Assembly (NCBI RefSeq): GCF_012273515.2
Contig: NZ_CP050975.2
Location: 5,766,001 to 5,830,000, forward strand
Source of the DNA: Streptomyces sp. RPA4-2
GTDB lineage: Bacteria; Actinomycetota; Actinomycetes; Streptomycetales; Streptomycetaceae
DNA length: 64,000 nt
Direction: 5' to 3'
The notes beneath the pieces are model-generated. The model made no database searches and had not been told where the DNA came from. It saw nothing but the letters and a program-made list of their open reading frames with translations. Numbering within the stretch: position 1 is the stretch's first letter; every line of letters begins with the position of its first letter. This document shows positions 1 through 64,000 of this stretch, one piece after another. The position numbers were made by a program, and so were the translations under genes.

Positions 1-390
1 GGCGCGGTCCTCAAGGGCAGCGGGGTCGCCCAGGCCCTCTCCGACACCTTCAACGACGTCGGCCTGCCGGTGGTCGTCCTCGCCTACCTGATCTCCCTGG
101 TCCTGCGGGTCGCCCAGGGCTCGGCCACGGTCGCCATCGTCACCACGGCCGGCATCGTGGCCCCGCTGCTGACGGAGGGCGACCACTCCCAGGCGTTCGT
201 CGCGCTGGTCATCATGGCCATCTCGGCGGGCTCCATCTTCGCCTCGCACGTCAACGACGGCGGGTTCTGGATGGTCGCGAAGTACTTCGGCATCTCCGAA
301 CGGGACACCCTCAAGACCTGGACGGTCCTGGAGTCGGTGCTGTCAGTGGCGGGCTTCGCGGTGGCGGCGGTGGTGAGCCTGTTCGTGTAG
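1..390 (+). CDS. GntP-family gluconate permease, C-terminal part
   Basis: The reading frame is open from the first base of the window to a TAG at 388-390, so the gene begins outside it. The last 129 residues contain two or three hydrophobic segments. They also carry the polar stretch SHVNDGGFW, characteristic of the last part of gluconate:H+ symporters of the GntP/GntT family, which import gluconate across the cytoplasmic membrane. Nothing in the visible part is broken. The exact sugar acid cannot be decided from this fragment. Confidence 0.85.
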   Translation, partial: GAVLKGSGVAQALSDTFNDVGLPVVVLAYLISLVLRVAQGSATVAIVTTAGIVAPLLTEGDHSQAFVALVIMAISAGSIFASHVNDGGFWMVAKYFGISERDTLKTWTVLESVLSVAGFAVAAVVSLFV

Positions 391-440
391 GTACGGGGCG
401 TCTTCGTACAACAGTCGCGTTGCCAACTTGGGGGCTGGCT

Positions 441-1163
441 GTGTCCGACACAGGATCTTCGACCATACTGCCCGCTGTGGAGCAGCGCATAGGTTCGAAG
501 AGCCAGCCCCTGGACGCCGCCGCGGTGAACCCGGCGTACATCCCCGGGCTCACGTCACCCGCGAAGGCGGAGCCGAAGGACGCGGCCGTCGAGGAGGCCG
601 CGTCCGAGGAGACCGCCTCCGAAGAGGCCGTGTCCGAGGAGGCGGTTGTCGAGGACGCCGCCCCCGAGACGCCGGCCGCCGAGAAGGCATCCGCCGAGCC
701 GGGAGAGGAGGCCACCTCCGAATCCGACTCGGACTCCGAGCCCGAACCCGAACCCGACCCGGACGGACCGGTGTTCGAGGCGTCCGACCGGCGCGCCTCG
801 ATCAAGGCCGACCACAGCGGCGTGCACCTGCGTCTGGACGACCAGGAGGCGGAGTTCCGCTGGGACGAGATCGGGGCCGTGGAGACGGAGTCGCCCCGCT
901 TCGGGAAGCGGTTCACCGTCACGGTGCACACGCCGGACCGCCGTTGGTACCCGATAGAGATCGAGGCGACGGCCCGGGCCCGCTTCAAGGAGTGGGAGGA
1001 CCAGCTCGACGCCGTGCTGGACGCCTACTTCGAGGAGGGCGCCCCGGAAGAGGACGCCCCCGACGGGGACATCCCCGCCGAGGACACCTCCACCGAGGAC
1101 CCCTCCGCCGAGGGCGTCAAGGGCGTCCGGGTCGAGGACACCCCGGCCGAGGACACCCCGTAG
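441..1163 (+). CDS. Acidic protein with a small PH-like/DUF core domain
   Basis: The protein has 240 residues if the GTG at 441 is used, with a GGGGG tract just upstream; a TTG at 420 is in frame but less likely. Residues about 30-105 and the last 40 are extremely rich in Glu, Ala and Asp and are probably disordered. The middle, about residues 112-195, is a compact domain with motifs like FRWDEIGAV and DRRWYPIEI. The same domain recurs in the 122-residue protein encoded at 4834-5202. I cannot name its function. The gene is monocistronic and runs into a strong shared terminator. It is clearly coding by third-position GC. Confidence 0.75.
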   Translation: MSDTGSSTILPAVEQRIGSKSQPLDAAAVNPAYIPGLTSPAKAEPKDAAVEEAASEETASEEAVSEEAVVEDAAPETPAAEKASAEPGEEATSESDSDSEPEPEPDPDGPVFEASDRRASIKADHSGVHLRLDDQEAEFRWDEIGAVETESPRFGKRFTVTVHTPDRRWYPIEIEATARARFKEWEDQLDAVLDAYFEEGAPEEDAPDGDIPAEDTSTEDPSAEGVKGVRVEDTPAEDTP

Positions 1164-1167
1164 GCGC

Positions 1168-1211
1168 GGGGGAACCGCGCGACCAGCCGTACGCGGCCGC
1201 GCGGTTCCCCC
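1168..1211. terminator. Bidirectional hairpin terminator between convergent genes
   Basis: A perfect 14-bp inverted repeat (1168-1181 with 1198-1211) lies 5 bases after the stop of the acidic protein gene and 20 bases beyond the stop of the oppositely oriented carboxypeptidase. There is no T-run, which is normal for Streptomyces terminators. It should serve both strands. Confidence 0.75.
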
Positions 1212-1230
1212 CTACCAAGGACCGCCCCGG

Positions 1231-2568
1231 TCAGGCGCAGTACTGCGCCTCCTTGCCGATGGACCGGTACATGCAGTCCGCGTTCTCCAGCAGTTGGAGC
1301 ACCGCGTCCCGGTTCCGCGAGGTCTCCCGCTCGATCACCTCGTCGGGCGGGTAGAACCCGCCGCCGGAACTGGACGTCGGGTACATCTCGAAGGTGAAAT
1401 CGAAGATCTTCTGGGAGCCCCAGAGATAGTCGTCGATCGAACCGTCGGTGATGTACAGGTCGCTGGACTGCTCCGGCGTGTACCCGTTGCTGGCGGCCAT
1501 CTTCCGCCCGACGGTCCTGAACGCGGCGGCGTCGTCCGCGGTCATGCCGGTCGCGGTGTCGGCGGTGGTGTACCCGAAGGGCCACAGCACGAGTTCGCTG
1601 TACGTGTGGAAGTCGATCCCGGCCCTGATCTGCTGTTTGCCGCCGACGACGCGGCCGCGTACGAAGTCGGCGACCACCTTCACCTCGGGCGCCGACTCGG
1701 CGGAGGCGCCGCGGTAGGTCTCGGAGGACGTGGAGCCGGACGAGCCGCCGCAGCAGCCCCACTTGTAGTTCCAGTTGCGGTTGAGGTCCGTACCGACGTA
1801 CGAGGAACCGGAGTTGGGCTGGCGGTTCTTGCGCCAGGACCGGTACGAGCCGGTCGCGATGTCGTACTCACCGCCGTCGGGGTTGAGGTCCGGGACGATC
1901 CAGATCTCGCGACCGTTCACCATGTTGGTGACGCGGGAGTCGCTGCCGTATCCGGCCCCGAGCTCGCGCAGCAGATACAGCGCCATCTCGACGGTCAGAT
2001 GCTCGCGGGCGTGCTGGTGGAAGGTGAGGAGGACCTCGGGCTCGTTCTCGTCGGTGGCCACGTTGTCGCTGACCTTGACGGCGACGATGTCCCGGCCCTG
2101 GTACGACTTCCCGATCACCCGCTTGCTCATGATGCTCGGGTAGGCCGCGAGCCGCTGGTCGATCTCCGCGTTCGTCTCGGCGTAGTTGTGGTACTTCGAG
2201 TCGGCTGAGGGGAAGTCGAGGAGGCGGACGTCGCCGGCGCCGTTCGAACGGTTCGGCGCGGACCCCAACAGGGAGACCTCGTAGCCGAGTCGGCGCAGCT
2301 TTTCGACCTGGTCGGCGCGGCCCGAGACGACGACGGTCTCCTCGTCGGCCTCGTCCACGGTGACGCCGGTCTGCTGGATGGCGGTGCGCGTCACCGGGGT
2401 GGTGCTCTGGTGGATCTCGTACTGGCGTATGTCGTCGGCCGAGGGTGCGGGGGCTTTCGTTCCGGTCGCCGTGGCGTGGGTGGCGGTGGCGGTGATCGGG
2501 GCGGCGAGGGCGAGCGCGAGCAGGGTCGCGAGGGTGACGGTGCGCCTGCCGCGTCTGTGAAGTCGCAT
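1231..2568 (-). CDS. Secreted M14 zinc carboxypeptidase
   Basis: The product is 445 residues. The ATG at 2568 is chosen because AAGGAGA sits just upstream and it is followed by a twin-Arg-like, hydrophobic signal peptide ([18 protein letters not shown]). A propeptide of about 85 residues precedes the catalytic domain. That domain shows the zinc motif HQHAREH, the substrate-binding region [11 protein letters not shown] and [11 protein letters not shown], the third zinc ligand in DFHTYSELV, and the catalytic Glu in FTFEMYP. It therefore resembles the Streptomyces griseus type metallocarboxypeptidase, which trims C-terminal residues of peptides outside the cell. A TTGACC -35-like element lies at 2658-2663 on the same strand. 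Confidence 0.93.
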
Positions 2569-2700
2569 GAAGTCTCCTTGGCGGAGTGTGGGGGGTGGAA
2601 TCAGTGCGACGTACGGAGTGCGGGTGTGGCGCTCATGGTGAGTGTTTGGCATGAGCAGGTCAAGGGACGACAAAGAGCTGGTGGCAGAAACCAGTCATGC

Positions 2701-2739
2701 GTCGGACCCCGCCGGCAGGTCCGCCCGACGGGGCCCGAC
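2701..2739 (-). terminator. Hairpin terminator for the sigma/membrane-protein operon
   Basis: An 11-bp inverted repeat with one mismatch (2701-2711 with 2729-2739) lies about 20 bases downstream of the stop codon at 2761 on the minus strand. It would end the transcript coming from the ECF sigma operon. Confidence 0.5.
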
Positions 2740-2760
2740 GCGTGAGAGCGGTGAGGGAAC

Positions 2761-4056
2761 TCAGCCCAGACCGCGCCACTTCGCACTGAGGGCGATCGCC
2801 CGGAGCTGCTTCGTCGTGAGCGCGGGGGCGGTGCGGGTCGCGGCCGTCACCTGGCTGCCGGAGTTGAAGGCACTGACCACCACACGGAACCCGTCGGTCC
2901 TGATGGTGTCGGCGGTCCACATGACGACGCCGGCGCCGCCCTTCTCGCCCGGTCCCTCGTGCGTGACGACCTTCGTGCCGTCGGCCAGCGTCTCGGCGCC
3001 CGCCCCGAAGAGCTGGCCCTCGACGTCCGACATGTTCGGCTGCACGTTGATCTGGACCAGGCTCCTGCCCTTGCCGTCGTCGACGACGACATAGGCGTCC
3101 CCGCTGTCCGGGCCGCTCCTGGCGACCACCTTGACGCCCATGGGGAGCAGTGAGACGAGCGTGGAAGCGACCGAGCCGCCGTCGATGCCCGAGGGCTGTG
3201 CGGGTGCCGCCGTCGGGGCCTTGGGGTCCACCGGGATCGCGTCGACGACGCCCAGCCACGCACCGGCTGTGGCGAGTGTCCTCAACCGTGCCGGGGACAG
3301 TGGGGGTTCGGCTCTGCTGACCGGCGCGCCCTTCTCGGCCGCGGCGTTCCATTCGCTCACGCTGACCTGCTGCCCCTTGGGGGTGACGAGGTCCGCCGTC
3401 CACAGCTTCGTGTCCGCGCGGCGGTCCGGGTACTCGTAACCCTGGAAGAGCTTGAGCGCCGAGCCGTCGGACAGCCTGGTCACGGCGCAGCTGTCGAACG
3501 GCGTCAGGGTTTTGTCCGGGCACGCGATGGTCTGGCGGGCCTGCTCGCTGCCGGGCAGGACCCGGTTGAAGCCGACGGCGATGGCCGCCTTGCCCTTGCC
3601 GTCGTTGTAGACGACCTGCGCGTACGGCGGCAGCTGCTCGTCCGTGCCGCGTGCTTCCGCCGAGCCGAACTCGCCCCGGGGGAGCAGCTTCTCGAGGATG
3701 CCGATGAGTTGGTCGCCGGTGTACGACGCCTTGGGGGTGGCCGAAGCGACGGGGGTCTTCGCACCGGTGGCCACGGACTGCCGCCCGTCGTCGCCGCCCG
3801 GTACGAGGAGTGCCCCGCCGAGGCCCACGAGCGCGACCGAGGCGACGCCCGCCACGACGGCGGCCCTGCGCCGCAGCAGCAGCCTGTGGCCACGCGTCTC
3901 GCCGGCGGCGACCAGGGCGCGCCGGTCGGTCTCGTAGGCCCCGCCGGCCTGGTGCAGGGCCTCGCCGAGCCGTTCCTCGAAACGGTCCTCGTGGTCGTTG
4001 TCCCGGTGGTGGTCGTGGTACCGGTCGTGGTCGTGATGGCGGTCGTCAACGGGCAT
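2761..4056 (-). CDS. Membrane-anchored partner protein of the adjacent SigE-type sigma factor
   Basis: This 431-residue protein has a cytosolic N-terminus, one membrane segment at about residues 66-86 (AAVVAGVASVALVGLGGALL) and a large outer part containing two similar halves. It begins 89 bases after the sigma gene on the same strand, so the pair is probably an operon. That arrangement is common for Streptomyces SigE-subfamily loci and suggests a regulatory partner, although no classical anti-sigma zinc motif is visible. The first 24 residues are remarkable, with seven His and eight Asp/Glu, and could bind metal. Function beyond a membrane protein is inference. Confidence 0.75.
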   Translation of the reverse strand: MPVDDRHHDHDRYHDHHRDNDHEDRFEERLGEALHQAGGAYETDRRALVAAGETRGHRLLLRRRAAVVAGVASVALVGLGGALLVPGGDDGRQSVATGAKTPVASATPKASYTGDQLIGILEKLLPRGEFGSAEARGTDEQLPPYAQVVYNDGKGKAAIAVGFNRVLPGSEQARQTIACPDKTLTPFDSCAVTRLSDGSALKLFQGYEYPDRRADTKLWTADLVTPKGQQVSVSEWNAAAEKGAPVSRAEPPLSPARLRTLATAGAWLGVVDAIPVDPKAPTAAPAQPSGIDGGSVASTLVSLLPMGVKVVARSGPDSGDAYVVVDDGKGRSLVQINVQPNMSDVEGQLFGAGAETLADGTKVVTHEGPGEKGGAGVVMWTADTIRTDGFRVVVSAFNSGSQVTAATRTAPALTTKQLRAIALSAKWRGLG

Positions 4057-4145
4057 GGCGAATCACCCTCTCTGCTCTCCGTAAGGGCTGTGGGTCGGAG
4101 CTGTGGTTCGGAAGTCTCGGTACGGTCGTCGGCGCCGGGTCGGCG

Positions 4146-4661
4146 TCAGGGTCTGGCGTGCTCGCCGAGGGCGTCCCCGAGCAGCAGCCGCAGCCGGGCG
4201 AGCGCGCGGGTGCAGCGGGTGCGTATGGCGGCCGAGCTGACGTTCATGGCCTCGGCGGTCTCCTCGACGCTGCGGTCCTCCCAGTAGCGCAGCACGACCA
4301 CGGCCCGGTCCTTGGCGGACAGCCGGCCGAGTGCCTCGACCAGGGTCAGCCGCAGGGGCGTGTCGGCGTCGGCCGCGCGGGGGTCGGGAAGGTCGGGGAA
4401 CTCGTCCGTGGCGCGTTCCCGGCTGCTGCGGCGCCGCTGGTGGGCGAGGAAGGTACGGGTGAGGACGGTCTGTGCGTATCCGGCGGGGTTGCCGACGCGG
4501 GAGACCCGGTACCAGCGGACGTACAGGCGACCGAGGGTCTCCTGGACCAGGTCCTCGGCGAGATGGGTGTCCCCGCCGGTGAGCAGACAGGCGGAGCGGT
4601 AGAGGTGCCCTGCCCGCGCCGCCGCGAACTCGGCGTAGTCGTCCCCCCGGATCTGTCTCAT
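4146..4661 (-). CDS. ECF RNA polymerase sigma factor, SigE subfamily
   Basis: The 171-residue product is full length for this subfamily. Region 2 is seen in YRSACLLTGGDTHLAEDLVQETLGRLY, with downstream WYRVSRVGNPAGYAQTVLTR. Region 4 carries the HTH in VVVLRYWEDRSVEETAEAMNVSSAAIRTRCTRALARL. It directs RNA polymerase to alternative promoters, probably in an envelope or stress response. The gene is followed by a membrane-protein gene that may hold it inactive. Upstream, on the same strand, TGAAACA and CATCAA elements about 16-17 bases apart could be an autoregulated ECF promoter. Confidence 0.92.
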   Translation of the reverse strand: MRQIRGDDYAEFAAARAGHLYRSACLLTGGDTHLAEDLVQETLGRLYVRWYRVSRVGNPAGYAQTVLTRTFLAHQRRRSSRERATDEFPDLPDPRAADADTPLRLTLVEALGRLSAKDRAVVVLRYWEDRSVEETAEAMNVSSAAIRTRCTRALARLRLLLGDALGEHARP

Positions 4662-4751
4662 TCCGCTCCCGTGTCTCTCGTACCGCCGCCTTCACCTCAT
4701 TGATGCGCCGGCCCCCCGGAAATGTTTCAGTGGACGGAAAGAAGGTCCAGA

Positions 4752-4788
4752 GGGAGCCCACGGGGATGCCGCTGGGAGCCCACGGGGA
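4752..4788. repeat. 15-bp direct repeat in the divergent sigma/DUF promoter region
   Basis: GGGAGCCCACGGGGA occurs at 4752-4766 and again at 4774-4788, exactly 22 bp apart, or two helical turns. It lies between the divergently transcribed sigma gene (start 4661) and the 122-residue protein gene (start 4834). The placement fits a regulator-binding site. Confidence 0.45.
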
Positions 4789-4833
4789 GCCCTCCTCGGA
4801 GGGGGTCTGCGTACGCCGGGGTAGGTTGCCGGA

Positions 4834-5202
4834 GTGACAGACCACCCGCCCGCTTCCACCCCACCCGGCTTCGGCCCGCCCCCGCCGCAGTACGCCCCGC
4901 AGCCGCCACAGCCCGCGGCGCCCGGCCCGGAGTTCCTGGCGGTCGACAAGCACAACTCGGTCGTTGTCGACGTGTCGGGTGTGGCCTTCGAGATGTACGA
5001 CATCACGGTCGACTTCCCCTGGGCCGAGATCCGCAGCGTCCACTACAAGGCGAGCCCCAATGGCAAGGCCCTGATGGTCGCCGTGGTCCACCTGGACGGC
5101 AGGGTCTACGAGTGCGTGGTGACCGCGAAGCCGCGGGAGTTGTTGCGCGGGTGGTTCGCACAGCTGGCGTGGGTGCTGGGGTACTACCGGCCGATGGGAT
5201 AG
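4834..5202 (+). CDS. Small protein with the same core domain as the 441-1163 product
   Basis: The 122-residue product starts at GTG 4834. Residues 1-33 are a Pro-rich tail (PPGFGPPPPQYAPQPP). Residues about 35-118 form a domain that aligns well with the middle of the acidic protein at 441-1163. The shared pattern is a V-x-V/L strand, then DFPWAEIRSV against EFRWDEIGAV, a basic loop with a Gly-Lys, and a C-terminal W-x-x-QL-x-x-VL-x-x-Y helix. The domain is compact and may be PH-like, but I do not recognise a catalytic motif. The gene is transcribed divergently from the ECF sigma gene. Confidence 0.75.
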   Translation: MTDHPPASTPPGFGPPPPQYAPQPPQPAAPGPEFLAVDKHNSVVVDVSGVAFEMYDITVDFPWAEIRSVHYKASPNGKALMVAVVHLDGRVYECVVTAKPRELLRGWFAQLAWVLGYYRPMG

Positions 5203-5214
5203 CCGTCCGGCGGC

Positions 5215-5391
5215 TCAGAGAAGGTGGTCGGCCCTGCCCGCCTTGATGTCGAGAATCATGGTGCGGAGCGCTTCGCGGGTGTCGGTGAGGTAGGTGTCCT
5301 CGGCGCCGGCTATGGCGATGTAGGCGTTGCCGAGGCGGAAGCAGCTGGCTCCCTCGCCGCAGAACGGGTCCTCCCAGGTGATGCTGTCCAT
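5215..5391 (-). CDS. DUF397 domain protein
   Basis: A 58-residue protein starts at ATG 5391, preceded by GAGGAGA at a suitable distance. It carries the typical DUF397 pattern of a small beta protein: an early W, an S/G-C-F motif, then an acidic DTYLTDTREA stretch. In Streptomyces these proteins are encoded next to WhiJ-like XRE/DUF5753 regulators. They are thought to act as their antagonists or partners in developmental control. Here it lies 11 bases downstream of such a gene, in the same orientation. Confidence 0.85.
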   Translation of the reverse strand: MDSITWEDPFCGEGASCFRLGNAYIAIAGAEDTYLTDTREALRTMILDIKAGRADHLL

Positions 5392-5402
5392 CGGGCGTCT
5401 CC

Positions 5403-6179
5403 TCACGGAGTGTTGGCGATGTCGCGGATGAAGTCGCGTGATGCCTCTGGGGAGAGGGCCATGCGCTCCATCCAGTCCAAGTGGGCACGGTACTTGGCCA
5501 ACTGTGCGGCACCGCCGAGGAATTCCGGGCCGTGCGAGTTGTCGACCTGGACGGTGTCGAGTTGCGGCACGGACGCTTCCAGGCAGTTGACCGTGTTGCC
5601 GGCGCCGGGGAACGTCCCCGAGGCGAAGGGGAGGACCAGGAGACGGATCGCTGGGCGCTCCGACAGGCTGAGCAGGTGCTCCAGCTGGGCGCGGGCCACC
5701 TTGCGGCCACCGAACTGCATGCGCAGCACGGCCTCGTGCACCAGGCCGACGTACTTGGGCGGGTTCTCGCTTTCCAGCACTTGCTGCCGCTCCACTCGGT
5801 AGGCGAGTCGCAGGGCGACCTCGCGCTCGGGCAGCGGTGGCAGTACGGCCCTGAAGAGTTCGAGCGCGTGATCGCTGGTCTGCAGTACCCCCGGAACATG
5901 GATGGTGTGGGCCGTGCGCATCCTGACCGCATATGACTCCAACTCCGCGATGTCCAGCAGATTGGAGGGAAGGGAGCCCCGGTACCGCTCCCACCAGCCT
6001 CGACCGCTGGGCTGAGCCATGGCCACCAGCGCCTCCACGTACGCCGGGTCCGCGACTGGGGCTTCGGGGAGTCGGGGGAGCCGGGCGGGGGGACGCGGAT
6101 GTGGGCGACGCTGCCGCGGGCGAGCGCGGCCGAGTACGGTGCGCGGTCGAGTGCGATCGACCCCGGATGACGACTCCAC
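5403..6179 (-). CDS. DUF5753 (WhiJ-like) regulator lacking its HTH domain, probably truncated
   Basis: From about residue 41 (DPAYVEALVAMAQPSGRGWWERYRG) to the end the product is a normal DUF5753 effector domain. It includes the motifs IHVPGVLQTSDHA, RVERQQVLE and HEAVLRMQFGG, and ends in RDFIRDIANTP. Family members normally start with an XRE helix-turn-helix of about 70-90 residues. Here the first 40 residues are a basic, Pro/Arg-rich string without HTH character, and neither other frame upstream supplies one. The gene is therefore either a remnant or has adopted a new start. It sits directly upstream of the DUF397 gene, so the pair may still be co-expressed. Confidence 0.7.
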   Translation of the reverse strand: MESSSGVDRTRPRTVLGRARPRQRRPHPRPPARLPRLPEAPVADPAYVEALVAMAQPSGRGWWERYRGSLPSNLLDIAELESYAVRMRTAHTIHVPGVLQTSDHALELFRAVLPPLPEREVALRLAYRVERQQVLESENPPKYVGLVHEAVLRMQFGGRKVARAQLEHLLSLSERPAIRLLVLPFASGTFPGAGNTVNCLEASVPQLDTVQVDNSHGPEFLGGAAQLAKYRAHLDWMERMALSPEASRDFIRDIANTP

Positions 6180-6351
6180 CGAGCGTGCGGGGTGAGCGCA
6201 TCACAGCACCTCTCACCGCATGGTCCGGGCCCGCGTCGAGCACGTCTGCGCCAGGCGGCACAACCTTGCCCTCACGGGATGACTCCCGCCCCATACGAGA
6301 CCAGAGACGTCCATGGGGGGCGGCTCCCCGCCTTTTCGGCTCGGAGAATGC

Positions 6352-6786
6352 TCAGTCGATACAGAACTCGTTGCCCTCGATGTCCAGCATCGGGATGCAC
6401 GACTCGTTTTCCGCATCGGCGTACAGCGTTCGCACGTGTACCGCGCCGAGCGGGACCAGTCGTGAGCATTCGGCCTCAAGTGCGGCGAGGCGCTCTTTAC
6501 CCACGAGCCCGGTGCCGACCCGCACATCAAGATGCACCCGGTTCTTGGCGGCCTTCCCCTCGGGAACACGCTGGAAGTACAGTCGTGGGCCCACACCTGA
6601 GGGATCACTGCAGGCGAACCATGAATCCCGCTGCTCAGATGGCTGCGAGCGCTTGAAATCGTCCCAAGTGGCAAAACCCTCCGGTGGCGGCGGCACGACG
6701 TACCCCAACACCTCGCACCAGAAACGAGCGAGACGCTCAGGTTCTGCGCAGTCAAAGGTGACTTGGAACTTCTTGATCTCTGACAT
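6352..6786 (-). CDS. VOC (glyoxalase/bleomycin-resistance) superfamily protein
   Basis: The product has 144 residues from ATG 6786. It opens with the VOC signature FQVTFDCAEPERLARFWCEVLGYVV and closes with MLDIEGNEFCID, the position where the family places its metal-binding Glu. Two beta-alpha-beta modules of about 60 residues are discernible. Such proteins are metal-dependent lyases, dioxygenases or drug-binding proteins; the substrate cannot be read from sequence. No strong ribosome-binding site precedes the start. Base use is lower in GC than its neighbours, which could indicate more recent arrival. Confidence 0.85.
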   Translation of the reverse strand: MSEIKKFQVTFDCAEPERLARFWCEVLGYVVPPPPEGFATWDDFKRSQPSEQRDSWFACSDPSGVGPRLYFQRVPEGKAAKNRVHLDVRVGTGLVGKERLAALEAECSRLVPLGAVHVRTLYADAENESCIPMLDIEGNEFCID

Positions 6787-7266
6787 CGGCGCACCATAAC
6801 AGGGGCATTCCGTGCACCTGGCGGCGGAGCCCATCGGTGGCCCACAGGATCCAGTCCTGACCAACCACCCTCATGCCAAAGATCAGTTACGGGACCGGCT
6901 GCGGCCGAGGGATTCAAAGGCCGCCCTCATACGGACCGCCCCGGAAGTACATGCTCCTGTGCGGGCGGGGACGGTCACCGCGCTCATGTGCGGCGTCCGA
7001 TCGGTCTCCATGGCGAACACCTTCCCAGGTCCGGGACGCCGCCCGCGACCTGATGGTGACGCTTTCGTTCCGCAGGGCCCCTTCGACGAGTCGTCGGGGC
7101 CCTGCGGAATACCTCACCGGCTACGGTTCCGCCGACCCAGGGCAGGTCGCCGAAACAACCCCGCGGCCCGCCACCGCCGAAACCGTCCGCACCTGGCAAC
7201 GAGCCGGGATGCGACGACAGTTCCGGGCGGGGCGGGCCGTGCTCAGGGGGCGTGGAGGCAGGCGCG
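6787..7266. other. 480-base gene-free stretch with a long hairpin at 7070-7107
   Basis: No frame here has consistent codon usage or a recognisable product. The one notable structure is a perfect 12-bp inverted repeat at 7070-7081 and 7096-7107. Its loop contains a further CGACGA/TCGTCG pair, so the whole folds into one long stem. It lies about 160 bases downstream of the chitinase stop and could end that transcript. Confidence 0.5.
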
Positions 7267-8976
7267 TCAGCCGAGTCCGTGCACGTGCGCCCCCACCGAG
7301 TTCGACCACGCGTTGCCCGCCGCCGCGTCCCAGTTCGTCGACCAGGTCATCGCGCCGCGCAGGTCCGGATAGGTCTTGGAGGGCTTGAAGGAACCGCAGT
7401 TGGTGCCCTTCGCCAGGCAGTCCAGGGCGTTGTTGACGACGGTCGGGGAGACGTAGCCGCTGCCCGCGCCGCTCGTCGAGGCCGGCAGACCCAGGCCGAC
7501 CTGGGAGGGGGCGAGGCCGCCCTGCAGCTGGATGCAGGCGAGGGCGGTCAGGAAGTCGACGGAGCCCTGGGAGTACACCTTGCCGTCGCAGCCCAGCATC
7601 GAACCGCTGTTGTAGTACTGCATGTTGACGACCGTGAGGATGTCCTTGATGTTCAGGGCGGTCTGGAAGTAGGCGTTCGAGGTGGACTGCATGTCGATCG
7701 TCTGCGGGGCCATCGTGATGATCAGGGACGAGCCCGCCTTGGACGCCAGGGAGCGCAGCGCCTGCGTCATGTACGTCGCGTTGAGGCCGTTCTCCAGGTC
7801 GATGTCGACGCCGTCGAAGCCGTACGTCTGCATGAGGGAGTAGACGGAGTTGGCGAAGTTCGCCGCGGACGTCGGGTCGTTGATGGACACGGTGCCGTTC
7901 TGGCCGCCGATGGAGATGACGACCTTCTTGCCCGCGGCCTGCTTGGCCTTGATGTCCGCCTTGAACTGGTCGACCGTGTAGCCGCCGAGGCCGGCGGAGT
8001 CCAGGTTGAAGCTCACCGCGCCCGGTGTGCCGGTCGCGTCCGCGAAGGCCACCGCGATGATGTCGTACTGGGACTGGACGGCGGAGATCTTCTGGACCGT
8101 CGCGCCGTTGTTGAAGTTCTGCCAGTAGCCCGTGACGGCGTGCTTCGGCAGCGTGGTGCCCCCGCCGCCGCCCGAGGACGCGTTCGTCGTTCCCGTCACC
8201 GTCGCCGACTTCACCGACTCACCGGCCGAGTTGGTCGCCGTGACCTGGAAGGGGTACGAGGTGGACGCGGTCAGTCCGGTCACCGTCGCCGAGGTCCCGG
8301 TCACCGCCGTCACCTTCGTGCCGGACCGGTAGACGTTGTAACCCGTCGCGCCGGACACCGTGTTCCAGGTCAGGGAGACGGACGAGGAGGTGGTCGAGGA
8401 GACGGCCAGACCGGCGGGCGCCGCCGGGACCGTGGGGGCCGGGTCGCCGCCTCCGCCCCCGTCGGGACCGAAGACCGAGAGGTCGTCGGCGTAGTACGCG
8501 GCCTGCCCGTACCACCCGTGGGTGTAGACCGTCACCGAGGTCGTCGACCCGCCGGTGGTGAAAGTGGTGGACAGCTGCTTCCAGGAGGCGGAGTCCGGGG
8601 TCCAGGTCGACACGTCCGTGGTGCCCGTGCCGGTCACGCCGAGATAGGAGTACCCGCCCTGCACCCACGCGCTCAGCGTGTACGTCGAGTTGGGCTTGAC
8701 CGCGACGGACTGGGTGCACTGGGCGTTGTCCTGCCCGGCCGGCGTCGCCTTGAGCGCCGCCGAGCCGCCGTGCGCCGGTGAGGAGACCGTCGTACCGCTG
8801 CCCGCGGAACAGGTCCAGTTGCTCAGGCCCGACTCGTACCCGCCGTTCCTGGCGTTGTTGACGTCGGCGGCCTGGGCCTGGCCCGCCAGGCCGGTGAGGG
8901 AGAGGACGGAGGCGGTGACTGCGGTGGCGAGGCCGACCGCCCATCTCCGTGCGGGCATGCGTGTGACGCGGTCCAC
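7267..8976 (-). CDS. Secreted family 18 chitinase with N-terminal carbohydrate-binding and FnIII modules
   Basis: The GTG at 8976 is chosen because GGAGGA lies five bases upstream; the product is then 569 residues. A signal peptide ends near residue 36 (GQAQA/ADV). Residues about 37-175 resemble a CBM (galactose-binding-like fold), about 185-270 a fibronectin III module, and about 280-569 the GH18 barrel. The catalytic signature is DGVDIDLE, with the final Glu as acid/base, followed by the substrate strand MAPQTIDMQ and QYYNSG. The enzyme hydrolyses chitin outside the cell. A DasR operator sits in its promoter, so N-acetylglucosamine-responsive control is expected. Confidence 0.95.
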   Translation of the reverse strand: MDRVTRMPARRWAVGLATAVTASVLSLTGLAGQAQAADVNNARNGGYESGLSNWTCSAGSGTTVSSPAHGGSAALKATPAGQDNAQCTQSVAVKPNSTYTLSAWVQGGYSYLGVTGTGTTDVSTWTPDSASWKQLSTTFTTGGSTTSVTVYTHGWYGQAAYYADDLSVFGPDGGGGGDPAPTVPAAPAGLAVSSTTSSSVSLTWNTVSGATGYNVYRSGTKVTAVTGTSATVTGLTASTSYPFQVTATNSAGESVKSATVTGTTNASSGGGGGTTLPKHAVTGYWQNFNNGATVQKISAVQSQYDIIAVAFADATGTPGAVSFNLDSAGLGGYTVDQFKADIKAKQAAGKKVVISIGGQNGTVSINDPTSAANFANSVYSLMQTYGFDGVDIDLENGLNATYMTQALRSLASKAGSSLIITMAPQTIDMQSTSNAYFQTALNIKDILTVVNMQYYNSGSMLGCDGKVYSQGSVDFLTALACIQLQGGLAPSQVGLGLPASTSGAGSGYVSPTVVNNALDCLAKGTNCGSFKPSKTYPDLRGAMTWSTNWDAAAGNAWSNSVGAHVHGLG

Positions 8977-9044
8977 TGGGTCCTCCGGGGAGGTGGGGGA
9001 GGGATGGGGAGGGATACGGAACGGCGGCCACCGCTGGATTACAA

Positions 9045-9071
9045 GTTGGTCCAGACCAATCCTGTTGTCAA
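9045..9071 (-). promoter_or_regulatory. Chitinase promoter with DasR-responsive element (dre)
   Basis: TTGGTCCAGACCAA at 9046-9059 is a 14-bp near-perfect palindrome. It matches the known dre consensus (ACTGGTCTAGACCACT) bound by the GlcNAc-sensing repressor DasR. A TTGACA -35 box reads on the minus strand at 9071-9066, immediately upstream of the operator. The layout matches established Streptomyces chitinase promoters, about 70 bases before the coding start. Confidence 0.88.
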
Positions 9072-9248
9072 GACCTCGGGGAACGGCCGGAAATCCCAAC
9101 CCCTTTGCGGCGCGGGCGACTTGTCGCGTATTCGCCTTACTCTCCGTTGATCATGCCCGCACCTTCCGTGAGATGATCTGGCGGATTCGGTGTTGAGCGG
9201 GCCATGCCGTGGATATGGTGCTGATGCGAGATGCGAGGGGACGTCACA

Positions 9249-9362
9249 GTGACGAACTGCGGCCAACTGTGGCGGTCCATGACGAAACAGGGGCGATCCG
9301 TGGCGGTGGTTGACCACCTCGCCGCGGCGAACGGGGTGTGTGCAGCGTGCCGACCGCGATAG
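9249..9362 (+). CDS. Possible small leader ORF (37 codons) ahead of the Tad locus
   Basis: A GTG at 9249 follows GAGGGGA with good spacing and opens 37 codons to a TAG at 9360-9362. The ORF overlaps the next gene's start by 25 bases in another frame. The peptide has four Cys near its ends and no recognisable family. The overlap would permit translational coupling, but codon evidence over so short a stretch is weak. Confidence 0.3.
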   Translation: MTNCGQLWRSMTKQGRSVAVVDHLAAANGVCAACRPR

Positions 9363-10222
9363 CCGTCACCAGTTCCGACCTGGTGCTGCCGCCGCACGAC
9401 CGGCAGACTCCGCCCGCGGTCGTCCAGCCCCTCGACACCCTCGAAGGCTCCCTCACGGGAATGCACGCGCTCATCGAGCAGCACGGGTACGTCATCGCGC
9501 TCTACCCGGCCTCGGTCGACGCGGCCGTGATCCGGCGCCTGCACACCGTCCGCTCCGTCCTGGAGAGCGACCGGATCGCGCTGCTCGGCATCGACCTGCC
9601 GCCACTCGGACTCGCCCTGCTCGCCCAGCAGTTGCGCCAGCTGTCCGGCTGCGACTTCAGTCCGGGCGTGCTCGCCTCCTCCGCCCGGCTGCTCGCCCAC
9701 TACATCTACGCCGGTGCCCTGCTCGGCTCGGTCGCCAAGCTCGACCGGGTGCCGGTGACCCTGAAGTCGCACGCCAAGTCATGGGTGCCCGGGGCGCAGT
9801 TCGCCGTGCTGGCCACTCCGCGGCCCCAGCTCGCGCGGATCGGTCAGGACGACATCGCCGGGCCCGAGTTCGGCACCCGGCTGCTCGTGGCCGCCGGGCA
9901 GCCGCCCTCGGACTGGGTCACGGCGACCCTCGCGCCCGCCTGGCGCGTGCAGGGCGTCGCGACCGTGCCGCTGCCGGAGGAGTCGGGGCGCTGGTGGGGC
10001 ACCACCAAGCTCGCCGAGTTCGCCGCCGGTCTGTACGACGTCTCCGTGCTCTACCAGCTCGTGTCGTCCGTCCGGCGGGAGGAGTGCCACTGGTGCGGAC
10101 TCGAACTCATCGGTGACCGCTGCGGGTTCTGTGCCGCGCCGCTGCCACCGCCCTCGGAGCTTCCGGCCGCCGCGGTGCGGGCATCCTCTCCAGTGCGTGC
10201 CCTGCCCCGGGGCATGACATAA
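9338..10222 (+). CDS. Uncharacterised protein at the head of the Tad pilus locus, with C-terminal zinc-ribbon-like Cys cluster
   Basis: This 294-residue protein starts with GTG 9338 (a second GTG at 9347 is possible). It has no signal peptide and no membrane segment. Residues about 30-120 look helical. Near the C-terminus there is CHWCG...CGFC, two CxxC-type knuckles that could hold zinc. It lies 213 bases upstream of the CpaB gene in the same direction, and its position suggests a pilus-associated or regulatory role. I do not recognise a named family. Confidence 0.7.
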   Translation: MCSVPTAIAVTSSDLVLPPHDRQTPPAVVQPLDTLEGSLTGMHALIEQHGYVIALYPASVDAAVIRRLHTVRSVLESDRIALLGIDLPPLGLALLAQQLRQLSGCDFSPGVLASSARLLAHYIYAGALLGSVAKLDRVPVTLKSHAKSWVPGAQFAVLATPRPQLARIGQDDIAGPEFGTRLLVAAGQPPSDWVTATLAPAWRVQGVATVPLPEESGRWWGTTKLAEFAAGLYDVSVLYQLVSSVRREECHWCGLELIGDRCGFCAAPLPPPSELPAAAVRASSPVRALPRGMT

Positions 10223-10435
10223 GCCGCATAGGTCACATCGGTCGCGCCGGCCGCGCGGATCCAGGCTCACGGCTCCGCAGCACCACCGCTCATCAGCACC
10301 CCCGCTCACAGCACCACAGCTCCGAAGCATCAGGGCTCCACGGCTCCACAGCGACATCTCAACCGCACCTGAACAGCACCAGGCACGACCGCTCGACCCC
10401 GCCGTCCCCGCCCCACGATCGAGGTTGTCCGCGTC

Positions 10436-11149
10436 ATGAACTCACGCCAGCGCCGCGGCGTCATCCTGCTGGTCCTCTCGGTCCTGTGCGCCCTGGGCGC
10501 CTTCGCCGGAGTGCTCTCGGTGATCCGCGACGTGAACTCCAAGGTCGGCCCGGAGGTCTCGGCGTACCGCCTGAAGGACGACATCGCGCCCTACAAGGAA
10601 CTGACGGCCGACCAGTTCCAGAAGATCTCGATGCCCGAGCGCTGGCTGTCCTCCACGGCCGTCACCGACCTCTCCCGGATCCGCGGGAAGATCGCCGTCA
10701 CCAAGCTGGAGAAGGGCTCCCTGCTCCAGAGCGACATGATCGTGGACCGGCCCGCGCTGGAGGCCGGCCAGCAGGAGATCGCCATCATGATCGACGCCGC
10801 GACCGGTGTGGCCGGAAAGATCGACCCGGGAGCGCGGGTCAACATCTACGCCACCTTCAAGGCCGAGAACGACAAGCAGAAGGACCAGTCCAAGGTCATC
10901 GTGGCGAACGCGCGCGTCATCGACGTCGGCAGACTCACCGCCCTCGACCCCGGCCAGTCCAGCGCCGAACGCAGCCGCACCGCCACCCAGGCCGTCCCCA
11001 TCACCTTCGCGCTCGACACCGCCGACGCCCAACGAGTCGCGTACGCCGAGTCCTTCGCGACCCACGTCCGGCTCGCCCTGGTCGCGGGCGGCTCCGACAC
11101 CACCGTCGCCCCCGGCGAGCGTACGTACACCCTCGACCAGGACAAGTAG
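10436..11149 (+). CDS. cpaB: CpaB/RcpC-type Flp pilus assembly protein (SAF domain)
   Basis: The 237-residue product has one N-terminal membrane segment (GVILLVLSVLCALGAFAGVL). A SAF-like domain with APYKELTADQF and the block ITKLEKGSLL-type follows, then a beta-rich domain typical of CpaB/RcpC. In Tad systems this envelope protein supports assembly or stability of the Flp pilus. The stop codon overlaps an AGGAGG that serves the following 10-codon minicistron. The preceding 213 bases are repetitive CAGCACC-like sequence without a gene. Confidence 0.85.
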   Translation: MNSRQRRGVILLVLSVLCALGAFAGVLSVIRDVNSKVGPEVSAYRLKDDIAPYKELTADQFQKISMPERWLSSTAVTDLSRIRGKIAVTKLEKGSLLQSDMIVDRPALEAGQQEIAIMIDAATGVAGKIDPGARVNIYATFKAENDKQKDQSKVIVANARVIDVGRLTALDPGQSSAERSRTATQAVPITFALDTADAQRVAYAESFATHVRLALVAGGSDTTVAPGERTYTLDQDK

Positions 11150-11159
11150 GAGGCCGCGC

Positions 11160-11192
11160 ATGAGGTCCACGCCCCCGGGGCCGTGCCGATGA
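11160..11192 (+). CDS. Ten-codon minicistron coupling cpaB to the TadZ gene
   Basis: AGGAGG at 11148-11153 is followed after six bases by ATG 11160 and ten codons (MRSTPPGPCR). The TGA at 11190-11192 overlaps the ATG of the next gene as ATGA. The downstream ATG has no good ribosome-binding site of its own, so ribosomes ending here could re-initiate there. This is read from sequence only. Confidence 0.4.
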   Translation: MRSTPPGPCR

Positions 11193-12805
11193 CCATCCGT
11201 ATCCTCCCGGCCGTCGGCGACATCGACTCCGCCCGAGCACTCACCACCCTGCTCAGCCAGCTCGCCGACGCCGAACCCGCCCCACCCGTCGCCGACTCCA
11301 CCGCCCTCCTCGACACCCTCGCCCGGCTCGCGGCGGAGTCGCTCGACGAGCTGCCCGAGGTCGTCCTCGTCCACGAACGCATCGGTCCCGTCCCGGCGTT
11401 GGACCTCATCCGCGATCTGGTGCTGCGCTTCCCCGCGGTCGGCGTCGTCCTCATCACGGCCGACCCCGGCACCGGCGTCCTCACCGCCGCCATGGACTCC
11501 GGGGCGCGCGGCATCATCGGCCTGCCGCTCGGCTACGACGCCCTCGCCGAACGGGTCCAGGCCGCGGCCGGATGGTCGCTCGGCATGCGGCGCCACCTCG
11601 GCAGCGGTACGCCCGAGCTGTACACGGGCCCCGGCGGCACCGTCGTCACGGTCACCGGCGCGAAGGGCGGCGTCGGCACGACCGTGACAGCGGTCCAGAT
11701 CGCCCTGGCGTCGAAGGCGTCGGGGCGGGACGTGGCCCTGGTGGACCTCGACCTCCAGTCCGGCGACGTCGCCTCGTACCTGGACGTGCAGTTCCGCCGG
11801 TCGGTCGCCGACCTCGCCGGGATCAGTGACATCAACCCGCGGGTCCTCCAGGACGCCGTCTACCTCCACGACAGCGGCGTCGGCCTGCTGCTCGCCCCGG
11901 CCGAGGGCGAGCGCGGCGAGGAGGTCACGGACCGGGTGACGCGCCAGGTGCTGTCGGTCCTGCGCTCCCGCCACGACGTCGTGATCGTCGACTGCGGCTC
12001 CCAGATGAACTCCGCGACCGCGGCGGCCGTGGAGATGGCCGACCAGGCGCTGCTCCTCGTCACCCCGGACGTCGTGGCCGTCCGCGCCGCCAAACGCATG
12101 GTCCGTATGTGGGACCGCCTCCAGATCCGCAAGGCGGAGGAGACGACCACGGTCGTCAACCGGTTCGCCCGCGGTACGGAGATCCAGCCCTCCCTGGTCC
12201 AACGCGTCACCGGCACCAAAGTCGCGAGCGCGGCGGTCCCCGCCGCCTTCAAGGAGCTCCAGTCCGTCGTGGACGCGGGCCGCCTCCAGGACCTGGACGC
12301 CCGCTCCACCGTCAAACAGGCGCTGTGGTCACTGGCGGCGGAACTGGGACTGGTGGTCGCCCAGGAGGGCGGGGGCGGCGGCCGGCGCCGCAAGGCCTCC
12401 CCGGACCGGGGGACGTCGGCGCTGCGCAGGAGGGGCGGCGACCGGGGCGCGGTGACCCTGGAGTTCGCCGGCATGTTCCCGATCCTGCTGGTCGTGATGA
12501 CGATCCTGTGGCAGTGCGTGCTGTACGGCTACTCGTACTCGCTGGCCGGGAACGCGGCGGACGAGGCGGCGCGCGCGGCCACGGCGGCCTACGCGGTCGA
12601 CGGTGACGTCGGCGGCGCGTGCCGGACGGCGGGCAGCAGGCATCTGCCGGGCTCCTGGAGCGACGCGGGCATCGGCTGCGCTCCGGCGGGCTCGGTGATG
12701 AGGGCCACCGTCGACGTCGACGTCCCGCTCTTCTTCCCGGGCTTCGACGCGGGGTGGCACGTGCGAGGGACGGCGGGCGCGGCGCTGGAGGGGGACGTCG
12801 GATGA
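11189..12805 (+). CDS. TadZ/CpaE-like ATPase fused to a TadE-like pseudopilin
   Basis: From ATG 11189 (or GTG 11183) the product has 538 residues. Residues 1-130 form a receiver-like domain without phospho-acceptor pattern. About 145-395 is the MinD/ParA-type ATPase with deviant Walker A GAKGGVGTT (K159) and VALVDLDLQSGD, as in TadZ/CpaE proteins that place the pilus machine. After a Gly/Arg linker comes RGAVTLEFAGMFPILLVV, a class III prepilin motif with cleavage expected between G420 and A421 and Glu at +5. A 118-residue TadE-like pseudopilin follows. Normally these are two genes. The 3' end overlaps the next TadE-like gene by ATGA. Confidence 0.88.
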   Translation: MTIRILPAVGDIDSARALTTLLSQLADAEPAPPVADSTALLDTLARLAAESLDELPEVVLVHERIGPVPALDLIRDLVLRFPAVGVVLITADPGTGVLTAAMDSGARGIIGLPLGYDALAERVQAAAGWSLGMRRHLGSGTPELYTGPGGTVVTVTGAKGGVGTTVTAVQIALASKASGRDVALVDLDLQSGDVASYLDVQFRRSVADLAGISDINPRVLQDAVYLHDSGVGLLLAPAEGERGEEVTDRVTRQVLSVLRSRHDVVIVDCGSQMNSATAAAVEMADQALLLVTPDVVAVRAAKRMVRMWDRLQIRKAEETTTVVNRFARGTEIQPSLVQRVTGTKVASAAVPAAFKELQSVVDAGRLQDLDARSTVKQALWSLAAELGLVVAQEGGGGGRRRKASPDRGTSALRRRGGDRGAVTLEFAGMFPILLVVMTILWQCVLYGYSYSLAGNAADEAARAATAAYAVDGDVGGACRTAGSRHLPGSWSDAGIGCAPAGSVMRATVDVDVPLFFPGFDAGWHVRGTAGAALEGDVG

Positions 12806-13209
12806 CGGCCCTCGTGGAACCGACGCGGACGCGGAAGCGGTGGCCCGGGCCGAAGCGGCGGCCGCGGCGTCGCCTCCGGGACGACCGGGGCGTCTCCATG
12901 CTGGAGTTCGCCGGATTCCTGCCCATCCTGCTGGTCATCGGAATGGCCACCATCCAGCTCGGCCTCATCGGATACGGGATCAACCAGGCCGGTTCCGGCG
13001 CGCGAGCCGCCGCCCGGGTCGCCTCCCAGGGCGGCGACGGCGGGGCGGCGGGACAGGCCGCGGTGAGCGGATGGCTGGACCCGCGCGTCGACCCCGCACC
13101 GGGCCCCGACCTCACCACCGCCACCGTCACCGTCCAGGTCCCCGGGGTCATCCCCCTCTTCGGCCCCTACACCGTCACCCGCCGCGCCACCATGCCCACC
13201 GACGACTGA
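12802..13209 (+). CDS. TadE-like pseudopilin
   Basis: ATG 12802 overlaps the preceding stop (ATGA) and follows GGAGGGGG. The 135-residue product has a 28-residue basic leader ending in DDRG, then VSMLEFAGFLPILLVIGMATI. Cleavage is expected after the Gly with Glu at +5, followed by the hydrophobic pilin helix. Minor pilins of this kind help initiate or tip the Flp fibre. It closely resembles the C-terminal module of the preceding fusion protein, so the two are paralogues. Confidence 0.85.
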   Translation: MTALVEPTRTRKRWPGPKRRPRRRLRDDRGVSMLEFAGFLPILLVIGMATIQLGLIGYGINQAGSGARAAARVASQGGDGGAAGQAAVSGWLDPRVDPAPGPDLTTATVTVQVPGVIPLFGPYTVTRRATMPTDD

Positions 13210-13240
13210 ACCCCACGACTGAACCCCACGACTGAACCCA
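13203..13240 (+). repeat. 13-bp tandem repeat placing a TGA in all three frames
   Basis: The unit CGACTGAACCCCA occurs at 13203, 13216 and 13229 (the last copy is one base short). Because the period is 13, its TGA triplets at 13207, 13220 and 13233 fall in three different frames. The first is the real stop of the TadE-like gene. The array lies between that gene and tadA. Confidence 0.8.
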
Positions 13241-13265
13241 CGACCGCCCGGGAGGAGCCGAACCC

Positions 13266-14606
13266 ATGAGCCTGCGATCCCGACTGGCCACCCCCGACGA
13301 GGGAGGCCCCGCCCGCGAGGACGGACACCTCGTCGCCGTCTACCGCGCCAAGCTCCTCGAGGAGATCGACCTCGCCGAGATGTCGAGCCTGGCGGCGGCC
13401 GAACGACGGGTGCGCCTGGAGCGCGTACTCGGCCACATCATCAGCCGCGAAGGCCCCGTCCTCTCCTCCGCCGAACGCTCCCAGCTGATCCGCCGGGTCG
13501 TCGACGAGGCCCTCGGACTCGGCGTCCTCGAACCCCTGCTCGCCGACGCGTCGATCACCGAGATCATGGTCAACGGCCCGGACTCGATCTTCGTGGAGCG
13601 GGCGGGCCGGGTCGAACAGCTCCCGCTCCGCTTCGCCTCCACCGAACAGCTCATGCAGACCATCGAACGCATCGTCTCCACGGTCAACCGCCGCGTCGAC
13701 GAGTCCAACCCGATGGTCGACGCCCGCCTCCCCACCGGCGAACGCGTCAACGTCATCATCCCGCCGCTCGCCCTCACCGGCCCCACGCTCACCATCCGCC
13801 GCTTCCCCCGCGCCTACACCCTGCCCGAGCTCATCGGCCTCGGCTCGCTCGACGAGCAGATGCTGATGCTCCTCGCCGCGTTCGTACGCGCCCGCTTCAA
13901 CCTGATCGTCAGCGGCGGCACGGGCAGCGGGAAGACCACCCTCCTCAACGCGCTCTCCGGACTCATCCCGTCCCACGAACGCATCATCACCATCGAGGAC
14001 TCCGCCGAGCTCCAGCTCCAGCAGGAACACGTCATCCGCCTGGAGTCCCGGCCCCCGAACGTCGAGGGCAAGGGCCAGATCACCATCCGCGACCTGGTCC
14101 GCAACTCCCTGCGCATGCGCCCCGACCGCATCATCGTCGGTGAGGTCCGCGGCGGGGAGACCCTCGACATGCTGCAGGCCATGTCGACCGGCCACGACGG
14201 CTCGCTCGCGACGGTCCACGCGAACTCCGCGGAGGACGCCCTCATGCGGCTCCAGACCCTCGGCTCGATGTCCGAGGTCCTGATCCCCTTCGAGGCGCTG
14301 AAGGACCAGATCAACTCGGCCGTCGACGTGGTCGTCCAGCTGTCCCGGCACGCCGACGGCTCCCGCAGGATCACCGAGATCGCCCTGCTGGTCTCGCACG
14401 GCCGTGAACAGTTCCGGGTCGTCCCCGTCACCCGTTTCGTCCCGCGCCCCGTCGGCCCCGACCGTGTCGTCCACGGCCGCTTCGAGCACCTTCCGCTGCC
14501 CCGTCCGGTCGCCGAGAAGCTGTACGTCGCCAACGAGCCGCTGCCGCCCGCCTTCGGCGTCGTCGAGGTCCTGGACGCGCTCGACCCCAGGCAGGCCATC
14601 GGATGA
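13266..14606 (+). CDS. tadA: TadA/CpaF secretion ATPase
   Basis: The 446-residue protein is the hexameric motor of the Tad pilus, on the cytoplasmic face of the membrane. The N-terminal domain contains ITEIMVNGPDSIFVERAGR. The ATPase core shows Walker A SGGTGSGKTTLLNAL (K223), an Asp box EDSAELQLQQEH, Walker B DRIIVGEVRGGETLDMLQAM and the His box STGHDGSLATVHAN. All key residues are intact. GGGAGGAG precedes the ATG. It is followed 25 bases later by tadB. Confidence 0.95.
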   Translation: MSLRSRLATPDEGGPAREDGHLVAVYRAKLLEEIDLAEMSSLAAAERRVRLERVLGHIISREGPVLSSAERSQLIRRVVDEALGLGVLEPLLADASITEIMVNGPDSIFVERAGRVEQLPLRFASTEQLMQTIERIVSTVNRRVDESNPMVDARLPTGERVNVIIPPLALTGPTLTIRRFPRAYTLPELIGLGSLDEQMLMLLAAFVRARFNLIVSGGTGSGKTTLLNALSGLIPSHERIITIEDSAELQLQQEHVIRLESRPPNVEGKGQITIRDLVRNSLRMRPDRIIVGEVRGGETLDMLQAMSTGHDGSLATVHANSAEDALMRLQTLGSMSEVLIPFEALKDQINSAVDVVVQLSRHADGSRRITEIALLVSHGREQFRVVPVTRFVPRPVGPDRVVHGRFEHLPLPRPVAEKLYVANEPLPPAFGVVEVLDALDPRQAIG

Positions 14607-14631
14607 CCCCCACGACCGAGAGGAGCGAGCC

Positions 14632-15573
14632 GTGAACAACCCCGCCGTCCTGGCCCTCGGCGCCACCGTCCTGTGCGGCACCCTCGCCGTCGCGGGCGTG
14701 CACACGTACGCCTCCGGGCGCGCCCAGCGCCAGGCCCTCGTGGACCGCCTCGCCGGCGGCGGCCCGCTGCGCACGGCCGCCGGCCGCGTACGCCGCTTCG
14801 CCGCCGTCGACCGCCGGCTGCGCCGCACCCGTCTCGGCCGCACCATCCACCTGCGTCTGTCGGCGACGGGCCTCGACGTGACGGCGGGCGAGTTCGCCAC
14901 CTACGTCACCGCCGTCGTCGTCGCGCTGTGGCTGATCGCCGCCTCGACGCTGGCCCCCTTCTTCGGCCCGATCGCCGCCCTGGTCGGGGTGTGGAGCGCG
15001 GTCATATTCCTCAACTGGCAGCGACAGAAACGCATCGAGGCCTTCATCGGTCAACTCCCCGACGTGGCGAGGCTGCTGGCCAACGCGACCGCCGCCGGCC
15101 TTGCCATGCGGACCGCGCTGGCGATGGCCGCGGAGGAGCTGGAGAACCCGGCGGGCGAGGAACTCGCCCACGTGGCAGACCAGTTGATGATGGGGCGCAC
15201 CATCGACGACGCCCTCGGCGAGCTCTCCGAGCGGCTCCCCTCCCGCGAACTGATCGTCCTGGTCACCACACTCGTCCTCGCCAACAAGGCGGGCGGCTCG
15301 GTCGTCAGCTCCCTGCGCAACCTCACCCAGACCCTGGAGGACCGCAAGGAGACCCGCCGCGAGGTCCGCACGATGCTCTCCGAGGTCAACGCGACGGCCT
15401 TCACGGTCCCGCTGCTCGGCCTCGGCTCGCTGCTCCTGATCAACTCCTCGAACGCGGGCGCGCTCGCCCGCGTCACGGGCTCCGGCCTCGGCCAGGCCCT
15501 CGTCCTGATCTCGCTGGGCCTGTACACCGTCGGCTTCTTCGTCATCCGCCGCCTCGGCAAGATCGAAGTCTGA
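14632..15573 (+). CDS. tadB: TadB inner-membrane pilus assembly protein
   Basis: GTG 14632 follows GAGAGGAGCG and gives 313 residues. The type II/IV secretion GspF-like domain is seen around QLPDVARLLANATAAGLAMRTALAMAAEELENPAGEE, with conserved LPSRELIVLVTTLVLANKAGG. Four membrane segments are predicted: one at the N-terminus, one near residue 90-115 and two at the C-terminus. TadB and TadC form the platform through which TadA energy drives Flp subunits outward. Confidence 0.92.
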   Translation: MNNPAVLALGATVLCGTLAVAGVHTYASGRAQRQALVDRLAGGGPLRTAAGRVRRFAAVDRRLRRTRLGRTIHLRLSATGLDVTAGEFATYVTAVVVALWLIAASTLAPFFGPIAALVGVWSAVIFLNWQRQKRIEAFIGQLPDVARLLANATAAGLAMRTALAMAAEELENPAGEELAHVADQLMMGRTIDDALGELSERLPSRELIVLVTTLVLANKAGGSVVSSLRNLTQTLEDRKETRREVRTMLSEVNATAFTVPLLGLGSLLLINSSNAGALARVTGSGLGQALVLISLGLYTVGFFVIRRLGKIEV

Positions 15574-15589
15574 GGAAGGAGGGATCACG

Positions 15590-16480
15590 TTGCTCCCCCT
15601 GCTGCTCGCCCTCGTGATGGCCGCCGCCGTCGCGGGCGCCCTGCTGGGCATCCGCATGATCCGCGCCGACGCCAAACTGCCCAGCGACCTCGCGCTCGCC
15701 CTGGAGGTCGGCGGAACCCGCGTCTCCAAGGCGGAGTCCGCCGTCGACCGCCTCGGCATGCGCTTCGCCCCCACGGTGCTGCGCCTGATGGGCCCCCGCC
15801 GCGTCGACGCCAAACGCCGGCGCATAGACATGGCGGGCAACCCCGGCGGCCTGACGCTCAACCGCTATGCAGCGCGCCGCGCGGTGTACGGCATCTTCGG
15901 CGTCCTGCTGGGCCTGATCTTCCTCACCAACGGCCGGCTCCTGTTCGCCGCGCTCTCACTGACCTTCGGCCTGGTCGCCGCCGACGCCCTCATCTGGCAG
16001 GCCGTCCGCGAACGCAAGGAGGCCATCGACCGCATCCTCCCCGACTTCCTCGACGTCCTCGCCGTCGTCGTCTCGGCGGGTCTCGGCTTCCGCCAGGCCC
16101 TGGACCGCGTCGCGGAGAAGTACGAGGGGCCGTGGGCCGACGAACTGCGCATCACACTGCGCCAGATGGACATGGGCGTCAGCCGTCGCCAGGCCTTCGA
16201 CGAGCTGCGCAGGCGCAACTCCTCCGAACAGGTCGCCCAGTTCGTGTCGGCACTGCAGCAGGGCGAGGAACTCGGCTCCCCGATCGCCGAGACCCTGATC
16301 CAGCTCGCCACGGACATGCGCCGCACGGACGCCCAGAACGCCCGCCGCCGCGCGGCCAAGACCATCCCGAAGGCGACGATGGTCACCCTCGTCTTCATGC
16401 TCCCGGCGACGATGATCCTGATCGCCACGGGAATGTTCCTGGGGTCGGGCACGAACTTCGGCTCGATCCTGGGCCGCTGA
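15590..16480 (+). CDS. tadC: TadC inner-membrane pilus assembly protein
   Basis: The start is a TTG at 15590, supported by GGAAGGAGGG seven bases upstream; no ATG or GTG nearby fits better. The 296-residue product has an N-terminal membrane anchor, a central pair of helices and the GspF-like domain DFLDVLAVVVSAGLGFRQALDRVAEKYEGPWADEL. A C-terminal hydrophobic segment (LVFMLPATMILIATGMFLG) completes it. It partners with TadB. The last base of its stop codon is the first base of the next gene's ATG. Confidence 0.92.
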   Translation: MLPLLLALVMAAAVAGALLGIRMIRADAKLPSDLALALEVGGTRVSKAESAVDRLGMRFAPTVLRLMGPRRVDAKRRRIDMAGNPGGLTLNRYAARRAVYGIFGVLLGLIFLTNGRLLFAALSLTFGLVAADALIWQAVRERKEAIDRILPDFLDVLAVVVSAGLGFRQALDRVAEKYEGPWADELRITLRQMDMGVSRRQAFDELRRRNSSEQVAQFVSALQQGEELGSPIAETLIQLATDMRRTDAQNARRRAAKTIPKATMVTLVFMLPATMILIATGMFLGSGTNFGSILGR

Positions 16481-17934
16481 TGAACACCCGCCGTACGCCC
16501 CCGCCCTGGCTGTCGCCTCCCGCGCCGCACCGGCCGTGGGCGGCCTCACCCGGCCGGCTGTGGGCCCGGCTGATCCGGCCGTGGGCGTCGGCGGAGCGGG
16601 AGCGGGCGGGGGAAGCCGGGGAGACGGCGGCGTCGAGCTGGCCCGGTGGCGCGGGCCCCGGCTATCTGGCCGACGACGCCCCCGCCCCCGGCAACGTCCG
16701 TCTCCAGCTCAACGCCCTCCAGGCCCTCTGCCGCCAGGCCTTCGCCGTCCGCCTCGCCGCGATCGCGATCGGCGCCCCCTTCGCGATGGCCAACGCGACC
16801 GACGGCCTGTCCCGTTACACGGTCCTGGCCGCCGCCGTCCTCGGCGTCATGGGCTCGTACGCCATGCTCAGGGACTGGGACCGCTTCGGCCCCCGCCTCC
16901 TCGCGCACCCCACCCTGATGGCCGTGGACCTGACCTTCGGCGCGGTGCTGCTCCTGACCGCGTCCCCCGCGTCCCCCCTCGCCTACGCGACGGTCTGCAC
17001 CCCGCTGCTGGCGGGCCTGCTGTACGGCTGGCGCGGCTCGGGCGTCTTCACGGGCCTCCAGCTGATCGTCCTGGTGACGGTGTACCGGGCTTGGCAGCAC
17101 CATCCGGGAGCCGGCGCCAACACCCTCCTGATCGCGGGGTTCTGCGTCGGCGCGGGCATCATCGGCGTCACCCTGCGCAACCTGATGTTCCGCTTCGGCA
17201 CGGCGAGCCAGGCACTGTCCGAGGCGAACTCCCGCCTCGCCGTCGCCGAGGCCGTCGAGTCGGAACGTGCGCGACTGGCACGCGAGATGCACGACTCGGT
17301 GGCGAAGACGCTGCACGGGCTCGCCCTGGCGGCGGAGGCGCTGGCCGCTTCGGCCTCGGCGGACGGTGCGGACCCGGGCACGCTGAAGCGCCAGGCGACG
17401 ACGGTGGCGGGGGCGGCCCGCCGGGCGGCGGCGGAGTCGCGTGACCTTCTGTCGGATCTGCGCCGCCAAGCCGACCACGCGACCTATGACACCGACGTCA
17501 TGGCCGAACTCAGTGCTTGCGTCGCCGAGTTCCAGGAGCGCACGCATCTCGTGACGACGCTCAGGCATCGGGGCGGGCGTCCGATCCTCCCGTTCGCCAC
17601 GACGCGTCAGGTACTTGCGATTGCTTCCGAGGCTTTGGAGAACGCGTTCCGCCACGCGGGAGCAAGGCGGGCTGAGGTCATGATCGACGTCTCGGAGGAC
17701 GAACTGGCCGTACGGGTGCAGGACGACGGAGAGGGCCTGCCCGTGGCACTTGTCCTGGATGACCTGACGAGAACCGGCCACTTCGGCTTGCTTGGCATGG
17801 CGGAACGGGCCGCGTCCCTGGGCGGCTGTCTCGACCTGAAGCGCTCTCCGCAAGGGGGGACGGAGGTCCATCTGTCCCTCCCCCTCGCCCAAGCCGTACC
17901 CCACACCCCCCAAGAGGAGGCCGCACATGCCTGA
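16480..17934 (+). CDS. Sensor histidine kinase (NarL/DesK type) embedded in the Tad locus
   Basis: This 484-residue product starts at ATG 16480. A Pro/Arg-rich tail precedes about five membrane segments between residues 85 and 245 with little extracellular loop. Next come the HisKA_3 box RARLAREMHDSVAKTLHGL (phospho-acceptor H271) and the HATPase domain with EALENAFRHAGA, DDGEGLP and GLLGMAERAASLGG. It should phosphorylate the response regulator encoded in the next gene, which overlaps it by 8 bases. The coupling to tadC by a one-base overlap suggests it regulates or monitors pilus assembly. Confidence 0.92.
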   Translation: MNTRRTPPPWLSPPAPHRPWAASPGRLWARLIRPWASAERERAGEAGETAASSWPGGAGPGYLADDAPAPGNVRLQLNALQALCRQAFAVRLAAIAIGAPFAMANATDGLSRYTVLAAAVLGVMGSYAMLRDWDRFGPRLLAHPTLMAVDLTFGAVLLLTASPASPLAYATVCTPLLAGLLYGWRGSGVFTGLQLIVLVTVYRAWQHHPGAGANTLLIAGFCVGAGIIGVTLRNLMFRFGTASQALSEANSRLAVAEAVESERARLAREMHDSVAKTLHGLALAAEALAASASADGADPGTLKRQATTVAGAARRAAAESRDLLSDLRRQADHATYDTDVMAELSACVAEFQERTHLVTTLRHRGGRPILPFATTRQVLAIASEALENAFRHAGARRAEVMIDVSEDELAVRVQDDGEGLPVALVLDDLTRTGHFGLLGMAERAASLGGCLDLKRSPQGGTEVHLSLPLAQAVPHTPQEEAAHA

Positions 17935-18658
17935 CCAGGCACTTTCCGGCCCGACCCTCCGTGTACTGGTGGCCGACGACAACCCCGTCGTCCGGGCCGG
18001 ACTGGTCGCGCTGCTCGGCGGCCATCCGGACATCGAGGTCGTCGCCCAGGCCGCGAACGGCGAGGACGCCGTTACTGCGGCGACTGCCCATCCGCCGGAC
18101 GTCGTCCTCCTCGACGTCCGCATGCCAGGTACGGACGGGCTCACCGCACTGCCCGAGCTGGCCCGGCTCGCCCCCGTGATGATGCTGACGTACAGCCGCG
18201 AACCCGAGGTCGCGGCCGAGGCGTTGCGTCGTGGCGCGGTCGGCTATCTCGTGCACGGCGAGTTCACGGTCGCTGAACTCATCATCGCAGTTAAGGAGTT
18301 GGGGCATCGTGGCCCCGTCTTCCCGGAATCGCTCGGTGTTTCGTACGAACCGAACGAAATCTCTTCGCATTTGCAATCGATTGTGGGACAGTCGTCAAGT
18401 CTCCGCTCCGGGCATGGAGCCATGCGGCGGCGTCGGGTTCCCAACCGTTTTGACTTCGGGCTGAGTTCAAGGGAGGTGGAGGTGATGGACCTCATCGCGG
18501 CCGGCATGAACAACGGTCAGATCGCCGCCGCCTGCTTCATCAGCGAGAAGACTGTCAAGAACCACATCAACCGCATCTTCGCGAAGTTGCACAGTTCCTC
18601 GCGCAGTGAAGCGATCGCTCACTGGTTGGGGACGGCGCGCAGGGGGTGGGGTCAATGA
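17927..18658 (+). CDS. LuxR-family response regulator, atypical receiver
   Basis: The 243-residue protein has a receiver domain at 1-125 with acidic pair D17/D18 and phospho-acceptor D63 (LLDVRMPG). A 60-residue linker and a GerE/LuxR HTH (LSSREVEVMDLIAAGMNNGQIAAACFISEKTVKNHINRIFAKL) follow. The conserved Lys after strand 5 is replaced: GYLVHGEF instead of GYLLK. The chemistry of activation may therefore differ. The linker, 18330-18470, has poorer third-position GC than the rest, as if less constrained. The next gene is the Flp pilin, a likely target. Confidence 0.92.
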   Translation: MPDQALSGPTLRVLVADDNPVVRAGLVALLGGHPDIEVVAQAANGEDAVTAATAHPPDVVLLDVRMPGTDGLTALPELARLAPVMMLTYSREPEVAAEALRRGAVGYLVHGEFTVAELIIAVKELGHRGPVFPESLGVSYEPNEISSHLQSIVGQSSSLRSGHGAMRRRRVPNRFDFGLSSREVEVMDLIAAGMNNGQIAAACFISEKTVKNHINRIFAKLHSSSRSEAIAHWLGTARRGWGQ

Positions 18659-18760
18659 CTCCACCCCGTGGAAGTTGGGTCCCTGGGCCCACCCGGAGTA
18701 GGCGTGCTATCACATACGGTGCTCGGGTTGGCATTGGTGTCGCGCGGGAGGACAGTGACG

Positions 18761-18961
18761 ATGAGCAAGTTCGACAGCTGGAAGCGGACTGTCGCCTCTC
18801 GGATACGGGGCGAGCGGCGGGATGCGGGAGCCGGGTTCGTGGAGTATGCGGGCCTGATGATCATCATTGCGGGGATCTTCACGTTGATCGACAGCCTGGG
18901 GCTGGACAACCTGATCTCGACGGCGATCCTCAACGCGGTCAACGATGTGATCGGCGGCTGA
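18761..18961 (+). CDS. Flp-type pilin
   Basis: The 66-residue product starts at ATG 18761. A basic leader of about 22 residues precedes the class III prepilin site, DAG/AGFVEYAGLMIIIAGIF, with Glu at +5 and Tyr at +6, which are hallmarks of Flp major pilins. The mature subunit of roughly 44 residues is one hydrophobic helix with a short tail. This would be the main fibre subunit. A 102-base gap with its own promoter probably allows high expression. Cleavage needs a TadV/CpaA peptidase, which is not encoded in this window. Confidence 0.92.
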   Translation: MSKFDSWKRTVASRIRGERRDAGAGFVEYAGLMIIIAGIFTLIDSLGLDNLISTAILNAVNDVIGG

Positions 18962-19566
18962 CCTCGGCGCAACTGCGGAGTGACGACGGGCAGACCCTCC
19001 CGATCTACATCTGGTTGACGGGGATCCTGCTCTTCGCCGCCTTAGCTTTCTTCGCGTTTGCCCTGGCAGCGTCCGCCCGCAATGGAGCTCAGTCCGCGGC
19101 GGACGCTGCGGCGTTGGCGGCAGCGCAGGACGCCCGTGACGAGCTGATGGACAAGCTCGGGGCCGCCATCGGTCAGGACGACAACTGGCTGGAGTGGCTC
19201 GACGGGGTACAGGGTCCTGATGGATTGGGGGCCGACGCCGCGGCCCAGCAGTTGGCTGCCGAGAACGACTCGACGCTTCGAGGCCTGCAGGCTGTCGAGA
19301 GGAACGGCTATCCCGGGTACCAGGCCGATATCCAGACCAACTACACGGTCGGCAGGTCGATCATTCCCGGCACCGAGACCAGGCACGCGACCGCGCACGC
19401 CGTCGCCGTCATCCAGCCGCGCTGTGACTTCGATCCGGCCGCGGACCCCAAGAAGCCCGTTGAGCTGAGCTGCGACGGCGAGACCGTCAACATCGACCCC
19501 GGAAATTTCGATCCGGTCGACCTTCCGGACGCGTCCGTTCTGTTCTCTGTGCATCTGGCCGAGTGA
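18958..19566 (+). CDS. TadG-like pseudopilin/pilus assembly protein with probable CTG start and a TTA codon
   Basis: The frame from 18958 to 19566 codes for DDGQTLPIYIWLTGILLFAALAFFAFALAAS, then QSAADAAALAAAQDA, typical of the TadG-like Tad pilin family, then a 150-residue outer part with two Cys. No ATG, GTG or TTG occurs in frame near the N-terminus. CTG 18958 overlaps the Flp stop as CTGA and is the best start, giving 202 residues. The codon at 19042-19044 is TTA, so expression should depend on the bldA leucyl-tRNA. The start is inference; the coding frame is secure. Confidence 0.85.
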   Translation: MTSAQLRSDDGQTLPIYIWLTGILLFAALAFFAFALAASARNGAQSAADAAALAAAQDARDELMDKLGAAIGQDDNWLEWLDGVQGPDGLGADAAAQQLAAENDSTLRGLQAVERNGYPGYQADIQTNYTVGRSIIPGTETRHATAHAVAVIQPRCDFDPAADPKKPVELSCDGETVNIDPGNFDPVDLPDASVLFSVHLAE

Positions 19567-19581
19567 GAGGAAGCCGTACCG

Positions 19582-20174
19582 ATGGACTTTCGGCACACCA
19601 TGAAGGGCCGCAGGGCGCTGAGCGCGGTGGCGATCACGACTGGGTTGCTCTTCACGGTGGCCGGCTGTGGCGGTGGAGACGGCGCGAAGGACGACAAGGG
19701 AACGTCGTCCTCTCCGCCCGTGAAGAGCAGTACTGGGGGAGACACGGCGCAGTCGAAGACGCCGGAGTCCGTTCCGCCGCTGGCTGAGGTCAAAGGCGAG
19801 AACGGCCTGACACTCACGGTCACCTCCGCCAAGCGCGACGGGGGAGGCTTCGTGACTGTTGAAGGGACGGTCACGAACAACACCGACAACATCTGGATCG
19901 CAGGAAACTGGCGTGGAGACGAGCGAGAGTTGGCGAAGAACGGCGCCTCCATCGCGGGTGCCACTCTGATCGACCAGAAGGGCAAGAAAAAGTACTTCAT
20001 CCTCCGGGACACGTCCGGCCGTTGTCTGTGCACGCAGTTCACCGGGGGGGTCAAGCAGGGCGCGACCACCGACTGGTTCGCCCAGTTCCCCGCCCCACCC
20101 GCCGGTAGCGACGACGTCGATTTCCAGGTCGGCTCCATGCCCCCGCCTCCATCCAGATCTCCGAGGGCGAGTAG
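19582..20174 (+). CDS. Secreted lipoprotein of the Tad locus, frame broken near its C-terminus
   Basis: From ATG 19582 the product has a signal peptide and lipobox (LLFTVAGC), a Ser/Thr/Lys-rich spacer and an Ig-like domain with EGTVTNNTDNIWIAGNW and a CLC motif. In the sequence as given the frame runs on to 20433 with a low-complexity Arg/Pro tail antagonistic to the next gene. If one base is added in the C5 run at 20140-20144, the protein ends with ASIQISEGE and stops at 20172-20174, two bases before the next ATG. I annotate that natural end. It is probably a membrane-attached accessory of pilus function. Confidence 0.75.
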
Positions 20175-20176
20175 CC

Positions 20177-20830
20177 ATGGCCCTCCCACCCCGCTCCGCC
20201 GCGACGACGCTCACGGCCCTCGCCGTACTGGTCGCCCTCGGTCTCCCCGGCCCGGCGTACGCCGACGGCACCGACCCCAGCGTGCCCCCGGGCAGCGTCA
20301 CCACGTCGCCTCCGCCTTCGGTGGACGCCACCAGCCCAGGCCTCAAACTCGCCGACGGCGCCACCCTCGCCCCCGCCAAGGTGCTGGACATCAAGTCGGT
20401 GGTGGAGGACCTCGGAGGGGAGGAGCGGCGTGAGGACACCAACTCGGACGTGACGTTCGCGCTGCAGGCCGAAGTCCTCTTCCCCAAGGACAGTTCGAAA
20501 CTGAACCCGGACGCCCGCGCGCGCATCGACGCGATCGCGGACGAGATCAAGGCTCAGAAGGCGACGACGGTCAGGGTCTTCGGTTTCACCGACGACCTCG
20601 GCTCGTACGCCCACGGCCTGACCCTCTCCAAGAAGCGCGCGGAGATCGTCCACGACGAGCTGGCGGCGGCGCTCGGTTCGACGGACGTCACCTTCGAGGT
20701 GCGTGGCTACAGCGAGGACTATCCGATCGCGGACAACACCTCGGAGCAGGGCCGCCGGAAGAACCGCCGTGTCGAGGTGACCTTCCCGCGCGGCGCGTCG
20801 AGCGGTACCTCGTCGGGGACCCAGAGCTGA
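20177..20830 (+). CDS. OmpA-like peptidoglycan-associated protein
   Basis: The 217-residue product has a signal peptide (ending near YADG), a Pro/Ser-rich spacer and an OmpA C-terminal-like domain. Visible motifs are EVLFPKDSSKLNPDARARIDAIADEI, VFGFTDDLGS, LSKKRAEIVHDEL and NTSEQGRRKNRRVEV. The domain binds the diaminopimelate peptide of peptidoglycan. In a Gram-positive cell it may anchor or gate the pilus at the wall. It follows the lipoprotein gene by two bases and is the last gene of the Tad operon. Confidence 0.88.
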   Translation: MALPPRSAATTLTALAVLVALGLPGPAYADGTDPSVPPGSVTTSPPPSVDATSPGLKLADGATLAPAKVLDIKSVVEDLGGEERREDTNSDVTFALQAEVLFPKDSSKLNPDARARIDAIADEIKAQKATTVRVFGFTDDLGSYAHGLTLSKKRAEIVHDELAAALGSTDVTFEVRGYSEDYPIADNTSEQGRRKNRRVEVTFPRGASSGTSSGTQS

Positions 20831-20842
20831 GAGCGTGCTGCC

Positions 20843-21418
20843 ATGAGAAAGATCGTGCTGATGATGTCGGTGTCCCTCGACGGGTACATCGAGGGACCGC
20901 ACCGCGAGATCGACTGGCACCGGGTCGACGCAGAACTGCACCGGCACTTCAACGAGGAGATCAGCCGCTTCGGCGCCCTGCTGGACGGCCGGGTGACGCA
21001 CGAGCTGATGGCCGCGTACTGGCCGACCGCCGACCAGGACCCCGCGAGCACCCCCACCGAGGCCGAGTTCGCCGGGATCTGGCGGGACATCCCGAAGATC
21101 GTCTACTCACGGACGCTGGAGCGGGCCGACTGGAACACCACCGTGGTACGGGACGTCGTACCGGAGGAGGTCCGGGCGCTCAAGGAGCAGCCGGGCGGGG
21201 ACCTGGGTCTGGGCGGCGCCGACCTCGCCGCCGCGTTCCTGCGGCACGACCTGGTCGACGAGTTCCGGATCTACGTCCATCCGGTGCTGATCGGCGCCGG
21301 GAAACCCCTGTTCCCGCAGGCGGACGCCCTGACCGCGCTGCAGCTCACGGAGACCCGCACCTTCGGCAACGGGGTCGTACTCCTGCGGTACGAGCGAGTG
21401 CCGGCGGGGCAAGTGTGA
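20843..21418 (+). CDS. Dihydrofolate reductase family protein (RibD C-terminal type)
   Basis: The 191-residue protein shows the RibD-C/DHFR-like fold: MMSVSLDGYIEGP at the start, LLDGRVTHELMAAYWP, IVYSRTLERADWNTTVV, then GGADLAAAFLRHDLVDEFRIYVHPVLIGAGKPLF. It probably reduces a pterin- or pyrimidine-like substrate with NADPH. The true substrate is unknown for most family members. It begins 12 bases after the OmpA-like gene but is functionally unrelated to it. Confidence 0.9.
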   Translation: MRKIVLMMSVSLDGYIEGPHREIDWHRVDAELHRHFNEEISRFGALLDGRVTHELMAAYWPTADQDPASTPTEAEFAGIWRDIPKIVYSRTLERADWNTTVVRDVVPEEVRALKEQPGGDLGLGGADLAAAFLRHDLVDEFRIYVHPVLIGAGKPLFPQADALTALQLTETRTFGNGVVLLRYERVPAGQV

Positions 21419-21583
21419 AGCATTGATGTGAGGTGTCCTTCGAGTGATCGACGCTCACGGCACCGTTGCTACGGTAAGGACGCGGTAAGGGGGACGGCCG
21501 CTCATGGGCCGTGACCAGCTGCCGCAGTACAAAAATCGCGGAAATCACGGGGACAGCAGGGAACGCGGGAGGGCGCGAGTCGC

Positions 21584-22057
21584 ATGGCCTGGGACGAGTG
21601 GGAGAAGCTGAAGGCCGACGCGGCCCGGCGGAGCACGACGCACATGCGGCTGAACCAACTGCCCGCCGACCCGGGCGGCGGTGGCGGCGCCGATCTCGTG
21701 GTCAACCAGGACGACCTGGGAGCCGTGGGCCACGAGGCGTTCATCCTCTACGGGGAGCTCCACAAGAAGACGGACATCGCGGGGGCCGGCGCCGACAAGG
21801 GGGGCGCGGGCTCGACGATGCAGTCCGCCGCCGCCCTGAAGTCCCACGGCTTCGAGATGGGCGGGGCTCTGGAGCAGACGGTCTCGGTGTGGACCTCCCA
21901 GGCCAAGTCGGTGCTCCAGGCGTGCGCGCACATCTCCAACCACCTGGACTTCAGCAAGAAGCTGCACGCGGAGCAGGACGCCGAGATCGCGGCCGTGCTC
22001 CAGGGCCGGGACGGCTCGGCCGAGTCGGTGTCCGAACTCGACAAGTACTTCAAGTAG
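21584..22057 (+). CDS. Small helical protein, WXG100/ESX-like, first gene of a secretion-type cassette
   Basis: The 157-residue product begins MAWDEWEKLKADAA and has no signal peptide. Residues 48-130 are predicted helical, with a Trp in VSVWTSQAK and a C-terminal YFK. The overall size and helical hairpin pattern resemble ESX/T7SS substrates or chaperone-like partners. It is 10 bases upstream of the 764-residue WXG-headed protein, so the two are likely made together. No catalytic motif is visible. Assignment to type VII secretion is inference. Confidence 0.65.
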   Translation: MAWDEWEKLKADAARRSTTHMRLNQLPADPGGGGGADLVVNQDDLGAVGHEAFILYGELHKKTDIAGAGADKGGAGSTMQSAAALKSHGFEMGGALEQTVSVWTSQAKSVLQACAHISNHLDFSKKLHAEQDAEIAAVLQGRDGSAESVSELDKYFK

Positions 22058-22067
22058 GGGCGCCCGG

Positions 22068-24362
22068 ATGGCACTCACGTTCACGGACCTCGTCGAGGTC
22101 GACCTGGGCAGGCTCGCCACCGCCGTCACCGACTGGAAGAACACCGTCGACGGTCTCAAGACCCAGGCCGAGAACGCCCGCAAGGGCATGCAGGCCAAGT
22201 CCGACGCCGCCCGCTGGGCCGGGGTGAACGCCACGGTGACACGGGAGTTCGTGGGCAAGACGACCAAGGAGATAGCCGACCTCCACACCGAGGCCAACAG
22301 CATCTACCAGGTCCTCGACGACGCCCACACGGAACTCGCCGCCCTGCAGAAGCAGATCAGGACCGCGGTCCAGACGGACGCCCCCGCCCTCGGCATCCGC
22401 GTCGAGGACATCGGCGACGGCAAGGTCCGCTGCTTCTTCCCGCACATCCGGGGCGACACGGACGAACGGACGCAGGAACAGCTCGACGCCAGGCAGGAGT
22501 TGGAGGGCCGTGTCAACGGACTCCTCGCCCACGCCTCGGAGATCGACGCGTCGGTGGCCCGCGCCCTGCGCAAGAGCCACGGCGGCGATCCGCACAACGC
22601 CGGGCACAGCGCGTACGAGTCCCTGAACGACGCCCAGGTCGAACGCGCGCTGGAACTCGCCCACAAGGGCGACAAGATGACCGACCAGGAGCTGGCCGAA
22701 CTCAACCGGCTGATCCGCTGCAACGGGCGTGAGAAGGACGGCGAGTTCGCCACCGAGTTCTACGAGGGACTCGGCGGGCCGGAGAAGACGCTGGAGTTCT
22801 ACGCCGAGATGTCCATCGACGGGACCGGCGGGGAGGCGACCAAGGTCCGGCTGGACGCCGTACGCGACCTCCAGCAGAACATGGGCTTCGCGCTGGCCAA
22901 CGCGACCGACCCGGACACCGCGCACCACCTGCCGGGCAGCTGGGGCGCCGACTTCCGCCGCCTCGGCACCCAGGAGATCGGCTGGGAAAAGGGCCAGTGG
23001 AACAAGCCGTACGGATACCAGGTCCTCGGCGGACTCCTTCGCTACGGGAACTACGACGCCCGCTTCATCAACCCGATCGCGGAGCACATCACCCAGCTCC
23101 ACAAGGAAGACCCGTACCGCTTCCTCAACAACAAGCCGATGGGCAGCGAGGACATCTACGGCTTCAACCCCTCCGGCCGGCTCGGCACCGGCAACGACCC
23201 GCTCAACAGTGTCCTGGAGGCGCTCGGCCACAGCCCGGAGGCCTCGGAGAAGTTCTTCACCGATCCGCCCACCGCGTACAACGAGGACGGCACGGTCAAG
23301 ACGGGCGGCAAGGTCGGGTTCGACACGTATCTCGACCTGTTCACCGACAAGGACTTCGAGTGGACCGTCGACACCAACGACACCAACATCCTCGCCGACG
23401 AGGACAAGACCAAGACCGCGCTGGGCTACGGCCCGCAGGCGCTGGGCCACGCCCTTGAATCGGCGACGACGGGCCGCCCGTACGACAGCGACGACACCGC
23501 GGACGCGATCCGGCACACGCCGGAGCGGGCCCAACTCGTCAACGACATCGTGAACAAGCTCGGCGAAGACCCCGGACTGATCCGGCACAACGAGAACGGG
23601 GACATCGACGAGGAGAGCGGCCCGCTGTACGCCATGCGGGGAAGCCTCGGGGACATCACCGCCGAGTACATGGGGGACTTCCAGTCGTCCCTTGCCGGAG
23701 GAGGGGAGCAGTTCACGTCCTTCGGGGAATCAGCCCGGCTGAACCCGGAGTTCGCACACCGGTTCCTGGCGGAAGTCGGCCAGGACCCGGATGCCTATGC
23801 CTCCATCACCAGTGCTCAACAGGCGTACACAGCGAATGTTGTGAACGACGTGATCAACGGTGACAGCGACTCGTCCGTCTCGGACGCCGAGCGGCTGCGC
23901 AACGCCACGCGCGCGGGGGGAATCGTCGCGGGCGTCATGAGTGAATCGCGGGCCGACGCCGTACTCGACTACCACACAGCGTCGGACAAGGAGTTCAACG
24001 AAGCCGCCGCCGACAAGCAGAAGTGGGCGGACCGTCTCCTCGGCATGGGAATCGACAAGGCCGCCGAACGCGTGCCGGTTCTTGGCGCTCCTCTTGAGTG
24101 GGCTTCCGAGGACATTCAGGAGTCCATCATGAAGAGCATCGAGAAGGACTCCTCGGACCAGGCCGAAGGGGATGCGACGCGGACCTATCACGAGGGCCGC
24201 TCGGCGGTGATGGACTCGGCGAGGACCGCTGTGGGCGCGGCCACCCGTAACAGCGGCTTCAACGCGGACACCATCAACGACCTCAAGAACTCGGCGGCGA
24301 ACGGCGCGGACGACGGACACACCGCCGGCGCCACGATGGAAAGCGCGGGAGACGCATCGTGA
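22068..24362 (+). CDS. Large protein with WXG100-like N-terminal helical hairpin, putative T7SS cargo
   Basis: The 764-residue product lacks a signal peptide. Residues 1-105 form two long helices broken near ARWAGVNA (a W-x-G type turn), then a coiled coil with regular Leu spacing (IADLHTEANSIYQVLDDAHTELAALQKQI). This resembles the LXG/WXG heads of type VII secreted proteins. Residues about 180-560 form a large mostly alpha-helical, Asp-rich domain (FYEGLGGPEKTLEFYAEMS), and the rest is helical with Gly/Ala. I think it belongs to the actinobacterial DUF6571-like group but cannot confirm that. It overlaps the lipoprotein gene by 4 bases. Confidence 0.75.
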   Translation: MALTFTDLVEVDLGRLATAVTDWKNTVDGLKTQAENARKGMQAKSDAARWAGVNATVTREFVGKTTKEIADLHTEANSIYQVLDDAHTELAALQKQIRTAVQTDAPALGIRVEDIGDGKVRCFFPHIRGDTDERTQEQLDARQELEGRVNGLLAHASEIDASVARALRKSHGGDPHNAGHSAYESLNDAQVERALELAHKGDKMTDQELAELNRLIRCNGREKDGEFATEFYEGLGGPEKTLEFYAEMSIDGTGGEATKVRLDAVRDLQQNMGFALANATDPDTAHHLPGSWGADFRRLGTQEIGWEKGQWNKPYGYQVLGGLLRYGNYDARFINPIAEHITQLHKEDPYRFLNNKPMGSEDIYGFNPSGRLGTGNDPLNSVLEALGHSPEASEKFFTDPPTAYNEDGTVKTGGKVGFDTYLDLFTDKDFEWTVDTNDTNILADEDKTKTALGYGPQALGHALESATTGRPYDSDDTADAIRHTPERAQLVNDIVNKLGEDPGLIRHNENGDIDEESGPLYAMRGSLGDITAEYMGDFQSSLAGGGEQFTSFGESARLNPEFAHRFLAEVGQDPDAYASITSAQQAYTANVVNDVINGDSDSSVSDAERLRNATRAGGIVAGVMSESRADAVLDYHTASDKEFNEAAADKQKWADRLLGMGIDKAAERVPVLGAPLEWASEDIQESIMKSIEKDSSDQAEGDATRTYHEGRSAVMDSARTAVGAATRNSGFNADTINDLKNSAANGADDGHTAGATMESAGDAS

Positions 24363-24880
24363 TCAGACACAAGGCCGTCGGCGTGCTCGGCGCACTCGCC
24401 CTGCTGCCACTCGTCGGGTGCTCCAGCGGCGACGACAAGGCCTACGCGGTTCCGGACAAGCTCTGCGGTGTTCCGGCGAAGCCGGCACTCACCAAGGAAT
24501 TGCTGCCGGGGGGTGACAAGCTGAGGGTCGTCAAGTCACAGACGGCCAATGCGGCCCCGGACCAGTACTGCACGGTGCACGTGGACGGCGATATCGAGCT
24601 CGTTGTCGAAGGTATCTGGCAGCCTGCCGGGACCACCGCCGAGCAAGCTGCCGACAAGGCCCACGCCTTCAACTCACGTTCGGCCGACGAGGGACGCTTC
24701 GCGCTGGAGGACCACAAGGCGTTCACCGTGGTCGACTGCAAGAACACCAAGTACAAGTCTGAGCGGTTCTCCATCGAGGCGCGGTTGATCCACTCAGACG
24801 GAGACATGAGCAAAAAGCTCCAACGCTTCCTCGACCCGTTCTCCGAGGCCTACCGCAAGACCCTCCCCTGCGAGTCCTGA
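24359..24880 (+). CDS. Lipoprotein, third gene of the WXG-type cassette
   Basis: GTG 24359 overlaps the preceding TGA (GTGA). The 173-residue product has a signal peptide with lipobox LLPLVGC, so it is attached to the outer face of the membrane. The mature part contains four further Cys (KLCGVP, QYCTVH, VDCKN and LPCES), likely two disulfides. No family name can be given. Tight coupling suggests it acts with the 764-residue protein, for example as an immunity or docking partner. Confidence 0.82.
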   Translation: MIRHKAVGVLGALALLPLVGCSSGDDKAYAVPDKLCGVPAKPALTKELLPGGDKLRVVKSQTANAAPDQYCTVHVDGDIELVVEGIWQPAGTTAEQAADKAHAFNSRSADEGRFALEDHKAFTVVDCKNTKYKSERFSIEARLIHSDGDMSKKLQRFLDPFSEAYRKTLPCES

Positions 24881-24922
24881 AACCAGTCGCCCAACACCCC
24901 TGCCTTCCGATACGAGGAACCC

Positions 24923-25795
24923 ATGACCACTCTCGGCGCCGTCCTCCGCCCCCAGTTGCCCCCGGAACGTCTCCGAGACGTCGCCCGGCTCGCGGATGAC
25001 GTGGGGCTGGAGGAGTTGTGGCTGTGGGAGGACTGTTTCCGGGAGGGCGGGATCTCGGCGGCCGCCGCCGCGCTCGCCTGGACCGAGCGCCTGCGCGTCG
25101 GGGTCGGCCTGCTGCCGGTGCCCCTGCGCAACGTGGCGGTCGTCGCCATGGAGGCCGCCACCCTGCACCGGATGTTCCCGGGCCGGGCCGTGCTCGGCGT
25201 CGGGCACGGCGTACAGGAGTGGATGGGGCAGGTCGGAGCACGGCCCGAGTCGCCGCTGACCCTGCTGCGCGAGCACCTCGACGCCCTGCGCGCGCTGCTC
25301 CGGGGCGAGCGCCTCAGCACGCGCGGACGGTACGTCACCCTGGACGACGTCGCCCTCGACTGGCCCCCGTCCACCCCCGTGCCGGTACTCGCCGGCGCCA
25401 CCGGACCGCGTACGCTCCGGCTCGCCGGGGAGGCCGCCGACGGCACCGTCCTCACCTCGTCGACCACGCCGGACGGCGTACGGCGCGCACGCCGGCTCAT
25501 CGACGAGGGGCGCGCGTCCGCCGGCCGCAGCGACCCGCACCGGGTCGTCGTGTATCTCCTCACCGCCACCGGACCCGACGCCGACGCCCGGCTCAAGGCC
25601 GAGTTCGAGTCGGAGGGCCTCGGCCCGGTCCCGGACCTCGGCGTCGCGGGAGACGCGGGCGCCGTCGCCGCGGCCGTACGGCGGCTCGCGGACGCCGGGG
25701 CCGACGCGGTGATCCTCCAGCCCACGGGCGACGAACCCGATCCCGAGGGGTTCGTGCGGTTCGCGGCCGAGGAGGTGCGGGCGCTCGTCCCGTAG
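24923..25795 (+). CDS. LLM-class flavin-dependent oxidoreductase
   Basis: The 290-residue protein has the luciferase-like TIM-barrel pattern: ADDVGLEELWLWEDCF, RLRVGVGLLPVPLRNVAVVAMEAATLHRMFPGRAVLGVGHG, and near the end PVPVLAGATGPRTLRLAGEAADGTVL. Members use FMN or F420. The length fits F420-dependent actinobacterial types, but the cofactor is not certain. It follows the lipoprotein gene by 42 bases with no clear promoter. Confidence 0.9.
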   Translation: MTTLGAVLRPQLPPERLRDVARLADDVGLEELWLWEDCFREGGISAAAAALAWTERLRVGVGLLPVPLRNVAVVAMEAATLHRMFPGRAVLGVGHGVQEWMGQVGARPESPLTLLREHLDALRALLRGERLSTRGRYVTLDDVALDWPPSTPVPVLAGATGPRTLRLAGEAADGTVLTSSTTPDGVRRARRLIDEGRASAGRSDPHRVVVYLLTATGPDADARLKAEFESEGLGPVPDLGVAGDAGAVAAAVRRLADAGADAVILQPTGDEPDPEGFVRFAAEEVRALVP

Positions 25796-25888
25796 ACCGA
25801 GGGCGCGACCGCCGAGCACGCGGCCGCCGGGCGGCGGCCCCAGCCGGCGGCAGACCCGATGTCAGTGCCGGGTGCCAGACTTGCGGGC

Positions 25889-26386
25889 ATGACAGAGGAC
25901 AGCGTGCGGTTGCGGGACGTCGTGGAGGCCGACCTGGAGGCCTTCCTCGTGTACGAGCACGACCCCGAGGCCCTGCGGCGTTCGAGGTTCACGCCACGGC
26001 CGCGGGACGCCTTCATGCGCCACTGGAAGGAGCGGATCCTCGGGGACGCGACCGGCCTGGTGCAGGCGGTCGTCGTGGACGAGGAGGTGGCGGGCAACAT
26101 CGTCGCCTGGTGGGAGGACGACCGGCGGTTCATCGGCTACTGGCTGGGCCGCCCGTACTGGGGCCGTGGCATCGGGGGCAGGGCCCTCGGCCTGTTCCTC
26201 GGCATCGAGCGGAACCGGCCCCTGTACGCCGACCCCTTCACCGAGAACACCGCCTCGGTCCGCCTGCTGGAGAAGCACGGCTTCCGGCACACCGGGACGG
26301 TGCGGCACGGCGAGGACGAACACGCCCTGCTGGTCCTGGAGCAGACTGGCGGGACCGCGGGGGAGGAGCCGCCCGAGCGCCCGTGA
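25889..26386 (+). CDS. GNAT-family N-acetyltransferase
   Basis: ATG 25889 gives 165 residues. The acetyl-CoA site is seen in YWLGRPYWGRGIGGRALGLFL, and the closing motif is NTASVRLLEKHGFRHTGTVRHGE. A CAGACT -10-like box ends seven bases before the ATG, so the transcript may be leaderless. The acceptor substrate cannot be told. Such enzymes commonly modify small amines or protein N-termini. Confidence 0.9.
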   Translation: MTEDSVRLRDVVEADLEAFLVYEHDPEALRRSRFTPRPRDAFMRHWKERILGDATGLVQAVVVDEEVAGNIVAWWEDDRRFIGYWLGRPYWGRGIGGRALGLFLGIERNRPLYADPFTENTASVRLLEKHGFRHTGTVRHGEDEHALLVLEQTGGTAGEEPPERP

Positions 26387-26423
26387 CCCCTCGTCCGCCG
26401 GGTCGGGAGCGCCGACGTCCGCC

Positions 26424-26936
26424 TCAGTCCGGCCGGTGACCCCCCGTGCTCCCGTCGATCAGCTCCCGCACGATGTCCATGTGCCCCACGTGCCGGGCCG
26501 TCTCCTCGACCATGTGGATGAGGACCCAGCGCAGGGAGACCGTCGTGCCGTGCCACGACGTGCCCACGTCGTCGAGGGACAGTTCGGCGATCGTGCGGTC
26601 GGCGGCGGCGCGGGCACGGCCGTAGAACTCCACGATCTGCGCCGTCGTCTCCCCCTGCCCCGCGCGCATGTCCTCCTCCGAGGCCGGGTCGAACCAGAGC
26701 GGCTCGGTGGCACGCCCGAAGGTCGAGCAGAACCAGCCGTACTCGACGGACGCGAGGTGCTTCACCAGGCCCAGCAGGTTCGTGCCCGACGGTGTCATCG
26801 CCCGCCTCAGCCGCTCGTCGTCGAGCCCCTCCAGCTTCCAGAGCACGGCGTCCCGATGCCGGTCGAGACTCGCGTGCAGGCTCTCCTTCTCGCCGCCCGT
26901 GTACGGCATGTGCCCGGCCCTGGTCCTCGTCGTCAT
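26424..26936 (-). CDS. DinB-family (DUF664) protein, putative thiol-dependent enzyme
   Basis: The 170-residue product shows the four-helix DinB pattern with three metal-ligand His positions: LLGLVKHLASVEYGWF, VSLRWVLIHMVEETARHVGHMDIVRELIDG and an early Arg/Asp helix. Actinobacterial members are mycothiol or bacillithiol transferases acting on electrophiles. The gene is convergent with the acetyltransferase gene and divergent from the methyltransferase gene. Confidence 0.9.
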   Translation of the reverse strand: MTTRTRAGHMPYTGGEKESLHASLDRHRDAVLWKLEGLDDERLRRAMTPSGTNLLGLVKHLASVEYGWFCSTFGRATEPLWFDPASEEDMRAGQGETTAQIVEFYGRARAAADRTIAELSLDDVGTSWHGTTVSLRWVLIHMVEETARHVGHMDIVRELIDGSTGGHRPD

Positions 26937-27022
26937 GCCCGGAACGTAGCAGCGGCCACCGACACCGTCAGGCGGCGGAAATCGCCTCGCTTCCGTGGGC
27001 AGCCGTTGGGAGGATCGCCGGC

Positions 27023-27793
27023 ATGACCGTTCCGCGTACCTTCGAAGCCCTCGTCGCCGAGGCCGCGGCGGCGTCCGTCGAGGGCTGGGACTTCTCCTGG
27101 TTCGAGGGCCGCGCCACCGAACAGCGGCCCTCCTGGGGGTACGCGCGGGCGATGGGGGAGCGGCTGGCGCCGGCCGCCGCCGCGCTGGACATCCAGACCG
27201 GCGGCGGCGAAGTCCTCGCCTCCGCGCCGAAACTGCCCCCGGTCATGGTCGCCACCGAGGGCTGGCCGCCGAACCTGGCCAAGGCCACCACCCTGCTCCA
27301 GCCGCGCGGCGCCGTGGTCGTCGCCGCCTCCGAGGACGCGCCGCTGCCCTTCGCCGACGGAGCCTTCGACCTGGTCACCAGCCGGCACCCCGTCAGCACC
27401 CACTGGGCCGAGACCGCCCGTGTCCTGCGCCCCGGCGGCACGTACTTCTCCCAGCAGGTCGGTCCCGCGAGCGTCTTCGAACTGGTCGAGCACTTCCTCG
27501 GGCCGCAGCCGGAGGAGGTCAGGAACGCCCGGCACCCCGACCGGGCCCGCGCCGCCGCGGAGTCCGCCGGGCTCGACGTCGTCGGTCTGCGTGCGGAGCG
27601 GCTGCGCGTCGAGTTCCTCGACATCGGAGCCGTCGTCCACTTCCTGCGCAAGGTGATCTGGATGGTCCCCGGCTTCACCGTCGACCGGTACCGGCCCCAA
27701 CTCCGCTCCCTGCACGAACGGATCGAGACGGAGGGACCGTTCGTCGCCCACAGCACCCGCTTCCTGATCGAGGCGCGGAAGCCGCGGCCGTAG
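27023..27793 (+). CDS. Class I SAM-dependent methyltransferase
   Basis: ATG 27023 after GGGAGG gives 256 residues. Visible elements are the motif I equivalent LDIQTGGGEVLAS, the post-I VVAASEDAPLPFADGAFDLVTSRH and the ARVLRPGGTYFSQQVGP block. This is the usual Rossmann methyltransferase order. The substrate is unknown. The gene is divergent from the DinB-family gene with 86 bases between starts. Confidence 0.9.
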   Translation: MTVPRTFEALVAEAAAASVEGWDFSWFEGRATEQRPSWGYARAMGERLAPAAAALDIQTGGGEVLASAPKLPPVMVATEGWPPNLAKATTLLQPRGAVVVAASEDAPLPFADGAFDLVTSRHPVSTHWAETARVLRPGGTYFSQQVGPASVFELVEHFLGPQPEEVRNARHPDRARAAAESAGLDVVGLRAERLRVEFLDIGAVVHFLRKVIWMVPGFTVDRYRPQLRSLHERIETEGPFVAHSTRFLIEARKPRP

Positions 27794-27880
27794 GAATCAG
27801 GGCCGCCGCCGTCGACGCGGCCGTCCGGAGGGGCGGCTCGGTGAGACCCTCCGCACCGCCCCGGTCCGAGGGCGAACGGG

Positions 27881-28043
27881 ATGATCGACACCTGCCGGAA
27901 CCGATTGACCGAAAACGCCCTGATGCGGGCCGTCATGTGCGAGATGTTCCTCCGGATGGCGGACCGGCTCACGGGGTTTCCACATCGTTATCGAGGGCGC
28001 CTCGCTCTGGTTGATCGCCTCGCGTAGGTTCAGACCAAGGTAA
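27881..28043 (+). pseudogene. Possible broken small reading frame in a convergent gap
   Basis: From ATG 27881 about 31 codons have very high third-position GC (MIDTCRNRLTENALMRAVMC then EMFLRMADRL). At the G4 run near 27976 the good codon pattern shifts to the +1 frame (GFHIVIEGASLWLIASR) and ends at TAA 28041-28043. It may be a remnant or a short gene with a one-base indel. The rest of the 325-base gap 27794-28118 holds nothing I recognise. Confidence 0.25.
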
Positions 28044-28118
28044 TTCGCGTGAGCAAAGCTGCGCGTGTGTGGCACCGCGCGGTGGAGGGGGCTGCGCGGT
28101 GCCGCGTCCGGCGCATGG

Positions 28119-28454
28119 TCAGCGGCCGTGCAGGGTGACCTGGGCCCCGCGCCGCACACCCCACCGCTCCATCGCCCCGGCCTCCGCCTCCAGGACGTAC
28201 CGGGAACGCGGACGGGGGAGCCCCAGCCGGCCCGGCCGCATCGTCCGCACCGCCAGGACCCTGAGTCCCCGGTCCAGGTACGCGACATCGATCGTGAACC
28301 GCATGCCCAGGGTGTGCACCGCACTCGCCGGCCCGAGCAGCAACGCCCCCTCGACCCCGTCCCGTCCGAGCAGACCGCGACGCCGGGCCCGCGCCGACTC
28401 GGCGAGTTCCAGCGGCACGGGTTCGGACGTCCGTTCCGTGGTGAACATGACCAT
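28119..28454 (-). CDS. DUF192 protein
   Basis: ATG 28454 gives 111 residues. The DUF192 features are ARRRGLLGRDGVEGALLL, HTLGMRFTIDVAYLDRGLRVLAV, and the C-terminal RYVLEAEAGAMERWGVRRGAQV. Family function is unknown. In Streptomyces it often lies near Tad pilus genes, but here it is 7 kb away. The start region is preceded by an unusual phased repeat array on the upstream side. Confidence 0.88.
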   Translation of the reverse strand: MVMFTTERTSEPVPLELAESARARRRGLLGRDGVEGALLLGPASAVHTLGMRFTIDVAYLDRGLRVLAVRTMRPGRLGLPRPRSRYVLEAEAGAMERWGVRRGAQVTLHGR

Positions 28455-28562
28455 GGCTGTGAAGTTAGCGCCGTCGTCAAGCGGGCGACGCGGACGCGCG
28501 TCACTCTCCCGGAGTACGTAGGGGCGGGCGGTGCGGGGGTCGCCAGGGGGCGCGGACCCCAT

Positions 28563-28641
28563 GGATCCCCCTGATTCCCTGTGGATTCCTCCGAATACCG
28601 CGTGATTCCCTTTGAATCCGTTGTGATTCGGCCAAGATCAC
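28563..28641. repeat. Eight hexamers (consensus GAWTCC) phased at about 10.4 bp
   Basis: Hexamers begin at 28563, 28573, 28584, 28593, 28604, 28614, 28625 and 28636 (GGATCC, GATTCC, GATTCC, GAATAC, GATTCC, GAATCC, GATTCG, GATCAC). Steps are 9-11 bp, one per helical turn. In this GC-rich background the short A/T cores would all face the same side of the helix. The array lies 109-187 bases upstream of the DUF192 start and just before a possible small-RNA unit. Confidence 0.8.
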
Positions 28642-28699
28642 GGCCTGAATGAGGGCTTCCGCACTCACCGTGGCGTCGTCGGGCGGTTTCGGAGAGTAG

Positions 28700-28800
28700 T
28701 TGTGGCACGCCGATGCACGCAGCATCACTTACGAAGGGTTATGGTGGAAACCCCCCCTCGGGCCGGTCCGTCTCCCCCCCACGGACCGGCCCGTTTTTTT
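28700..28800 (+). ncRNA. Candidate small RNA ending at a strong intrinsic terminator
   Basis: A classical terminator ends at 28800 on the plus strand, yet no plus-strand gene lies upstream for about 900 bases. A TTGTGG box at 28700-28705 is followed after 17 bases by CATCAC, a weak -10, giving a transcript start near 28735 and an RNA of about 65 bases or more. No coding frame or known RNA family is recognised, so this is inference. Confidence 0.3.
28759..28800 (+). terminator. Strong Rho-independent terminator with seven T
   Basis: A perfect 13-bp stem (28759-28771 with 28781-28793) with a nine-base loop is followed by TTTTTTT at 28794-28800. The T-run is on the plus strand only. It is the only terminator with a clear T-run noted in the window. 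Confidence 0.9.
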
Positions 28801-28881
28801 GTGCCCCGACACGGCGGCCCGCCGGGCCGGTGTCTGCGCCCCCGTGCGCCCCCCTGACCTCGGGGACACGAGGGCGGTGAC

Positions 28882-29919
28882 TCACTGCCGTCCGGCCCAG
28901 ATGTTCGTCCCCGGCGTCGACACCGCGAAGGTGTCGATCTCCTTCAGCTCCTCGTCCGTGAGCCTCGGACCGGCCAGCGCCGCCACGTTCTCCTCGAGCT
29001 GCGCCACGCTGGACGCGCCGATGAGGGCGGAGGTCATCCGCTCGTCACGCAGCACCCAGGTGAGCGCGAGCTGGGCGAGGGACTGGCCGCGGCGGGCCGC
29101 GATGGCGTTCAGCCCCTTCAGCCGGCGCAGCACCTCGTCGCTCAGCAGCTGCGGGTCCAGCGACTTGCCCTGCGTGGCCCGCGAGCCCTCCGGGATGCCC
29201 TGGAGGTATTTGCCCGTCAGCAGGCCCTGCGCGAGCGGCACGAAGGAGATGCAGCCCATGCCGGCCGCCTCCAGCGTGTCGAGCAGGCCGTCGTCCTCGG
29301 TCCAGCGGTTGATCATCGAGTACGAGGGCTGGTGGATGAGCGGCCGTACACCCATTGAGGTGAGGATCCGGGCCGCTTCCGCGGTCTGCTCGCTGCTGTA
29401 CGAGGAGACGCCGACGTACAGCGCCTTGCCCTGCTGGACGGCGGACGCGAGCGCGCCCATCGTCTCCTCCAGCGGGGTGTCCGGATCGAAGCGGTGCGAG
29501 TAGAAGATGTCGACGTGGTCGACGCCCATCCGCTTCAGCGAGGCGTCCAGGGAGGACAGCAGGTACTTGCGGGAGCCCCACTCGCCGTACGGGCCGGGGT
29601 GCATCAGGTACCCCGCCTTGGTGGAGATGACCAGCTCGTCCCGGTACGGCGCGAAGTCCTGCTTCAGGAGCTTGCCGAAGTTGAGCTCCGCCGAGCCGGG
29701 CGGCGGCCCGTAGTTGTTCGCCAGGTCGAAGTGCGTCACGCCGAGGTCGAAGGCGCGGCGCAGGATCGCGCGCTGCGAGTCGAGCGAGCGGTCGTCGCCG
29801 AAGTTGTGCCAGAGGCCGAGCGACACGGCCGGCAGCTTCAGGCCACTGCTTCCGGTGCGCCGGTATTCCATCGAGTCGTACCGCTCCGTCGAGGCGCGGT
29901 AAAGAGGCTGGTCGTTCAT
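28882..29919 (-). CDS. Aldo/keto reductase (YghZ-like, glyceraldehyde-3-phosphate reductase type)
   Basis: ATG 29919 gives 345 residues. The motifs are RRTGSSGLKLPAVSLGLWHNFGDD, FDLGVTHFDLANNYGPPPGSAE (catalytic Asp and Tyr), ISTKAGYLMHPGPYGEWGS (Lys), and the C-terminal NADPH site SALIGASSVAQLEENVAAL. The GPPPGSAE variant is typical of the YghZ/L-glyceraldehyde 3-phosphate reductase group. It is transcribed alone, divergent from the cis-prenyltransferase gene. Confidence 0.93.
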   Translation of the reverse strand: MNDQPLYRASTERYDSMEYRRTGSSGLKLPAVSLGLWHNFGDDRSLDSQRAILRRAFDLGVTHFDLANNYGPPPGSAELNFGKLLKQDFAPYRDELVISTKAGYLMHPGPYGEWGSRKYLLSSLDASLKRMGVDHVDIFYSHRFDPDTPLEETMGALASAVQQGKALYVGVSSYSSEQTAEAARILTSMGVRPLIHQPSYSMINRWTEDDGLLDTLEAAGMGCISFVPLAQGLLTGKYLQGIPEGSRATQGKSLDPQLLSDEVLRRLKGLNAIAARRGQSLAQLALTWVLRDERMTSALIGASSVAQLEENVAALAGPRLTDEELKEIDTFAVSTPGTNIWAGRQ

Positions 29920-30117
29920 GGGTACGAACCTATGCCAGGGTGCCGGAACCCGTCGGGGGAGGCCCGCGGGAGGCCCGCGGGGGGCCCGGGGGTGGGCTTC
30001 GGCAGGACATGGCCGGGGGTAGGCTTCGCCCCCGGGGACCGCCATCGGGACAGGGGTTGCGCCGAGCGAGGCCGCTCGGGCGCGCCGGTCCGATCCGCAC
30101 GGAGGGGCTGACAACAC

Positions 30118-30891
30118 GTGAACCTGCGGGACAACCTGCGCCGTCTGCTGCTCAGGTTCTATACACGCAGGGTGGAGGGCCACCTCGACCACGACCAGGT
30201 GCCCAAGCACATCGGGGTCATCATGGACGGCAACCGGCGCTGGGCGAAGGCGGCCGGCAACACCGCCGCCCAGGGCCACCGGGCCGGAGCCGACAAGATC
30301 GAGGAGTTCCTCGGCTGGTGCTCCGAGACGGACGTCGAGGTCGTCACGCTCTGGCTGCTTTCGACCGACAACTTCGACCGCCCCGAGGACGAGCTCGTCC
30401 CGCTGCTGGGCATCATCGAGGGCGTCGTGCGCACCCTGGCCACCGACGGCCGCTGGCGCGTGCACCACGTCGGCACGCCCGATCTGCTGCCCTCCCCGAT
30501 GCAGACGGCCCTCAAGGAGGCCGAGGAGGCCACCGCGCACGTCGACGGGATACTGGTCAACGTCGCCATCGGCTACGGCGGCCGCCAGGAGATCGCCGAC
30601 GCGGTCCGCTCGATGCTCCTCGACGCCGCGGACAAGGGCGCCTCGCTCGCCGACGTGGCCGACTCCGTCGACATCGACCTCATCGGCAAGCACCTGTACA
30701 CGAGTGCCCAGCCCGATCCGGACCTGGTGATCCGTACCAGCGGCGAACAGCGCCTGTCCGGGTTCATGCTCTGGCAGACCGCCCATTCGGAGTACTACTT
30801 CTGCGAAGTCTTCTGGCCCGCCTTCCGCAAGGTCGATTTCCTGCGCGCCCTGCGTGACTACGCGGCGCGACACCGCCGCTACGGCGGCTGA
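30118..30891 (+). CDS. Isoprenyl transferase (cis-prenyl diphosphate synthase)
   Basis: The 257-residue product starts at GTG 30118. It has the signature HIGVIMDGNRRWAKA, NFDRPEDEL and VIRTSGEQRLSGFMLWQTAHSEYYF. The catalytic Asp of MDGNRRW is present. It adds isopentenyl units in cis to make a polyprenyl diphosphate carrier for cell-wall synthesis. It may instead be the short-chain Z,E-FPP synthase type known in actinomycetes; sequence alone does not decide, so I give no symbol. Confidence 0.92.
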   Translation: MNLRDNLRRLLLRFYTRRVEGHLDHDQVPKHIGVIMDGNRRWAKAAGNTAAQGHRAGADKIEEFLGWCSETDVEVVTLWLLSTDNFDRPEDELVPLLGIIEGVVRTLATDGRWRVHHVGTPDLLPSPMQTALKEAEEATAHVDGILVNVAIGYGGRQEIADAVRSMLLDAADKGASLADVADSVDIDLIGKHLYTSAQPDPDLVIRTSGEQRLSGFMLWQTAHSEYYFCEVFWPAFRKVDFLRALRDYAARHRRYGG

Positions 30892-31203
30892 TCCACGGGG
30901 TCACCCGGGATGCCGCGAGGGACATACGTCATCCGGAGTTAACGAACGCGTGGTCACATGCTCTTGCATGGCCATGCGCGTTCGAGGGCATAAGCCATGC
31001 AGGTCGACGCCCGAACCACGGGTGTCGTATCTCAGCGGACGGCACGGGGCCGTCCGCCCGGGAGGCCCTTTGCACCAGCCCGACCGTGCGGTCACAGCAC
31101 GGACGAAGTGGAGGGCCGGTCCCCGGCCCGCGCAGCGTGGCCGTCGACCGGTCCAGATCTCCTTCGTCGCTCCCCGACCTCATCCGAGGGGGTACGTCCT
31201 TCC
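30892..31203. other. 312-base intergenic region with a 12-bp palindrome
   Basis: No gene is seen. GCATGGCCATGC at 30966-30977 is a perfect palindrome. It is followed at 30991 by a further GCCATGCA. GTTAACGAACG just upstream (about 30938) may be part of the promoter for the PIN-PhoH gene, whose leader would then be over 200 bases long. Confidence 0.4.
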
Positions 31204-32529
31204 GTGGTGACCAGCACAAAGCGCCGTATGCCAGACCGGCGCACCTATGTTCTCGACACCAGCGTCCTGCTGGCCGATCCCAATGCCCTGAGCCGCTTCG
31301 ACGAGCACGAGGTAGTGCTGCCGATCGTCGTGGTCACGGAGCTGGAGGCCAAGAGGCACCATCCCGAGCTCGGCTACTTCGCCCGGCAGGCCCTCCGCCT
31401 GCTCGACGAGTTCCGGGTACGGTTCGGCCGCCTCGACGCCCCCATTCCGATCGGGGAACTGGGCGGGACCGTACGTGTCGAGCTCAACCACTCGGACCCC
31501 AGCGTCCTGCCCAGCGGGTACCGCCTGGGGGACAACGACTCCCGCATCCTCGCGGTCGCCCGCAACCTGCAGGCCGAGGGGTACGACGTCACTGTCGTAT
31601 CGAAGGATCTGCCGCTCAGGATCAAGGCCTCGTCCGTCGGTCTCCTCGCCGAGGAGTACCGCGCGGAACTCGCCATCACGGGCTCCTCCGGCTGGACCGG
31701 AATGTCCGAACTGACCCTGTCGGGCGAACAGGTGGACCTCCTCTTCGAGGAGGGACACGTCTACGTCCCCGAGGCGTCCGACCTTCCGGTGCACACCGGC
31801 CTGACGATCCAGTCGGAGCGCGGCAAGGCCCTCGGCCGCGTCACGTCCGAGGGCAACGTCCGCCTGGTGCGCGGCGATCGGGAGGCATTCGGTATCAAGG
31901 GCCGCAGCGCCGAGCAGCGCATCGCGCTCGATCTGCTGCTCGATCCGGACATCGGGATCCTGTCGATGGGAGGCCGGGCCGGCACCGGCAAGTCCGCGCT
32001 CGCGCTCTGCGCGGGCCTGGAGGCCGTCCTGGAGCGGCGCCAGCACCAGAAGGTGATGGTCTTCCGGCCGCTGTACGCGGTGGGCGGGCAGGAGCTGGGC
32101 TATCTGCCCGGTTCCGAGTCCGAGAAGATGAGCCCCTGGGCGCAGGCGGTGTTCGACACACTGTCGGCGGTCACCTCGCGGGAGGTCATCGAGGAGGTCA
32201 CCGCGCGCGGCATGCTGGAGGTCCTGCCGCTCACGCACATCCGCGGCCGCTCGCTGCACGACGCCTTCGTGATCGTGGACGAGGCACAGTCGCTGGAACG
32301 GAACGTGCTGCTGACCGTTCTGTCCCGGATCGGCGCCAATTCACGGGTGGTTCTCACCCATGACGTGGCACAACGGGACAACCTGCGTGTCGGCCGGTAC
32401 GACGGAGTGGTCGCCGTCGTCGAGAAGTTGAAGGGCCACCCGCTCTTCGCGCACGTGACGCTGAACCGTTCCGAGCGGTCCCAGATCGCGGCGCTCGTGA
32501 CCGAAATGCTGGAGGACGGACAGATCTGA
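31204..32529 (+). CDS. PIN-PhoH fusion protein (PhoH2-like ribonuclease/helicase)
   Basis: The start is GTG 31204 (GTG 31207 and ATG 31228 also fit), giving 441 residues. Residues about 13-150 are a PIN nuclease domain ([12 protein letters not shown] with D18, [24 protein letters not shown]). Residues about 240-441 are the PhoH ATPase with Walker [13 protein letters not shown] (K263) and Walker [12 protein letters not shown]. PhoH2 proteins unwind and cut RNA and often work as toxin-antitoxin-like modules. No small upstream antitoxin-like ORF is evident. Confidence 0.93.
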
Positions 32530-32551
32530 CCGCACCTGGCACCGCCTGTTC

Positions 32552-32578
32552 CCTTCTGACCGTACTTGGTCAAAAGGT
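32552..32578 (+). terminator. Hairpin after the PIN-PhoH gene
   Basis: CCTTCTGACC at 32552-32561 pairs with GGTCAAAAGG at 32569-32578 with one mismatch, 22 bases after the stop codon. Confidence 0.55.
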
Positions 32579-32681
32579 GGCGGGTACACCGTAGTTGGCG
32601 CCGTCCGGCAGAAGGCGAAGAGCCTAGCCGGGCGGCGTCTTCGTGCGCGCTTGTTTCCGGAAAACCGCTGGGGCAAACGGG

Positions 32682-32697
32682 GTGTGAGCTTTCACAC
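32682..32697. promoter_or_regulatory. Palindrome matching a Crp-type operator, upstream of the transglycosylase gene
   Basis: GTGTGAGCTTTCACAC is a 16-base inverted repeat. It contains GTG-N6-CAC, which I recall as the core of the Streptomyces Crp motif. It lies 279 bases before the secreted transglycosylase start, in the 446-base leader region 32530-32975 that carries no gene. Crp is known to control cell-wall hydrolase genes in Streptomyces coelicolor, so a link is plausible but unproven. Confidence 0.5.
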
Positions 32698-32975
32698 GCA
32701 ACTGAGAATTGCCTCGACGCGTCGGGTTACGGCAGAGTCTCAGTCCTGTCAGGCCCCGCATACGACACACCTGTACCCCCAGCGGTACGGAACAACAGGA
32801 ACCTCAGAACTCCATAGAGCCGTCGTATGCCGCCCGCGCACCATGCGGCGCTCCCCGAGAGGGAGTTGCCCACCGGGCCCGTGCCTCCCGTGACCATGCA
32901 GTGCGGAGGCCAGCGTCAGGGGCAAGATTGCGTCCGCGAGGGTCACCTAAGCGGGCGATGCTGGAAGGAAACCGT

Positions 32976-33674
32976 GTGAGCCGGATTTCGGTCCGGGGAT
33001 TCGCAGTGGCTTCGGCCACCGCAGTCACCGCCGTCGGTGCCGTTACCGGTGTTGCCTCGGGCAGCACTGGACAGCCGTCGAACGACGCCGAGGCAACGGC
33101 GAGCGACTCGACCCTCCTCGCGGACATACCTGCGGGCCAGCAGGCCCAGGTGCAGACCGCGTCCCTGACGCAGCAGGCCGACGCACAGGCCATCGCCGCG
33201 GACGCGAGCGCCAAGAAGGACGCGGAGGAGGCCGCCCGTTTGCAGGCGGCCAAGGACGCGGTCGCCAAGCAGAAGGCTGCCGAAAAGGCCGAGAAGGAAG
33301 CCAAGGAGCGCAAGGCCGCCAAGGAAGCGGCCAGCCGCTCCGCGACGCGTGACGCCTCCACCTTCTCGGTTCAGGCCTCGTACACCACCGCGCAGATCCA
33401 GGCGATGGCGTCCTCGATGGTCCCGAGCGGGCAGTTCCAGTGCTTCAGCAACATCGTGGACCACGAGTCCAGCTGGAACTACCGGGCGGTCAACGCCTCT
33501 TCCGGTGCCTACGGTCTCTTCCAGGCCCTGCCCGGCTCCAAGATGTCGACCGTCGGTTCCGACTGGCAGACGAACCCGGCCACCCAGATCAAGTGGGGCC
33601 TCAACTACATGGACAGCCGCTACGGCAGCCCGTGCGAGGCCTGGTCGTTCTGGCAGGCCAACCACTGGTACTGA
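32976..33674 (+). CDS. Secreted lytic transglycosylase-like (SLT/Rpf-like) protein
   Basis: GTG 32976 follows GGAAGGA and gives 232 residues; ATG 32958 is an alternative. A signal peptide precedes a long Ala/Lys/Glu coiled coil at about residues 68-120. The SLT-like domain at 130-232 has IVDHESSWNYRAVNASSGAYGLFQALPGSKM (catalytic Glu in HESS), a helix NPATQIKWGLNYMDSRYGSP and the terminal WSFWQANHWY. It cleaves peptidoglycan during growth, germination or septation. The long leader suggests control beyond simple promoter strength. Confidence 0.9.
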   Translation: MSRISVRGFAVASATAVTAVGAVTGVASGSTGQPSNDAEATASDSTLLADIPAGQQAQVQTASLTQQADAQAIAADASAKKDAEEAARLQAAKDAVAKQKAAEKAEKEAKERKAAKEAASRSATRDASTFSVQASYTTAQIQAMASSMVPSGQFQCFSNIVDHESSWNYRAVNASSGAYGLFQALPGSKMSTVGSDWQTNPATQIKWGLNYMDSRYGSPCEAWSFWQANHWY

Positions 33675-33707
33675 GCCCCACGCCGCACCCCGGCCGCTCA
33701 ACCTTCT

Positions 33708-33740
33708 GAAGCCCCTCCCCGTCCTAGGGTGAGGGGCTTC
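33708..33740 (+). terminator. Hairpin after the transglycosylase gene
   Basis: GAAGCCCCTC at 33708-33717 pairs perfectly with GAGGGGCTTC at 33731-33740, 33 bases after the stop codon. Confidence 0.65.
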
Positions 33741-33811
33741 GGCCATGTACGGTCGGAGCCGACGACTCCAGGGGGGGAGTGGTGGGGCGGAGCGGGGGAA
33801 GAGGACCGATC

Positions 33812-35280
33812 ATGTCGCGAGTGCCAGGGTGGCTCGGCCGGCTCGGCGCCGGACTGACCGAGCTCGGGGAACGGTTGGACGAACGCCGCGCCGAGGTGGA
33901 GAAGGAGTCCTCGGGCGCGCTCGACACCGACGACCCCTTCGGCACCCGGGCCGTACGGGACGCGGAGAACTCCGCCGCTGCGACCGGGCGGCAGGACGCC
34001 GACGCCCACGGGGACGACGACGCGTACGGGGACGACCCGGACCGGGCGCGGACGCCCGCACCGGACTCCGCCGCCACGCCCGCTCCCGCGTCCCGGCACA
34101 CCGTGCCCGCACCCACCTCTGCTCCCGACGCCCAGGCGTACGAAGGAGCGGCGCGCCCCGATCCTTCGATGGCGGTGCCGTGGGGTGTACGGGTCGCGGC
34201 CGAGGCCGGCTGGCGGCTGCTCGTCCTCGCGGGCACCCTGTGGGTGCTGATGCGCGTCATCAGCGCCGTACAACTGGTCGTCCTCGCCTTCGTCGCCGCG
34301 CTGCTCATCACCGCGCTGCTCCAGCCGACGGTGGCGCGCCTGAAGCGGGTCGGGTTCCCGAGGGGGCTCGCCACCGCGCTGACCGCGATCCTCGGCTTCG
34401 TCATCATGGGGCTGGTCGGCTGGTTCGTGGTCTGGCAGGTCCAGGAGAACATCGACAACCTCTCGGACCAGATCCAGGACGGCATCGACGAGTTGCGCAA
34501 GTGGCTCCTCAACAGCCCGTTCCATGTGACGGACAAACAGATCAACGAGATCGCCAAGAACCTGCGGGACGCGATCGGCGCGAACACCGACCAGATCACG
34601 TCGGCGGGGCTCGAAGGGGTCACGGTCATCGTGGAGGCGCTGACCGGCATCCTCCTCACGATGTTCTCGACGCTGTTCCTGCTGTACGACGGCAAGCGGA
34701 TCTGGGAGTGGACGCTGAAGCTGGTGCCGGCGGCGGCGCGGCCCGGGGTGGCGGGAGCGGGGCCGCGTGCGTGGCGGACGCTGACGGCCTATGTGCGCGG
34801 CACGGTGATAGTGGCTCTGATCGACGCCATCTTCATCGGCCTCGGCATCTACTTCCTCGATGTGCCGATGGCCGTTCCGCTGGCCGTCTTCATCTTCCTC
34901 TTCGCGTTCATCCCGCTGGTCGGCGCGGTGGTGTCCGGGGCGCTGGCGGTCGTGGTCGCGGTCGTGACGCAGGGGGTGTTCACCGCGCTGATGACGCTGC
35001 TCGTGGTGCTCGCCGTGCAGCAGATCGAGGGCCACATCCTGCAGCCGTTCATTCTCGGGCGGGCGGTGCGGGTGCATCCGCTGGCGGTGGTGCTGTCCGT
35101 CGCCGCGGGTGGGCTGGTCGCGGGGATCGGGGGGCCGTGGTGGCCGTGCCGCTGGTGGCGGTCACCAACACGGTGGTCGGGTATCTGCGGTCGTATGCGC
35201 GGGAGCCGGGGCAGAGGCATGCGCCGGAGCCGCGCGGGGCCACGGCATCGGAACTCCCATCGTCCCGCCCACCTCGCTGA
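33812..35280 (+). CDS. AI-2E family transporter, frame shifted near its C-terminus
   Basis: ATG 33812 after GAAGAGGA is chosen. Residues 1-130 are a charged cytosolic tail, then about eight membrane segments carry the AI-2E/PerM pattern (VLMRVISAVQLVVLAFVAALLITALLQPTV, then FIPLVGAVVSG, QQIEGHILQPFILGRAVRVHPLAVVLSVAAGG). In the given sequence the frame then runs to 35404 through nonsense. Adding one G to the G6 run at 35129-35134 restores GAVVAVPLVAVTNTVVGYLRSY and ends at 35280. I annotate that end. The family is linked to signal or ion export; the substrate is unproven. Confidence 0.85.
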
Positions 35281-35305
35281 CCCCGCTTCTTCCGCCCCTA
35301 CCCGA

Positions 35306-35477
35306 CCCGTCCCTGGGGCTCCGCCCCGGACCCCGCCAGGGGCGCTGCGCCCCTGGACCCCCGCTTCGCCCGAAGGGCTCGTCCTCAATCGCCGGACGGG
35401 CTGACATACCCAGCCCGTCCGGCGTTTGAGGACAAGGCCCTTAAGACCGACGGGGGTCTGGGGGCGGAGCCCCCAGG
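35306..35477. repeat. Dispersed Streptomyces-type palindromic repeat cluster
   Basis: Several palindromes follow each other. There are short hairpins at 35312-35336 and 35337-35356. Then comes a 21-bp inverted repeat with one mismatch (35383-35403 with 35411-35431, seven-base loop), and last CTGGGGGCGGAGCCCCCAG around 35459-35477. The 21-bp arms (CCTCAAACGCCGGACGGGCTG type) belong to a class I know to recur many times in Streptomyces genomes. Confidence 0.75.
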
Positions 35478-35495
35478 TACGGGGACGCATGCCGA

Positions 35496-35528
35496 AGGCC
35501 CCGCTCACCGACGTGGTGAACGGGGCCT
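35496..35528 (-). terminator. Hairpin terminator of the ahpC-ahpD operon
   Basis: A 14-bp stem with one wobble (35496-35509 with 35515-35528) and five-base loop lies 10 bases beyond the ahpD stop on the minus strand. Confidence 0.7.
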
Positions 35529-35538
35529 CCTGGTGGGA

Positions 35539-36072
35539 CTACTGCGCGAGAACCGCCTCGGCGTCCAGCGTCGTCCCGACCGCCTGAATCACCGCAGCGA
35601 TCTTGAACGCCTCCTGAATCGTCTCCCGGCCGACGCCCGCCTTGCGGAGCACCTGCTCGTGCGAGTCGAGACACTGCCCGCACCCGTTGACCGCGGAGAC
35701 GGCCAGCGACCACAGTTCGAAGTCGACCTTCTCGACACCGGGATTGCCGATGACGTTCATCCGCAGCCCGGCCCGCAGGGTCCCGTACTCGGGGTCCGAC
35801 AGCAGATGCCGCGTGCGGTAGAAGACGTTGTTCATCGCCATGACCGCGGCGGCGGACTTGGCGGCCGTGTACGCCTCCGGCGACAGGTTCGCCTTCGCCT
35901 CCGGCTCCAGCTCACGCAGCACCCGCGGTGAACGGGACGCGATCGCGCACGCCAGCACCGTCCCCCACAGCTGCTGCTGCGGAAGCTCGGAGTTGCCGAT
36001 GACCGAACCCAGGTTGAGGCGCAGGTCCTTCGCGTAGTCCGGTACGGCGGACTTCAGCTCATCGAGGGACAT
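35539..36072 (-). CDS. ahpD: Alkyl hydroperoxide reductase AhpD
   Basis: The 177-residue protein carries the peroxidase motif [12 protein letters not shown] with C131 and C134 and the downstream His. In actinomycetes AhpD reduces oxidised AhpC, using lipoamide-type reductant. It follows ahpC by six bases and completes the ahpCD operon. Length and motifs are normal. Confidence 0.96.
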
Positions 36073-36078
36073 GGAGGG

Positions 36079-36633
36079 TCACTCACCCGCCAGGAGCGCC
36101 ACCGGGTCGAGGGTGTTCTCGCCCTTGGTCCAGTTGCACGGGCACAGCTCGTCCGTCTGGAGGGCGTCCAGGACCCGCAGGACCTCCTTGGGGTTACGGC
36201 CGACGGAGCCGGCGGTCACCATGGAGAACTGGATCTCGTTGTTCTGGTCGACGATGAACACGGCACGCTTGGCGAAGCCGTCCTCACCCTCGATGCCGAG
36301 GTCCCGCATGAGCTCGTGCTTCGAGTCGGCCAGCATCGGGAAGGGCAGGTCCCGCAGGTCGTCGTGGTCCTTGCGCCAGGCGTGGTGCACGAACTCGGAG
36401 TCGCCGGAGAAGCCGAGCACCTGGGCGTCACGGTCGGCGAACTCGTCGTTCAGCTTGCCGAAGGCGGCGATCTCGGTCGGGCACACGAAGGTGAAGTCCT
36501 TGGGCCACGCGAAGATGACCTTCCACTGACCCTCGTAGGTCTTGTGGTCGATCTGCCGGAACTCCTCACCCTTCTCCAGCGAGACGCAGGCGGTCAGATC
36601 GAACTGGGGGAACTTGTCACCAACAGTGAGCAC
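36079..36633 (-). CDS. ahpC: Alkyl hydroperoxide reductase AhpC (2-Cys peroxiredoxin)
   Basis: GTG 36633 follows AAGGAGA and gives 184 residues. The peroxidatic Cys is C51 in FTFVCPTEI; the resolving region is LCPCNW (C164/C166). It reduces hydrogen peroxide and organic hydroperoxides in the cytoplasm. It is transcribed divergently from oxyR, with a LysR-type site between them. Confidence 0.97.
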   Translation of the reverse strand: MLTVGDKFPQFDLTACVSLEKGEEFRQIDHKTYEGQWKVIFAWPKDFTFVCPTEIAAFGKLNDEFADRDAQVLGFSGDSEFVHHAWRKDHDDLRDLPFPMLADSKHELMRDLGIEGEDGFAKRAVFIVDQNNEIQFSMVTAGSVGRNPKEVLRVLDALQTDELCPCNWTKGENTLDPVALLAGE

Positions 36634-36714
36634 GCGCTCTCCTTGCAGCGAGGGAACGCCCCTTTTGAGGACTTTTCCCTTGGGTCGGACGATGCCGATC
36701 GTGGCACAAGCTGC

Positions 36715-36729
36715 ATTGATTAGTGAAAT
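36715..36729. promoter_or_regulatory. LysR-type operator in the ahpC-oxyR intergenic region
   Basis: ATT-N9-AAT (ATTGATTAGTGAAAT) occurs in the 159-base divergent region, about 80 bases from each start. This is the expected pattern and place for OxyR binding that controls both operons. The stretch 36710-36775 is notably A/T-rich. Confidence 0.6.
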
Positions 36730-36792
36730 TGGTACACTCGGTCACGTTGATCGGATGCAACTATCAGTGACGATGAGTGAGAGGCGGCCGCC

Positions 36793-37788
36793 ATGGTGAG
36801 CCCTGTCGGCGGCAGAGCGAGCGCCAAAGGCGCCGGAGTTCCCAAGGGGAACGGGCGCCGTCAGCCCACCCTCGCCCAACTGCGCGCCTTCGCCGCCGTG
36901 GCCGAACACCTGCACTTCCGGGACGCCGCCGCCGCGATCGGCATGAGCCAGCCCGCGCTGTCGGGCTCGGTCTCCGCCCTGGAGGAGACGCTCGGGGTGA
37001 CCCTGCTGGAGCGTACGACCCGCAAGGTGCTGCTCTCTCCCGCGGGCGAGCGTCTCGCCGTACGCGCCAAGGCCGTTCTGGACGAGGTCGGCGCGCTCAT
37101 GGAAGAGGCCGAGGCCGTCCGGGCGCCCTTCACGGGGGCCCTGCGACTGGGCGTCATCCCGACCGTCGCGCCCTACCTCCTGCCCACGGTCCTCGGACTG
37201 GTCCACGACCGCTACCCGGACCTCGACCTCCAGGTCCACGAGGAACAGACGGCCAGCCTGCTGGACGGACTGGCGGTCGGGCGGCTCGATCTGCTGCTCC
37301 TGGCCGTGCCGCTCGGCATGCCCGGAGTCGTCGAACTCCCGCTCTTCGACGAGGACTTCGTGCTCGTAACGCCGCTGGACCACGCGCTCGGCGGACGGCA
37401 GGGGATCGCGCGCGACGCCCTGCGCGAGCTCAACCTGCTGCTGCTCGACGAGGGGCACTGCCTGCGGGACCAGGCCCTCGACATCTGCCGGGAGGCGGGG
37501 CGCGCGGACGCCCCCGTCACCACCACCGCCGCGGGGCTGTCCACCCTGGTCCAGCTCGTCGCCGGCGGGCTCGGGGTGACCCTGCTGCCGCGAACCGCCG
37601 TCAGGGTCGAGACCACCCGCAGCGACCAGCTCCTCACCGGGTACTTCGCGGACCCGGCGCCGACCCGGCGGATCGCGCTGGTGATGCGCGCGGGGGCGGC
37701 GCGGGGGGCGGAGTACGAGGAACTGGCGGCGGCCCTGCGCGAGGCGCTGCGACCGCTGCCGGTAAGGGTGTTGGGCCAGGACGCCTGA
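36793..37788 (+). CDS. oxyR: OxyR-type LysR hydrogen peroxide sensor
   Basis: The 331-residue product has an extended N-terminal tail, the LysR HTH (LRAFAAVAEHLHFRDAAAAIGMSQPALSGSVSALEETL) and the effector domain. C223 and C232 in DEGHCLRDQALDIC are spaced nine apart as in known OxyR proteins, where they form the peroxide-sensing disulfide. It should activate ahpCD and possibly the catalase gene 9 kb away. Confidence 0.96.
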   Translation: MVSPVGGRASAKGAGVPKGNGRRQPTLAQLRAFAAVAEHLHFRDAAAAIGMSQPALSGSVSALEETLGVTLLERTTRKVLLSPAGERLAVRAKAVLDEVGALMEEAEAVRAPFTGALRLGVIPTVAPYLLPTVLGLVHDRYPDLDLQVHEEQTASLLDGLAVGRLDLLLLAVPLGMPGVVELPLFDEDFVLVTPLDHALGGRQGIARDALRELNLLLLDEGHCLRDQALDICREAGRADAPVTTTAAGLSTLVQLVAGGLGVTLLPRTAVRVETTRSDQLLTGYFADPAPTRRIALVMRAGAARGAEYEELAAALREALRPLPVRVLGQDA

Positions 37789-37797
37789 ACCGCCGTG

Positions 37798-37828
37798 ACG
37801 GTCCCCGCCCGGACAGGGCGGGGACCGT
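37798..37828. terminator. Bidirectional hairpin between oxyR and the ABC permease gene
   Basis: A perfect 13-bp stem (37798-37810 with 37816-37828) with a five-base loop sits between the two convergent stop codons. Confidence 0.8.
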
Positions 37829-37837
37829 TCCGTACGG

Positions 37838-40174
37838 CTATTCCGTTCGGAGGCCGTCCGGTCTCATGAGACGCAGCAGCGGTGGCAGGCTGAGCGCGGT
37901 CACCAGCAGGACGACCCCCGCACCGATGCCGGTCATCGACAGCAGGCTCGACCAGTCCACGCGCACCGAGACGCTCGTCATCTTCTGCAGGACCACGCCC
38001 AGGGTCAGGCCGACCACCGACGCGAGCACGAGACCCAGCGCGATCGGGATCGCGGTCTGCCACAGCACCGACAGGCTCAGTGTGCGGCGCCGGGTGCCGA
38101 AGGCGACCAGGACGGAGAGCAGTTTCTTGCGCTCGCGCAGCTGTTCCAGCTGGGAGATCAGCAGGCTCGCGCCGATCAGGAACAGGACGCAGGTGGCGCC
38201 GACGGACAGGCCGGTGCGGATGGACGTGTAGCGGTTGTCCTGCTCGGTCGACGCCCATGTCCAGGCGTGGGCCAGCGGGCTGAGCTTCGCCGTGGTGTTG
38301 CGGACGAGGTCGTAGACGTCCGGCGCCGACTGGTCGATCTGCAGGTAGACGTTGCCCTCGACCGCCTCCGTGCCCCGCGCGGGCAGGGCGCTCGGAGTGA
38401 ACAGGATGCCGCCGGTCAGACCGTTCGTCGCGTCCGCGCGGACCCCGGCCACCTTGACGCCCTGTGGCACGGTCCAGGCGACCTGCCTGCCCACGAAGCC
38501 CTGGTCGTAGGAGGGGTCGAGGTAGAGGGTCCGGCCGGGTTCGCCGAGCTTCAGCGCGTCCGGGTCGGCGTCGGCGCCCTTGATCAGGAAGACGTCGCCG
38601 TCGCGGCACGTCGGCAGCGTGGCCACCTCGCGCAGCGAGGCGCAGTTGCCGACGGTCATGGACGTGGTCGTGCCCGGATCCCGCTTCTTGTCACCCAGCG
38701 AACCGGATCCGATCGCGGCGACCTGCCGTACGCCTGCGGTCCGGGCGTACTGCTCGCGGGCCCGGTCGAGCGGGACGTCGTACGGCAGACGGACCTGCAT
38801 CTGAGCCCGCTGGACGTCGTTCGTCGAATTCTTGGTGTAGTCGCCCTCGACCCCGGCGAACAGCATTTGCAGGGCGATGGCGCCGGCCACCGCGACCGCG
38901 ATGCCGTTGACCATGCGGGCCGCCGTACCGGTACTCAACTGGAGCCTGCGGATCGCGAGTTGCCAGGACACCGAGCCGGATCCGAGCCGGGCGACCACCG
39001 TTTCGACGATCCAGGGCAGCAACGCCGTGACCCCGATCAGGAGCAGCAGGACGCCGCCGATCACCAGGTACTGGTTGAAGTTCCCGTTGCTGTTGCCCTT
39101 GCCGATCATCGGGTAGAGCATCGCGAGTCCGGCGATCGGCAACAGCAGCCGCCACCACAGCCGGCGCCGTGCGGGTTTGGCCGCACGCACCACGCCGAGC
39201 GGCTCGATGACGACCCCACGCAGCGCGAGCAGGGTGACGAGGACCGCGGCCGCGGGCACCGCGACGGCGACCAGGGCGGCCAGTGCGGGCGTGGGGTTCA
39301 GATAGCTCGGGAAGACGCTCTTGCCGAAGATCTGCACGGATCCCGCCAGTTGGCGGGCCAGCAGGAAGAAGACCGTGCCGAAGACGAGCCCGAGGACGGC
39401 GCCCGCGAGGGCCTCGCCCGCGGCGATCCGCCGCGTCATCCGGCTGTCGGAGCCGACCAGGCGCAGTGCCGCGAGCCGCCGGTCGCGCCGCTCGCCGCCG
39501 AAGCGTACGGCGGCGGCGATGAAGACACCGACCGGGAGCAGCAGCACCACGAAGACGACGATGATCAGCAGGACGAGTATCGGGTCGAGGCGGTCGGGCG
39601 GTCCGAGGGGCTGCCCGAAGTGGTCGATACGGGTCACCCGGGAGCCGTCGATCCTCGGGGCGAGGCCGTCGGCGCCCGCGTAGAAGGCGAGTTCGTTCGC
39701 GCCGACGAGACCGGACTCCCCGATGGTTCCGATGGTGCGGTACGGCAGCCGCTCGCGCAGCAGTTTCCCGTCACCGGACTTCAGCAGGTCCGCCAGTGCG
39801 GGGGACACCACCATCTCCCCCGGTGCCGGGTTCTTCTTCACCCCCGGCGGCAGCGGCGCCCGGGACCCCTCGGGCTGCACCTCGCGGCCGCGGATGTCCT
39901 TGTCGCGATAGGTGTCGTCGACGGCCGCGACGAGCAGGGTCCGGTCGGACGCCCTGGGGATGCCCACATCGCTGAACGTGATGTCCGTACGGGCCTTCTC
40001 GCGGTCGCTGCGTGCCTGGAGCGCACTCGGTATCGCCGTGGTGAGCAACAGCAGTGCCACGCCGAGCCCGACCCCGACGGCTGTGAGGACCGCGCGCATC
40101 CAGCCCTCACGCCCGCCGGTGAAGGCGAACCTGGCCCCCATGGCGAGGTCCCTGGACCATTGGCGCACGTTCAT
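37838..40174 (-). CDS. FtsX-like ABC transporter permease
   Basis: The 778-residue protein has about ten membrane segments: one at 25-50, then three or four at 195-345 in the first FtsX block, two at 360-420, and three in the C-terminal block. Large outer domains lie between them. The arrangement is the MacB/LolE-type permease of exporter complexes. Its ATG overlaps the stop of the ATP-binding gene (ATGA). With the PadR gene it forms a three-gene operon likely for antibiotic or peptide resistance. Confidence 0.9.
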   Translation of the reverse strand: MNVRQWSRDLAMGARFAFTGGREGWMRAVLTAVGVGLGVALLLLTTAIPSALQARSDREKARTDITFSDVGIPRASDRTLLVAAVDDTYRDKDIRGREVQPEGSRAPLPPGVKKNPAPGEMVVSPALADLLKSGDGKLLRERLPYRTIGTIGESGLVGANELAFYAGADGLAPRIDGSRVTRIDHFGQPLGPPDRLDPILVLLIIVVFVVLLLPVGVFIAAAVRFGGERRDRRLAALRLVGSDSRMTRRIAAGEALAGAVLGLVFGTVFFLLARQLAGSVQIFGKSVFPSYLNPTPALAALVAVAVPAAAVLVTLLALRGVVIEPLGVVRAAKPARRRLWWRLLLPIAGLAMLYPMIGKGNSNGNFNQYLVIGGVLLLLIGVTALLPWIVETVVARLGSGSVSWQLAIRRLQLSTGTAARMVNGIAVAVAGAIALQMLFAGVEGDYTKNSTNDVQRAQMQVRLPYDVPLDRAREQYARTAGVRQVAAIGSGSLGDKKRDPGTTTSMTVGNCASLREVATLPTCRDGDVFLIKGADADPDALKLGEPGRTLYLDPSYDQGFVGRQVAWTVPQGVKVAGVRADATNGLTGGILFTPSALPARGTEAVEGNVYLQIDQSAPDVYDLVRNTTAKLSPLAHAWTWASTEQDNRYTSIRTGLSVGATCVLFLIGASLLISQLEQLRERKKLLSVLVAFGTRRRTLSLSVLWQTAIPIALGLVLASVVGLTLGVVLQKMTSVSVRVDWSSLLSMTGIGAGVVLLVTALSLPPLLRLMRPDGLRTE

Positions 40175-40860
40175 ATGACGCGCTCCATGTCACGGGACTT
40201 GCCGTCGCGTACGACGATCTCGCGGTCCGAGTAGGCGGCCACCCGCGCTTCGTGCGTGACCAGGACGACGGCGGCGTTGGTGGAGCGGGCGGCCTCGGTG
40301 AGCAGCTCCATCACGCGCTCGCCGTTGAGCGAGTCGAGCGCGCCGGTCGGTTCGTCCGCGAACAGCACGCGCGGGCTGGTGACCAGGGAGCGGGCCACGG
40401 CCACGCGCTGGCCCTGGCCGCCGGAGACCTCGCCGGGCCGCTTGGACTTGAGGTCGTCGACCTCCAGGCGTTCCATCCAGGTCAGGGCGGTGCGTTCGGC
40501 CTCCTTGCGGCCGGTGCCGTTCAGGCGCAGCGGCAGGGCGACGTTCTCGACGCAGGTCAGTTCGGGTACGAGCTGGCCGAACTGGAAGACGAAGCCGAAC
40601 TCGCTGCGGCGCAGGGCGCTGCGCTGTGAGTCGTTCATGGTGGCCATCTCGCGTCCGGCGTACATGATCGAGCCGGAGTCGGGCGGCACGATGCCGGCGA
40701 GGCAGTGCAGCAGGGTGGACTTGCCGGAGCCGGAGGGACCCATCACGGCGACGACCTCGCCGGGGTGGATGGAGAACTCGGCGCCGTCCAGGGCGGTGGT
40801 GGGGCCGTAGCTCTTACGGAGTTCCGACGCGGTCAGCAGGGAGCCGGGGGGAGGGGTCAT
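40171..40860 (-). CDS. ABC transporter ATP-binding protein (MacB/LolD type)
   Basis: ATG 40860 gives 229 residues; upstream in-frame sequence is shadow. Walker A is GPSGSGKSTLL, the Q-loop FGFVFQFGQLVPELT, the signature VSGGQGQRVAVARSL, Walker B VLFADEPTGALDS and the H-loop VTHEARVAAY. It powers the permease encoded next. The start overlaps the padR stop by four bases. Confidence 0.95.
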   Translation of the reverse strand: MTPPPGSLLTASELRKSYGPTTALDGAEFSIHPGEVVAVMGPSGSGKSTLLHCLAGIVPPDSGSIMYAGREMATMNDSQRSALRRSEFGFVFQFGQLVPELTCVENVALPLRLNGTGRKEAERTALTWMERLEVDDLKSKRPGEVSGGQGQRVAVARSLVTSPRVLFADEPTGALDSLNGERVMELLTEAARSTNAAVVLVTHEARVAAYSDREIVVRDGKSRDMERVI

Positions 40861-41384
40861 CGGGTCGTCACCGCCTCGCGGAGTTTGTCGAGGCGGGCGG
40901 CGGTGAGTTCCAGCCACCGCAGGTCGGCCTCGAGGTGGAAGAGTGCGTGGTCGCAGATCAGCTGGTCGGCGAGGTCGCCCCGGCGCTTGCGGTCGGTGAG
41001 GATGCGCATCATGCGCAGGTGTTCCGAGCGCTGGGTGTCGAGGATGTCGGCCGCGTCGCGGTGGGTGAGGAGGGCGAGGACGATCTTGGTGTAGAGGGTC
41101 GACTGGAGGTACGGCTCGGGCTTCTCGGGCGTCGCGAGCCACTGCTGTACGTCGGTGACACCGGCGTCGGTGATCGCGTACCGCTTGCGTTCGGGGCCGC
41201 CGCCCGCCTCTATCCCGTCGACCTCCACGAGGCCGTTCTTCAGCAGTCGCGACATCGTCGAGTAGACCTGGCCGTAGTGCAGCGGCCGGTCGTGACCGAA
41301 CTTCTCGTCGAAGGCCCGCTTGAGGTCGTAACCGTGGCGGGGTCCGGACTCCAGGAGTCCCAGGAGGGTGTGACCGATGGACAT
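40857..41384 (-). CDS. PadR-family transcriptional regulator
   Basis: ATG 41384 gives 175 residues. The winged helix is clear: LLGLLESGPRHGYDLKRAFDEKFG, LHYGQVYSTMSRLLKNGLVEVDG and ERKRYAITDAG. The C-terminal helices serve dimerisation. It probably represses its own operon until a drug binds. A symmetrical site lies 22-40 bases upstream of its start. Confidence 0.93.
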   Translation of the reverse strand: MSIGHTLLGLLESGPRHGYDLKRAFDEKFGHDRPLHYGQVYSTMSRLLKNGLVEVDGIEAGGGPERKRYAITDAGVTDVQQWLATPEKPEPYLQSTLYTKIVLALLTHRDAADILDTQRSEHLRMMRILTDRKRRGDLADQLICDHALFHLEADLRWLELTAARLDKLREAVTTR

Positions 41385-41405
41385 GCGGAGCACTCTACAC
41401 ACGGG

Positions 41406-41424
41406 GTATACACCGTGCGTATAC
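41406..41424. promoter_or_regulatory. PadR operator candidate
   Basis: Two GTATAC palindromes (41406-41411 and 41419-41424) are separated by seven bases, giving a 13-bp centre spacing. The A/T-rich pair stands out locally and sits at the promoter of the PadR-ABC operon, as expected for autoregulation. Confidence 0.6.
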
Positions 41425-41510
41425 ATGCTGCGCATAGGTCATGGCAGGGAGCGATGGTGTCCAGGTCAGGGGCCATTGTCACGGTTCTGTCACCGGGTTC
41501 CCTCGCCCCT

Positions 41511-41543
41511 GGGGGCTCCGGGGGCTCCGGGGGCTCCGGGGGC
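41511..41543. repeat. 9-bp tandem repeat
   Basis: GGGGGCTCC is repeated three times and followed by a partial copy (GGGGGC). It lies just beyond the 3' end of the ribbon-helix-helix gene. The period of nine could lengthen or shorten a reading frame without shifting it. Confidence 0.8.
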
Positions 41544-41562
41544 GAGGGAAGGCGGGGAGCGG

Positions 41563-41814
41563 CTACGGGTCCGGCTGGTCGGGGGATGGCGGCCGCCCCC
41601 GGCGCGGGATCGGCCCCGCCCCACCAGGCAGGCGCCCCGCCTCGGACAGCGCCCTGCGCAGCAGAAACTCGATCTGCGCGTTGGCGGAACGCAGTTCGTC
41701 ACCCGCCCAGCGGGCCAGCGCTTCGTACACGAGCGGATCCAGCCGCAGCAGCACCTGCTTGCGCTGCTGCTGCGGCCGCCGCCGGGGCCCGGCCCCACCG
41801 GATGGCTCCGTCAC
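41563..41814 (-). CDS. Ribbon-helix-helix (Arc-like) DNA-binding protein
   Basis: GTG 41814 overlaps the stop of the SPFH gene (GTGA). The 83-residue product has an N-terminal Arg/Gln-rich arm, the RHH beta strand KQVLLRLDPLVYEALARWA and helices ANAQIEFLLRRALSEAG, then a Pro-rich tail. It may regulate the SPFH operon, perhaps through the palindrome at 42811-42824. Confidence 0.82.
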   Translation of the reverse strand: MTEPSGGAGPRRRPQQQRKQVLLRLDPLVYEALARWAGDELRSANAQIEFLLRRALSEAGRLPGGAGPIPRRGRPPSPDQPDP

Positions 41815-42770
41815 TGGTACAGGGACCCCGCGTTCAGGACCGGCTGCGGAGCCCGGTCACCGCACAGCACCACCATCAGGTTCGACACCATCGCCGCCTT
41901 CCGCTCCGAGTCCAGCTCGACGATGTCCCGCTCGGTGATCCGGGCGATCGCCGCCTCGACCATCCCGACCGCCCCTTCGACGATCTGCCGCCGCGCCGCC
42001 ACGACCGCCCCCGCCTGCTGGCGCTGGAGCATCGCGGAGGCGATCTCGGGAGCGTACGCGAGATGCGTGAAGCGCGACTCGATGATGGAGACGCCGGCGG
42101 CGTCCACCCGCGCGCGCAGTTCGACGGCGAGCTTCTCGGTGATCTCCTCGGCGTTGCCGCGCAGCGAGAGCCCCTCCTCGTCGTGGGCGTCGTAGGGGTA
42201 CTCGATCGCGATGTGCCGGACGGCCGCCTCGGTCTGGGTGGCGACGAACTCCAGGAAGTCGTCGACCTCGAAGCTGGCCCGCGCGGTGTCCTCGACCCGC
42301 CAGACCACGACGGCGGCGAGCTCGATCGGGTTGCCGTAGGCGTCATTGACCTTGAGGACCGCGGTCTCGTGGTTGCGCACCCGGGTCGAGATCTTCACGC
42401 GGGAGGTGAAGGGGTTCACCCAGCGCAGGCCGTCCTGACGGATCGTCCCCCGGTACCGCCCGAAGAGCTGGACGACCCGGGCCTCGCCCGGTGCCACCGT
42501 GTTCAGCCCGCACATCGCGATGAACGCGGCGAGGCCGACCAGGATGCCCGCGACGATCAGCGCGGCCTTGCCCCCGGCCGCGGTGACCGTCGTGGCGCCC
42601 ACGATCAGCGCGGCCCCGAGCAGCAGTCCGACCAGTCCGAGCAGCAGGGCGAGCCCGCCGCCGATGCTGTGCGCGGCGAACTCCCGCACCCGTGGGGCGG
42701 GTATCGCCGGTACGTCGGCGACGGGCACGGACCCGTGGCCGGAATCGTTCGTGGAGTCGTGCGCGGACAT
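41811..42770 (-). CDS. SPFH/band 7 (stomatin-like) membrane protein
   Basis: The 319-residue protein has a short cytosolic tail and two hydrophobic segments at about 40-60 and 65-90. The SPFH domain follows (NTVAPGEARVVQLFGRYRGTIRQDGLRWVNPF, then VSIIESRFTHLAYAPEIASAML), and helices complete it. Such proteins build membrane microdomains. The final QPVLNAGSLYQ is typical of the actinobacterial group, which is paired with an RHH gene as here. Confidence 0.92.
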   Translation of the reverse strand: MSAHDSTNDSGHGSVPVADVPAIPAPRVREFAAHSIGGGLALLLGLVGLLLGAALIVGATTVTAAGGKAALIVAGILVGLAAFIAMCGLNTVAPGEARVVQLFGRYRGTIRQDGLRWVNPFTSRVKISTRVRNHETAVLKVNDAYGNPIELAAVVVWRVEDTARASFEVDDFLEFVATQTEAAVRHIAIEYPYDAHDEEGLSLRGNAEEITEKLAVELRARVDAAGVSIIESRFTHLAYAPEIASAMLQRQQAGAVVAARRQIVEGAVGMVEAAIARITERDIVELDSERKAAMVSNLMVVLCGDRAPQPVLNAGSLYQ

Positions 42771-42810
42771 GGTGGGCCCCCGTCTCGTATGGCATAGCGC
42801 TTGCCTAGCT

Positions 42811-42824
42811 AAGTGATATCACTT
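42811..42824. promoter_or_regulatory. Perfect 14-bp palindrome AAGTGATATCACTT upstream of the SPFH gene
   Basis: The site is fully symmetric and A/T-rich against the background, 41-54 bases before the SPFH start. The TAGCTA just left of it adds to the low-GC island. The symmetry suggests a dimeric repressor, possibly of the GntR/YtrA or RHH type. Confidence 0.65.
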
Positions 42825-43085
42825 TACCCCGCACGGCAACCTTCCACTCCTTTCGTACGTCGGTTCTGGTGGGGCTGATGCGCATTGCGTGCTGATTGTC
42901 ACGTCCGTGGAAGTGCCGATCGGCGGGACTTTGTCCCAGCACGTGGTGTTAGTTTGCTGAGCTGACCTCAGCGACGAACCTGTGTGCGGCACCAGAACGA
43001 ACGCGGCACCGGACGTGTGAGTGAACCCGGCAGGACACGCGTACAAGAGAGCGCGACCCGAGACCGAAGCGGAGCGGACGGAGCC

Positions 43086-45389
43086 ATGGGACGAGCGGAC
43101 GAGAGACGAGCGCGGCAGCGCGGTGGCCGTCGCGCCGCGGCCGGGGGCTCCTCCGGGACCAAGCCCCGCCGCAGCGGCATACGCAGGATCCTGAACTGGA
43201 AGACGATCCTCGGCACGTTCCTGGGCTTCTGCCTGCTCGGCATGGGCGCCTTCCTCGTGCTCTACATGGTCGTGTCCATACCCCAGGGCAACGCGGCCGC
43301 GCAGCAGCAGAGCAACATCTACAAGTACACCGACGGTTCGACCCTGGCCCGTACCGGCAAGGTCAACCGCGAGATCGTGGGCCTGGACAAGGTGCCCAAG
43401 CCCGTCCAGCTGACCTTCGTCGCCGCCGAGAACAAGTCCTTCTACAAGGACTCCGGCGTCGACCTGCGGGGCACGGCCCGCGGTCTGCTGAACACCCTGT
43501 CGGGCAAGGGCAAGCAGGGTGGCTCGACGATCACCCAGCAGTACGTCAAGAACTACTACCTGACCCAGGACCAGACCGTCACGCGCAAGCTGAAGGAACT
43601 GGTCATCGCGCTGAAGGTGGACCGTCAGCAGACCAAGGACGACGTCCTCGCGGGTTACATCAACACCAGTTACTACGGCCGTAACTCGTACGGCATCCAG
43701 GCCGCGGCGCAGGCGTACTACGGCAAGGACGCGAGCGACCTCACGGTCGAGCAGGGCGCCTACCTCGCCTCGCTGCTCCAGGCCCCGAGCCAGTACGACT
43801 GGGGTGTCGCTACCGACACGGGCAAGCGGCTGGTCACGGCCCGCTGGAACTACACCCTCGACAACATGGTCGAGGAGGGGTGGCTGGACGCGGCCAAGCG
43901 TCAGGCCATGAAGTTCCCCGTGCCGCAGGACCCCAAGGGCGTCCCCGGCATGCAGGGCCAGACCGGCTACCTCGTGGACGCGGCGAACAGCGCGCTGGCC
44001 AACCGGCTCGTCGCGCAGGGTTCCGCCGCGAACTACGAGGACGCCAAGGCGATCGTCGACGCGGGTGGCTGGACGATCACGCTCAACATCGACAAGAAGA
44101 AGCAGACGCAGCTGGAAGTCGCCGTCAAGACGAAGCTGAGCCGCAAACTGGACGGGAAGAAGCGGCGGGTCGACGGTGACGTCGAGGCCGGCGCCGCGTC
44201 CGTCGACCCCAAGACGGGCAAGGTCGTCGCGATGTACGGCGGCGAGGACTACTTCAAGCACTACGTCAACAACGCGACCCGCCAGGACTACCAGCCCGCG
44301 TCCACCTTCAAGCCGCTCATCTTCGCCGCGGCCCTGGAGCAGCAGGCCAAGACGCAGGACGGCCAGGACATCACGGCGAACACGATGTACGACGGCACGA
44401 GCGGTCGTGCCGTCAAGGGCAGCACCATCGGGTTCGCGCCGCCCAACGAGGACGACCAGAGCTACGGGCCCGTCACCGTCCAGACCGCGATGAACAAGTC
44501 CATCAACTCCGTCTTCGCGCAGATGGGCGTCGACGTCGGCATGGACAAGGTCCTCAAGGTCGCGGGCGATCTCGGGATGCACACGGAGAAGCTGCAGCCG
44601 GTGCCCGCGCAGACGCTCGGCTCCATGGGCGCGAGTCCGCTGGAGATGGCGGGGGCCTACGCGACCCTCGACAACCACGGACGCAAGGTCACCCCGGCCG
44701 TCGTGGCCTCCGCCGAGCACAAGGACCGTACGGTCACGTTCCCGAACCCTGTCGGCGACCAGGTCATCAGCTCCGAGGCGGCCGACACGGTCACCTCGGT
44801 GCTCACCGGCGTCGTCAACGACGGTACGGCCCAGGTGTCGGTGGCGCAGGCGTCCGACCGCGACGGTCAGCAGGTCGCGGGCAAGACGGGTACGTCCGAC
44901 AACAACAAGTCGGCCTGGTTCACCGGCTACACGCCCAACCTGGTCACCTCGGTCGGCCTCTTCGGAGAGGTGCCCAAGGACCGCAAGGACGCGAACGGCA
45001 AGGCGGTCAAGCAGGGCACCCAGGTGTCGCTGAGGGGCGCCGCGGGCGGCGGTCGTGTCAACGGCGGTGGCTTCCCCGCCCAGATCTGGGCCGCGTACAC
45101 CTTCAACGCGATGGGCAGGGTCACCGCCTTCGACCTGAACACCACCCAGGGCGCGGCGATGGAGCCGACCCCGAGCGACACGCCGAGCCAGACGCCCAGC
45201 GAGACGCCGTCGGAGACTCCGACCACCGAGAAGCCGACGACCCGGCCGCCGACGACCAGCAGCCCGCCGACCAAGACGTCCGAGCCCCCGGTCCCCCCGA
45301 CGACGACGGCCCCGGTCAGTCCGAGCGGAACCCCGACCGACGAGAACCCGACGGGCCCGTTCGACCCGAACAACCAGCAGCAGCAATAA
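43086..45389 (+). CDS. Bifunctional class A penicillin-binding protein
   Basis: ATG 43086 gives 767 residues. A basic tail and one membrane segment (about 42-63) anchor it. The glycosyltransferase domain shows AAENKSFYKDSGVDLRGTARG and GGSTITQQYVKN. The transpeptidase has STFK (QPASTFKP), SIN and KTGTS. The last 80 residues are Thr/Pro/Ser-rich. It polymerises and crosslinks peptidoglycan outside the membrane. A GCTGAG/CTCAGC inverted repeat at 42956-42972 lies in the promoter region. Confidence 0.96.
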   Translation: MGRADERRARQRGGRRAAAGGSSGTKPRRSGIRRILNWKTILGTFLGFCLLGMGAFLVLYMVVSIPQGNAAAQQQSNIYKYTDGSTLARTGKVNREIVGLDKVPKPVQLTFVAAENKSFYKDSGVDLRGTARGLLNTLSGKGKQGGSTITQQYVKNYYLTQDQTVTRKLKELVIALKVDRQQTKDDVLAGYINTSYYGRNSYGIQAAAQAYYGKDASDLTVEQGAYLASLLQAPSQYDWGVATDTGKRLVTARWNYTLDNMVEEGWLDAAKRQAMKFPVPQDPKGVPGMQGQTGYLVDAANSALANRLVAQGSAANYEDAKAIVDAGGWTITLNIDKKKQTQLEVAVKTKLSRKLDGKKRRVDGDVEAGAASVDPKTGKVVAMYGGEDYFKHYVNNATRQDYQPASTFKPLIFAAALEQQAKTQDGQDITANTMYDGTSGRAVKGSTIGFAPPNEDDQSYGPVTVQTAMNKSINSVFAQMGVDVGMDKVLKVAGDLGMHTEKLQPVPAQTLGSMGASPLEMAGAYATLDNHGRKVTPAVVASAEHKDRTVTFPNPVGDQVISSEAADTVTSVLTGVVNDGTAQVSVAQASDRDGQQVAGKTGTSDNNKSAWFTGYTPNLVTSVGLFGEVPKDRKDANGKAVKQGTQVSLRGAAGGGRVNGGGFPAQIWAAYTFNAMGRVTAFDLNTTQGAAMEPTPSDTPSQTPSETPSETPTTEKPTTRPPTTSSPPTKTSEPPVPPTTTAPVSPSGTPTDENPTGPFDPNNQQQQ

Positions 45390-45416
45390 CGGCGGACAGG
45401 CTCACGGCTCACGAGA

Positions 45417-45445
45417 AGGGCGCCCGGTGACCCACCGGGCGCCCT
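45417..45445. terminator. Bidirectional hairpin between the PBP and catalase genes
   Basis: A perfect 13-bp stem (45417-45429 with 45433-45445) and three-base loop lies 27 bases after the PBP stop and 51 bases beyond the catalase stop. Confidence 0.8.
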
Positions 45446-45496
45446 CCCTCTCGTACGGGACCGCGATCCGCCGTCCCGTCGCCGGAGGCGGCTCGC

Positions 45497-46960
45497 TCAG
45501 CCGCCGTTGACCTCCTTGGCGATCCGGTCGCCGATCTCCTTGTCGACGTTGCGCCAGTACTGCACCGCGCGGTCCAGGACCGGGCGGGACACGCCGGCCT
45601 TCAGGTGGCCGCTGACGTTCGACACGAGACGGTCGCGGGCCGCGGCGTCGAGGACCTGGCGGACCATCGTGCCCGCCTGACCCCAGTCGTCGTCCTCGCG
45701 GTGCAGCTTGTACGCCTCGCGCACCAGCTCACCGGCGGTCTGCCAGCTCGCCGGGTCACCGAAGCGGGAGAAGTCGGCCGCGGGCCCGCCGTAGGAGTTG
45801 GGGGCGTACGGCCGGGCCGCGTTCGACGGCTCGTAGCGCATCGGCCCGTCCTTGGCGTACGAGTTCACCGGGGAGTGCGGCCGGTTCGGCGGCAGCTGCG
45901 TGTAGTTCGGGCCGATCCGGTACCGGTGGGTGTCCGGGTACGAGAACAGCCGGCCCAGCAGCATCTTGTCCGGCGAGGGACCGATGCCCGGCACCAGGTT
46001 GGACGGCTCGAAGGCCGCCTGCTCGATGTGGATGAAGTAGTCCTCCGGATTCCTGTCCAGCGTCATGCGGCCGACGTCGATCAGCGGGTAGTCCGCGTGC
46101 GGCCAGACCTTGGTCAGGTCGAAGGGGTTGAAGCGGTAGTCCGCCGCGTCCTCGAACGGCATGATCTGGACCTTCAGGCTCCAGGTCGGCGCGTTCCCGG
46201 ACTGGATCGACTCGAAAAGGTCCCGGCGGTGCTTGTCCGCGTCCGTACCGGCCAGCTCGTCGGCCTCCGACTGGGTGAGGAACTCGATGCCCTGGTCGGT
46301 CTTGAAGTGGTACTTGACCCAGAACCGCTCACCGGCACCGTTGATCCACATGTAGGTGTGCGAGCTGTACCCGTTCATGTGGCGGTAGGTCTTCGGGACG
46401 CCCCGGTCGCCCATCAGCCACGTCACCTGGTGCGCGGACTCGGGGGAGAGGGTCCAGAAGTCCCACTGCATGTCGTTGTCGCGCAGTCCGGTCACGGGGC
46501 TGCGCTTCTGCGAGCGGATGAAATCCTGGAACTTGATCGTGTCACGGACGAAGAAGACCGGCGTGTTGTTGCCCACCATGTCGTAGTTGCCGTGCTCGGT
46601 GTAGAACTTCAGCGCGAAACCGCGGGGGTCGCGCCAGGTGTCGGGCGAACCCTGTTCGCCGGCGACAGTGGAGAACCGGGCCAGCATCTCGGTACGTTTG
46701 CCCGGCTGGAACAGGTCAGCCTTGGTGAACTGGCTGACGTCATTGGTGACTTCGAAGAATCCGTAGGCGCCACTGCCCTTGGCGTGCACCACACGCTCGG
46801 GGACCCGCTCCCGGTTGAACTGGGCCATCTTCTCGATGAGGTAGTGGTCCTGGAGCAGAATCGGGCCGTCGGGACCGACGGTCAGCGAGTGTTCGTCGCT
46901 CTCCACCGGAATTCCGACGTTGTCCGTGGTGTACGGAACCTTCTGGGGTGCCTGCGTCAC
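45497..46960 (-). CDS. katA: Monofunctional heme catalase
   Basis: GTG 46960 follows GGGAGGA and gives 487 residues, the normal size for small-subunit (clade 3) catalases. The catalytic H59 is in [16 protein letters not shown], the Asn in [12 protein letters not shown], and the heme-ligand Tyr in [15 protein letters not shown]. It converts hydrogen peroxide to water and oxygen. No catR/Fur-type gene is adjacent. The symbol follows the usual name and does not imply a proven orthologue. Confidence 0.96.
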
Positions 46961-47069
46961 GAGCGTCCTCCCGTCGAAGAAGAGGGTGTTTAGGTCGCTT
47001 CGTCCACCCCAGCAGTCAACTCCGCCGACGGGATGTCGGCAACATCTGGACACGGTCCAGCTCTGGTCC

Positions 47070-47081
47070 GGTTCCGGAACC
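47070..47081. promoter_or_regulatory. 12-bp palindrome upstream of catalase
   Basis: GGTTCCGGAACC is a perfect palindrome 110-121 bases before the catalase start and 47 bases from the phosphatase stop. It could be an operator for catalase or just part of an intergenic hairpin. Confidence 0.35.
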
Positions 47082-47127
47082 CGTATGGCGACGGGCCGCC
47101 CCGGGGTGAGGCCGGGCGGGTACCCGG

Positions 47128-48834
47128 TCAGCCCCGGTTCAACTCGAACCAGACCACCTTTCCGGTGCTCAGCCGGGTCGCACCCCACCGCCTGGCCAGT
47201 TTGTTGACCAGATAGAGGCCGCGACCGCCCTCGTCCGTGGCGCGCGCCTGCCGCAGCCGCGGCAGCTGGGGCACGTCGTCGCCGACCTCACAGCGCAGCA
47301 CGTCCGTCCGCAGCAGCCGCAGCGTCACGGGGCGCGAGGCGTAGCGCACGGCGTTGGTCACGACCTCGCTGACCAGCAGCTCGACGGAGTCGCTCATGTC
47401 CTCCATGCCCCAGCGGGACAGCGCCCGGCGGGCGAGGCGCCGGGCCCGCCCCGGGGCCGCGTCCTCCGGCTCCAGGTACCAGTACGCCACGTCGCTCGGC
47501 GCGATCCCGTCGAAGCGGGCGGCGAGCAGCGCGATGTCGTCGTCCCGGTCACCAGGACCGAGCATGTCGAGCACCTCGTCGCACAGGGCTTCGAGGGGCG
47601 GCGGATGGTCGGGTCCGGTCAGCTGCGCGGTGGCGGCGAGCTTCTCGCGCAACTGTTCTATACCGGTCCAGACGTCCCTGAGCCGGGACTCGACCAGGCC
47701 GTCCGTGTAGAGCAGCAGAGTGGCCCCGGCGGGCGCGTCCAGCTCGACCGCCTCGAAGTCCACCCCTCCTACCCCGATGGGGGCACCCGGCGGCACCCGC
47801 AGTACCTCGGCCCGGCCGCCCAGGTGCAGCAGGACCGGTGGCGGATGGCCCGCGTTGGCGATCGTGATCCGGTGCGCGACCGGGTCGTAGACGGCGTACA
47901 GACAGGTCGCCATGCGGTCGGTGCCCAGCCGCTGCGCCTGTTCGTCCAGGTGGTGCAGCACCTCCTGCGGCGGCAGGTCGAGCCCGGCGAGGGTCTGCGC
48001 GGTCGTCCGCAGCTGGCCCATGATCGCGGCCGAGGTCATCGAGTGGCCCATGACGTCCCCGACGACCAGGGCGACACGGCTGCCCGGCAGCGGGATCGCG
48101 TCGTACCAGTCGCCGCCGACACGCGCGGTCTCCGCGGCCGGCAGATAGCGGGACGCGAGCCGTACGCCCGTGGGCCGCGGCAGGGTCTCGGGCAGCATGG
48201 TGCGCTGCAGCTCGTCGGCGATGTAGGCCTCACGGCCGTACAGCACCGCCTTGTCGATGCCGAGCGCGCTGTGCGTGGCGAGCTGGGCCGCGACGAGCAG
48301 GTCGTCGGGCTCGAAGGCCATCCGCTCGGGACGGCGCACGAAGAGCGCGGCCCCGATCACCCGGCGCCGCCCCCGCAGCGGAGCCAGGATCGCGCGCTGG
48401 CCGCTGGGCACCGCCAGCTCGTCGCCCAGCAGCTCGGGCAGCGCGGCCCGGGCGGCGGGCGCGTCCGCGAAGACGGGCCGTACGCCGCGCAGCACCTCCG
48501 CGAGGGCACCACCGGGACGCACCTCGCACAGCTCGGCCGTCATCGCCGACAGGTCGCTGGGCTCGGGCCGCAGCGCGGGCAGGAAACCGTTCTCGGTGTC
48601 GCGCTCCTCCGGGATCCGGTCGGTGCGCCGCAGCCGCAGCACGAGGGGCCCGGTGGGCCGCTCGTCACCGACCGGCAGCGGATCGCGCAGATAGACGAGG
48701 ATCGCGTCCGAGAAGGTCGGCACGGTGGCGCGGCACAGACCCATCACGATCTCGTCGAGGTCGATGCCGCGCGCGATGCGCCGGGTCGCCGCGCCCACGA
48801 AACGCAGCCGGTCCCCGTCGCGCCGCATCGGCAT
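47128..48834 (-). CDS. GAF-SpoIIE serine phosphatase with C-terminal anti-sigma-like kinase domain
   Basis: As an unbroken frame the gene starts at ATG 48834 and gives 568 residues. Residues 10-190 are a GAF domain. About 215-430 is the SpoIIE/PP2C phosphatase ([46 protein letters not shown]), and 440-568 an RsbW-type HATPase ([34 protein letters not shown]). Such proteins switch anti-sigma/anti-anti-sigma partners by phosphorylation. The coding pattern continues upstream of 48834 without a start codon, so the true N-terminus is longer. Confidence 0.92.
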
Positions 48835-49252
48835 CGGGCCCGCGTGCGGCAGCCCCTGCCCGGTACGCCGGTCCTTGCCGCCGCTTCCGGGCGCCCGGTC
48901 CTTGTCGACCGGCTGGGCCGGAATGCCCTCGGGTGCGGGGCGCGGGCGGTGCGGATCGGGCTCCGCGGCCGACGGCTGGGAGTGCTCGGGGCCCGGGGAG
49001 GCGGGCGGTGTCGGCGCGCCGGTGCCGGAGGGCGACGGTGCGTCGGTGCTCGCGGAGGCCTGGTGGTCCGGCGTCCCGTGCTGGCCGTACGGCGCGGCCG
49101 AGCCGGCCGAGGCGTCACCCGTGCGGGCGGGCTGCGCGGGTAAGGCGCCCGGAGCGCGCAGCGCCTCCGGGTGTGCGAGCGCCCGCGGGGTCCGCGGGGT
49201 GGAGGCTGGCGCCGCTCTGGCGGCGCTCGTGCGAGGTGGGGTGCTCCGTCAC
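48835..49252 (-). pseudogene. N-terminal extension of the SpoIIE phosphatase, interrupted by a frame shift
   Basis: The phosphatase frame stays open and high in third-position GC (Pro/Ala-rich, e.g. QPARTGDASAGSAAPYGQ) up to about 49165, but contains no ATG, GTG or TTG. GTG 49252 (ahead of TEHPTSHERRQSGASL) starts a coding-like frame that loses quality near 49180, one base out of register. The GTG overlaps the stop of the upstream small gene (GTGA). A one-base insertion or two-base loss near 49165-49200 would explain this. A TTA codon at 49143-49141 lies inside the extension. Confidence 0.55.
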
Positions 49253-49467
49253 GCGTGTCGAATCCATCCGTCCGGGGCTGCGCGCCGTGCGTGCAGTTCG
49301 TCCCGCAGCCCCGATACCCGGAATGTGTGTCCCAGGAACGGAATCTGCGCGTCGTGCGAGCCGGGCCCGGCATGTGCCGACGGGAACGCCGTCGCCCCAG
49401 TGGGTCCGTGCGACCCCTCGGGCCGTCCGTCGACCGTACCGCCGTGGCCTTCGTACCCCTCGCTCAC
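49249..49467 (-). CDS. Small hypothetical protein ahead of the SpoIIE phosphatase
   Basis: GTG 49467 opens 72 codons with good third-position GC. The product is Gly/His-rich at the start and ends LRDELHARRAAPDGWIRHA. Its TGA overlaps the probable GTG start of the phosphatase, so the two would be co-translated. I recognise no family. The rest of the gap up to 49583 holds no other feature. Confidence 0.5.
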   Translation of the reverse strand: MSEGYEGHGGTVDGRPEGSHGPTGATAFPSAHAGPGSHDAQIPFLGHTFRVSGLRDELHARRAAPDGWIRHA

Positions 49468-49583
49468 GTCCTGCCGCCCCTCGGTGACGTATGGTCAAGC
49501 CCAGCGCATGCCGCGGTAGTTGCTGCTGTGCGCCCTTGCGGAGGACGATCCTACGGTTGTACCACGGGGGCGCATCAAGGGTC

Positions 49584-50276
49584 TCATGAGGACACGTGCG
49601 CGGGCGTACGGTCCCAGTCATCGGGCAGGGCGGGAACCGGCCACGACGGATCCGGGCGCCAGTGCTGCCAGCCGTCCGCGAACGGCGCGCCCCAGGCACG
49701 GATCACCTCCACCGCGCGCAGTCCCGCCTCCATCACCTGTGTGGCCAGCCGGGTGTCCATCAGCCCGGCCCGCTGCGCCTGTGCGAACTCGTCCTCGTCG
49801 AGCCAGCACCAACTGTGGTCCGGGTGTACGGAGATGTCCAGGAAGTGGTCCTCGGAGTCGACGCCGCCCTCCCAACGGGCCAGCGGGGCCTCCAGGTTCA
49901 CGTACCAGTTCTTGAAACGCCACCCCGGTTCCCAGAACAGCCACACCGACCAGGGCTCGCCGGGCCGCGCCAGCTTCAGCACCCCGGTGCCGAACCAGCG
50001 GTCCCGGCGCACCGAACGAGCCTTGGTGTAGCGCGACTCCAGCGGTTCTCCGTGCACCGGGGTGCCGTCGGCGAGCACGGGCTTGACGCACTCCGTGCCG
50101 GGCGCCATCCACACCGCGAGCAGTTCCGCGTCGTCCCGTACGACGGTCACGGGGCGGCAGATGTGGACGCGCTCGCCGGCGTTCTCCCGGTACCGCCACA
50201 GGATGTGACTGCCGGGGGCCCAGTACGCCGTCGACCCACCCGTTGTCACTCGTCTCACCGCTCCGCCCTCTGCCAT
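49584..50276 (-). CDS. DUF402 domain protein
   Basis: The 230-residue product shows the DUF402 core WVNLEAPLARW-type (VNLEAPLARWEGGVDSEDHFLDISVHPD), with acidic residues that bind metal, and WCWLDEDEFAQAQRAGLMD. Related proteins hydrolyse nucleoside di- and triphosphates. The gene is monocistronic and lies between the phosphatase locus and fumC on the same strand. Confidence 0.88.
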   Translation of the reverse strand: MAEGGAVRRVTTGGSTAYWAPGSHILWRYRENAGERVHICRPVTVVRDDAELLAVWMAPGTECVKPVLADGTPVHGEPLESRYTKARSVRRDRWFGTGVLKLARPGEPWSVWLFWEPGWRFKNWYVNLEAPLARWEGGVDSEDHFLDISVHPDHSWCWLDEDEFAQAQRAGLMDTRLATQVMEAGLRAVEVIRAWGAPFADGWQHWRPDPSWPVPALPDDWDRTPAHVSS

Positions 50277-50391
50277 GAACAGATATTAGGTGCCCCAGGC
50301 ATACGACGCTGCGGTGCGCGTCACGGTTCGCGCCTTGGCGCGCAGGACGTAACGGAGGTGTCATCCGGCGTTCGCCGGTGCGGAGGCGGCG

Positions 50392-51795
50392 TTACGGATG
50401 CGTCATCCGCAGGACATCCAGGGCCTCGTCCAGCTGTTCCAGGGTGAGGTCGCCCCGCTCCACGTACCCGGAGTCGAGGACGACCTGGCGGATGGTCCTG
50501 CGCTCCGCCAGTGCCTTCTTGGCCACCTTGGCGGCCTCCTCGTACCCGATGTACTTGTTGAGCGGTGTCACGACGGACGGCGACGACTCGGCGTACTCGC
50601 GGGCCCGTTCGCGGTGCGCGACGATCCCGTCGACGGTGCGGTCGGCGAGCAGCCGGGAGACACTCGTGAGCAGCCGGACGGACTCCAGGACGTTCTTCGC
50701 GATGACCGGGAGCATCACGTTGAGCTCGAAGTTGCCGGCGGCCCCGGCGACCGCGACCGTCGCGTCGTTGCCCATCACCTGGGCCGCGACCATCAGCACG
50801 GCCTCGGGAATGACGGGATTGACCTTGCCCGGCATGATCGAGGAACCGGGCTGCAGGTCGGGGAGGCTGATCTCGGCCAGGCCGGTCCGTGGTCCGGACG
50901 CCATCCAGCGCAGGTCGTTGGAGATCTTCGTCAGCCCGACCGCGATGGTCCGCAGCTGTCCGCTCGTCTCGACGATCCCGTCCCGCGCGCCCTGGGCCTC
51001 GAAGTGGTCGCGGGCCTCGGTGAGCGGCAGGCCGGTGTCCCGTGCCACCTCCGCGATCACGGCGGCGGAGAACCCGGGAGGCGTGTTGATCCCGGTGCCC
51101 ACGGCCGTCCCGCCCAGCGGCAGTTCGGCCAGCCGGGGCAGCGAGGCGTTCAGCCGTTCGATCCCGTAGCGCACCTGGGCCGCGTAGCCACCGAACTCCT
51201 GTCCGAGTGTGACGGGGGTGGCGTCCATGAGATGGGTGCGCCCCGACTTCACGACGTCGGCGAACTCAGCCGCCTTGCGCTCCAGGGCGGCGGCGAGGTG
51301 GCCGAGCGCGGGGACGAGGTCCCGGGTCACCGCGGCGGTGGCGGCGATGTGGATCGAGGACGGGAAGACGTCGTTCGACGACTGCGAGGCGTTCACGTGG
51401 TCGTTGGGGTGGACGTCGCGGCCGAGCCGCTCGGTGGCGAGCGTGGCGATGACCTCGTTGGTGTTCATGTTCGAGGACGTGCCGGAGCCCGTCTGGAAGA
51501 CGTCCACCGGGAAGTGCGCGTCCCAGCGCCCCTCGGCCACCTCGGCCGCGGCCTCCTGGACCGCCTCGGCCACGTCCTTGTCGAGCACCCCGAGCCGGGC
51601 GTTGACCTTGGCCGCCGCCCCCTTGATCCGTGCGAGCGCCTCGATGTGCGCGCGTTCGAGCCGCTGCCCCGAGATGGGGAAGTTCTCCACGGCCCGCTGG
51701 GTCTGGGCCCGCCACTTCGCGTCCGCGGGCACCCTGACCTCACCCATCGAGTCGTGCTCGATCCGGTACGGGGCTGCTGCCTGTTCATCGGCCAT
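50392..51795 (-). CDS. fumC: Fumarate hydratase class II
   Basis: The 467-residue product has the fumarase/aspartase signatures [44 protein letters not shown] and the catalytic loop [11 protein letters not shown]. It interconverts fumarate and malate in the citric acid cycle without an iron-sulfur cluster. A second, unrelated class I fumarase is encoded 1.8 kb further on. Confidence 0.95.
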
Positions 51796-51893
51796 TGCCG
51801 GTCACCTCCAGTGGGGACAGCATCGCGGACGTGTCACGTGTTCCCGGACGTCCGGTGCCGTGTTTCCCGCGGCTCCCTCGTTCCCGGCGGGAG

Positions 51894-52745
51894 TCAGTGC
51901 CGTGCGGCGCCGAAGGGAGCGGTGCACGCGGACCGCCCGGCCACTTCGGCACAGGCCTCCGCACCGCGCGGGCTCGCCGCGGCCAGCATCGGACTGCTGT
52001 AGCCGTCCGCCGGGTCGCCCTGGTAGGCGGCGGACAGTTCGTCCCGCCCCGCCCGGACCGAGATCTCCCGCGCACCGCCGGTCCGGGTGCGGACCTCGGC
52101 CCAGACCGTCGCGCACGACGCGGAGAAACGCAGCAGCACGACCTCCCCCGCGCGCGCGACCGTGCTCTCCGTGCGCGCGTCACGGCCGCAGGTCTCGGAG
52201 GTCGGGAACTGCCCCTGGCAGCCGTGACCGCGGCAGGAGGCGGCTGCGGCGGGCGCCGGGGCGAGGTCGGTGTCGAGGACCTCGGCGGCGCCCGCGGTGA
52301 CCGCCATGGTGGCGGCCGCCACCGCGGCGAGGGCGATGACGGCCCGGTTCGGCGGCCGGACGCGCCGGCCCCGAACCGGCGCGTCCGGGGCCGGGCCCTG
52401 TGTGGACGGAACCCGTGGGGGCGGGGCCTGCGCGGGCAGGCCGGCCGCCCCGCACCGGGTCCTGGACACGGCGTCCCACAGGGAGAGAAGGGGACCGGGA
52501 TCGGTCTGCGCGAGCCGGCCGAGGGACTCGACCGCCGAGCGCGGCGGGAACTGGTCGCCGTTCAGATAGCGGTGCCAGGTCGACTTGCTGAACGGGGTGA
52601 CGGCGGCCAGCGCGGCCAGGCTCAGCCCCGTCCGCCGCCTGAGGCCGCGCAGCCGCTCCAGCAGGAGATGTTCGTCGTCGAGTCGTTCCGCGTCGTCCAG
52701 CGCGTCGGGCAGCGGCTGTCTCTTGACCGTCACGTGGCTCTCCAT
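51894..52745 (-). CDS. XRE-HTH membrane protein with extracytoplasmic DUF2690 domain
   Basis: ATG 52745 after GAGGGAGCGAG gives 283 residues. An HTH (LRGLRRRTGLSLAALAAVTPFSKSTWHRYLNGDQFPPRSAVESL) occupies residues 29-80. A membrane segment lies at about 136-155. The outer part has Cys pairs around CRGHGCQG and TCGRDARTES, the DUF2690 pattern. The layout suggests a DNA-binding protein tethered to the membrane and sensing an outside signal. Confidence 0.88.
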   Translation of the reverse strand: MESHVTVKRQPLPDALDDAERLDDEHLLLERLRGLRRRTGLSLAALAAVTPFSKSTWHRYLNGDQFPPRSAVESLGRLAQTDPGPLLSLWDAVSRTRCGAAGLPAQAPPPRVPSTQGPAPDAPVRGRRVRPPNRAVIALAAVAAATMAVTAGAAEVLDTDLAPAPAAAASCRGHGCQGQFPTSETCGRDARTESTVARAGEVVLLRFSASCATVWAEVRTRTGGAREISVRAGRDELSAAYQGDPADGYSSPMLAAASPRGAEACAEVAGRSACTAPFGAARH

Positions 52746-52907
52746 CTCGCTCCCTCGCCGTGCCGGGGTGGCCGCCTGATCCGTTCCCTCTCCGTGCGCC
52801 CGCGCACACCAGGGTCGCCCGAATGCGAACCGGATGATGAGAGGAAGTTGACCTGCGGTTCCGGCACCGGTGGGGTGGTCGGGTGGTCGGCTGATCGACT
52901 CGTAGGA

Positions 52908-52943
52908 CCTCCTGACGGGGCGGACCCCCACCCCGTCAGGAGG
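52908..52943 (-). terminator. Hairpin after the SH3-like gene
   Basis: A perfect 13-bp stem (52908-52920 with 52931-52943) lies 35 bases beyond the stop of the minus-strand SH3-like protein gene. Confidence 0.78.
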
Positions 52944-52978
52944 CGTCGGAACTCAGGAGCCGGGCGCCGGCGCGCCCG

Positions 52979-53347
52979 TCAGCACCAGCGGACGGCGCCG
53001 CCGGTGCGGACGTAGTGCGCGGACACGTACCCCCGGTGGTGGGCCAGGCGGTACCAGCGGTGGTTGCCCCGGACGGCGGACCCCCGCTTCTTGCAGGAGA
53101 TGACCACCGGTCGTCCGTCCCGACGCGAGCCGACGATCCGGTAGGCCGTGCCCGGCCCGGAGCGGACGAGCAGCCGCGTGTGGTGGGTCGTCACACGGCC
53201 CCGTACGTGATGGACGACGTGGTGGGCGGCGTGGTGGCTGCCGGGAGTGTGCGCGGCCTGGGCGGTGGAGGCGACGGCCGTCACCGGGAAGACGGCGACA
53301 GCCGCGACCGCGGCCACGAGACCGTTGCGCAACATGCGACTCATCAT
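52979..53347 (-). CDS. Small secreted SH3-like protein
   Basis: ATG 53347 follows GGAGG and gives 122 residues. A signal peptide ends near QAAHT. A His-rich stretch (PGSHHAAHHVVHHVRG) is followed by an SH3b-like domain with LLVRSGPGTAYRIVGSRRDG, WYRLAHHRGYVSAHYV and two Cys (CKKRG and the final C). It may bind peptidoglycan. A long inverted repeat lies just upstream of the ribosome-binding site. Confidence 0.85.
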   Translation of the reverse strand: MMSRMLRNGLVAAVAAVAVFPVTAVASTAQAAHTPGSHHAAHHVVHHVRGRVTTHHTRLLVRSGPGTAYRIVGSRRDGRPVVISCKKRGSAVRGNHRWYRLAHHRGYVSAHYVRTGGAVRWC

Positions 53348-53363
53348 GCTATTTCCCTCCGAG

Positions 53364-53397
53364 ATGACCCGCGGATCACAGGCTGTGATCCGGTCAT
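53364..53397. promoter_or_regulatory. 34-bp inverted repeat upstream of the SH3-like gene
   Basis: CGGATCACAG at 53372-53381 and CTGTGATCCG at 53383-53392 are perfect arms around one base. ATGACC (53364-53369) and GGTCAT (53392-53397) extend the symmetry with a three-base bulge. It lies 17-50 bases before the start codon and could be an operator or a leader hairpin. Confidence 0.65.
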
Positions 53398-53533
53398 TGC
53401 GGAGTGTTCACGGCAAAGCTCGCAAAGATGCCGTCCCACTGTTCCTGGGACGAAATGGGACATCGGATGAGTGCGTGAACGGCGTGGCGAGGGCGTCCCG
53501 GGACGGCCGCCCGGGACGCCGGGAGGGTGCCGA

Positions 53534-53573
53534 AGGGGGCGGCGGGGGGCGATGTTCGTCCCCCGCCGCCCCT
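53534..53573 (-). terminator. Hairpin terminator of the class I fumarase gene
   Basis: A G/C stem of about 13-14 bp (near 53536-53548 with 53560-53572) with a short loop starts seven bases beyond the fumarase stop. Confidence 0.7.
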
Positions 53574-53579
53574 GGGGAG

Positions 53580-55247
53580 CTACGCCATCCCGGGACCCCG
53601 CACCGGGATGTGGGTGAACGTCGGTTCGGGGGCCGGGTTCTGGAAGAAGTCGTTGCCCTTGTCGTCGACCACGACGAACGCCGGGAAGTCCTCGACCTCG
53701 ATCTTCCAGACGGCCTCCATGCCGAGCTCCTCGTACTCGACGACCTCGACCTTCTTGATGCAGTCCTGGGCGAGACGGGCGGCGGGGCCGCCGATCGAGC
53801 CGAGGTAGAAGCCGCCGTGCGCGTCGCACGCCTGGGTGACCTGCGCGGACCGGTTGCCCTTCGCGAGCATCACCTTGGAGCCGCCCGCCGCCTGGAACTG
53901 CTCCACGTAGGAGTCCATGCGGCCGGCCGTCGTCGGGCCGAAGGAGCCGGACGCGTAGCCCTCGGGCGTCTTCGCGGGACCGGCGTAGTACACCGGGTGG
54001 TCCTTCAGGTACTGCGGCATCTCCTCGCCCGCGTCGAGCCGCTCCTTGATCTTGGCGTGCGCGATGTCACGGGCCACGACCAGCGGGCCGGAGAGCGAGA
54101 GGCGGGTCTTCACCGGGTACTTGGTCAGTTCGGCGAGGATGTCGTCCATCGGCTGGTTGAGGTCGATCCGGACGACGTCGCCCGACTCGTCGAGGTGCTC
54201 GTCGGTCGTCTCGGGCAGGAAGCGCGCCGGGTCCGTCTCCAGCTGCTCGAGGAAGACGCCCTCGGCGGTGATCTTCGCGACGGCCTGGCGGTCGGCGGAG
54301 CACGACACCGCGATCGCCACGGGGCAGGACGCGCCGTGCCGGGGGAGGCGGACCACCCGCACGTCGTGGCAGAAGTACTTGCCGCCGAACTGCGCTCCGA
54401 TGCCGATCCGCTGCGTCAGCTCGAAGACCTTCTGCTCCAGGTCCTTGTCCCGGAAGCCGTGGCCCAGCTCGGAGCCCTCGGCCGGGATCTCGTCCAGGTA
54501 GTGCGCGGAGGCGTACTTCGCGGTCTTCAGGGCGTACTCGGCACTCGTCCCGCCGACGACGATCGCCAGGTGGTACGGCGGGCACGCGGCCGTGCCGAGC
54601 GAACGGATCTTCTCCTCCAGGAACTTCATCATGGAGGACTCGTTGAGGACGGCCTTCGTCTCCTGGTACAGGAAGCTCTTGTTCGCGGAGCCGCCGCCCT
54701 TGGCCATGAAGAGGAACTTGTAGGCGCCGCCGTCGGTCGCGTACAGCTCGATCTGCGCCGGCAGGTTCGAGCCCGTGTTCTTCTCCTCCCACATGGTGAG
54801 CGGAGCCATCTGCGAGTAGCGCAGGTTCAGGTTCTTGTAGGCGTCGTAGATGCCGCGGCTCAGGGCCGACTCGTCACCGCCCTCGGTGAGGACGTTCTGC
54901 CCGCGCTTGCCCATGACGATCGCCGTGCCGGTGTCCTGGCACATGGGCAGGACACCCGCGGCCGCGATGTTCGCGTTCTTCAGGAGGTCCAGGGCGACGA
55001 ACTTGTCGTTGGCCGACGCCTCGGGGTCGTCGATGATCCGGCGCAGCTGGGACAGGTGGGCGGGCCGCAGGTAGTGCTGGATGTCGTGGATGGCCTCCGT
55101 GGCGAGCTTGCGCAGCGCCTCCGGCTCGACCTTGAGGAACGTCCGCCCGTCGGCCTCGAAGGTGGAGACACCCTCGGAGGTCACCAGCCGGTACGGGGTG
55201 GTGTCCTCTCCCTGGGGGAGCAGATCGGTGTACGCGAACTCAGGCAT
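53580..55247 (-). CDS. Fumarate hydratase class I, iron-sulfur dependent
   Basis: The 555-residue product contains both class I domains. The N-terminal part has [29 protein letters not shown] and [20 protein letters not shown] with cluster-binding Cys. The C-terminal part has [23 protein letters not shown] and [31 protein letters not shown]. The enzyme uses an oxygen-sensitive 4Fe-4S cluster. It may serve when iron is plentiful, leaving the class II enzyme for oxidative conditions. Confidence 0.95.
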
Positions 55248-55467
55248 CTTCGCCCATTCCTCACTTGATTTCTTGGGGCTCGGTTCGCCTCCGGGGCGCC
55301 GGGACCCTTGCCGGGAGCCCGACCACGCTCACTCGGCGGAGGCCGGCCTCCGTCGGCGGGCGTCCACCAGCCTAGAACCTGGTGCGGACGGTGAGCTTGT
55401 GAGGTAGGGCTCAGTTCGCTGTCCACATCTTCATCCACACCCCTGGTCGCGATCTATCGCGTTTGGG

Positions 55468-55473
55468 TACGCT
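55468..55473 (+). promoter_or_regulatory. -10 element of a leaderless promoter for the DUF1707 gene
   Basis: TACGCT ends six bases before GTG 55480, with no ribosome-binding site between. A GCGAT/ATCGC palindrome at 55449-55460 overlaps the expected -35 zone. This is the usual geometry of leaderless Streptomyces transcripts. Confidence 0.5.
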
Positions 55474-55479
55474 GCTGCC

Positions 55480-56172
55480 GTGGACCTTCAGAAGCGCACC
55501 GAAACCCGTGCCGCCGACGCCGAACTGCGTGCGTCGGACGCCGATCGCGACCGGATCGCCGACATCCTGCGCGAGGCCCTCGCCGAGGGGCGCCTCACGG
55601 CCGACGAGCACGCCGAGCGGGTCGAAGGGGTGCTGGCCACCAAGACGGTCGGTGAGCTCGACCAGTTCGTCCGGGACCTGCCGGCCGCCCACGCGGGCGG
55701 CGCGACGTCCGCGTACACGACCGCGCCCAACCGCCCCCGGCTGGGCGCCATCCCGGCGGAGGCCGACGAGAACGTGGTGGCGGTGTTCAGCACCGCGATG
55801 CGCAAGGGCCGCTGGCGCGCGGGCCGTCGTATTCATGTGTACGCCGTCTTCGGCAGCGTCGAGATAGACCTCAGCGAGGCGATCTTCGAGTACCAGCAGG
55901 TCGCGATCAAGGCGATCTCGGTCTTCGGCAACGTGGAGATCCGCGTCCCGGAGAACGTGTCACTGCGCAGCAGCGGAGGCGGGGTCCTCGGCAACTTCGA
56001 GGCGGACACGCTGGATTCGGGCGACCCCGACGCGCCCGTGATCTACGTCGAGGGCCTGGCGATCCTGGGCAACGTCGAGGCGCGGCCCAAGCGCGGCAAG
56101 CTGGTCGCGGACATCCTCGACCGCGCGATGGACCGGGTGGACCGGAGTTTGCGCAAGCACCTGGATCGTTGA
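55480..56172 (+). CDS. DUF1707 protein with LiaF-like C-terminal domain
   Basis: The 230-residue product has a DUF1707 domain at about 16-68 (RASDADRDRIADILREALAEGRLTADEHAERVEGVLAT) and a beta-rich C-terminal domain with repeated FGNVEIRVPENV and LGNVEARPK blocks. That domain resembles the LiaF/DUF2154 envelope-stress type. No membrane segment is visible. It probably takes part in sensing or reporting envelope state. Confidence 0.88.
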   Translation: MDLQKRTETRAADAELRASDADRDRIADILREALAEGRLTADEHAERVEGVLATKTVGELDQFVRDLPAAHAGGATSAYTTAPNRPRLGAIPAEADENVVAVFSTAMRKGRWRAGRRIHVYAVFGSVEIDLSEAIFEYQQVAIKAISVFGNVEIRVPENVSLRSSGGGVLGNFEADTLDSGDPDAPVIYVEGLAILGNVEARPKRGKLVADILDRAMDRVDRSLRKHLDR

Positions 56173-56372
56173 CGCCCGTGAATCCGACGGCGTCCGGGGC
56201 GCACCGGGCCGGTGCCGCGTGCGCTCCGTCGTGAACGACCGGCTCCGCTCTTGGAACTCAGTGCATAGGCGCGCGCACAGCGGGTAGGCCTTGCTGCATC
56301 GTCTCTTGGAGGGCGCGGCGGGAGTTCCCGCGGTGCCCGGCACGCTCGCGAAGCCGTCGTCAGGAGTAGACC

Positions 56373-56744
56373 GTGCTGCAACCGCCGCATCAGTCCCTGC
56401 AGGTAGCTGCCGTTCCGGCCCAGCGGGCGCCAGTGCGGGACAGGGATCAGGAAGCCCCATGGCACACGGAGGCGGTGTGCCGGCGGGACGAGGCCGGCCT
56501 GTTCTTCGCGCCGTCCAAGGAGCCCACGGCGTCCCGGCTGTCCCGCGAGGAGGCGGCCAAGCGCGTCTGCGCCCGCTGTCCCGTGATGGTCGAGTGCCGT
56601 GAGCACGCGCTGCTGCAACCCGAGCCGTACGGAGTGTGGGGCGGCCTCACCGCCGCCGAGCGCCGGGTGGTGCTGGCCCGGCGCCGCCGCCGTGACCTGG
56701 AGCTCAAGAAGTCCGCGCGCGGCCCGATAGCAGCGGCCGGTTAG
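56373..56744 (+). CDS. WhiB-family iron-sulfur transcription factor
   Basis: GTG 56373 follows AGGAG and gives 123 residues. Four Cys for the 4Fe-4S cluster occur in AVCRRDE and RVCARCPVMVEC. The turn PYGVWGGLT and the basic helix RRVVLARRRRRDLELKKS complete the family pattern. Such proteins bind sigma factor region 4 and control development or stress. Which Wbl member it is I cannot decide without alignment. Confidence 0.94.
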   Translation: MLQPPHQSLQVAAVPAQRAPVRDRDQEAPWHTEAVCRRDEAGLFFAPSKEPTASRLSREEAAKRVCARCPVMVECREHALLQPEPYGVWGGLTAAERRVVLARRRRRDLELKKSARGPIAAAG

Positions 56745-56759
56745 CCGGAACGCACGGGA

Positions 56760-56793
56760 AAGGGGCGCCCCCTCCGCACAGGGGGCGCCCCTT
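56760..56793 (+). terminator. Strong hairpin after the whiB-type gene
   Basis: A perfect 14-bp stem (56760-56773 with 56780-56793) with a six-base loop lies 15 bases after the stop. Confidence 0.85.
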
Positions 56794-56858
56794 CTCCGTA
56801 TGTACGGCTCCGGTCTCCGTATGTATGTACGGCTCCGGTACCGGTATGTACCGCTCCG
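56794..56858. repeat. Imperfect tandem repeat between whiB and glpX
   Basis: CTCCGTATGTACGGCTCCGGT (56794-56814) is followed by a longer copy with an extra ATGT (56815-56839) and a degenerate third copy (56840-56858). The GTAC-containing units are internally palindromic (GTATGTAC / GTACGG). The stretch 56745-56945 otherwise holds only the terminator. Confidence 0.75.
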
Positions 56859-56945
56859 CACGTTCTCCGCGGGCACCTCGCCCGATGTGCCCGTGCTCCG
56901 CGGCTCCCGGGCACGGGCGACGGGGTGGTCCCGCGGTCCGCGGAG

Positions 56946-57977
56946 CTACTTCGCGCGGTCGAAGTCGATCGCGCTGTACGCCCGCAGCTTGCTCAGCCGG
57001 TGCTCGGACGTGATCTGCCGGACCGTGCCGGACTTGGAGCGCATGACGATCGACTCGGTCGTCGCCACCTCGGCGCGGTAGCGCACCCCGCGCAGCAGTT
57101 CGCCGTCGGTGATGCCGGTCGCGACGAAGAACACGTTCTCGCCGGAGACCAGGTCGTCGGTGAACAGCACACGGTCGAGGTCGTGGCCCGCGTCGAGCGC
57201 GCGCTGCCGCTCCTCGTCGTCCTTGGGCCACAGCTTGCCCTGGATGGTGCCGCCCAGGCACTTCACGGCGCAGGCCGAGATGATGCCCTCGGGCGTACCG
57301 CCGATGCCGAGCAGCAGGTCGATGCCCGTTCCCTCGCGCAGCGCGAGGATCGAGCCCGCGACGTCACCGTCGGAGATCAGTTTGATCCGGGCGCCGGTCT
57401 CGCGGATCTCCTTGATGATCCCCTCGTGGCGCGGCCGGTCGAGGATGACGACCGTGACGTCCTCGGGGGTGGATTTCTTGGCCTTGGCGACCCGGCGGAT
57501 GTTCACCGACACGGGTGCGTTGATGTCGACGAAGTCGGCGGCCTCCGGGCCGGTGACCAGCTTGTCCATGTAGAAGACCGCGGACGGGTCGAACATGGTG
57601 CCGCGGTCGGCGGCGGCCAGTACGGCGATCGCGTTGGTCATGCCCTTGGCGGTCAGTGTGGTTCCGTCGATCGGGTCGACGGCGATGTCGCACTCGGGGC
57701 CGGTGCCGTCGCCGACACGCTCCCCGTTGAAGAGCATCGGGGCCTCGTCCTTCTCGCCTTCACCGATGACGACGACGCCGTTCATCGAGACGGTGGAGAC
57801 GAGGGTGCGCATGGCACGTACGGCGGCGCCGTCGGCGCCGATCTTGTCGCCGCGGCCGACCCAGCGGCCCGCGGCCATCGCGGCGGCCTCGGTGACCCGG
57901 ACGAGTTCCAGGGCGAGATTACGGTCGGGGGCCTCGGAGGGCACCTCGAGTTCGGACGGCAGATGATGCTCGGTCAT
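56946..57977 (-). CDS. glpX: Class II fructose-1,6-bisphosphatase GlpX
   Basis: The 343-residue product has the GlpX motifs [46 protein letters not shown] (metal-binding DPIDGT) and [13 protein letters not shown], then [20 protein letters not shown]. It removes the 1-phosphate of fructose bisphosphate in gluconeogenesis and needs a divalent metal. In actinomycetes this is usually the only FBPase. The gene is divergent from the DUF4245 gene. Confidence 0.96.
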
Positions 57978-58102
57978 CGGAGCGCACCTTTCTGATACGA
58001 CGACGGCCGGATGAGGGTGTGCCCCGACTCTATCGCCAGGCCGACAAAATGAGCAGGGGGCCCCACGGATGAGCAGGCCAGGGCACCTGCGACGATAGGG
58101 GG

Positions 58103-58621
58103 GTGGCAGGTACGAAAGGCAAGCAGACGGTCCGGGACATGCTTCTCTCCCTGGGCCTGATCGGGATCATGGCGGGCGTCATCTACATCTTCATCCCGCA
58201 CGACGACTCCGAGCCTCCCCTCAAGCGCGTCGACTACCGTGTCGAGCTGCTCACGGCGCGTCGCGCGGCGGCGTATCCGGTGGCGGCCCCCGAGGGGCTG
58301 CCCGGGACGTGGAAGGCGACGTCGGTGCGCTACGACGGCGCCGAGTTCGACGCCTGGCACCTGGGCTTCCGCGACCCCGAAGGTCAGTACGTGGCTATCG
58401 AGCAGTCCACTCAGCGGGCGCCCGTCTTCATCGACGCGGCCAGTCAGGGTGCCGCGGCCACGAAGGGCACCGAGCGGATCGGCGACCGGACGTGGCAGCG
58501 GTACAAGGGCGACAAGTACGACGCCCTCGTGCTGCGGGGCAAGGGGTCGACGACGGTGGTGACCGGGACGGCGACGTTCGCCCAGCTCGCGAAGATGGCC
58601 GGGGCGCTGAAGATGTCGTAG
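58103..58621 (+). CDS. DUF4245 membrane-anchored protein
   Basis: GTG 58103 gives 172 residues with one N-terminal membrane segment ([20 protein letters not shown]) and an outer domain ending [12 protein letters not shown]. The DUF4245 pattern is clear: [20 protein letters not shown], and [18 protein letters not shown]. Function is unknown. It is commonly found beside glpX and fumarase genes in Streptomyces. Confidence 0.9.
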
Positions 58622-58666
58622 TGACGGGCAGCTGTCCGCGGACGGTCGTGACGGTGTGGTCGACGA

Positions 58667-59257
58667 TCAGACGGTCGTGACGACCTCGTCGAAGCCCAGG
58701 CGCGGGGAGCGCGGGAACCAGGCGTCGTCGCCCGGCTTGCCGATGTTGACGACCATCAGCGGGGTGTGGTCGTCGTCCAGGAACTCCTTCTGGACGCCCG
58801 CGAAGTCGAGGCCGGTCATCGGGCCGGCGGCGAGACCGGCGGCGCGGACGCCGATGATGAAGTACGCGGCCTGCAGCGCGGCGTTCAGGCCGGCGGCACC
58901 CTCACGGGCCGGGCGCTCCGAGTAGAAGACGTCCTTGGCGGCCGGGAAGTGCGGGAAGAGGGTCGGAAGCTCCTCGTGGAACTCGTTGTCCGCGGAGAGG
59001 ATCGCGACGAGGGGGGCGGTCGAGGTCTTCGGCTGGTTGCCCTCGGCCATGTGCTGCACCAGGCGCTCGCGGGCCTCGGCGGAGCGGACCAGGGTGATGC
59101 GCAGCGGCGACTGGTTGAAGGCGGTCGGGCCGTACTTGACCAGGTCGTAGATCGCCTGGACCTGCTCGTCGGTCACCGGCTCGTCGGTGAACGTGTTCGC
59201 GGTGCGGGCCTCGCGGAACAGCAGGTCCTGGGCGGCGGGGTCAAGGACAAGAGACAT
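58667..59257 (-). CDS. Nitroreductase-family protein (RutE/malonic semialdehyde reductase type)
   Basis: ATG 59257 gives 196 residues. FMN-binding motifs are REARTANTFTDEPVTDEQ, YGPTAFNQSPLR, and PMTGLDFAGVQKEFLDDDHTPLMVVNIGKPG. The length and the FNQSPLR box match the RutE/HadB group, which reduces malonic semialdehyde or similar. Its promoter lies in an A/T-rich island at 59325-59349. Confidence 0.92.
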   Translation of the reverse strand: MSLVLDPAAQDLLFREARTANTFTDEPVTDEQVQAIYDLVKYGPTAFNQSPLRITLVRSAEARERLVQHMAEGNQPKTSTAPLVAILSADNEFHEELPTLFPHFPAAKDVFYSERPAREGAAGLNAALQAAYFIIGVRAAGLAAGPMTGLDFAGVQKEFLDDDHTPLMVVNIGKPGDDAWFPRSPRLGFDEVVTTV

Positions 59258-59324
59258 GGGGGAAACCTTCTCGGGACGTGCGGTGGATCCGTGGGGATCG
59301 GCTGGCAAGGACGACAGTACCCGA

Positions 59325-59349
59325 GAATATTTAAGCTTCAACCAAAAAA
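59325..59349 (-). promoter_or_regulatory. A/T-rich promoter or operator of the nitroreductase gene
   Basis: GAATATTTAAGCTTCAACC and a following A6 run form the most A/T-rich block in this part of the window. It lies about 70 bases before the nitroreductase start. On the coding strand it reads TTGAAGCTTAAATATTC, with TTGAAG as a -35-like box. A MarR-type site is possible. Confidence 0.5.
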
Positions 59350-59705
59350 GCGGCCGGGTGATCCGCTTCACAAGGTCGGGAGACCCCGCGGAACGTCACG
59401 GCGGCGAGCGGGAAAAGGGGTGCCGCGGCGCCCTTCACCAGGGAGTTCGGCCAGACCTGCGCGGCGTGTGGCGTCGGACGTTGCGACGTGGTGCCGACCT
59501 GAGGGACTCCGGTCCCGGAGGGGGACCACGGGCGGGGCGGCATCCAGTGGGGAGGCATCCGGAGCGGCGACTGCGGCGGGGTGGCACCCCGGCGGGGTGA
59601 CCGCGGCCGTCCGACGCCCCGAGAGGTGACTACGGCCGGCCGACGCGGTGACTACGGCCCGGCGACGCCCGGACACCGGGGCCCCGGCATCACTCCCAGG
59701 TGTGT

Positions 59706-59762
59706 GACGTCGTGCGTGCGGCGTCGTGCGTGGAACGTCGTGCGTGCGACGTTATGCCTGCG
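59706..59762. repeat. 14-bp tandem repeat, four copies
   Basis: ACGTCGTGCGTGCG-type units start at about 59707, 59721, 59735 and 59749, the last one diverged (ACGTTATGCCTGCG). The surrounding 616-base gap 59258-59873 also contains two copies of GGTGACTACGGCC. Apart from these repeats and the promoter it shows no gene I can support. Confidence 0.7.
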
Positions 59763-59873
59763 GGCCCCGCGTCATGCGCCAGAGCTCCGCGTCATTCGCG
59801 GCGTCCGGCGCGGCGGGGCCGGGCGCGGCGGGGCCGTCCGACCCTCGCGGGCGTTCCGCGTGGCGGTCCGGCG

Positions 59874-60107
59874 TCACTCGGCGCCCGCGTCCCCGTCCTG
59901 CGACTCCTCCTCCGCCAGGGCCGCGTCCAACCGCGCCCGCGCGCCCTCGAGCCAGCGGCGGCACACCTTCGCCAGTTCCTCGCCGCGCTCCCAGAGGGCG
60001 AGGGACTCCTCCAGGGTCGTACCGCCCGCCTCCAGGCGGCGCACGACCTCGATCAGCTCGTCCCGCGCCTGCTCGTACCCGAGCGCCTCGTCCACCTTGC
60101 CGGTCAT
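59874..60107 (-). CDS. xseB: Exodeoxyribonuclease VII small subunit
   Basis: The 77-residue protein matches Xse[38 protein letters not shown], then [20 protein letters not shown]. Several copies bind one large subunit to form the enzyme. It follows xseA by nine bases. Confidence 0.96.
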
Positions 60108-60116
60108 ACGCCCACC

Positions 60117-61325
60117 CTATGCATCCACTCGTACGGAGAATTCACCCTCGGCGACCCGTGCCCGCAGCGCCTCGCCCGCCGTCACCTCGTCCGGGTCCCG
60201 GACCACCTGCCCGTCGGCCTGCTGCAGCACCGCGTACCCCCGGCGGAGGGTCGCGGCGGGGGAGAGGGCCACCACGCGCGCGTGGGTGTGCGTCAGCTCC
60301 GAGTCCGCCCGGTCCAGGAGGTGCCCGAGCGTGCGCCGGCCGCGGTCCAGGAGCGACGTGACCTGCTCCGCCCGCTCGTCGACCATCCGGTGCGGATCCT
60401 CTATCGAGGGCCGGGCCAGTGTGTGCGCCAGCCCGCGCTCCTCGCGCTCGACGAAGGACCGGACGCTGCGCCGCGCGCGGTCACGCAGGAGCCGTACCCG
60501 CTCGTACTCCTCGCCGACGTCCGGTACGACCTTCTTGGCCGCGTCCGTCGGCGTGGACGCGCGCAGGTCGGCGACGAGGTCCAGCAGCGGCGTGTCCGGC
60601 TCGTGCCCGATCGCCGAGACGACCGGCGTACGGCAGGCCGCGACCGCCCGGACCAGCTGCTCGTCCGAGAAGGGCAGCAGATCCTCCACACTGCCGCCGC
60701 CCCGCGCCACGACGATCACGTCCACGCCGTCGAGCGCGTCGAGCTCCTTCACGGCCTGCACGACCTGCGGTACCGCGTGCACCCCCTGTACGGGGACGTT
60801 GCGCACCTCGAAGCGGACGGCGGGCCAGCGGTGCCGTGCGTTCTCCAGCACGTCCCGCTCGGCCGCCGAGGCCCGCCCGCACACCAGGCCGATCAGCTGC
60901 GGCAGGAAAGGCAGCGCCTTCTTCCGCTCGGCCGCGAACAGACCCTCGGCCGCCAGGGACTTCTTCAACTGCTCCAGGCGGGCCAGCAGTTCACCGACCC
61001 CCACCGGCTTGATCTCGGTGGCGCGCAACGACAACTGCCCGCGCGGCGCGTACCACTCGGGCTTCGCGAGTACGACGACGCGGGCGCCCTCGGTCACCAC
61101 GTCCGACACGGCGTCGAACACCTGTCGGTAGCAGGTGACACTCACCGAGATGTCGTACGACGGATCGCGCAGCGTCAGGAAGACGACACCCGCGCCGGGG
61201 CGTCGCGACAACTGGGTGATCTGACCCTCGACCCACACCGCGCCGAGCCGGTCGATCCATCCCCCGATGAGCCGCGACACCTCGCCGACCGGCAGGGGAG
61301 CGTCCGCGGACGTGTTCAGAGCCAT
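60117..61325 (-). CDS. xseA: Exodeoxyribonuclease VII large subunit
   Basis: ATG 61325 gives 402 residues; longer upstream frames are shadow. An OB-fold domain ([25 protein letters not shown]) precedes the catalytic domain with the conserved [46 protein letters not shown], and a coiled coil. It degrades single-stranded DNA from both ends during repair. Confidence 0.96.
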
Positions 61326-61440
61326 GCGCCCGAGCGTAGTGGCAGGGTCGGACAACCCGGCCGCGCGCACCGGGAGGCCGGCCCGCCGGGCGGCGCGCCC
61401 TGCTCCCCGTTCCTCCACCGGTCCCGCCGAGGAGGCGATC

Positions 61441-61469
61441 TTCGACCTGCCGGGCGCGGCCTTACGATG
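61441..61469 (+). promoter_or_regulatory. Leaderless promoter of ispH
   Basis: TTCGAC (61441-61446) and TACGAT (61464-61469) are separated by exactly 17 bases. The start codon ATG 61476 follows six bases after the -10, and no ribosome-binding site is present. Transcription should begin at or next to the A of the ATG. Confidence 0.65.
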
Positions 61470-61475
61470 GGGTGC

Positions 61476-62516
61476 ATGACTGCTTCGCCTGGCCGCCGTG
61501 TCCTGCTCGCCGCCCCCCGTGGCTACTGCGCGGGTGTGGACCGCGCCGTGATCGCCGTCGAGAAGGCCCTCGAGCAGTACGGGGCCCCGATCTATGTCCG
61601 CCACGAGATCGTCCACAACAAGTACGTCGTGCGGACCCTGGAGAAGAAGGGCGCGATCTTCGTCGAGCGGACGGCGGAGGTCCCCGAGGGGGCCATCGTC
61701 ATGTTCTCGGCGCACGGCGTCGCCCCGGCCGTCCACGACGAGGCCGCGGCCGGCAAGCTCGCCACCATCGACGCGACCTGCCCGCTGGTCACCAAGGTCC
61801 ACAAGGAAGCGGTCCGCTTCGCGAACGAGGACTTCGACATCCTGCTGATCGGGCACGAGGGCCACGAGGAGGTCATCGGCACCTCCGGCGAGGCGCCCGA
61901 CCACATCACGCTCGTGGACGGCCCCGGTGACGTCGCCAAGGTCGAGGTCCGCGACCCGTCCAGGGTCGTCTGGCTCTCCCAGACCACGCTGTCCGTCGAC
62001 GAGACGATGGAGACGGTCGACGCCCTGAAGGAGAAGTTCCCGCAGCTCATCTCCCCGCCCAGCGACGACATCTGCTACGCCACGCAGAACCGCCAGCTCG
62101 CCGTGAAGCAGATGGGCGAGGAGGCGGACCTCGTCATCGTGGTCGGCTCGAAGAACTCCTCCAACTCCGTACGCCTCGTCGAGGTGGCCAAACTCGCGGG
62201 CGCACGCGACGCGTACCTCGTGGACTTCGCCGACGAGATCGACGAGGGCTGGCTGGACGGAGTGACGACCGTCGGCGTCACCTCCGGCGCCTCCGTCCCC
62301 GAGGTCCTGGTCGAGCAGGTCCTGGAGTGGCTATCCGCCCGTGGCTTCGAGGACGTGGAGATCGTCAAGGCGGCCGAGGAGTCCATCACCTTCTCGCTGC
62401 CCAAGGAGCTGCGCCGCGACCTGCGCGCCGAGGCGGCGGCGCTGGTTGACCAGCGGACGAACGCGGTGTCCGGTTCCTCCGCGGCGTCCGCTATTCCCGG
62501 TACTTCCGAGAAGTGA
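61476..62516 (+). CDS. ispH: 4-hydroxy-3-methylbut-2-enyl diphosphate reductase
   Basis: ATG 61476 (or 61467) gives 346 residues. The three cluster-ligand Cys lie in [17 protein letters not shown] and ICYATQNRQ. Substrate residues in [20 protein letters not shown] and SSNSVRL are present. It makes isopentenyl and dimethylallyl diphosphate in the last step of the MEP pathway, feeding prenyl carriers and terpenes. Convergent or linked genes do not form an operon with it. Confidence 0.97.
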
Positions 62517-62545
62517 CTGTCAGTCGTACGACGTAACGTAGGGCC

Positions 62546-63295
62546 ATGCAGATCTTCGGTGTGGACATCGGCGGATCCGGGATCAAGGGCGCCCCTGTGG
62601 ACCTGGACCGCGGCGATTTGACGGAGGAGCGCCACAAAGTGCTCACTCCTCATCCGGCGACGCCCGACGCGGTGGCGGACGGTGTGAAGGAGGTCGTCGG
62701 GCACTTCGGCTGGACAGGGCCCGTCGGCATCACCTTCCCCGGAGTGGTCGCCGACGGCGCGACCATTCGCACGGCCGCGAATGTCGACAAGGCCTGGATC
62801 GACACGGACGCGCGCGCCCTGCTGGGCGACCGGCTCGGCGGCCTCCCGGTGACGGTACTGAACGACGCGGACGCTGCGGGCGTCGCCGAGATGCAGTTCG
62901 GTGCCGGCCGCGACCGCCGGGGCACGGTCCTTCTGCTCACCTTCGGCACGGGCATCGGCAGCGCGCTCTTCGTCGACGGTGAGTTGGTCCCGAACACGGA
63001 GCTGGGCCACCTGGAGCTCGGCGGCCACGACGCGGAGAAGCGCGCCTCCACGAAGGCCAAGGAGGACAACGAGCTGACCTGGGAGCACTGGGCGCGCCGG
63101 GTCACGAAGTACCTCGCCCACGTGGAGATGCTCTTCTCCCCCGAGCTGTTCATCATCGGCGGTGGCGTCAGCCGCAAGGCGGACAGGTTCCTGCCGCTGA
63201 TCGAGGGCATCAAGGCGGAGATCGTCCCGGCCCAGCTGCAGAACAACGCGGGGATCGTGGGCGCGGCGATGAGAGCGGCGAAGACGGCGTCGTAG
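62546..63295 (+). CDS. ppgK: Polyphosphate glucokinase
   Basis: The 249-residue ROK-family product shows the phosphate site [41 protein letters not shown] with catalytic Asp, and the [15 protein letters not shown] loop, followed by the actinobacterial ELGHLELGG and [17 protein letters not shown]. It phosphorylates glucose with polyphosphate or ATP. It lies 29 bases after ispH and probably has its own promoter. Confidence 0.95.
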
Positions 63296-63306
63296 GCCCG
63301 GCCTCC

Positions 63307-63363
63307 GGGACGCGGAAACGCGGGGGCGCGGGTCTTCGGACCGGCCCGCCCGCCCCGCGTCCC
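63307..63363. terminator. Hairpin between ppgK and the convergent membrane-protein gene
   Basis: GGGACGCGG (63307-63315) can pair with CCGCGTCCC (63355-63363), with further G/C pairing inside. It ends just before the opposing stop codon. Confidence 0.4.
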
Positions 63364-63369
63364 GCCGTC

Positions 63370-63981
63370 CTAGCCCAGCTGTCCGGCCGACCTCGACGCG
63401 GGGGTGGTGGCGGGTGCGGCGCCCCTGCGGGACGCGGCGGCCTGACTCCGCCGCCACGCGGCCCGGCGGGTCATCTGCCGTGCCTTCCGCACGGTCGAGA
63501 TGACCCCGGCGACCAGCGTCCCCCCGTACAGCCAGCCCGCTTGCGTGGCCAGGGCGGTGACGAGCCCCATCAGACGGCCGCTGAGGCCGCCGCCCCCGCC
63601 GGCCAGGGGCAGCAGCCCGAACGCGAACGCGATCGGCACGACCACGGGCGCGCTGACCAGGTCCCCGCGCCGTACCCAGAGCGCGGTCAGCGCGCACACG
63701 GGCAGGAACAGCACGCCGTACAGAACCGGCGACGCCCCGAACAGCAACTCGTCGAGACAGGCGAGGACGAACATTGCCGCACCGCAGAACAGTCCGCTGC
63801 CGAGTCCGGTCAGCCGGGGGTTCGGCAGCCGCCGTCCGCTTTGTGCGGGCAGCGGCGCGGGCCGCCGTGCGGGTGGCGCGCCCTTCTGTGGGCCGACGGA
63901 CGCGCTCCGCCCGGCCTGGGCGGGAAGAGGCGCGTCGCGTCGCTGCCGGTACTGAGGGGGGCGCGTCCTGTGTTGCTCCAC
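63370..63981 (-). CDS. DUF6542-type small membrane protein
   Basis: The 203-residue product has a basic, Gln/Pro-rich N-terminal tail (about 1-55), four membrane segments between about 60 and 160 (GSGLFCGAAMFVLACLDELLFG, VLYGVLFLPVCALTALWV, VPIAFAFGLLPLAG, ATQAGWLYGGTLVAGVI), and a basic C-terminal tail. I believe it is the DUF6542 group found beside ppgK/ispH in Streptomyces. Function is unknown. Its start lies 19 bases from the window end. Confidence 0.8.
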   Translation of the reverse strand: MEQHRTRPPQYRQRRDAPLPAQAGRSASVGPQKGAPPARRPAPLPAQSGRRLPNPRLTGLGSGLFCGAAMFVLACLDELLFGASPVLYGVLFLPVCALTALWVRRGDLVSAPVVVPIAFAFGLLPLAGGGGGLSGRLMGLVTALATQAGWLYGGTLVAGVISTVRKARQMTRRAAWRRSQAAASRRGAAPATTPASRSAGQLG

Positions 63982-64000
63982 TGGACCAACTTAGGTCGGT

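Follow-up and report, generated by a model that had tools for sequence, protein, structure and literature searches.

The window, the whole stretch of 64,000 nucleotides from Streptomyces sp. RPA4-2 that was analysed, encodes a Tad/Flp pilus locus: genes for tadA, tadB and tadC were identified by Pfam together with pseudopilins. The locus resembles other Tad/Flp (type IVc) loci in carrying cpaB, tadA, tadB, tadC, two TadE-type pseudopilins, a TadG-like protein and a probable Flp, but tadZ and the first tadE form one gene, and the only A24 prepilin peptidase found is encoded outside the locus. The pilus is of a known kind, and the fused tadZ-tadE arrangement is a variant of it. The following features were identified.

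10436..11149, + strand: cpaB/rcpC (PF16976 and TIGR03177 above cut-off)
11189..12805, + strand: tadZ-tadE fusion gene, 538 aa (the longest frame, from GTG 11183, gives 540 aa)
11189..11602, + strand: N-terminal alpha/beta (receiver-like) domain of the TadZ half (AlphaFold2 elements E5 to H118-140)
11630..12361, + strand: MinD/ParA-type ATPase domain, model residues 150-393, deviant P-loop KGGVGTT (Pfam, AlphaFold2, Foldseek)
12368..12445, + strand: disordered Gly/Arg linker, net positive, with no in-frame ATG, GTG or TTG (pLDDT below 50, start scan, charge)
12446..12463, + strand: class III prepilin site G/AVTLE, with G420 at -1, A421 at +1 and E425 at +5 (sequence; predicted cut between 12448 and 12449)
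12449..12802, + strand: mature TadE-like pseudopilin, a long N-terminal helix followed by an alpha/beta head (PF07811, AlphaFold2)
12802..13209, + strand: second, separate TadE/TadF-type pseudopilin gene, starting in an ATGA overlap (PF07811 above cut-off)
13266..14606, + strand: tadA/cpaF extension ATPase (PF00437)
14404..15573, + strand: tadB platform protein, longest frame; the true start is probably after the tadA stop (PF00482)
15590..16480, + strand: tadC platform protein (PF19359, PF00482)
16132..17934, + strand: histidine kinase, longest frame overlapping tadC; the true start is probably further downstream (PF07730, PF02518)
17927..18658, + strand: LuxR-type response regulator (PF00072, PF00196)
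18668..18961, + strand: probable Flp major pilin, ATG about 18761, DAG/AGFVEYAG site (by eye)
18646..19566, + strand: TadG-like protein, longest frame, match at residues 115-162 (PF13400 above cut-off)
20177..20830, + strand: OmpA-family protein after the locus (PF00691)

The candidate Flp at 18668-18961 has no Pfam match, and no PF04964 match over cut-off was found anywhere in the genome.

The frame of the fusion gene is open on the + strand from GTG 11183 or ATG 11189 through TGA 12803-12805. Sequence comparison identified ATGACCATC or a near match in close relatives at the position of ATG 11189, which is therefore preferred over GTG 11183. Thus, the residue numbering of an earlier sequence-only reading (G420, A421, 538 aa) stands; analyses begun at GTG 11183 number residues two higher (G422, E427). 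At 11160-11192 of the window, a ten-codon frame follows a Shine-Dalgarno-like AGGAGG and has an ATGA overlap with the fusion start. The same small frame also occurs in locus L005, and translational coupling through the overlap is possible.

Pfam identified an AAA_31 (ParA-type) domain at residues 153-316, above cut-off, and TadE (PF07811) at 422-464 (33.1 bits against a cut-off of 22.9). The AlphaFold2 model (input alignment of 62 rows, mean pLDDT 88.4, pTM 0.51) contains, in order, an alpha/beta N-terminal domain, a MinD-like domain, the linker and a pilin shape. Residues 396-422 have pLDDT below 50 between confident parts, the disordered stretch stops at the prepilin site, and the pilin helix (422-471) is followed by C-terminal strands. 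The low pTM fits a model of parts without a fixed mutual arrangement. The top Foldseek match is 3fkq (entry title: NtrC-like two-domain protein), which we take to be the TadZ of Eubacterium rectale from Xu 2012. The match covers model residues 3-390, i.e., both domains of the TadZ half; unlike the window fusion, 3fkq is without a pilin part. Fold-match lists for this model are occupied by the ATPase domain, and in the VIA list 3fkq, the row covering both N-terminal domains, ranks below single-domain MinD/ParA chains. The first half of the protein therefore has the make-up of TadZ, a ParA/MinD-type ATPase domain preceded by an alpha/beta domain at the N-terminus (Pfam, AlphaFold2 and Foldseek), and this N-terminal domain is presumably receiver-like. 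The second half has a class III signal, with Gly at -1 and Glu at +5, ahead of a hydrophobic helix. The sequence-only reading had proposed an in-frame fusion of a TadZ-type protein with a TadE pseudopilin whose prepilin site is intact, and Pfam, AlphaFold2 and the G420/A421 site with its Glu at +5 bear this out.

That reading also called the first half an ATPase, a label that needs care. The MinD/ParA-type domain is present, but the P-loop is KGGVGTT, without the second lysine of the deviant Walker A motif (KGGxGK[TS]). This lysine is absent in 140/140 fused and 99/99 split TadZ loci (see below), so its loss tracks this type of TadZ and not the fusion. It is also absent in nine fusions from outside the host's class, whereas 11 of 12 distant matches that were judged by tail and frame length to be unfused have it (the twelfth, L280, does not). 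According to an excerpt of PMC10482377, the TadZ of E. rectale is intrinsically active as an ATPase although both lysines are lost, and the missing lysine is therefore not decisive against TadZ identity. ATP hydrolysis is a candidate activity of the window's TadZ half. Two NCBIfam models scored below their curated cut-offs: minD_bact (69 bits vs 212.9) and CpaE_hom_Actino (Ssd; 68.7 bits vs 154.45).

We classified 241 TadZ loci, of which 140 are fused, 99 split and two unclear (L103, at a contig end, and L246 of family f8, which is not fused). Because 80 of the 241 were selected for their similarity to the fused query, the set is biased to fused loci, and the 140 are not independent, since some species are in both collections (239 tree rows, 224 of them different). 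For 41 of the loci the fused call used a motif pattern and is partly dependent on that motif; the pattern missed L232, which was assigned by hand. An even view of the genus comes from 199 Streptomyces genomes, drawn evenly and searched, of which the first 80 (G001-G080) were classified: 19 are fused, 59 split (including the odd case L194) and two, G008 and G050 (82% complete), have no TadZ match at 1e-60. The source genome, which is fused, lies outside the resulting 78. Of the 296 genomes in the class sample, 53 matched at 1e-25, including 25 from other genera. The loci of 22 of these 25 were covered, the weak matches G260, G326 and G390 being left out, along with a second, weaker match in G480. 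In the phylum sample (296 genomes, 92 matching the profile at 1e-30), a full one-frame fusion was identified in nine genomes outside the host's class (families f47, f54, f69 and f85); one of these, G789, has a further near-full match, which was left out. Besides Streptomycetaceae, the fusion occurs in eight other families of the phylum, and the named fused genera are Streptomyces, Actinacidiphila and Wenjunlia. All five loci of families f26, f40 and f42 are fused, and family f17 has eight fused and eight split loci. A plasmid search gave no match at 1e-20.

The gene content downstream is much the same across fused loci. A second TadE comes next after the fusion in 131 of 132 testable loci (the miss is L058; seven loci are too short and L142 was left out), and a tadA P-loop lies downstream in 64 of 66 (misses L087 and L088; 73 too short). 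In L142 (G010) the fused frame appears to shift register inside TadE1 and continue into TadE2, as if a base had been gained or lost, and in L194 (G047) the TadZ frame overlaps a TadE1 that is in another frame. These odd single cases, with their apparent frame change into tadE2 and overlapping frames, are all that speaks for the fusion being a sequencing error or a decayed gene. We ruled that explanation out, its probability being close to nil, given conservation of the fusion across 140/241 loci, complete genomes among them, and nine families. The two-domain architecture, which had been put forward for a search across Streptomyces, is thus present in 19 of the 78 evenly sampled genomes with TadZ and in 140 of 241 loci overall. 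It is real, conserved and found in many Actinomycetota, and so more general than could be known from one sequence. The statement that TadZ and TadE are normally separate holds for the 59 split genomes of the 78, but not for the other 19 or for the eight further families.

The prepilin sites of the fused proteins were aligned with an HMM for which the mature portion of split TadE1 was the sole training material. All 140 fused proteins have Gly at -1 and all 140 have Glu at +5, and the distance from the last matched TadZ residue to this Gly is 14-270 codons (median 27). Position -3 is Asp in 135 of the 140, and position -2 is variable (R 105, K 13, S 7, A 5, Q 4, E 3, T 3). Split TadE1 keeps both residues in 98 of 98 aligned proteins (of 99); the fused site, conserved to the same degree, is therefore not relaxed. 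In the nine fusions outside the host's class, where sites were placed by eye (HMM placement was wrong in several), Gly at -1 occurs in 9/9 and Glu at +5 in 8/9, with Asp in L273. Some fused proteins (L101, L106, L107, L108 and L112) have very long Pro/Gly-rich linkers, the maximum being 270 codons.

The linker itself evolves as coding sequence in the fused frame, judging from pS of 0.257 against pN of 0.088 and from differences of 59/36/124 by codon position (20 disjoint pairs). This bears on whether TadE is mostly made from a start of its own, so that the fused frame would yield two proteins by two initiations. Split loci, which serve as the control, have a start within 40 codons of the site in 80 of 88 cases (of 99), with a Shine-Dalgarno match in 61 of 88. 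Fused loci do contain an in-frame ATG, GTG or TTG within 60 codons upstream of the site in 113/140 cases, at least 84 of these lying before the linker, and 16/140 have a start with a Shine-Dalgarno match of at least 5 bases. However, the linker is without any in-frame start codon in 111/140 fused loci, the window locus included, and only 13/140 have a linker start with a Shine-Dalgarno match of at least 4 bases. Startless linkers, together with the constraint on the linker in the fused frame, disfavour an internal start, which we consider very unlikely.

The genome contains three TadE matches over cut-off: the fusion, the adjacent gene and a third that belongs to a second tad locus. With all three accounted for, no free copy of the fusion's TadE was found in the genome. 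The second tad locus (G000:C1:5082000-5093000, L258) has a separate short TadE frame and a Flp-like small protein (by eye). One A24 prepilin peptidase was identified in the genome, about 473 kb from the fusion and outside the tad locus. At least one is encoded in 79 of 80 sampled Streptomyces genomes, and the exception, G008, is also without a TadZ match at 1e-60.

The computed picture is one open, translated-looking frame with both domains, an invariant site, wide conservation and a peptidase gene in the genome. We predict, with a probability of about three in four, that the product is a membrane-spanning precursor cut by the genome's single A24 peptidase, with a leader of about 420 residues. 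The topology, the cleavage, the equimolar output and a transient tethering are inferred as follows. One bitopic precursor would be made from the gene. Its TadZ half would remain cytoplasmic, a flexible basic linker (net charge +6 over residues 388-419, 538-aa numbering) would run to the membrane, and the TadE helix would insert with its head outside. Until cut, TadZ would be held at the membrane through its own pseudopilin. The sole A24 peptidase would then cut after G420 at the cytoplasmic face, giving free TadZ and mature TadE, and the latter may join TadE2 at the pilus base or tip, with Flp as the major pilin.

According to excerpts of one review, the prepilin Gly is critical for processing and prepilin leaders are 6-26 residues long (PMC4471445). 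The persistence of Gly at -1 therefore argues that the site is used, and its invariance in fused (140/140) and split (98/98) proteins alike favours real cleavage over mere tethering, although partial cutting would also preserve it. Against cleavage count the leader, at about 420 residues far outside the short-leader range, and the peptidase gene, about 473 kb away and not in the tad locus. A second review, also in excerpt, describes a cytoplasmic leader of variable length and a peptidase active site at the cytoplasmic face (PMC10191384); this would permit cleavage of a large leader, no more.

The much shorter known leaders (PMC4471445, excerpt) are also one argument for a fusion that is cut barely or not at all, in which TadE would be a permanent membrane anchor tethering TadZ to the pilus base. 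Further in its favour, TadZ precedes the strongest hydrophobic segment of the protein (19-residue mean 2.16 at residue 422, against 1.69 for the second-highest peak, at residue 73 inside the folded N-terminal domain), and the linker is disordered and basic. Yet an anchor needs no Gly at -1, and all 140 fused proteins have it behind linkers of 14-270 codons; moreover, 59 of the 78 sampled Streptomyces manage without a tether. We therefore regard a permanent tether as improbable and retain the cut precursor as the best reading.

Fused and split forms interchange on the TadZ tree. In a FastTree phylogeny of 239 TadZ domains, eight changes of the trait are needed, at least three of them forced. 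A more careful tree, made from 63 rows selected by identity minus the long-branched fused L240, L242 and L244 (60 rows), still has long-branch warnings and also gives eight changes, 7-8 in bootstraps, with at least four forced. A single fused clade, a group defined after the trait had been seen, was rejected overall (p-AU 0.00077) and within Streptomycetaceae (p-AU 0.00015, 48 rows). With the root set on the distant families, parsimony makes the root fused, which does not fix the direction of change. Such interchange is as expected if the halves end up separate either way. Neutral loss and gain of the stop between adjacent genes would also produce it, and a neutral view, in which the fusion follows stop loss and the parts are separated by the peptidase in any case, is consistent with these data too; the fusion would then be mechanistically tame.

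If the predicted cut is true, a prepilin peptidase takes a whole folded protein as leader, TadZ is physically tied to TadE, and the fusion gives cells a simple means of pairing a pilus positioner and the initiating subunit. The excerpts consulted do not settle whether TadE sits at the base or the tip of the pilus (PMC4322843, PMC12075869). A bolder version, against which we judge the odds to lean, makes the peptidase a polyprotein-processing switch in many Actinomycetota: the positioner would be made as the leader of the initiating pseudopilin, mark the site while attached, and be freed by the cut that admits the pseudopilin to the filament, setting positioning and initiation at 1:1. The repeated switching between fused and split forms provides natural paired strains for testing.

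A TadZ-TadE fusion was not found in the titles and abstract openings of the literature searched (for one query, the best 15 of 136). To our knowledge, neither the TadB-TadC nor the PilM-PilN fusion joins a cytoplasmic assembly protein to a pilin. Both resemble the window in that neighbouring pilus-assembly genes are fused, TadB-TadC in Micrococcus luteus (PMC4322843) and PilM-PilN in C. difficile (PMC6916266), as described in excerpts of these papers. In an excerpt on the M. tuberculosis flp operon, tadZ and tadE are listed as separate and non-adjacent, unlike the single gene of the window.

A tail motif running from DR[GA] to RR, similar to the region of the prepilin site, was identified in 58/91 split and 51/127 fused Streptomycetaceae loci, at the C-termini of split TadZ (e.g., L095 and L213) and in the linkers of fused loci. 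One idea is that the DRG-type tail of split TadZ may be a relic cleavage site. In family f17, seven of eight split TadZ tails have STRD[VM]SGFL instead.
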